In this document: positions 1-25,548 of the stretch, piece after piece
Layout of the letters: every line of letters begins with the position of its first letter
How positions within the stretch are numbered: position 1 is the stretch's first letter
Source: Elusimicrobia bacterium HGW-Elusimicrobia-2
GTDB taxonomy: Bacteria > CG03
DNA length: 25,548 bases
NCBI GenBank assembly: GCA_002841685.1
Contig: PHAM01000025.1
Location: 1 to 25,548 of the forward strand
Direction: 5' to 3'
Notes under the pieces: model-generated
What the model saw: only the letters and a program-made list of their open reading frames with translations
What the model was told of the DNA's origin: nothing
Database searches by the model: none
Program-made: the position numbers and the translations under genes

Positions 1-1
1 C

Positions 2-634
2 ATATTTTCAGTCTCCCCCCGACGAGCGCCTGTTTGCGCGCCCCCAAAAATCCGCTTGTTTTCGCTGTTTTTTTCGCTGTTTTGGCGAACTCGGGTTAAA
101 TCAACGGACACTTTGAATGTGAGAGCATCCGTCAGCACGGTTGACCCTTATGTGACGATTTCAACAAGCTATGCTTATTACGGCGATATAGCTCCGCTCG
201 CCAGCGGTTCAAATGTTTCGTCGCCCTTCGTATTCCGTGTTTCGGAGCTTTGTCCCTGCGAACACATAATAAAATTTGATCTTCTGATGAACACCACGGA
301 CCGCACATTTTACACACAGGTGCAGGTGGCCGTTTCACGACCGGCTCCGGGTGTGACCATGGTTTACTGCTGGCCCAATCCCGTGAGGTCGGGTACCCTT
401 CATATATCAAACATTCCTCTGGGCTCGCGTCCGTCTGTGAGCATATATAATCTTGTGGGCGAGGAGGTGGCGCTTCTGCGCGATGGTGAGGGAATAGTGA
501 CATTAAATTCTTCCATGAGAGCCGACTGGGATCTCAAAAACAAATACGGACGCCCCGCGGCTTCAGGAGTGTATTATTATTTTCTCAGGTCTGATATGGG
601 TTCCGCCAAAGGCAAGATAGCGGTCATTAAATAA
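2..634 (+). CDS. C-terminal part of a large secreted protein with Ig-like and FlgD/T9SS-like domains (partial at left edge)
   Basis: The reading frame is open from the left edge, so this is a 3' fragment; no credible start is visible. Roughly the first half after the edge (TDTLNVRASVSTVDPYVTIS, then YGDIAP and SSPFVF) resembles the Ig-like repeats found after catalytic domains of secreted bacterial peptidases, including gingipain-like C25 enzymes. The last ~85 residues hold the pattern of a FlgD-like or type IX secretion C-terminal domain: a WPNPV start, VSIYNLVGEEV, then a W-D-L-K strand, SGVYYY and a final GKIAVIK. Such domains sit at the extreme C terminus of exported surface proteins. The catalytic part, if any, lies outside the window. 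The first ~95 bases may be out of frame with the rest (see findings). The gene converges on rseP, with 13 bases between the stops. Confidence 0.7.
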   Translation: MFSVSPRRAPVCAPPKIRLFSLFFSLFWRTRVKSTDTLNVRASVSTVDPYVTISTSYAYYGDIAPLASGSNVSSPFVFRVSELCPCEHIIKFDLLMNTTDRTFYTQVQVAVSRPAPGVTMVYCWPNPVRSGTLHISNIPLGSRPSVSIYNLVGEEVALLRDGEGIVTLNSSMRADWDLKNKYGRPAASGVYYYFLRSDMGSAKGKIAVIK

Positions 635-647
635 AGGTTATGTATTC

Positions 648-1733
648 TCAGCCGAATATTCGCAGAAGATCGCTTCGTGTGGCCGCGAGCATCACAAGGA
701 GCAGGAAAACCATGCCTATCGTCTGCAGGAAGCCGTAAGTTTTTTCCGACGGGAATTTTTTTGTGATTCCCTCCCACGCGAATATGACCACATGCCCGCC
801 GTCAAGAATGGGAATGGGGAAGAGGTTTATTAGGCCGAGGTTGAGGCTCAAGAGCGCCGTGAGTTCAAAAAAGGCTATCCAGCCCTGTTTGAGAGTGTCT
901 TTCATTATTGAGGCTATCCCCACCGGACCCGTGACCTCCGCCTTGACTTTTCCCGCGATTGTCATCACGAGAAATCTCGCGGTCATTATGACGATGCCGG
1001 CGCTCCTGTCGGCGGCTGTCAGAAATGCCCTGTGCGGCGCGATGGGGGAGCGTGCGTAAGGGGCGCTGATGCCGATGAGCCCCGTTCCTGTCTGTTTGTC
1101 CAGGGCGGGGATTATGGTTTTTTCAAAACGCTTTCCGTTCCGTTCAATGACAAACAGCAAGTTTTTTCCGGCGCTGGGGTGAATGGCTGAAACAAGGTCG
1201 TCCCATTTTTCCATTGCCCGGCCATTTATAGAGACTATCCTGTCCCCGGGTTTTAACCCGGCGCTTTGGGCGGGGCTGCCGTCGAGTATATTCCCCGTTT
1301 TCGCCAGGTTCTGAATGATAAGTTTTCCGCCCGCCCAGGTCGTGATGAAGAATATCAGAAAACCGAGGATGAAATTTCCCGCAGGTCCCGCGACGACGAC
1401 AAAAATCCTCTGCAGAGGGCTTTTTGAAAAAAATCCGTCGGGTGAGGAGAGCTCTGCGGTTTCAAAAGGGTGTTCCCCCCTCATTTTGACATAACCTCCC
1501 AGGGGTATCAGGGATAGGAGAAATTCAGTCTCTCTTTTTATTTTGATGAGAACCGGACCGAATCCGAGCGAGAATTTCTCAACATAAACGCCTATTATCC
1601 TCGCCGCGGTATAATGGCCGGCCTCGTGTATGATTATGACAAGGCTGATAGCCAGCAGTATGTAAACGGAATCCAGGATATTGGCGCCCGTAAAGATCCC
1701 GCCAAGCCGCGTTAAGATCGAATCAATATTCAT
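648..1733 (-). CDS. rseP: RseP-type site-2 zinc metalloprotease
   Basis: An integral-membrane protease that cleaves transmembrane substrates such as anti-sigma factors. From the chosen start the protein is 361 residues. The zinc-binding HEAGH motif lies in the first membrane helix (about residues 36-40). A GGYVKM segment follows, then one PDZ domain (about 134-204) with the GLKPGD ligand loop. The second metal-binding motif NLFPIPILDGGH is near residue 314, between C-terminal membrane helices. The start is the ATG at 1733, which overlaps the dxr stop as ATGA; a longer in-frame version from 1766 would run into dxr and has no ribosome site. It is the last gene of the long minus-strand operon. 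The dxr-rseP order with cdsA and uppS upstream is a common bacterial arrangement. E. coli RseP has two PDZ domains, and this one has a single domain, as in many shorter homologues. Confidence 0.95.
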   Translation of the reverse strand: MNIDSILTRLGGIFTGANILDSVYILLAISLVIIIHEAGHYTAARIIGVYVEKFSLGFGPVLIKIKRETEFLLSLIPLGGYVKMRGEHPFETAELSSPDGFFSKSPLQRIFVVVAGPAGNFILGFLIFFITTWAGGKLIIQNLAKTGNILDGSPAQSAGLKPGDRIVSINGRAMEKWDDLVSAIHPSAGKNLLFVIERNGKRFEKTIIPALDKQTGTGLIGISAPYARSPIAPHRAFLTAADRSAGIVIMTARFLVMTIAGKVKAEVTGPVGIASIMKDTLKQGWIAFFELTALLSLNLGLINLFPIPILDGGHVVIFAWEGITKKFPSEKTYGFLQTIGMVFLLLVMLAATRSDLLRIFG

Positions 1734-2863
1734 TTTATAAGTTTTTCCGCGCGGTCTTTCGCCCATTGCTCAACACGCAGCACATTGGGGATATTGTAGC
1801 GCATTTTAGGCGTTTCAGAAAGTGTTTTCCTGATAATGGGAGCAATGCGCGCGAAGGGAATGCGTTCATCGAGAAAAGCTTTTACCGCTGTTTCATTGGC
1901 TCCTACAAGAGCGGCCGGATACAGCCCGCCTTTTTTTCCGGCATCAAGCGCCAGGCCGAAACATATGAATTTCCCTGCGGGATATTTTTCCAGCGTCATA
2001 TCCAGTTTTGTGAAATTCATCAGATTGCGCATTTTCTGTTTTTGGGGGTAATACAGGGCGTAGCTTATGGGTATTTTCATATCGGGCATGGAAAGATAGG
2101 CATTCACACTGCCGTCGGCAAATTCAATCATTCCGTGTATCAGCGCCTTGGGGTGCAGCAGCACCTTGATCCTGGAAAAATCCATGGAGAAAAGGTGATG
2201 GGCTTCTATCACCTCAAGGCCCTTGTTCATGCCTGTGGAAGAATCCACGGTTATTTTTTTACCCATTTTCCATATAGGATGCGCGAGTATGAATCCGGGC
2301 GTTATTTTCTTTCCGGAGGCTGTGAGGATAGCGCCGCCGGAAGCTGTTATATATATTTTTTCCGGCGGGACTTTCGAAATTTCCATGCATTGAAAAATCG
2401 CGCTGTGCTCGGAATCCACAGGGATGATCTTTCCCCCGTGTTTTTTAGCGGCCGCGGTTAAAATGTCCCCCGCCATGACTATGGGCTCTTTGTTGGCCAG
2501 GGCGACGGTTTTACCTTTGGAAAGAGCCTCCAGTATGGGGATGAGGGCGGAGCTTCCCGAGGATCCGGCTATGACAAGATCCGTTTTTTTGTCCGTGCAC
2601 AGGGAATTCAATTTGTCCGGAGGAAGTATTTTTGCCGCGCCCGCGCGCAGATGAGCGTATTTTTCAAACGAGGCCGGATCAGTTATGCAGGCTTTTTCGG
2701 GTTTGAATTTTCTCACCTGTTCGGTGAGAAGTTTCGTGTTGGAATGCGCGGACATTGAAACTATCCTGAAATCCCTCCTCCGGCCCGCGACCTCCAGAAC
2801 CTGCCGGCCTATGGAACCGGTGGAGCCCAGGAGACAGATATTTTTCGGGGGCGTTTTCTTCAT
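1730..2863 (-). CDS. dxr: 1-deoxy-D-xylulose 5-phosphate reductoisomerase
   Basis: The committed step of the MEP isoprenoid pathway: NADPH-dependent conversion of 1-deoxyxylulose 5-phosphate to 2-C-methylerythritol 4-phosphate. The protein has 377 residues, normal for the family. The N-terminal Rossmann motif GSTGSIGRQ begins near residue 13. NKEPIVMAG and the metal-site segment DSEHSAIFQ follow. Next come ASGGAI and the catalytic-loop region HPIWKMGKKITVDSSTGMNKGLE. The usual TMMNKGLE reads TGMNKGLE here, a modest deviation. The ATG overlaps the cdsA stop by four bases (ATGA), and the dxr stop overlaps the rseP start in the same way, so translation is probably coupled. The product feeds UppS upstream in the same operon through isopentenyl diphosphate. 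Confidence 0.97.
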   Translation of the reverse strand: MKKTPPKNICLLGSTGSIGRQVLEVAGRRRDFRIVSMSAHSNTKLLTEQVRKFKPEKACITDPASFEKYAHLRAGAAKILPPDKLNSLCTDKKTDLVIAGSSGSSALIPILEALSKGKTVALANKEPIVMAGDILTAAAKKHGGKIIPVDSEHSAIFQCMEISKVPPEKIYITASGGAILTASGKKITPGFILAHPIWKMGKKITVDSSTGMNKGLEVIEAHHLFSMDFSRIKVLLHPKALIHGMIEFADGSVNAYLSMPDMKIPISYALYYPQKQKMRNLMNFTKLDMTLEKYPAGKFICFGLALDAGKKGGLYPAALVGANETAVKAFLDERIPFARIAPIIRKTLSETPKMRYNIPNVLRVEQWAKDRAEKLIK

Positions 2864-3681
2864 CGCACAAAGAGTATGATGTAGTAGTAAAGGCAGGGAG
2901 CCGCCGTCAGAAGGCTGTCTATCCTGTCATAGGCCCCGCCGTGACCGGGGAATAAGATGCCGCTGTCCTTGACCAGGCCGGCGCGCTTGACCATTGATTC
3001 TATGAGGTCGCCCATCTGGCCGGCTATGCCGATGATGATGCCCATTATAACGAGATCCAGGGCCTTGAGAAATTGTATCCGGGCGAAAATATCCCAGACA
3101 AACGCGAAAGCCACCCCCGCGATTACACCGGCTATGAAGCCGAGGACTGTTTTGTTGGGACTTATTGTTTTGGCGAGTTTTTTCCTGCCGTATTTTGACC
3201 CGGCGATATAAGCGGCGGTATCCACGATCCACGCACCGCCTATCATCAGGAGGAAATATTCCCTGCCGTAAGGCGCGATGTCCCTCAGAAGGATAAAGTA
3301 ACTCCCCAGCCACGGGATCATAAACAAACCCGCCAGCGACACCCCGATGGATTCAATAAAATATCTTATGTTTTTTCCGAAAAGATGACCTATCAGCAGG
3401 GCGCTGAGCGTGAAAGTCAGCACTAAGGCGGGAATCCCTTTCTGGCTCGAAAGCAGCATATTCGTCGAGCGCAGATAAGCGGAGGCAAGGATGAAAAAAC
3501 CCGCTGGAAGACAGAGCGCTTTTTGAGGCGATAACTGACCGGATGCGGTGATGCTGTAAAATTCCCACTGGGCGATCAGCAGAATGGCGGACGCCATTAT
3601 AAAAAAGGGCAGTGTTCCCACCCATATAAAGGCCAGGATTACGGGTATAACAACCGCCGCCGTCAGTAGCCTCTGCTTCAT
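2860..3681 (-). CDS. cdsA: Phosphatidate cytidylyltransferase
   Basis: Makes CDP-diacylglycerol from CTP and phosphatidic acid at the inner membrane, the branch point for phospholipid synthesis. The 273-residue protein is a chain of hydrophobic helices. The full CdsA signature is near the C terminus: S-x2-KR-x4-KD-x5-PGHGG-x2-DR-x-D, covering about residues 229-256. I chose the ATG at 3681, whose A is shared with the uppS TGA stop (TGATG coupling). A TTG three bases earlier is also in frame. A GGGGGT stretch in the end of uppS may serve as ribosome site. The stop overlaps the dxr start (ATGA). Confidence 0.95.
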   Translation of the reverse strand: MKQRLLTAAVVIPVILAFIWVGTLPFFIMASAILLIAQWEFYSITASGQLSPQKALCLPAGFFILASAYLRSTNMLLSSQKGIPALVLTFTLSALLIGHLFGKNIRYFIESIGVSLAGLFMIPWLGSYFILLRDIAPYGREYFLLMIGGAWIVDTAAYIAGSKYGRKKLAKTISPNKTVLGFIAGVIAGVAFAFVWDIFARIQFLKALDLVIMGIIIGIAGQMGDLIESMVKRAGLVKDSGILFPGHGGAYDRIDSLLTAAPCLYYYIILFVR

Positions 3682-4358
3682 CAATAACCCCCGAAGCGCC
3701 TATTCCTGGCGGAATAAGATTTGACGGCTTTTTGTATCTCGTCTTTTCCGAAATCCGGCCAGAGAGTGCCTGTAAAATATAATTCCGAATAAGCGGCCTG
3801 GTAAAGGAGAAAATTGGACAGCCGCATCTCGCCGGAACTGCGTATGATGATATCCGGGTCGGGCATGCCTTTTGTGTCGAGCGCATCCTCAAAAGCTTTT
3901 TCGACATCGCCTGACAGCCTGGCTGCCAGAAGTTTTTTAACGGCCCGGATTATCTCATCCCGGGAGCCGTAATTAAGGGCGAGCGTGAGGGTGAGTCCGT
4001 CGAGTTCGCCGGTTATTTTTTTCAGAGCCGTTATTTTTTTTACAAGAGCCTCCGGTAGCGCGGACAGGTCGCCGATCGCATTAAATCTTATTCCGTTTTT
4101 CAGCATGTTTTTTTCCTCGCCGGCGAGGAATTTACCGAGAAGAGAAAAGAGGAAGTTGATCTCCGTTTTACTCCTCTTCCAGTTTTCCGTCGAGAAGGCG
4201 TAAAGGGTGAGCCATTTAACCCCCATCTCTCGGCAGGCCTCCACCGTCCGGCGGACGGCTTCCGCCCCGGCGGCGTGACCTTTCACGCGCGGGAGTTTTT
4301 TTTCTTTTGCCCAGCGGCCGTTGCCGTCCATTATTATGGCTATGTGTCGGGGGATCAT
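3681..4358 (-). CDS. uppS: Undecaprenyl (di-trans,poly-cis) diphosphate synthase
   Basis: A cis-prenyltransferase that condenses isopentenyl diphosphate units onto farnesyl diphosphate, giving the C55 lipid carrier for peptidoglycan and other cell-wall polymers. The 225-residue length is slightly short but in range. The N-terminal signature HIAIIMDGNGRWA contains the catalytic Asp (residue 11). FSTENWKRS follows, and the C-terminal region has RSSGEMRLSNFLLYQAAYSEL, the diphosphate-binding and dimer segment. The start ATG overlaps the frr stop (ATGA), and the stop shares a base with the cdsA start. With dxr downstream it groups isoprenoid precursor supply and use. Confidence 0.96.
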   Translation of the reverse strand: MIPRHIAIIMDGNGRWAKEKKLPRVKGHAAGAEAVRRTVEACREMGVKWLTLYAFSTENWKRSKTEINFLFSLLGKFLAGEEKNMLKNGIRFNAIGDLSALPEALVKKITALKKITGELDGLTLTLALNYGSRDEIIRAVKKLLAARLSGDVEKAFEDALDTKGMPDPDIIIRSSGEMRLSNFLLYQAAYSELYFTGTLWPDFGKDEIQKAVKSYSARNRRFGGY

Positions 4359-4897
4359 TCGCTCATTATTTCTTTTTCTTTTTTTGAGCGTATTTCGTCA
4401 ATTGTTCTTATGATATTGTCGACACATTTCTGCAGATCTTTTTCCGAAGAGCGAAGCTGGTCTTTTGAGATCGCTTTCTCAGACTCCTGAGCGTTGAGCT
4501 CGCTCAATTTTTTCCGCCGGAGATTTCTTATACTCACTTTATGTTCTTCGCAGATACTGCCCACAATTTTTTTGACCTGCTCGCGCCTTTCGCCTGTCAT
4601 AGGGGGCATGGAGAGCCGCACGATGTTTCCTATTACCTGGGGGGTGAAACCTATGTTTGCTTTTAAAATAGCGTTGGCTATCACCTGGGTCATCTTGACA
4701 TCCCAGGGATGGATCTCTATGGTTTTGGCATTGGGTATGTTGATGGCGGCGCAGTTTTTGACGGGCGATTCCTGTCCGTAATACGGCACCGTTACGGTGT
4801 CCAGTATTCCTTCCGAGGCCCGGGAGGTTCTTATCTTGCCGAGTTTTTCTTTCAGATTTTCTACGATTTTTTCAGCGTCATTCTGGAATTCAAGCAT
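4355..4897 (-). CDS. frr: Ribosome recycling factor
   Basis: Splits post-termination ribosomes together with EF-G. The 180-residue length is typical. Recognisable segments are the start MLEFQNDAEKIVENLKEKLGKIRTSR written in two parts (MLEFQNDAEKIV, then KIRTSRAS), the middle run VPYYGQESPVKNCAAINIPN, and the C-terminal helix with SIRNLRRKK and SEKDLQKCVDNI. A strong ribosome site (AAAGGAGG, 8 bases before the ATG) sits in the 45-base gap after tsf. This is the one clear gap in this half of the operon, and the place where pyrH usually lies. The frr stop overlaps uppS. Confidence 0.97.
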   Translation of the reverse strand: MLEFQNDAEKIVENLKEKLGKIRTSRASEGILDTVTVPYYGQESPVKNCAAINIPNAKTIEIHPWDVKMTQVIANAILKANIGFTPQVIGNIVRLSMPPMTGERREQVKKIVGSICEEHKVSIRNLRRKKLSELNAQESEKAISKDQLRSSEKDLQKCVDNIIRTIDEIRSKKEKEIMSE

Positions 4898-4927
4898 TTT
4901 ATGTGCCTCCTTTCAGCCCTTGATTTC

Positions 4928-4948
4928 CAATAGGAACCGTCCCTATTG
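4928..4948. repeat. Inverted repeat spanning the tsf stop codon, in the usual pyrH position
   Basis: Arms CAATAGG and CCTATTG are perfect complements over 7 bp, with a 7-base loop (AACCGTC). The right arm includes the tsf stop codon. There is no T-run on either side, so it is not a standard terminator. It could be a small dispersed palindrome, an mRNA-stabilising hairpin, or the mark of a past deletion between tsf and frr. Confidence 0.6.
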
Positions 4949-5536
4949 TCCGATTTCGTATCGGGTAAAGCGGGTTATTTTTACGGCTTCGCCGAAAGAA
5001 GAGGCGGCGCCATTGAAGTAATTCTTGAATTTTACTTTTTCGTCCCGGAAATAGGGCTGCTCAAGCAGGCAGGCGCTTCCATAGAATTTGGAGAGCTTGC
5101 CTTCCACGATTTTTTCCGCCATTTCCGGCGGTTTTTTTGAGAGGTCGAGATCCTTAAGGAGGAGTTTCTTTTCCTCTTCAAGGACGGTCTCCGGCACGTC
5201 TTCTTTCTGTATGTATGAGGGTTTCATTCCGGCGATCTGGAGCGCGGTTTCTTTCAGCAGATTTGTGAAGTCATCGCTTTTGGCGACGAAATCGGTCTCG
5301 GACGCTATCTCCACCATCACTCCGACTTTGCCGCCGGGATGTATGTAAGAATAGATACTTCCTTCTTCACTGAGCCTGTCCTGGCGCGCCTGCATTTTAA
5401 GTATGCCTTTTTCTCTGAGTATTTTGCCGGCCCGGTCTATATCACAGTCGGCTTCCTTGAGAGCGTTTTTACAGTCCATAATACCGGCGTTTGTGCGTTT
5501 CCGCAGTGTCATTATCAAATCTGTTGTTATTTCCAT
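4943..5536 (-). CDS. tsf: Elongation factor Ts
   Basis: Nucleotide exchange factor for EF-Tu. The 197-residue protein matches the short (Thermus-like) class of EF-Ts rather than the ~280-residue E. coli class. The N-terminal UBA-like region has LRKRTNAGIMDCKNALKEA. The EF-Tu-contacting segment SETDFVAKSDDF lies near residue 80. The C terminus is of the usual type (ITRFTRYEIGQ), so the protein is complete. The ATG is one base past the rpsB stop (rpsB ends at 5538), and GGAG within the last rpsB codons gives a ribosome site. The rpsB-tsf order is near-universal in bacteria. Confidence 0.97.
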   Translation of the reverse strand: MEITTDLIMTLRKRTNAGIMDCKNALKEADCDIDRAGKILREKGILKMQARQDRLSEEGSIYSYIHPGGKVGVMVEIASETDFVAKSDDFTNLLKETALQIAGMKPSYIQKEDVPETVLEEEKKLLLKDLDLSKKPPEMAEKIVEGKLSKFYGSACLLEQPYFRDEKVKFKNYFNGAASSFGEAVKITRFTRYEIGQ

Positions 5537-5537
5537 T

Positions 5538-6335
5538 CTAAATCTCCAGCGCTGTTGCGGCGTCGAGCTTCGCCGCGCCGGGTTCAGTGTTTTCAGCGCC
5601 TGTTTCAGGCACGGCTTCTTTTTTCGCAGCGAGGTCAGCGTCGTCGGCCGAGGCGGATGCGGCAGGTACGCCCTTTCCCTCGAGCACGGCGTCCGCCATC
5701 AGGGCCGTGATGAGCTTAACGCTTCTTATGGCGTCGTCATTTGCAGGGATAGGGTAATCTATCAGGTCGGGATTACAGTCTGTGTCCAGGAGCGCGATGA
5801 TGGGTATATTCAGCAATCTGGATTCATGGACGGCGATTTCTTCCATGTGCGGATCCACGATGAAAACGGCCGCGGGAAGTTCGTAAAAATTCCTCAGGCC
5901 CTTCAGGTCCCGGTGCATTTTTTCAAGTTTGCGCATCATCTTCGCGTACATTTTTTTGTGACGGGCGTGGGTCTCTATATTTTCTTCAAGCTCTTTGTAT
6001 TTGGCGATACTGTCGTTTATCTGCGGCAGATTGGTAAACAGGCCGCCCCACCATCTGTGGGATACATAAGGCATTCCGCATCTCTGGGCCTCTTCCTCAA
6101 TAGCCGCCTGTGCCTGTTTTTTAGTGCCGACAAAAAGTATTATGCCGCCGTCCTCGACGGTTTTCTGCACAAAATTAAGGGCATCCTGCAATAATTTGAT
6201 GGTGTCTTCTATGTTTATTATGTGGATGCTGTTGCGTACCGTGTAAATATATTTTTTCATCTTGGGGTTCCACTTGTTTTTTCTGTGACCGAAGTGAGAT
6301 CCCGCTTCAAGAAGCTTCTTTGCGTTTATTTCCAT
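5538..6335 (-). CDS. rpsB: 30S ribosomal protein S2
   Basis: Small-subunit protein at the head-body junction. The 265-residue protein begins [19 protein letters not shown], the S2 N-terminal motif, followed by [20 protein letters not shown] and [10 protein letters not shown] are further family motifs, with [11 protein letters not shown] and [10 protein letters not shown] in the C-terminal half. The last ~40 residues are an Ala/Glu/Asp-rich tail, more acidic than usual and probably disordered. An AGGAGG lies upstream in the 25-base gap after rpmI. Confidence 0.97.
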
Positions 6336-6360
6336 GATTTTCCTTTTCCTCCTGCGTCTT

Positions 6361-6558
6361 TTATATAACTGAACGGATCAGTTTTGCCTGTGTACTGTCC
6401 ACATAATCTTTCTTCTTCAGATACCTGAGCTCTTTGCGCCGTTTTCCGCCGTTAAGATGGCTTTTTGAGGCGTGGGATCTCTTCACTTTACCACTGGCGG
6501 TGACCCTGAATCTTTTAGCGGCTCCCCTGTGAGTTTTCTTCTTAATCTTTTTCTGCAA
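6361..6558 (-). CDS. rpmI: 50S ribosomal protein L35
   Basis: Small basic large-subunit protein. The family signature [20 protein letters not shown] is near the N terminus, followed by SHASKSHL. I set the start at the TTG at 6558. AGGAGG lies 5 bases before it, inside the last codons of rsmE, and it gives 65 residues, the normal L35 length. An ATG 30 bases further upstream adds ten residues unlike L35 and runs through rsmE. L35 is normally between infC and rplT; neither is adjacent here. The gene is one base beyond the rsmE stop and looks translationally coupled to it. Confidence 0.93.
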
Positions 6559-6559
6559 T

Positions 6560-7237
6560 TTATCCTCCTGCTCTCGCCAAAGCGGCAATAACCGCGGTTT
6601 CGCTGCGGAGAGTGTTGTCTCCCACGGAAACCGGCGCGAGTCCCGCTTTTTCAGCGGACTCTATTTCACCATCTGTGAACCCTCCCTCGGGTCCCGCGAA
6701 AATTGCTATATTTCGCGTGTTTTCACGGATTTTCAAAGGTTCGCGGCCCTCTAAAAGTATAAAACCGCGAGAGCCATCCTGCGAATATTCCTTAATACCT
6801 ATCAAAAAAGCCTCGACTTCGTCAAGTGAGGGAACATACTGTCTTCCGCATTGCCCGCAGGCGTTTAGTATAATCTTTTCCATTTGTTCGCGATTTACCG
6901 TCTGTCTGGCTGAGCGCGCGGTTCTGATCGGGCTTATCCTGGTCACTCCGAGTTCCGTACATTTCTGTATGGCGGTTTTAAAGGCCGGCGGTTTTATCAC
7001 CGCGATAAACAGGCGTATTTCTTTTTCCGGCGCGGCGTGGGTGAATTTTTCCAGAACGCTTATTTCCGCGCGCGCGGGATTTTTGGATATTTTCTCTATA
7101 CGCGCTTTCGCGGAATGGCCCCTGCCGTCAAAGATGCTTATGATATCCCCTGTTTTGAATCTCCGCACATTGACAATGTGATGGGCTTCATCCGCAGGTA
7201 AGCCCCCGTCTATGGAAGGAACATAAAACTGTGTCAT
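6560..7237 (-). CDS. rsmE: 16S rRNA m3U1498 methyltransferase RsmE
   Basis: SPOUT-class (knotted) S-adenosylmethionine-dependent methyltransferase that modifies U1498 of 16S rRNA. The 225-residue protein has an N-terminal PUA-like part with HHIVNVRRFKTGD. IAVIKPPAFKTAIQKCTELG follows, then the C-terminal knot with IFAGPEGGFTDGEIE and SVGDNTLRSETA, all diagnostic. The ATG overlaps the dnaJ stop as ATGA. A dnaJ-rsmE neighbourhood is also seen in Firmicutes, where prmA usually lies between them; prmA is absent here. Confidence 0.96.
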   Translation of the reverse strand: MTQFYVPSIDGGLPADEAHHIVNVRRFKTGDIISIFDGRGHSAKARIEKISKNPARAEISVLEKFTHAAPEKEIRLFIAVIKPPAFKTAIQKCTELGVTRISPIRTARSARQTVNREQMEKIILNACGQCGRQYVPSLDEVEAFLIGIKEYSQDGSRGFILLEGREPLKIRENTRNIAIFAGPEGGFTDGEIESAEKAGLAPVSVGDNTLRSETAVIAALARAGG

Positions 7238-8349
7238 TCAAAAAGATTTTTATAAAAAGGTTTTTGTTCTTCTTCCATTATCGTCATGTAGTCTTCAAGA
7301 AGTTTTTTCGCTTTCGACGGTACCTTTTTAGGCACATGGATCACCACCGTCACGAAAAGATCGCCGGAATAGGCGGCGTTGAGGCGCGGCATCCCGTAGC
7401 CGCGGAGCCGGAAGACCTGCCCGTCAGGGCAGTGCGGCGGGATCTTCATCTGCACCGTTTTGTTGATGGCCTGCGCTTTTATCGTTCCCCCCAGAACCGC
7501 CACCGGGAAGGGGATTTCTATTTTGGTATAAAGCTCGCCCTCGCGCCTTTCAAAATCTTTGTGGGGCAGCACCTCTATCAGTACATAGAGATTGCCGGCA
7601 ATGCCCTGCGGCGATTCATAACCCTTTTCTTTAACCCTCAGCGATGTGCCGGAGAGAACACCCTTCGGCACTTTTACTTTCAGGTTTTCTTTTTTCTTTA
7701 CGAGGCCGTGTCCGGCGCATGAAGGGCATTTTTGTTTTATTATCTGGCCGCGCCCGCCGCATTCGGGGCAGGGCCTCTGCATGGAAAAGATGAAACTTCC
7801 TTCGGTCACAACTCCTCTTCCTCTGCACAGCGGGCAAGTTGAAGCCTTGGTGCCGGGTTTGGCCCCGCTCCCTCCGCAGGCGTCGCATTTTTTTGCCCGC
7901 GAGTAAGTTATTTCTTTTTCTGTCCCGGTAAACGCTTCTTCCAGCGTGATGACCATACGGGTTTCTATGTCCTGTCCCGCCTGGGCGCCTCCGCGGCCTC
8001 TTCCACCGCCGAAAGAGCCGAAACCGGCCGCGCCGCTTCCGAAAGCGCTGCGCAGAATATCGGCGAAATCCCCGAAATCGGCTCCGCGGAAAATATCCTC
8101 GGTGCTGTAGCGGCTGTCAATACCCTCGTGGCCGAACCTGTCGTACTGCTGCCTTTTTTGCGGATCTGACAGGACGGCGTATGCCTCGGATATTTTTTTG
8201 AACTTTTCCTCGGCGCTTTTTTTCTCACTTTCCCCGACCCTGTCGGGGTGATGTTTCAAGGCCAGCTTGCGGTAGGCCAATTTTATATCCGCGGTGGCGG
8301 CGTCACGCGCTACGCCCAGGATGTCATAGTAGTCCCGTTTGTCCGTCAT
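7234..8349 (-). CDS. dnaJ: Chaperone protein DnaJ (Hsp40, type I)
   Basis: Co-chaperone that stimulates DnaK ATP hydrolysis and delivers substrates. The protein has 371 residues with full type I layout. The J-domain (residues 1-70) has HPD at 34-36. A Gly/Phe-rich linker includes [11 protein letters not shown]. The zinc-binding region has four CxxCxGxG-type repeats ([32 protein letters not shown]). The two C-terminal beta domains end in a short dimerisation tail. The ATG overlaps the dnaK stop (ATGA) and the stop overlaps rsmE. Expression is expected to follow the CIRCE-controlled promoter upstream of hrcA. Confidence 0.98.
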
Positions 8350-10298
8350 TTATTACCGTCTTTAGCGTCATTGTCTTCTTCAACCTCAGCGTCAACGACA
8401 TTGTCTTTTTGCCCGGGGCCGTTTTCCTGCCCGGCATCAGATGCGCCCGCTTCGTCTCCTGCATTGGGCTGCTCTTGCGCGGAGGTCTTTTTGTATGCCT
8501 CCGCGGCCAGGGCGTGGGATGCTTTTTCAAGAACATCTTTAGCCGCGTTCATTTTTTCGACATCATCGGTTTTGAGGGCCTCCTTGGCGTCCGCGGCCGC
8601 TTTTTCTATGCCGGACTTCTGCTCGGCGGATACTTTGTCGCCGAATTCCCCGATGCTTTTTTCGACGGAATAAACAAGGTTGTCAAGTTCGTTCCTCGCT
8701 TCTATTATTTTTTTCTTCCTGTTGTCTTCCTCTTCGTGCTCTTTCGCCTCTTTTGTGAGCCTCTCCACCTCTTCCTCGCTCAGGCCGGAAGAGGATTTGA
8801 TTATGATGTCCTGGGATTTTCCCGTGGCCTTGTCCTGGGCGCTGACTTTCAGGATACCGTCCCTGTCTATGTCGAATTTCACCTCTATCTGGGGCACACC
8901 TCTGGGCGCAGGCGGTATGCCGGAGAGCTCAAACTGGCCGAGAGACTTGTTGTCTTTGGCCATGGGGCGCTCACCCTGCAGGACATGCACCGTGACGGCG
9001 GGCTGATTGTCCGCGGCCGTTGAGAAGATCTGGCTTTTCCCGACGGGTATAGTGGTGTTCCTGTCTATGAGTTTTGTGAACACGCCCCCCATCGTCTCTA
9101 TGCCCAGCGACAGCGGCGTGACATCCAGAAGAAGCACGTCTTTGACATCGCCCTTGACGATGCCGCCCTGTATGGCGGCGCCGAGAGCGACGACTTCGTC
9201 GGGATTGACGCCCTTGTGGGGTTCTCTCGCGAAGAATTTTTTCACTTCCTCCTGCACCATGGGCATGCGTGTCTGGCCGCCGACAAGTATGACTTCCTTG
9301 ATGTCGCCTACGCTCACTTTCGCGTCGGCGAGAGCCTTTTTGCAGGGCTCCATCGTTTTGCGGACAAGATCACCTGTTAACTGTTCGAGTTTTGAGCGGG
9401 TGAGTTTTATGCTCAGGTGTTTAGGTCCAGCCGCGTCCGCCGTGATAAAGGGCAGATTGATTTCGCTCTCGAGCGCCGTTGAGAGTTCGCACTTGGCTTT
9501 TTCCGCGGCCTCTTTCAGCCTCTGAAGAGCCATGTTGTCGTTTTTAAGGTCCACCCCGCTGCTTTTTTTGAATTCGTCGCAAAGCCAGTTGATGATGATG
9601 TGGTCAAAATCGTCTCCGCCCAGGTGCGTGTCGCCGTTGGTGGACTGCACCTCTATGGTGAAGGCCCCCTCGCTCTCGCCCACCTCAAGGATTGATATGT
9701 CGAAGGTGCCGCCGCCGAGGTCATAAACAGCGACCAGTTCGTTTTTTTTCTTGTCCATGCCGTAGGCGAGCGCCGCCGCCGTGGGCTCGTTTATGATCCT
9801 TAAAACTTTAAGTCCCGCTATTTCTCCGGCCTCTTTTGTCGCCTGCCTCTGCGAGTCGTTGAAGTAGGCGGGAACGGTGATCACGGCCTCGGTTATGGTT
9901 TCGCCCAGATGGCTCTCGGCGTCTTTTTTCATCTTTGTCAGAATTTTGGCGGAAATTTCCGGCGGGCTGTAGTCCCTGCCTTTTATGCGCACGCGCACAT
10001 CTCCGTTGGAAGCTTCCGTGAGCGGGTAGGGGACATTTTTTTTATCTTCCCCTATCGTGCTGCTGGCGAGCTTTCTGCCCATGAACCTTTTGATCGAGAA
10101 TACGGTTCTTTCGGAATTTGTTATAGCCTGTCTTTTGGCGAGCATTCCCACCAGCTCTTCGCCTTTCTCCGTGAAAGCCACGATAGAGGGTGTCGTCCTC
10201 GCGCCCTCCGCGTTCGGTATAACGGAAGGTTTCCCGCCCTCCATCACCGCCATACAGGAATTTGTCGTACCTAAATCAATACCTAAAACATGCGCCAT
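8346..10298 (-). CDS. dnaK: Chaperone protein DnaK (Hsp70)
   Basis: ATP-dependent Hsp70 chaperone. The 650-residue protein starts [22 protein letters not shown], the first phosphate-binding motif. [12 protein letters not shown] and [15 protein letters not shown] mark the nucleotide-binding domain, and [11 protein letters not shown] its end. The linker [17 protein letters not shown] joins the substrate-binding domain. The C-terminal tail is a long Gly/Asp/Gln-rich stretch with VVDAEVEE followed by DNDAKDGNK, so the final EEVD-like ending is blurred. GAGGAGG provides a strong ribosome site. It is preceded by grpE and followed by dnaJ in overlap. Confidence 0.99.
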
Positions 10299-10336
10299 TT
10301 TATTTTCCTCCTCTTAACATTCTTTTCTCACCGTTC

Positions 10337-10963
10337 TTATTCGTCATTGCTGTCATTTGATGTGTTCCCGGCATCATCGGATTCTTCTTCCGGCATATTT
10401 TCCGCCACAGCGACCATCGCCGGTTTGATCACCTCGTCTCCGAGATAATAACCGTTGCCCACTATTTTTATGATCGTGTTGTTTTTGAAATCGTTGGTTT
10501 TTTCCTTGAACACGGCCTCATGGATGAGGGGGGAGAATTCCTTCCCCATACAGTCCATTTGTCTGACGCCCGATGATACGAGCGCTTTTTTCAGATCTTT
10601 GATTATCAGCTCCAGACCTTCCACATCCGCGGGCTCACCCTCCGACAAAGATTCTTCGTAGCGCAGCACATTATCCATCACGGGCAGAAACTCTTTGATC
10701 GCGCTCTTTTTTCCGTAAGAAGCCATCTGCGCGGATTCTTTTTCAAGGCGTTTTCTGTAGTTGTCAAACTCGGCTTTCAGAGAGATGAGCTGGCTGTAAT
10801 AATTTTCAGCTTTTTCCTTTTCCTGTTTAAGGGAAAGGGATAGCAGTTTGAGATCTTCTATCTTTTCTTTTGCCTCGCAGATCAGAGAGCTTTCTTCTTC
10901 CTCTGTTGTTTTTGTGTCAGGTTTTTCCTGTTCTTTGCCGTGCGCTTTATGTTTATCTTTCAT
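10337..10963 (-). CDS. grpE: Nucleotide exchange factor GrpE
   Basis: Releases ADP from DnaK. The protein has 208 residues. A charged N-terminal tail and long coiled-coil helix (about residues 25-95) contain LISLKAEFDNYRKRLEKE, the GrpE signature region. The C-terminal beta domain includes PLIHEAVF and GYYLGDEVIKPAMVAV. The ATG follows the hrcA stop by two bases. GGAGG at the end of hrcA is a somewhat distant ribosome site, so coupled translation is likely. The C-terminal tail is acidic and Asn/Asp-rich. Confidence 0.97.
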   Translation of the reverse strand: MKDKHKAHGKEQEKPDTKTTEEEESSLICEAKEKIEDLKLLSLSLKQEKEKAENYYSQLISLKAEFDNYRKRLEKESAQMASYGKKSAIKEFLPVMDNVLRYEESLSEGEPADVEGLELIIKDLKKALVSSGVRQMDCMGKEFSPLIHEAVFKEKTNDFKNNTIIKIVGNGYYLGDEVIKPAMVAVAENMPEEESDDAGNTSNDSNDE

Positions 10964-10965
10964 TA

Positions 10966-11994
10966 TCAGAAAACCTCCGTAAGATATTTCGCGATCTCGC
11001 CGGCTGTGCCTTTGACCAGCGGCAGGACGCGCATGTAATCCATGTATTTGGAACCCAGCACGCCGCAGATATAGCGTTTGCCGTTTATATTGAAATCGGA
11101 TATCACGACCGTGAGATCACCGTAGTTTTCGGGAAGATGGCTCTGGCAGAAAGTGATGCCCGAATCGTTGTCCGGCAGCGACGATTCTATGCAGGAAAGC
11201 AGAGCCTGCTTTTCTTCTATGAGGGAAAATATACCGTCGAGCACGCGGGTGTTTCTTTTAAGAACGGAAGGGCTTACGCTCGTAAGCAGCTGCGTCTCTC
11301 TGTTTTTTGAAAGGCGCTCGAGCTGAAAGCGTATCTCATTTATGACCTCCGCATTTTTTGGATAGAGCCTGTGCTCTCTGCCGTGATCGCCACCGCCCGC
11401 TTTTTCTTTTTTGAGACAGTTTTTTATGAATACGAGAGAGCCCGGGGACAATTCCCGCGTGAGGCGTATGACGGTTTTGCGTATCTCGCCGTTGCGGCAG
11501 ATTATAAAAATGAGCATCTTGTCCGGTGCTATCATTTTTATGTCAAAATCAAGATAATCCGCTTTTTCGTCCACAAAGCAGGTGAGGCCGACCCAATTGG
11601 AATAGGCGGAGAGCAGCCGGCAGGCCTGTTCGAGCATATATCTTTCTTCCGGCTCGCCGCCTGTCTTTGCCGCGCCGCAGCGGCCGAGCCCCGATATTTT
11701 CGCTCCGTTCATGATCTCGCCCCGTGTCAGTATGCTGTCTATGTAAAATTGAAGGCCCTTGGCCGTGGGGATCCTCCCTGAGGAATAAGATTCGTGGCTG
11801 AGGTAGCCCTCTTTTTCCAGCGCGGCCAGCACATTCCGTATGGTTGCCGGCGACACCCCCAGATTGTATTGCGCGTTCAAATGTTTTGAGCCCATGGGGC
11901 GGCGGTGTATAATGAATTCTTTCACCAGTGAAAGCAGTATCTGCCTGTTCCTGGTTTCGCTGTCCATAAATTCTTTTTTCACGCTTTTTTTCAT
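10966..11994 (-). CDS. hrcA: Heat-inducible transcription repressor HrcA
   Basis: Repressor that binds CIRCE operators and is kept active by GroEL in systems studied elsewhere. The protein is about 342 residues from the chosen start. The N-terminal winged helix includes RQILLSLVKEFIIHRRPMGSKHL written across two stretches (RQILLSLVKEFI, then RPMGSKHL), followed by LGVSPATIRNVLAALEKEGYL, the recognition region. The C-terminal effector domain has the HrcA GAF-like pattern and ends GTAGEIAKYLTEVF. I chose the ATG at 11994, which has GAGGTG six bases upstream. A GTG at 12003 is in frame but lies inside the operator and has no ribosome site. First gene of the operon and self-regulated by position. 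Confidence 0.96.
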   Translation of the reverse strand: MKKSVKKEFMDSETRNRQILLSLVKEFIIHRRPMGSKHLNAQYNLGVSPATIRNVLAALEKEGYLSHESYSSGRIPTAKGLQFYIDSILTRGEIMNGAKISGLGRCGAAKTGGEPEERYMLEQACRLLSAYSNWVGLTCFVDEKADYLDFDIKMIAPDKMLIFIICRNGEIRKTVIRLTRELSPGSLVFIKNCLKKEKAGGGDHGREHRLYPKNAEVINEIRFQLERLSKNRETQLLTSVSPSVLKRNTRVLDGIFSLIEEKQALLSCIESSLPDNDSGITFCQSHLPENYGDLTVVISDFNINGKRYICGVLGSKYMDYMRVLPLVKGTAGEIAKYLTEVF

Positions 11995-11996
11995 AA

Positions 11997-12023
11997 TTAG
12001 CACCTCAATGGCCTAAGTGCTAA
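11997..12023 (-). promoter_or_regulatory. CIRCE operator (HrcA binding site)
   Basis: Inverted repeat with arms TTAGCACCT and AAGTGCTAA separated by 9 bases. The consensus is TTAGCACTC-N9-GAGTGCTAA. Eight of nine arm positions pair with each other, and the outer seven of each arm match the consensus exactly. It lies between the -10 box and the hrcA start, and it contains the hrcA ribosome site (GAGGTG). HrcA binding would therefore cover the transcription start, and the RNA hairpin could also affect translation. Confidence 0.93.
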
Positions 12024-12051
12024 TTTAACAAATACCGCAATATCCTGTCAA
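12023..12051 (-). promoter_or_regulatory. Sigma70-like promoter of the hrcA-grpE-dnaK-dnaJ operon
   Basis: Read on the minus strand, a perfect -35 TTGACA (12046-12051) is followed by 17 bases and a -10 TTAAAT (12023-12028, 4 of 6). The predicted start, near 12015, lies inside CIRCE. No other promoter is needed to explain the compact operon, though internal ones within coding regions cannot be excluded. Confidence 0.85.
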
Positions 12052-12119
12052 GAAACAAATCATCATATTTTTGGATAGCCCTTTTTCAGAGATACCGCCT
12101 GATGTTTCCGGTTGAATGG

Positions 12120-12148
12120 TTGATTACATTGCATTTTTAATCTATAAT
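12120..12148 (+). promoter_or_regulatory. Promoter of alaS, divergent from hrcA
   Basis: TTGATT (12120-12125), 17 bases, perfect TATAAT (12143-12148). The predicted start, near 12155, gives a leader of about 25 bases carrying GGAGG. The two divergent promoters are about 70 bases apart, and no CIRCE half-site is visible near this one. Confidence 0.85.
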
Positions 12149-12179
12149 CTGTTCAAAATTATACGGAGGCGGGATTTTG

Positions 12180-14756
12180 ATGACACATGAAGAGCTGAGG
12201 AAATGTTTTCTGGATTATTTTACGGAGCAGGGGCACATGCTGTATCCCTCCATGTCGCTCGTTCCGGATGACCCGACTCTTCTTTTCACCACCGCCGGCA
12301 TGGTGCAGTTCAAGGATATGTTCATGGGGCTCGTTCCCATGGTTCCACCGAAAGCCGTATCAATTCAGAAGTGCGTCAGGACCTCTGATATAGAACAGGT
12401 CGGAAGGACCGCCCGGCACCTGACATTTTTTGAGATGCTGGGTAATTTTTCCGCGGGAGGATACTTTAAGGAAGAGGCCATCCGGCTCGCATGGGAATTC
12501 TTCACGCGGGTTCTGCGCCTGGATGAGAGGAAGCTCTATGCCACCGTGCACCGCGATGACGGGGAAGCCTATAAACTCTGGGGCAAATTTCTTCCCCCCT
12601 CAAAAATAGTGAAGCTCGGCAATGAGGATAATTTCTGGGAAATGGGAGATACCGGGCCCTGCGGTTACTGTTCCGAGATCATCTATGACCAGGGAGAATC
12701 CCTCTCCTGCGGTAAAAAAGATTGCGCCCCCGGATGCAGCTGCGACCGCTGGCTGGAGGTGTGGAATCTTGTCTTCACCGAGTTCGACAAGCAGAAAAAC
12801 GGCGAATTGAAAAAGCTCAAACAAAAGAACATAGACACGGGCATGGGGCTTGAAAGACTTCTCACGGTTGTAAACGGCCTGAAATCAAATTATGAGACCG
12901 ATCTCATCAAACCCATCATTGATTTTGTTTCATCCCACAGCGCCGCCCCCGACACTGTGCATGTGGGGCGCATTGCCGATCACGCGCGCTGTTCTGTTTT
13001 TATGATAGACGACGGAGTCCTGCCCTCCAACACGGGCAGGGGTTATATCCTCCGGCGTCTGATAAGAAGGGCGATGGTGTCAGCGCGTAAAATCAGATTG
13101 AAAAAGCCCTTATGCGAAGCCATCAGTCCGGTCTTTGATATTTTCGCTAAAGTGTATCCTTTCCTCGCGCACAACGCTCCGCGTATAGCCATGGCGGTGA
13201 AAAGCGAGGAGGAAAGATTTGAAAAGGCCCTTGAAACGGGCATGGGCATACTGGAGAGCCGCATGGAAGAGATCAGGGCGGCAAAGAGCATTCCCGGCGA
13301 GCTCTGTTTTGACCTTTACACGACCTATGGTTTTCCCATAGAACTCATCAGGGATATAGCCGCGTCTTATTCTTTTTCGGTGGGCGAGGATGTTTTTCAA
13401 AAACTCATTGAAGAGTCAAGGGAAAAATCCAGGGCATCCTGGACGGGTTCCTGCGAAGCTTCCGACGCCCATATTAAGGCGGTCGCCGCATCATCGGGCG
13501 AGACGCCTTTTGAGGGCTATGATGATATTGAGCTTGAGGCGCAGGTGCGGAAAATAGTGTCCGGCGGTAATGAGGTGATGAGCGCCTCCGCGCAGGATGA
13601 GGTGCTCGTTGTGCTGGACAAAACCCCTTTCTATGCCGTATCGGGCGGTCAGGCCGCCGACACCGGCACCCTGAAGAAAGACGGCTTTCTCGCGCGCGTT
13701 ACCGATGTGGGATGTGTCAGTAAAACCGTTTTGCACAGAATAAAAATAATCAAGGGCAGTCTTTCCGCGGGAGACAGGGTGCTCTCTTCCGTGGATGAGC
13801 CCCGCCGAAGAGCGGTGGAAAGGAATCACAGCGCGACGCATCTTCTTCAGGCCGCTTTACGATGTGTCATCGGCGGAGAGGTGCAGCAGGCCGGTTCCGC
13901 CGTGGATGAAAACGGCCTTCGTTTTGATTTCAGCATTTCAGGCAAAATTTCTCCGGAAGAAATAAACGAAGTGCAGCGCATTGTCAACACGGCTGTCATG
14001 GATGACCTTCCCGTATATAAAACGGAACACAGCATGGAAGATGCGAAAAAATTCAAGGCCCTGCATTTTTTCGACGGGAAATACGGGGATGTCGTCAGGC
14101 TCGTGACAATGGGATCGGATGATCCCGACAATGCTTTCAGCGCCGAATTCTGCGGCGGCTGCCATGTGTCGCGGACAGGCCAGATAGGCCTTTTTAAAAT
14201 AACATCGAATAAAGCTCTCGCGCAGGGTATCAGAAGAATAGAGGCCGTCACGGGTTTCGGGGTCATGAAAGATATCACCGCAAAAGAAGAGCTCTTGAGC
14301 GCGGCCGCCGGGAAACTGAAAACGCCTGTCAATGACATTGAAAAGAAAATAGACAAGCTCCTGGAAGAGGTAAAGCGGAAGAAAAAATCCGAACAGGCCG
14401 CCGGAAAAACATCCTGCCGCGAAATCAAAGGTTTCAAAAATATCTTTGTCTGCCGTGCGGATAGGGCCGCGGCTGTGGCTTCCGCGGCGGATGAGGTTTT
14501 CGAGCGCGGCAATTGTCTGGTGTTCTCATACAGTATAGACGGCGGAAAACTGGCTTTTGTGTGCAAGGCCTCGGATACATTCATTGAAAAAGGATTTTCG
14601 GCCGAGAAGCTGGTTTCTCTGTTTTCCGAAAGCTCCGGCGTCAGGGGCGGCGGCTCGGCCAAATTTGTCAGGGGCGGCGGGCCCGTCTCCGGCCTTGACG
14701 CGGCGAAAATAGAAAAGATACTGGAAGATAGTTTAGCGCGGATACAGGCGGAATGA
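12180..14756 (+). CDS. alaS: Alanyl-tRNA synthetase
   Basis: Charges tRNA-Ala. The protein has 858 residues from the chosen ATG. A TTG directly before it is in frame and slightly better spaced from GGAGG (7 versus 10 bases), so the start is uncertain by one residue. The class II catalytic core includes TTAGMVQFKDMF and the motif 3 region GRGYILRRLIRRA. The editing domain has its four zinc ligands: HSATH (His550, His554) and CGGCH (Cys658, His662). A DHHA1-like C-terminal domain includes SGVRGGGSAKFVRGGG, the Gly-rich ending typical of AlaRS. Transcribed from its own promoter, with tRNA-Arg 27 bases after the stop. Confidence 0.98.
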   Translation: MTHEELRKCFLDYFTEQGHMLYPSMSLVPDDPTLLFTTAGMVQFKDMFMGLVPMVPPKAVSIQKCVRTSDIEQVGRTARHLTFFEMLGNFSAGGYFKEEAIRLAWEFFTRVLRLDERKLYATVHRDDGEAYKLWGKFLPPSKIVKLGNEDNFWEMGDTGPCGYCSEIIYDQGESLSCGKKDCAPGCSCDRWLEVWNLVFTEFDKQKNGELKKLKQKNIDTGMGLERLLTVVNGLKSNYETDLIKPIIDFVSSHSAAPDTVHVGRIADHARCSVFMIDDGVLPSNTGRGYILRRLIRRAMVSARKIRLKKPLCEAISPVFDIFAKVYPFLAHNAPRIAMAVKSEEERFEKALETGMGILESRMEEIRAAKSIPGELCFDLYTTYGFPIELIRDIAASYSFSVGEDVFQKLIEESREKSRASWTGSCEASDAHIKAVAASSGETPFEGYDDIELEAQVRKIVSGGNEVMSASAQDEVLVVLDKTPFYAVSGGQAADTGTLKKDGFLARVTDVGCVSKTVLHRIKIIKGSLSAGDRVLSSVDEPRRRAVERNHSATHLLQAALRCVIGGEVQQAGSAVDENGLRFDFSISGKISPEEINEVQRIVNTAVMDDLPVYKTEHSMEDAKKFKALHFFDGKYGDVVRLVTMGSDDPDNAFSAEFCGGCHVSRTGQIGLFKITSNKALAQGIRRIEAVTGFGVMKDITAKEELLSAAAGKLKTPVNDIEKKIDKLLEEVKRKKKSEQAAGKTSCREIKGFKNIFVCRADRAAAVASAADEVFERGNCLVFSYSIDGGKLAFVCKASDTFIEKGFSAEKLVSLFSESSGVRGGGSAKFVRGGGPVSGLDAAKIEKILEDSLARIQAE

Positions 14757-14783
14757 ACTTGTTCCAACGCCTGGCGCTGCCGC

Positions 14784-14855
14784 GCCCCCTTAGCTTAACG
14801 GATAAAGTACGGGCCTCCGAAGCCTGGGATGGAAGTTCGATTCTTCCAGGGGGCA
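14784..14855 (+). tRNA. tRNA-Arg (anticodon CCG)
   Basis: A full cloverleaf can be drawn. The acceptor stem GCCCCCT pairs with AGGGGGC. The D stem is GCTT with AAGT, including one G-T pair. The anticodon stem is CGGGC with GCCTG around loop CTCCGAA, giving anticodon CCG (codon CGG). The T stem is GGAAG with CTTCC around TTCGATT. The discriminator base is A at 14855. CCA is not encoded; the sequence runs straight into AAAA-ATG of the next gene. Confidence 0.95.
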
Positions 14856-14859
14856 AAAA

Positions 14860-16422
14860 ATGAATTTTAGAAAAGCCTCATACGCCGTACCTTTCGTTCT
14901 CTTTCTGCTGCTGTGGGGATATTTCATAGCTGAAAAAAAACCGCTTCGCTCGGACAGGGATTTCTTCAAACATTATAATATCGCTTCATTTGAGTTTGAC
15001 GGCGAACTGACGGCCGATCACCGTCTTGTGGTTTTCAGGAAAAACGCGCCGGTCGCCGGGATCGGCGGCCGGATGGCGTACAAGTTTCACGCCAGTGACG
15101 GCAGATCCGTCGCGCGTTTTCCCATACCCTGGAATGCGCCAGAAGGCTTTTATGAGGCCCGGGTTTTCCATCCTTCTGAAAAAGAGAGGAACCGATTCCT
15201 CGGCGCTGTCTTCGCGGTGACCGGGCGTAAGAGCGCGGATGTGAAATTCCCGCTCAACGCCATGAACTGGGAGAACACAAAAAACTTAAAAACGCGGCGC
15301 ATTCCCACCCCCGACGGTGAAGTGAAATCATGGGAGGCCATATTCGACTGGCTCGAATACATGAAGATGGACACGCTCCTCTACCTCACCGCCCAGACGG
15401 CTTTTTTCGGAACGTCTCTGTCGGAGGATTTCCCGTGGATAAAAAATAACCTCAAAATGCTGGACGAGTTATGCGCGGAAGCCCACAAAAGAAAAATGCG
15501 CATAGGCGCCTGGGTGGCATCTTATATCGTCGTGGGAAAGAGCGACGGTAATCTCGGCTACACCTACGGCCTTGATTACAGCCTGCAGGAAGATCGCCTG
15601 AAAAGATCCCGGGGAATATCCATAGGAGACAGCAAGCGGCTGAAAGACATCATAAAAGTCATGAGGCAGATGGACACATCGTCCGCTGATTTTCTCGGCC
15701 TGGATTACATCCGGCCGGTGCAGGGCGGTTTTGAGCTCACGGATGAATTCCTTGAGGAAATGGACGTTCAGCTCCCAGCGTCTTTAAAGGGAAGTCAGGA
15801 GCGTGCGCTTTACCTGGCGCGGGAGATATTTAAAAATAAAAATTACGCTTTGCAGGATCTGTGGAACTGGTGGCGCTCCAGAAAATCATCATTGCGCATC
15901 GAGAGGATCAAAGAGGAAGTGAAGAGCGATAAGCCCCTCTGGGCCTTTGTGCTGTCCTGGCAGATGGGCCATCAGCACGGACAGGATCCGGTGATGTTCC
16001 GCGATGCCGGCGCGGATTTTCAGACGGTGATGCTCTACGAGTGCGACGACAGGCAGTTTGACAATCTTATCTCCCAGTGGAAGAAATATAACGCTGAGGG
16101 GGTGAACTTTATAATAGGGAATCAGATCGATTTTGATGTGCATCAGTTTTCGGAAACGCCGCCGGCGCCGGAGAAATTCGCGCGGCGTATTTCCGAGGCG
16201 AAAAAAGTCTTTAAACCGAAAGGTGTTTTCGTTAACGACCTGTCCCGCGTTTTCTGGGGACGCAAGGGCACTTACACCGGAATGGAGTGGCTTGCCCCCG
16301 TCAGATCTCTGATAGAAAATGGTGAAATCGGTTCCGGGTTCGTCTATGCCGGAGCCGCGAAGTCTTCAGCCACGGTTTCAGGTGAACCCTATAATATAAA
16401 AACGTCCACTCCGACACGCTAA
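14860..16422 (+). CDS. Membrane-anchored TIM-barrel protein, glycoside-hydrolase-like (GHL10/DUF187-like), function unknown
   Basis: The protein has 520 residues. A short basic N terminus and one hydrophobic helix (about residues 9-24) suggest a signal anchor or signal peptide, so the bulk is outside the cytoplasm. Residues about 40-125 look like a beta-sandwich domain (PVAGIGGRMAYKF, APEGFYEARVF). From about 150 on, alternating helix/strand segments such as FDWLEYMKMDTLLYLTAQ, EAHKRKMRIGAWVASY and ADFLGLDYIRPVQGG resemble a TIM barrel. The GLDYIRP strand is like the substrate-site strand of GHL10-type hydrolases. Catalytic residues cannot be assigned from sequence alone. The start is four bases after tRNA-Arg; the only ribosome-site-like sequence, AGGGGG (14848-14853), is the tRNA acceptor strand. 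The carbohydrate role is inference. Confidence 0.75.
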   Translation: MNFRKASYAVPFVLFLLLWGYFIAEKKPLRSDRDFFKHYNIASFEFDGELTADHRLVVFRKNAPVAGIGGRMAYKFHASDGRSVARFPIPWNAPEGFYEARVFHPSEKERNRFLGAVFAVTGRKSADVKFPLNAMNWENTKNLKTRRIPTPDGEVKSWEAIFDWLEYMKMDTLLYLTAQTAFFGTSLSEDFPWIKNNLKMLDELCAEAHKRKMRIGAWVASYIVVGKSDGNLGYTYGLDYSLQEDRLKRSRGISIGDSKRLKDIIKVMRQMDTSSADFLGLDYIRPVQGGFELTDEFLEEMDVQLPASLKGSQERALYLAREIFKNKNYALQDLWNWWRSRKSSLRIERIKEEVKSDKPLWAFVLSWQMGHQHGQDPVMFRDAGADFQTVMLYECDDRQFDNLISQWKKYNAEGVNFIIGNQIDFDVHQFSETPPAPEKFARRISEAKKVFKPKGVFVNDLSRVFWGRKGTYTGMEWLAPVRSLIENGEIGSGFVYAGAAKSSATVSGEPYNIKTSTPTR

Positions 16423-16426
16423 AAAA

Positions 16427-16446
16427 TTCAAGGCCATCACCTTTTT
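16427..16446. terminator. Weak bidirectional terminator candidate between convergent genes
   Basis: AAGG and CCTT form a 4-bp stem around CCATCA. A T6 run lies on the plus-strand side, and T6 follows 3 bases after the stem on the minus-strand side. It sits in the 33-base gap between two converging genes. The stem is too short for confidence. Confidence 0.3.
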
Positions 16447-16455
16447 TCCCTCTTG

Positions 16456-18111
16456 TTAATCAAATTTTTCACCACAGTTAGGACAAGCGGCATCAGTTTC
16501 AGAAACAATTCCTCCACAGTTGGAACACTTAAATTTTTTTGTACCTTTTTTAAGAGATATTCTAGCTATTTTATCTCTTTCTCCCAACATTTGTGTCCTT
16601 TCCTTTTCTTGCTCTTTCTCGATTTTCACTCTTTCATCTAAAATCTCTTCCAATAACTTAATATCCTGATTAAATCGTAATTTTAAAGTTTCTATTTCTT
16701 TGTTTCTTATTTGTCTTTCACTTTCTAATTCCCTTTTGAGGTGGGAAATAGTGCCCTGTAGAATTTTGATCTCATCAGCTTTGCCCCTTACTCCTTCTCT
16801 CAAAATTGTCCTCTCTTCTTCAATCTCCTTTTCTTTGGAATACAAGGCCTCTCTTGCCTGAGTTAGCTGAACTTCCAGCTTTTCACTTTTGGCATTTCCT
16901 TCTTCTTTTGTTCTTTTTAGATTCTTACCTCTTTCCTCGGAAAGCGCTACCAGTTTTGCCATTTCCCTCTTTATATTTTCTATTCCGTTTTCTTTGCTCT
17001 TAAGTATCTCGGTTCTAACTCCCTTCTCTTCCTGTAACAGCTTTTTAATGAACCCTATCTCTTGTTCAAGTTCTGCCCTGACTTCTTCCATCTCTTCTTT
17101 TTTTAACAATCTCTCTTCTTCTATTTCACTATTCCGCCGCGTTAAGGCTTCTTTCAATATTTTTAGCCCTTGCTCTTTTCCCGATAACTGTTCGGTAAGA
17201 TGTCTGTTGCTCTCTCCTAACATATCCCGCTGCTTTTTTAATTCATATTCCTTGACCTGGAATCCTTCAATTACCTTTGTTCTCTGCTCCTGAGAAGAAT
17301 TTTTAATTATCTCAAGCTCCTTATTAAAAAGATTATATCTTTCGGCGGCTTTTTGTTTGAGTGATTGGATTTCATCTTCTTTTTTCCTGAGTATCTCAAC
17401 TCTGCTTTCCTTCTCTTCCTGCAGCGCTCTTTCTAAAGACATTATTTCCTGCTGGAACTGGTTTGTTCTTTCATTGGTTTCCTCTTTTTGCAGATGATTT
17501 GCTTCTTCTAACTCTTTATTTCGCCGGCTCAAGGATTCGTTCAATATTTTAATTTTTCCATCCATTTCAGTTACTTGTTCTTGCAGACGCCTGTCTCTCT
17601 CTGTAAGAATATTTTCCTGTTTTGCTAATTCATCTCTTTTGGTCTGAAACTCCCCCGTCAGTTTCTCCCTTTGCTGTTTCAATTCAAATTTTGCTATTTT
17701 AATTTCTTGGTACTTCTCGTGATAAACAGCGATTTGGTTTTCCAGAAATTTATTTTTCTCTCTTATCTTTTCTTTTTCTTCTTGTGTTATTATTTTATTT
17801 TCTTCCATATATTTCTCTATTTCTTTCTGTTTATTAGCATAATCTTCCTGTAGTCTCTTTTTCTCCTGGAGTAAACTTTCCTTTAACTTTTCATTTGTAT
17901 CAATAATTTCTTGCAGATTATTAATTGCCCTTTTGTTTTTTTGTATATCTACATCACGGATTAAATGTCTGGCTTTCTCCATAGTTTCTTTCAATTTGGC
18001 TTGTGTTTCCTGCAATTCTTCGAATTTCTTATTAAAGTTGTCACTTGTTTTATCCAGGTTCTCTTTATCCAAAATTTCAATCTCTTTTATTTCTTTATTG
18101 TTTTCAGCCAT
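16456..18111 (-). CDS. Long coiled-coil protein with C-terminal zinc ribbon, function unknown
   Basis: The chosen ATG at 18111 gives 551 residues. AAGGA lies 7 bases before it. Two earlier in-frame starts (18126 ATG, 18138 GTG) lack such a site. Nearly the whole chain is Glu/Lys/Gln-rich coiled coil with no Pro until the end and no membrane segment or signal peptide. Residues 155-283 and 284-412 are a gapless 129-residue tandem duplication. Matching landmarks are EQVTEMDGKIKILNESLSRR with EQLSGKEQGLKILKEALTRR, and ALQEEKESRVEIL with LLQEEKGVRTEIL. A third, shorter copy begins near residue 421. The last 23 residues form a zinc ribbon, CSNC-x10-CPNC (Cys529, 532, 543, 546). Codons are much more AT-rich than in the flanking genes, suggesting transfer. 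A structural or scaffold role is possible; I do not recognise a named family. Confidence 0.85.
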   Translation of the reverse strand: MAENNKEIKEIEILDKENLDKTSDNFNKKFEELQETQAKLKETMEKARHLIRDVDIQKNKRAINNLQEIIDTNEKLKESLLQEKKRLQEDYANKQKEIEKYMEENKIITQEEKEKIREKNKFLENQIAVYHEKYQEIKIAKFELKQQREKLTGEFQTKRDELAKQENILTERDRRLQEQVTEMDGKIKILNESLSRRNKELEEANHLQKEETNERTNQFQQEIMSLERALQEEKESRVEILRKKEDEIQSLKQKAAERYNLFNKELEIIKNSSQEQRTKVIEGFQVKEYELKKQRDMLGESNRHLTEQLSGKEQGLKILKEALTRRNSEIEEERLLKKEEMEEVRAELEQEIGFIKKLLQEEKGVRTEILKSKENGIENIKREMAKLVALSEERGKNLKRTKEEGNAKSEKLEVQLTQAREALYSKEKEIEEERTILREGVRGKADEIKILQGTISHLKRELESERQIRNKEIETLKLRFNQDIKLLEEILDERVKIEKEQEKERTQMLGERDKIARISLKKGTKKFKCSNCGGIVSETDAACPNCGEKFD

Positions 18112-18198
18112 CTTTCCATCCTTCATGGACTTGTACACTTTTTTGTTTCTATCCGCCTTAGTAAATTATTTTTCATTATCCCCCACGCTTACCCCAAT

Positions 18199-18266
18199 AA
18201 AAAAAGGGGCGCCAAATCAATCATCGGCAACCATCAAGTAAATTCGACAAATCAACTGACGCCCCT
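18199..18266 (-). terminator. Terminator-like stem with T7 in the leader of the coiled-coil gene
   Basis: On the minus strand AGGGGCGTCAG (18266-18256) pairs with TTGGCGCCCCT (18215-18205): 11 pairs, the first seven all Watson-Crick. A run of seven T (18205-18199) follows at once. The loop is long (about 40 bases) and contains one arm of another repeat. It lies about 90 bases before the start codon, so it could act as an attenuator. Confidence 0.55.
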
Positions 18267-18320
18267 AAGCGCCAGTCTTTATCCTCTTGATGGTTAACCT
18301 TTTCGGTTTAAGAAAAGACT
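18199..18320 (-). ncRNA. Candidate structured leader RNA with pseudoknot
   Basis: Minus-strand pairings, 5' to 3': (a) AGTCTTT (18320-18314) with AAAGACT (18280-18274). (b) Inside it a small hairpin, TTAAACC with GGTTAA around GAAAA. (c) AACCATCAAG (18295-18286) with CTTGATGGTT (18238-18229), ten perfect pairs. (d) AGGGGCG (18266-18260) with CGCCCCT (18211-18205), then T7. Pairings c and d cross, so together they form a pseudoknot. I recognise no known riboswitch class. It could instead be a DNA element or a free small RNA. Confidence 0.5.
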
Positions 18321-18366
18321 GTTTTATGAATTTCTTTAATTAAAATTTTCTGCTAATTGCCTCCTA

Positions 18367-18394
18367 ATAATACTCTTCATTTTTCTTTGGTCAA
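18367..18394 (-). promoter_or_regulatory. Probable promoter of the coiled-coil gene and its leader
   Basis: Minus strand: TTGACC (18389-18394, 5 of 6), 16 bases, TATTAT (18367-18372, 5 of 6). The predicted start near 18360 gives a leader of about 250 bases before the ATG at 18111, long for a simple untranslated region. An AGGAGG at about 18358-18363 has no start codon after it. Confidence 0.6.
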
Positions 18395-18417
18395 AACATA
18401 ATTCAAATCATTTGACC
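18389..18417. promoter_or_regulatory. Inverted repeat over the -35 box, possible operator
   Basis: Plus strand GGTCAAA (18389-18395) and TTTGACC (18411-18417) are perfect 7-bp arms, 22 bp centre to centre, about two helical turns. The left arm contains the -35 hexamer. Within the spacer, CAAAT-C-ATTTG is a second small palindrome next to the right arm. No regulator gene is evident nearby. Confidence 0.45.
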
Positions 18418-18509
18418 TGTTTATTTATAGCAAATTCTATTGTTTTTTTCGAGGCGGGTTCGAGTTTAGCTTGGGAGTTTAGCGCATTCTCTGGATAGAC
18501 GATTTGATA

Positions 18510-18950
18510 TTATTGATGGGTTGAGGATTGATGTTTGATGATTTCTAAAAATTCCTGAACTGTTACAATCGAAATATTTTTATAGTGACGCAAGTCCAGG
18601 AGATGTTTGTCGCCGGAAACGATATAATTCGCTTGTGCTTCAACGGCGCAGGCCAGGAATTTATTATCGCTGGGGTCGTCTTTAATGACATTGAGATGAA
18701 GTGAATCGGAGAGGACTGCGGCTTCATGTTCTATCAGGTTTATGAGGAGGTCTGTGTCGTTTTTTCTGAGATTATATTTTTTCGCTATGTGGGGGTATTC
18801 AAGAACCCTTTTTATTTCTTTGATTATTTTTTTAGATGTGACCAGAGTGTATAAACAATTTTCCCATGCTTTTAAGAGCTGAGCGGAAGCGCCCTTCCGG
18901 CTTATAACAGCGCTCACAAATTGATTGGTATCGATTACAACTTTAATCAA
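18510..18950 (-). CDS. PIN-domain toxin (putative ribonuclease of a type II toxin-antitoxin pair)
   Basis: The 146-residue protein is a PIN nuclease of the COG1569-like type. Acidic metal-binding positions are visible: Asp7 in VVIDTNQFVSAV, Glu45 in the helix KIIKEIKRVLEYP, Asp92/Asp95 in DDPSDNKFLACA, and Asp114 in YIVSGDKHLLDL. PIN toxins cut RNA, but the target cannot be read from sequence. The start is a TTG at 18950, one base past the antitoxin stop and without a clear ribosome site, so expression probably depends on coupled translation. That would keep toxin below antitoxin. No start further in could preserve the VVIDTN strand. The C-terminal HQSSTHQ tail lies in a TGATG/TTGAGG-rich stretch that may be a recent extension. 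Confidence 0.88.
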   Translation of the reverse strand: MIKVVIDTNQFVSAVISRKGASAQLLKAWENCLYTLVTSKKIIKEIKRVLEYPHIAKKYNLRKNDTDLLINLIEHEAAVLSDSLHLNVIKDDPSDNKFLACAVEAQANYIVSGDKHLLDLRHYKNISIVTVQEFLEIIKHQSSTHQ

Positions 18951-18951
18951 A

Positions 18952-19221
18952 TTATTTACTGACGGCTTTTATTGCCGCTGAGACATCTTTTTCTGTTTCT
19001 CCGGAAGAAATATCAGGAAGCCCGGATTTAATGCTGTCCAGGATTTTGAATCGTTCTTCACGCTCCTGAAAAAAGCGCCGGTATTCATCGGCATTCAGAA
19101 TCGCGATCATGGGTATTCCTGATTTTTCCACGATGAAACGAACCCCGTTTTTAAAAGACTGTTTCATGATCTCGCCGAGGTGAACGCGGGCTTCCAGCGC
19201 GGGTATTGTTTTAGTTGTCAT
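18952..19221 (-). CDS. Phd/YefM-type antitoxin
   Basis: The 89-residue protein has the Phd/YefM fold pattern at its N terminus: IPALEARVHLGEIMKQSFKNG, then VRFIVEKSGIPMIAILNADEYRRF. The N-terminal part normally dimerises and binds DNA. The variable C-terminal tail (after about residue 50, Glu/Lys/Ser-rich) normally wraps the toxin. GGAGG lies just before the ATG. It is first in the two-gene unit, directly upstream of the PIN toxin. Its own promoter carries a repeated half-site array at 19257-19282, a likely autoregulatory operator. Confidence 0.85.
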   Translation of the reverse strand: MTTKTIPALEARVHLGEIMKQSFKNGVRFIVEKSGIPMIAILNADEYRRFFQEREERFKILDSIKSGLPDISSGETEKDVSAAIKAVSK

Positions 19222-19256
19222 GGTTTCCTCCTTACTCTGTTTTCGGCAGAGTTAAT

Positions 19257-19282
19257 TGATTAACGCTAATCACTACTGATTA
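19257..19282. promoter_or_regulatory. Operator array: three alternating 6-bp half-sites at 10-bp steps
   Basis: Plus strand TGATTA (19257-19262), TAATCA (19267-19272) and TGATTA (19277-19282) start exactly 10 bases apart and alternate in direction, so they form two overlapping palindromes sharing the middle half-site. GTTAAT-TG-ATTAAC (19251-19264) overlaps the first. The array covers the predicted transcription start of the antitoxin gene. Binding by antitoxin dimers is inference from the family. Confidence 0.7.
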
Positions 19283-19311
19283 ATACTAAATAAAAACAAT
19301 GGTTTTGTCAA
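19283..19311 (-). promoter_or_regulatory. Promoter of the antitoxin-toxin pair
   Basis: Minus strand: perfect TTGACA (19306-19311), 17 bases, TAGTAT (19283-19288, 4 of 6). The predicted start is near 19276, inside the half-site array, and the antitoxin ATG is about 55 bases downstream. Confidence 0.8.
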
Positions 19312-19352
19312 GAGCACCGCGCGTCTGTGTCATCGCGCGTCTGCTTTATTTT

Positions 19353-19421
19353 GGCAGAGCACGCCATGGCGCACCTTCGGCTCCGCTCTGCCGCTACTTT
19401 ATGCAACAGGCTCAGCGGAGC
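19353..19421. repeat. GC-rich cluster of overlapping inverted repeats
   Basis: GGCAGAGC (19353-19360) pairs with GCTCTGCC (19385-19392). GCTCCGCT (19380-19387) pairs with AGCGGAGC (19414-19421). The middle arms overlap by three bases, so the two 8-bp hairpins exclude each other. CGCCATGGCG (19362-19371) is a perfect palindrome inside the first loop. Just upstream, CGCGCGTCTG occurs twice with a 16-base step. No T-run follows on either strand. Together with the leader to its right it fills the gene-free stretch 19312-19642; no gene is visible there. Confidence 0.6.
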
Positions 19422-19430
19422 GCTAAAAAA

Positions 19431-19459
19431 TTGACTAATACCCGTTTCTTGACTATAAT
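19431..19459 (+). promoter_or_regulatory. Strong sigma70-like promoter of the aspartate-family operon
   Basis: TTGACT (19431-19436, 5 of 6), 17 bases, perfect TATAAT (19454-19459). The predicted start near 19466 gives a leader of about 177 bases before the first gene, with two small hairpins and two palindromes described separately. Confidence 0.85.
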
Positions 19460-19502
19460 TCAGCTAATTGGCGGCGTCCGTAAATTAGGGCAATCCGGAT
19501 TA

Positions 19503-19536
19503 TACATTCAAGGAATGTAGGCAAGCTAAAGTTTGC
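19503..19536 (+). other. Two adjacent hairpins in the operon leader
   Basis: TACATTC/GAATGTA (19503-19519) is a perfect 7-bp stem with a three-base loop. GCAAGC/GTTTGC (19521-19536) is a 6-bp stem with one G-T pair and loop TAAA. They are one base apart. I could not assign a riboswitch family. Confidence 0.5.
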
Positions 19537-19583
19537 GGCTATCGGGGTTATGGTGAAGTTATTTGGAAAATGAAGCGGGGAAA

Positions 19584-19619
19584 ATTAAGGACGTCCCCTT
19601 TTTTTATTAAGGACGTCCC
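19584..19619 (+). repeat. Tandem repeat of a 14-base unit containing a GGACGTCC palindrome
   Basis: ATTAAGGACGTCCC occurs at 19584-19597 and again at 19606-19619, a 22-base step, separated by a T-rich run. Each unit holds the self-complementary GGACGTCC. GGGG at 19577-19580 can also pair with CCCC before T7, making a possible terminator in the leader just before the ribosome site of the first gene. Confidence 0.65.
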
Positions 19620-19642
19620 GTTTTCCCGTTTTCGGAGGAAAG

Positions 19643-20911
19643 ATGGCAAAAATATATTTAATCGATGTGACAAACCGTGACGGCGTGCAGACGGCAAAGC
19701 TGGGCCTGGCGAAACTTGAAAAAACGCTGCTCAATATTTATCTGGATAAGATGGGCGTGTTCCAGTCCGAATTCGGATTCCCGCTGACCAATCACGAGAG
19801 GGCCTATCTGAACGCCAATCTCCGGCTGGTTAAAGAAGGGGCTCTGAAAAAGATCCGCCTGGAAGGATGGATACGCGCGGTGTCTGAGGATGTGGAAGCC
19901 GCTTTCAAAAATGTGCCGGGTATTGAGCATTTGAATTTATCCATATCCACATCCAAACAGATGATAGACAATAAATTCCAGGGCAAATACGGTGAGAAAG
20001 ATGTCATTGAGATGATGAAAAAAAGCGTCATCCTCGCGAATAAAATGGGTGCGAAGAGCGTGGGCGTGAACGCCGAAGACGCCTCGCGTACCGAGATGGG
20101 TTTCCTCAAGGAATTCTCTCTCGCGGCAAAAAAAGCGGGGGCATCAAGGATACGCTATTGTGATACCCTCGGTTACGATGACCCTTTTAAGATTTATGAA
20201 AGGATCTATGAGCTCGCGAAAGAGGTTTCAATCCCTATCGAACTGCATTGTCACAATGATCTCGGGATGGCCGTCGCAAATTCGATCGCCGGAGCCAAAG
20301 CCGCTGTTGATGCCGGTGTGGACGCCTATATCAACACCACTGTTAACGGAATGGGCGAGCGGGCGGGAAACGCTGATCTGCTGTCCGTTATTCTCGCCAT
20401 TAAAAAATCTTCGGGCTTCGCCGGAAAATACTGTCTTGGCGGAAAAATCAATCTGAAACGCTCATGGAAGCTCGCTCAGTACGCCTCTTACTGTTTCGGT
20501 GTGCCGATACCCATCAATCAGCCGGGCGTCGGCTCAAACGCTTTCGCTCACGAATCGGGCATCCACGCCGACGGCGCGCTCAAGGACAGACGGAATTATG
20601 AGCTCTATGATTACGAGGAGCTCGGACGGGGCGAGCAGGAGTTTATAGAAACGGGCCGCCAGATCGTCGTCGGAGAATACTCGGGTATCAAAGGCTTCAG
20701 GAATGTTTATGACAAACTCGAGGTAAAATTCAGGGATAAGGATGAGGCCAGGAAAATACTTGAGCTCGTCCGCTACGCCAATGTGCACACGCAGAAACCT
20801 CTTATCAGCGACGAGCTGCGTTTCATAGCCAAATATCCCGATATAGCGAAAGAGATAATGACGGTGACCCCGCAATGGGGAGGACACGAAAATGATCAGC
20901 CCATCGGATAA
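19643..20911 (+). CDS. Homocitrate / 2-isopropylmalate synthase family enzyme
   Basis: A Claisen-type condensing enzyme that adds an acyl-CoA acetyl (or similar) group to a 2-oxoacid. The protein has 422 residues. The DRE-TIM barrel start IDVTNRDGVQTAK has Asp8, Arg12 and Asp13. The metal-binding HCHND (202-206) and GMGERAGN (236-243) are both clear, followed by GSNAFAHESGIHADG. The LeuA regulatory domain is absent. The tail after about residue 340 is a helical subdomain of the NifV/homocitrate-synthase type. Substrate cannot be decided: homocitrate, isopropylmalate, citramalate or Re-type citrate synthase are all possible. GGAGG lies 4 bases before the ATG. It overlaps the next gene by 20 bases and heads the aspartate-family operon. 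Confidence 0.87.
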   Translation: MAKIYLIDVTNRDGVQTAKLGLAKLEKTLLNIYLDKMGVFQSEFGFPLTNHERAYLNANLRLVKEGALKKIRLEGWIRAVSEDVEAAFKNVPGIEHLNLSISTSKQMIDNKFQGKYGEKDVIEMMKKSVILANKMGAKSVGVNAEDASRTEMGFLKEFSLAAKKAGASRIRYCDTLGYDDPFKIYERIYELAKEVSIPIELHCHNDLGMAVANSIAGAKAAVDAGVDAYINTTVNGMGERAGNADLLSVILAIKKSSGFAGKYCLGGKINLKRSWKLAQYASYCFGVPIPINQPGVGSNAFAHESGIHADGALKDRRNYELYDYEELGRGEQEFIETGRQIVVGEYSGIKGFRNVYDKLEVKFRDKDEARKILELVRYANVHTQKPLISDELRFIAKYPDIAKEIMTVTPQWGGHENDQPIG

Positions 20912-22088
20912 AATAAAAAATCTTCCGCCCTATCTTTTCGGGGCGATAGATGTTTTGAAAAACCGCGCGCACGCCAATAAGCAGGATGTGATTGATATGG
21001 GTATGGGTAATCCCGATCTTCCCACGCCCAAATGCGTGGTGGACCGTCTCGTTGACACCGTGACCCGCCATCCCCGCACGCACCGTTATCCCCAGGCCAA
21101 GGGCATGCCTAAATTCAGAAAAGCCGTTTGCGACTGGTACGGCCGCCGTTTCGGCGTGAAGCTGGATCCCGAGACGGAAGCTGTGGCGCTCATAGGCTCA
21201 AAAGAGGGCATAGCGCATCTGTGCCTGGCTTATCTGAATCAGGGGGATCTTGTTCTCGTGCCCAACCCCTGTTATCCCGTTCATTACAACGGCGTGGTTC
21301 TCGCGGGCGGCACCATACATCTCATGCCTCTGCGGGAGGAGACCGGTTATCTGCCTGACCTTTCGGCCATACCCGAAAAAGTGCGTCAGCGCGCGAAGAT
21401 AATGATACTCAATTATCCCAACAACCCGACCGGGGCGGTTATAGAAGATAAAAAATACCTGGAGGAAGTCGTCAAATTCGCGAAGAAGTACGACATCATC
21501 GTCATTTACGATAACGCTTATTCGGAGGTGACATTCGGCGATTATGTCGCGCCGTCTTTTTTGCAGGTGAAGGGCGGTAAAGATGTTGGCGTCGAGTTCG
21601 GATCTTTTTCAAAGACATATAACATGGCAGGCTGGCGGATCGGCTGGGCGGCCGGCAATTCCGAGATCCTGGGGGGGCTGGCGAAATACAAGAGTTATCT
21701 TGATTACGGCGTGCCGACCTTCGTGCAGCTCTCCGGCGTGCGGGCGCTGGATCTGGAAAAAAAGGACATCCAGCCGACGCTCGATGAATATGAAAAACGC
21801 TTTGATTTTTTTGTAAAAAAACTTTCGTCCATAGGATGGGATGTGAAAAAGCCCAAAGCCACGATGTATCTCTGGGCGAAGATACCGCCCCCTTACGCGA
21901 ACATGCCCTCTCTGGAATTCGCGGAACTTCTTATAGAGACAACCGGTATTGCCGTCGCTCCGGGCATAGGTTTCGGCACCTACGGCGAAGGTTATGTGCG
22001 TATAGCGATGGTGACGCATTACAAAAGATTCCATGACGCTTTTTTGAGGCTCAAAAAATTCATGAAAGCCTCTCCCTCTCAAAAATGA
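20892..22088 (+). CDS. Class I/II PLP-dependent aminotransferase (AlaC/DapL-like)
   Basis: Transfers an amino group to a 2-oxoacid. The 398-residue protein is a fold-type I aminotransferase. MGMGNPDLPTP is the N-terminal substrate loop, YPNNPTGAV holds the conserved Asn, and YDNAYSEVTF the Asp/Tyr pair. SFSKTYNMAGWRIGW contains the PLP lysine (Lys241), and a C-terminal Arg lies in GEGYVRIAMV. The closest types are alanine/aspartate aminotransferases and LL-diaminopimelate aminotransferases. Beside hom and thrC, an aspartate-forming role is plausible but inferred. GGGGAGGA precedes the ATG inside the end of the upstream gene. The stop overlaps hom (ATGA). Confidence 0.9.
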   Translation: MISPSDKIKNLPPYLFGAIDVLKNRAHANKQDVIDMGMGNPDLPTPKCVVDRLVDTVTRHPRTHRYPQAKGMPKFRKAVCDWYGRRFGVKLDPETEAVALIGSKEGIAHLCLAYLNQGDLVLVPNPCYPVHYNGVVLAGGTIHLMPLREETGYLPDLSAIPEKVRQRAKIMILNYPNNPTGAVIEDKKYLEEVVKFAKKYDIIVIYDNAYSEVTFGDYVAPSFLQVKGGKDVGVEFGSFSKTYNMAGWRIGWAAGNSEILGGLAKYKSYLDYGVPTFVQLSGVRALDLEKKDIQPTLDEYEKRFDFFVKKLSSIGWDVKKPKATMYLWAKIPPPYANMPSLEFAELLIETTGIAVAPGIGFGTYGEGYVRIAMVTHYKRFHDAFLRLKKFMKASPSQK

Positions 22089-23461
22089 AAAAGACGATCA
22101 ACATAGGCCTTGCCGGATACGGTACGGTTGGAAAAGGCGTGATGTCGCTTCTCCTGTCAAAAAACGAGGATCTTTCCGCGCGCGCCGGGGCTAAGCTCCG
22201 GATCAAAAGAGTGTGCGATAAAAAATTCGCGGATAAAGAAAAGGATAAAGCTGGCGCCCGCCGGTTATCTGAACAGAACAAGGGTGATCCCGGCCTCCTT
22301 GCCGAGGGCAAAGTCTATACGCCGGACATAGAGGATATTTTCAACGACCCCGAAATAGATATATTCGTCGAGCTGATAGGCGGTTATCAGCCCGCCAAAA
22401 GGTTTATTCTTCTGGCGCTGGAGAGGGGGATGGATGTTGTCACCGCCAACAAAAATGTTCTGGCAAAAGACTTTAACGAACTGCTCTCGGCGGCCGCTAA
22501 AAACAAAAGACGGATCTATTTTGAGGCCACGGCCGGCGCGGGAATACCCATTATCGCGGCGATAAATGAGGGCTTTTGCGCCAATGAGATATACGGTTTG
22601 GCGGGGATACTCAACGGGACAACCAATTATATACTGTCCGAGATGTCATCGGGAAAAGCGGGTTTTAGCGAATCGCTGAAAAAAGCGCAGAAACTCGGTT
22701 TCGCCGAAGCCGATCCCACGCTTGATATCACGGGCGGGGATTCCGCGTCCAAACTGGCGATATTGTCGTCGCTGATTTTTAAGAGTCACATAAAACCGTC
22801 TGACATATACACGCAAGGGATAGAGAAGATACAGCCTTTTGACATAAAGCTGGGCGGGGAACTGGGTTACACCATTAAGCTTTTTACGCTCATGGAAAAG
22901 GTAAAACCCGAACAGGGAAAGGCTTCCGCGAAAGAGGGCGTTACCTTTCAGGTTGTTCCCGCCTTTATAAAGAGCTCGCATCCCCTCGCCAGTGTATCGG
23001 GGGCTTTTAACGCCGTGTATATAAAGAGCGACGCCGCGGGCGAGCAGATGCTCTACGGCCCCGGCGCGGGTTCTCTTCCCGCCGCTTCCGCCGTGGTCAG
23101 CGACATCGTTTACTCGGCGCGCCACATAATGGAAAAGAGCGCTCTCCACATGCCGTTTTTTGAGTTGAAAAAAAAGCCGCCGCGTATCGCCGACGCCAGA
23201 GAGGTGGAATCCTGTTTTTATCTCAGGTTCACCGCCGAGGATAAGCCCGGGGTGCTGGCGCGCATCGCTGATATACTGGCCGATCACGGCATATCCGTTG
23301 CATCTGTCGTCCAGAAAGACGGTTTCTCACCCAAGGCGGTGCCCATTGTCGTGCTCACGCATGAGGCCCGGACGGGGGATTTGATAAACGCCATAGGTGA
23401 GATAGACAAACTTAAAATGGTGAAGGAAAAAACTGTTTATTACAGGCTTCTGGATATATGA
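22085..23461 (+). CDS. hom: Homoserine dehydrogenase
   Basis: Reduces aspartate semialdehyde to homoserine for threonine and methionine. The 458-residue monofunctional enzyme starts with a Rossmann motif, GLAGYGTVGKG (residues 8-18). VTANKNVLAKD, EATAGAGIPII and the family signature GILNGTTNYILSEM follow, then GFAEADPTLDITGGDSA with substrate-binding acidic residues. A C-terminal ACT domain (from about residue 380, DKPGVLARIADILADHGISV) is the usual site of threonine feedback. Its start overlaps the aminotransferase stop, and its stop overlaps thrC, each as ATGA. Confidence 0.97.
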   Translation: MKKTINIGLAGYGTVGKGVMSLLLSKNEDLSARAGAKLRIKRVCDKKFADKEKDKAGARRLSEQNKGDPGLLAEGKVYTPDIEDIFNDPEIDIFVELIGGYQPAKRFILLALERGMDVVTANKNVLAKDFNELLSAAAKNKRRIYFEATAGAGIPIIAAINEGFCANEIYGLAGILNGTTNYILSEMSSGKAGFSESLKKAQKLGFAEADPTLDITGGDSASKLAILSSLIFKSHIKPSDIYTQGIEKIQPFDIKLGGELGYTIKLFTLMEKVKPEQGKASAKEGVTFQVVPAFIKSSHPLASVSGAFNAVYIKSDAAGEQMLYGPGAGSLPAASAVVSDIVYSARHIMEKSALHMPFFELKKKPPRIADAREVESCFYLRFTAEDKPGVLARIADILADHGISVASVVQKDGFSPKAVPIVVLTHEARTGDLINAIGEIDKLKMVKEKTVYYRLLDI

Positions 23462-24504
23462 AAGGCCTGATAGAAAGATACAGAAAATACCTGCCGGTGA
23501 CCTCGGCCACGCCCGTCATTTCCCTGCAGGAGGGATCCACCCCCCTGATACGGGTCCCGCGCATTGAAAAAGAATTCGATTTTCCTTTTCAGCTCTATGT
23601 CAAATATGAAGGATTGAACCCGACGGGTTCTTTCAAGGACAGGGGCATGACCATGGCCATGTCCAAGGCCGCCGAAAAAGGCTGTGAATATGTGATATGC
23701 GCATCCACCGGCAACACCTCGGCCTCGGCCGCGGCTTATGGTGCGCGGGCGAACATAAAAGTGCTTGTCGTTATACCCGAAGGGGCGATAGCGCTGGGTA
23801 AACTTTCGCAGGCGATGATACACGGCGCTAAGATCGTGGCCGTCAAGGGAAATTTTGACGATTCTCTGAAGATCGTCAGGGCCATATGCGAAAAATATCC
23901 CGTTGAGCTCGTCAATTCCATAAATCCTTTCAGGATAGAGGGGCAGAAAACAGCCGCCTTTGAGATCGTCGACGATCTGGGCCGCGCACCGGATTATCAC
24001 GCCATTCCCGTCGGGAACGCGGGAAACATAACGGCCTACTGGAAAGGCTATAAAGAATATTCCGCCATCCGTCCCGTGATGATGGGTTTTCAGGCGGCCA
24101 AATCCGCGCCCATCGTTGACGGCCATATAATAAAAGATCCTCAGACCGTGGCCACGGCCATAAAGATAGGAAATCCCGCTTCATGGAAAAAGGCGGAAGA
24201 GGCCAGAGGCGAATCTCTCGGCCTTATCGACAAGGTGACGGACGATGAGATAATCTTCGCCTACAAGGCTCTCGCCGGGCTCGAGGGAGTATTCTGCGAG
24301 CCCGCCTCAGCCGCGGGTATAGCGGGGCTTATCAAATATAACAAAAAGGGCTATTTCAAAAACGCTTCGGAGAGAACAATAATAGCGGCGACTCTCACCG
24401 GACACGGACTGAAAGACCCTGACACAGCCATCAAATCATGCGACCATCCCGTCGTTGTAGAACCGGTCATAGAGGAAGTCTGTAAAATTTTAGGGCTGGA
24501 ATAA
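23458..24504 (+). CDS. thrC: Threonine synthase
   Basis: PLP enzyme that turns O-phosphohomoserine into threonine. The 348-residue length matches the short Thermus/Bacillus class. NPTGSFKDRGM has the PLP lysine (Lys60), and CASTGNTSASAAAYGARA is the ring-binding segment. VGNAGNITAYWKGY is the phosphate-binding loop. No homoserine kinase (thrB) follows, so it must be elsewhere. The start overlaps hom. The stop abuts rsmA with no intergenic base. Confidence 0.96.
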   Translation: MKGLIERYRKYLPVTSATPVISLQEGSTPLIRVPRIEKEFDFPFQLYVKYEGLNPTGSFKDRGMTMAMSKAAEKGCEYVICASTGNTSASAAAYGARANIKVLVVIPEGAIALGKLSQAMIHGAKIVAVKGNFDDSLKIVRAICEKYPVELVNSINPFRIEGQKTAAFEIVDDLGRAPDYHAIPVGNAGNITAYWKGYKEYSAIRPVMMGFQAAKSAPIVDGHIIKDPQTVATAIKIGNPASWKKAEEARGESLGLIDKVTDDEIIFAYKALAGLEGVFCEPASAAGIAGLIKYNKKGYFKNASERTIIAATLTGHGLKDPDTAIKSCDHPVVVEPVIEEVCKILGLE

Positions 24505-25284
24505 ATGCCTGAAAAGTTCGGGCAGTATTTCCTTAAAGACAAAACAGTAGTTGAAAAAATAATTTCATTGCTGCCGCCGGGCGGGAATCTTCTTGAAATC
24601 GGACCGGGGAAGGGCGCTCTGACTTTCATGCTCGCGGATATTGCGGAGCATCTTATCTGCGTTGAGTTCGACCCGCGGCTTGCCCGTTATATAAAAGAAA
24701 AATTCGGCGGTGAAAAAGTGCGGGTCATTACGGGCGATATACTGAAAGAAAGCAGTTTTTTTGACGGCGCGCCGTTTAACATAATAAACAATCTCCCTTA
24801 CGCGATTTCAACAGATATAATTTATTATCTCGCGGGTTTATCGCTCTGGAATACGGCTGTTATGACAATACAGAAAGAAACCGCCCGGCGTTTCTTGGCA
24901 GCGGCGGGCACTTCGGAGTATGGACGCACTTCGGTTACAGCTTCCGTGTTTTTTGACATCCAAATGGTGTTTGAGTTTTCTAAAAAATGCTTTAGCCCTC
25001 CTCCAAAAGTTGATGCGGGCGTGCTTGTCCTTCAAAACAAAAATATTAAAGCGGGGCCCTCGCAGAGGTTAGATATAAAAGAATGGAAAAACTTTATGAA
25101 TATCTGTTTTTTTTCCAGGAGAAAAACATTGTCCAATAATTTAAAACGCCTGCCGGATAATAAAACAGGAGCGGCGTTGTTGGAATATTTAAAGATTGAA
25201 TCCAATGCCAGGCCCCAGGATGTGGCGCCCGGGCAATACTTAGAATTGTTCAAAAAAATATATGAAATTAGCAATTATCTTTAA
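24505..25284 (+). CDS. rsmA: 16S rRNA A1518/A1519 dimethyltransferase
   Basis: Forms m6,2A at the two adjacent adenines of helix 45 (KsgA). The 259-residue protein begins with KFGQYFLKDKTVV. The SAM-binding motif LEIGPGKGALT is near residue 31, and the catalytic NNLPYAIS is near residue 95. The C-terminal helical domain has FSPPPKVDAGVLVL and FFSRRKTLSNNLKR, both diagnostic. It starts directly after the thrC stop, an unusual partner for threonine genes. Base composition becomes more AT-rich toward its 3' end. Confidence 0.96.
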   Translation: MPEKFGQYFLKDKTVVEKIISLLPPGGNLLEIGPGKGALTFMLADIAEHLICVEFDPRLARYIKEKFGGEKVRVITGDILKESSFFDGAPFNIINNLPYAISTDIIYYLAGLSLWNTAVMTIQKETARRFLAAAGTSEYGRTSVTASVFFDIQMVFEFSKKCFSPPPKVDAGVLVLQNKNIKAGPSQRLDIKEWKNFMNICFFSRRKTLSNNLKRLPDNKTGAALLEYLKIESNARPQDVAPGQYLELFKKIYEISNYL

Positions 25285-25360
25285 ATAATAATGTGGGGGT
25301 TGTTAACCATGCGTAGTTTTATTAAAATTTACCTATAATTCAACTGGTTTTGGAGATAAA

Positions 25361-25468
25361 ATGATGTAAGAAGATAATTATTACAAGATTTTAGGCGTAT
25401 CTAAAAACGCAACACAAAATGAAATCAAAAGTGCATTTAGAAAACTTGCACTATATGCAACGCATTAA
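25361..25468 (+). pseudogene. Decayed J-domain (DnaJ-like) gene fragment
   Basis: TGGAGA lies 5-6 bases before ATG-ATG, then an in-frame TAA, after which the frame reads EDNYYKILGVSKNATQ and then NEIKSAFRKLALYATH and a stop. This is the first two helices of a J-domain. The HPD motif that should follow is lost. The early TAA is one change from CAA. Surrounding sequence (25285-25548) is AT-rich and I see no other gene in it. TATAAT at 25334-25339 is a possible old -10 box without a clear -35. Confidence 0.75.
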
Positions 25469-25548
25469 ATAGATGCGCATAAGGATTTAAGGGTTTCATT
25501 AGGATGATCCCATTGGGTAAACTGATTTATAAGGGCTTTTTCGAGAAT

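Follow-up and report, generated by a model that had tools for sequence, protein, structure and literature searches.

A 25,548-nucleotide stretch of DNA from Elusimicrobia bacterium HGW-Elusimicrobia-2 (hereafter, the window) carries on its minus strand, between a promoter-like site and the gene for a coiled-coil protein, a set of inverted repeats that cross one another and close on a run of T. The question is whether these repeats form a functional RNA and, if so, whether this RNA controls the gene behind it. The original prediction proposed a pseudoknotted leader RNA with a built-in terminator, belonging to no known class and acting as an attenuator in cis. In the following, W stands for the window copy of the RNA, G000 for the window's own genome and G000b for the second copy within G000.

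The window RNA is about 170 letters in length, with a conserved core of about 120-145 nt across the family, and all its elements are read on the minus strand. Promoter-like boxes, TTGACC-16-TATTAT with 10 of 12 matches, are located just upstream of the RNA (18367-18394), where a promoter had been predicted, but such a site alone is about as expected by chance. The 5' leader AGGAGGCAATTAGCAGAAAATTTTAATTAAAGAAATTCATAAAA (18322-18365) is near-identical within the genus and unconserved between phyla. Next comes the 5' arm of helix P3, CAGTCTTT plus TCT (18321-18311), which pairs with 18284-18273 and includes the predicted stem AGTCTTT (18320-18314)/AAAGACT (18280-18274). P3 encloses hairpin P0, AACC-GAAAA-GGTT (18308-18296; arms 18308-18305 and 18299-18296), and the 5' arm of helix P1, AACCATCAAG (18295-18286). 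The 3' arm of P1, CTTGATGGTT (18238-18229), completes the perfect 10-bp pairing of the original prediction. Because this arm is located in the loop of helix P4 (arms 18250-18245 and 18226-18221), P1 crosses P4 as well as P3; among the copies its length varies between 10 and 13 bp. Hairpin P2 (18277-18254; arms 18277-18269 and 18262-18254) is nested within P1 and overlaps both the 3' arm of P3, whose final bases are also used by the 5' arm of P2, and the 5' arm of the terminator stem. The P2 loop carries an extra hairpin in most copies and ends with AGGGG, the partner of CCCCU ahead of the U tract. P0, P2 and P4 were not among the pairings noted originally.

The stem that serves both as pseudoknot and as terminator stem lies within the predicted GC-rich pairing of AGGGGCGTCAG (18266-18256) with 18215-18205. 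It consists of seven Watson-Crick pairs between AGGGGCG (18266-18260) and CGCCCCT (18211-18205), can be extended by G-U pairs, and is closed by T7 (18205-18199), of which 18205 is also paired. The GGGG segment beyond the U tract (18195-18192) is present as predicted and could pair alternatively with CCCC (18209-18206). The gene behind the RNA (16456-18111, with a GTG at 18138 as an alternative start) encodes a coiled-coil protein with a C-terminal zinc ribbon.

Relatives of the window RNA were found by BLAST in two of the three other genomes of the genus examined. A first covariance model, made of these three genus sequences and of P0, P1 and P2 only, retrieved copies outside the phylum and the divergent copy G000b; a second model, from which the window copy had been left out, gave this copy a score of 128 bits and added further members. 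The collection amounts to 11 distinct copies in nine genomes, two each in G000 and G293 (G293a and G293b) and one each in G001, G003, G151, G288, G223, G296 and G231. Since phylum searches around G000, G151, G223 and G231 gave separate genome sets, the carriers represent four phyla. In a domain-wide sample at least 8 of 386 genomes carry the RNA, which is a minimum in view of the strict filters used with large samples. The RNA family is thus conserved, with compensating mutations, in at least four little-known bacterial phyla. When the window and seven homologue loci were scanned with all families of Rfam 15, no match exceeded the gathering cut-off, in agreement with the prediction of no known class; lenient thresholds gave only unrelated chance matches at the RNA, far under the cut-off. 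Word searches of the open literature, which cannot query by structure, found no description of the RNA. A pattern scan of the genome collection gave 19 matches, of which 18 were chance resemblances to the 5' leader and only one, L036 on the G001 contig, was genuine.

The window strand folds with a stability z of -3.3, and none of 200 shuffled sequences was equally stable. Comparison of the 11 distinct sequences, the check on which the prediction of crossing helices depended, revealed compensatory changes. For the five-helix structure 96.9% of cells were paired with 60 two-sided changes, as against 80.1% and 17.9 in the shuffled control, which reached the observed score in 0 of 500 trials; structures slid along the alignment dropped to 37-56% paired. 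Two-sided changes were detected in 4 of 6 pairs of P0, in 8 of 11 pairs of P1 and in two pairs of P2, the core cells of which were 100% paired in all 11 copies. For P3, P4 and the terminator stem together, 95.1% of cells were paired with 21 two-sided cells, versus 87.7% and 8.6 after shuffling (0 of 500), and P4 alone was 95.9% paired versus 83.6%. As neither P3 nor P4 had been included in any search model, the covariation of both is not a product of fitting. The terminator stem is near-invariant, with a single variable pair (C-G, U-G or U-A), so its support comes from conservation more than from covariation. The alignment thus supports six predicted helices, five by covariation and the sixth, the terminator stem, by conservation. 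AGGGG is kept in 10 of 11 copies, and in the same number the stem AGGGGYG/CGCCCCU (with one G-U or A variant) is followed by a U run; a U-rich tract is present after the stem in all 11, being accompanied in G000b by a local stem. The family therefore combines a conserved, aptamer-like structure backed by covariation with the GC-rich stem and U run of an intrinsic terminator. Taken together, the crossing helices and the homologues in four phyla strongly support the predicted pseudoknot with built-in terminator, and we regard the RNA family as real: uncatalogued, with several pseudoknots and with a terminator inside its fold.

The helices fall into two overlapping sets. In one, P0+P1+P2, the terminator strand is free; in the other, P3+P4+terminator stem, which together with P0 makes a completely nested fold, it is paired. 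Three bases of P2 also belong to the terminator arm and two to three also to P3, so that terminator nucleotides are used in both alternative folds, as in a thiS-like mechanism. When each fold was forced singly, the energy gap was within about 5 kcal/mol in 7 of the 10 copies with an intact 5' part, or in 8 of 11 counting the degenerate G288 copy; these are nested-fold estimates, the pseudoknotted composite being outside the scoring. The paired values (kcal/mol) were -35.4 versus -34.2 for W, -59.9 versus -58.8 for G223, -59.7 versus -61.4 for G231, -55.4 versus -57.7 for G293a and -54.1 versus -56.1 for G293b. G003 and G151 showed a gap of about 9 kcal/mol, and that of G000b was larger still. 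One fold with a terminator and another with its strand free, close in energy, give the RNA an attenuator-like appearance. Both helix sets may also coexist as a single compact pseudoknot.

Several copies depart from this plan. A local GGGG..CCCC hairpin before the U tract is possible in G001, G003, G223, G296 and G000b, and in these five copies a local terminator could form even in the P1/P2 fold. G000b (L033, G000:C81:16758-16916) has lost the distant AGGGG and carries a local AGGGG..CCCCU hairpin, on which it seems to rely. The G288 copy (L032, G288:C140) is without P0 and the 5' arm of P3 and has a promoter-like sequence, TTGACA-17-TATATT, in their place, so that its transcript would begin at the P1 5' arm. 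At least three Gs are kept beyond the U tract in 8 of 11 copies; this G run is relevant at the RNA level only if transcripts read through.

Promoter boxes are located just upstream of seven copies; those of G223, G231, G293a, G293b and G151 scored 9-11 of 12 and that of G296 was weaker, and no clear boxes were detected upstream of the G001, G003 and G000b copies. A gene on the same strand follows in all 11 cases, within about 100 nt in 10 of them (usually 10-100 nt) and at about 250-300 nt for G003. Under random placement on the same contigs the chance of a same-strand gene is 0.55, which gives a probability of about 0.0014 for the observed orientation, or about 0.009 with sister copies collapsed.

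The first downstream gene encodes a response regulator in G001, a histidine kinase in G003, PilZ fused to a KAS III-like domain in G223, membrane proteins in G231 and G000b, a DNA methylase in G293a, an exported TPR-PDZ protein (followed by FHA-PilZ) in G293b, lipoproteins in G288 and G296, and an exported protein with a secretion tail in G151. In G000b the order is membrane protein, PDZ/CsgG protein and then glycine-cleavage genes. The products of 7 of the 11 first genes, the histidine kinase included, are exported or membrane proteins, and this set of downstream genes suggests a surface and signalling regulon. No downstream gene family common to the 11 copies was found. The link with the coiled-coil gene, part of the original prediction, is incidental, none of the other copies preceding such a gene.

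Upstream of the window RNA (18400-18450, minus strand) lies the C-terminal remnant of a PUR (DUF3276) gene, ending in KKTIEFAINKQVK and a stop. The PUR gene is recognisable or fuller in G001 and G005 and is reduced to a remnant in W and G003. After the stop of the remnant comes a small hairpin, GGTCAAAT..TTTTGACC, which shows compensatory changes between genomes and overlaps the -35 box. Directly upstream on the same strand (18510-19221) are genes for a PIN-domain toxin and a Phd/YefM antitoxin. In the window and in G001 a short stretch, GTGTACAAGTCCATGAAG and its relatives (window 18160-18120; L023, L058), comes after the RNA; in G005, which is without the RNA, a stretch of this type follows the PUR gene.

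The reading that we favor, with a probability of roughly 0.55, is that the downstream transcription unit has this RNA as its 5' leader and that the RNA acts as a riboswitch-like transcription attenuator, with the terminator within the folded sensor. From the elements described above we infer transcription, termination and switching as follows. In the P0+P1+P2 fold the CCCC strand would be left free and RNA polymerase would read through; in the fold of P3, P4 and the AGGGGYG/CGCCCCU stem followed by the U tract, transcription would terminate. P1 could bridge the latter fold as a pseudoknot, and a ligand or another cellular signal would shift the balance between the folds. The attenuating, cis-acting role originally assigned to the RNA is therefore plausible in view of the 11 same-strand genes, the two close folds and the embedded terminator, but a stand-alone RNA is possible as well. 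The promoter boxes ahead of seven copies, the G run kept in eight, and the exported, membrane or signalling character of most first genes, which recalls the genes behind c-di-GMP-I riboswitches, also speak for the attenuator. Counting against it are the want of a common downstream gene family, the distant G003 gene, the altered G288 and G000b copies, the local terminator that five copies could form even in the P1/P2 fold, and the wider energy gaps of G003, G151 and G000b.

This stand-alone RNA, the main rival, would be a small RNA acting in trans, with a promoter and a terminator of its own on either side of a pseudoknotted body; the following gene would be coincidental. Between the -35 box and a point just beyond the U tract the G231, G293a and G293b copies resemble one another, and their flanks differ, as expected for such a unit, and the terminator stem is included in the consensus fold. 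The diversity of downstream genes points in the same direction: the closely similar G231 and G293a copies stand ahead of unrelated genes, and within the window genus the downstream genes differ, W and G003 keeping the RNA structure intact while the PUR gene upstream has decayed to a remnant. Against it stand the same-strand gene downstream in all 11 copies and its proximity in 10, the G run conserved after the U tract, and the two folds near in energy, of which one is without a terminator. It is the PUR gene decay, the differing downstream genes and the similarity of G231 and G293a ahead of unrelated genes that hold our estimate for the attenuator at the above value and make the stand-alone RNA a possible, if less likely, alternative.

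It is quite unlikely that the RNA is a ribozyme or belongs as a partner to a mobile or defence element, with no role in control of the next gene. Its patchy spread at one or two copies per genome, the DNA methylase after one copy and the PIN/Phd pair in the window could be taken in this sense, but the copies share no protein partner, and the ends of the unit common to them showed no terminal repeats. Neither did a scan of viral contigs with five patterns yield a genuine copy, nor BLAST any match in phage and plasmid records, and no self-cleaving class of Rfam matches the RNA. The sole viral-contig match, L068, was located inside a terminase-like gene and failed the covariance model. An ordinary terminator with chance inverted repeats and no specific function is refuted by the covariation, for, even if a hairpin with a T run is by itself not rare, the compensatory changes that affect five helices among homologues from four phyla leave it practically no weight.

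Among known regulators, the attenuator proposed here is closest in working to the HMP-PP riboswitch (thiS motif), the aptamer of which is embedded in the terminator; comparative data support mutually exclusive folds and a possible pseudoknot for it (PMC6478431). The thiS motif construct measures about 66 nt, and the class is tied to thiamin genes. In both, sensor and intrinsic terminator would use the same nucleotides in two mutually exclusive folds. The new RNA, for which Rfam has no match, differs: its core measures about 120-145 nt, its helices cross at least three times, the loop of its terminator spans about 50 nt and its gene set is another. By size, fold, genes and the lack of a model match it is not a member of the HMP-PP class. 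In the fluoride, preQ1 and c-di-GMP-II riboswitches, ligand control is exerted via a pseudoknot near the expression platform. In contrast, the pseudoknot stem of the new RNA is the terminator stem itself, several crossings exist and no Rfam family matches.

The c-di-GMP-I riboswitch (GEMM, RF01051) deserves separate comparison. It has a separate expression platform, and its aptamer model (87 positions) resembles the new RNA neither in sequence nor in structure. No c-di-GMP family model matched at the RNA in the scan of all Rfam 15 families, and by structure the RNA is neither a c-di-GMP-I nor a c-di-GMP-II riboswitch. The likeness is in the surroundings: both occur in the same genomes, ahead of exported proteins, response regulators, subtilase and secretion-tail proteins. 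Each carrier genome encodes several GGDEF proteins, and c-di-GMP-I riboswitches are present in nearly all these genomes, up to 17 in G296. The genes behind these riboswitches belong to the same classes as those behind the new RNA, and several of them have domains in common with the latter; control genes elsewhere in the loci rarely share these domains. The common domains are of widespread kinds (secretion tails, TPR, receiver domains) and c-di-GMP-I riboswitches occur also in genomes without the new RNA, so this overlap is a hint at the ligand and not evidence of binding. No true orthologues of the G223 PilZ gene were found behind c-di-GMP-I riboswitches. By analogy of gene context, the foremost candidate ligand is a cyclic dinucleotide. 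The fuller proposal, a further natural class of cyclic-dinucleotide riboswitch in candidate phyla, a multiply pseudoknotted RNA in which a ligand-controlled pseudoknot would be the terminator and which would operate alongside c-di-GMP-I riboswitches, is doubtful. As a separate observation, the genomes G223, G296, G297 and G298 (1.3-2.0 Mb) contain 8 to 17 c-di-GMP-I riboswitches each, tandem pairs included, several of which precede CheY-like response regulators.

The RNA represents an uncatalogued structured class with clear covariation, in the fold of which a multi-pseudoknot core and an intrinsic terminator are merged. If it is a true switch, it would be a new class of sensor, the regulon of which probably concerns surface and signalling functions, in lineages of which the regulation is almost unstudied. 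It would also provide a case of a long-range pseudoknot acting as a terminator stem, which terminator finders based on hairpins would miss.
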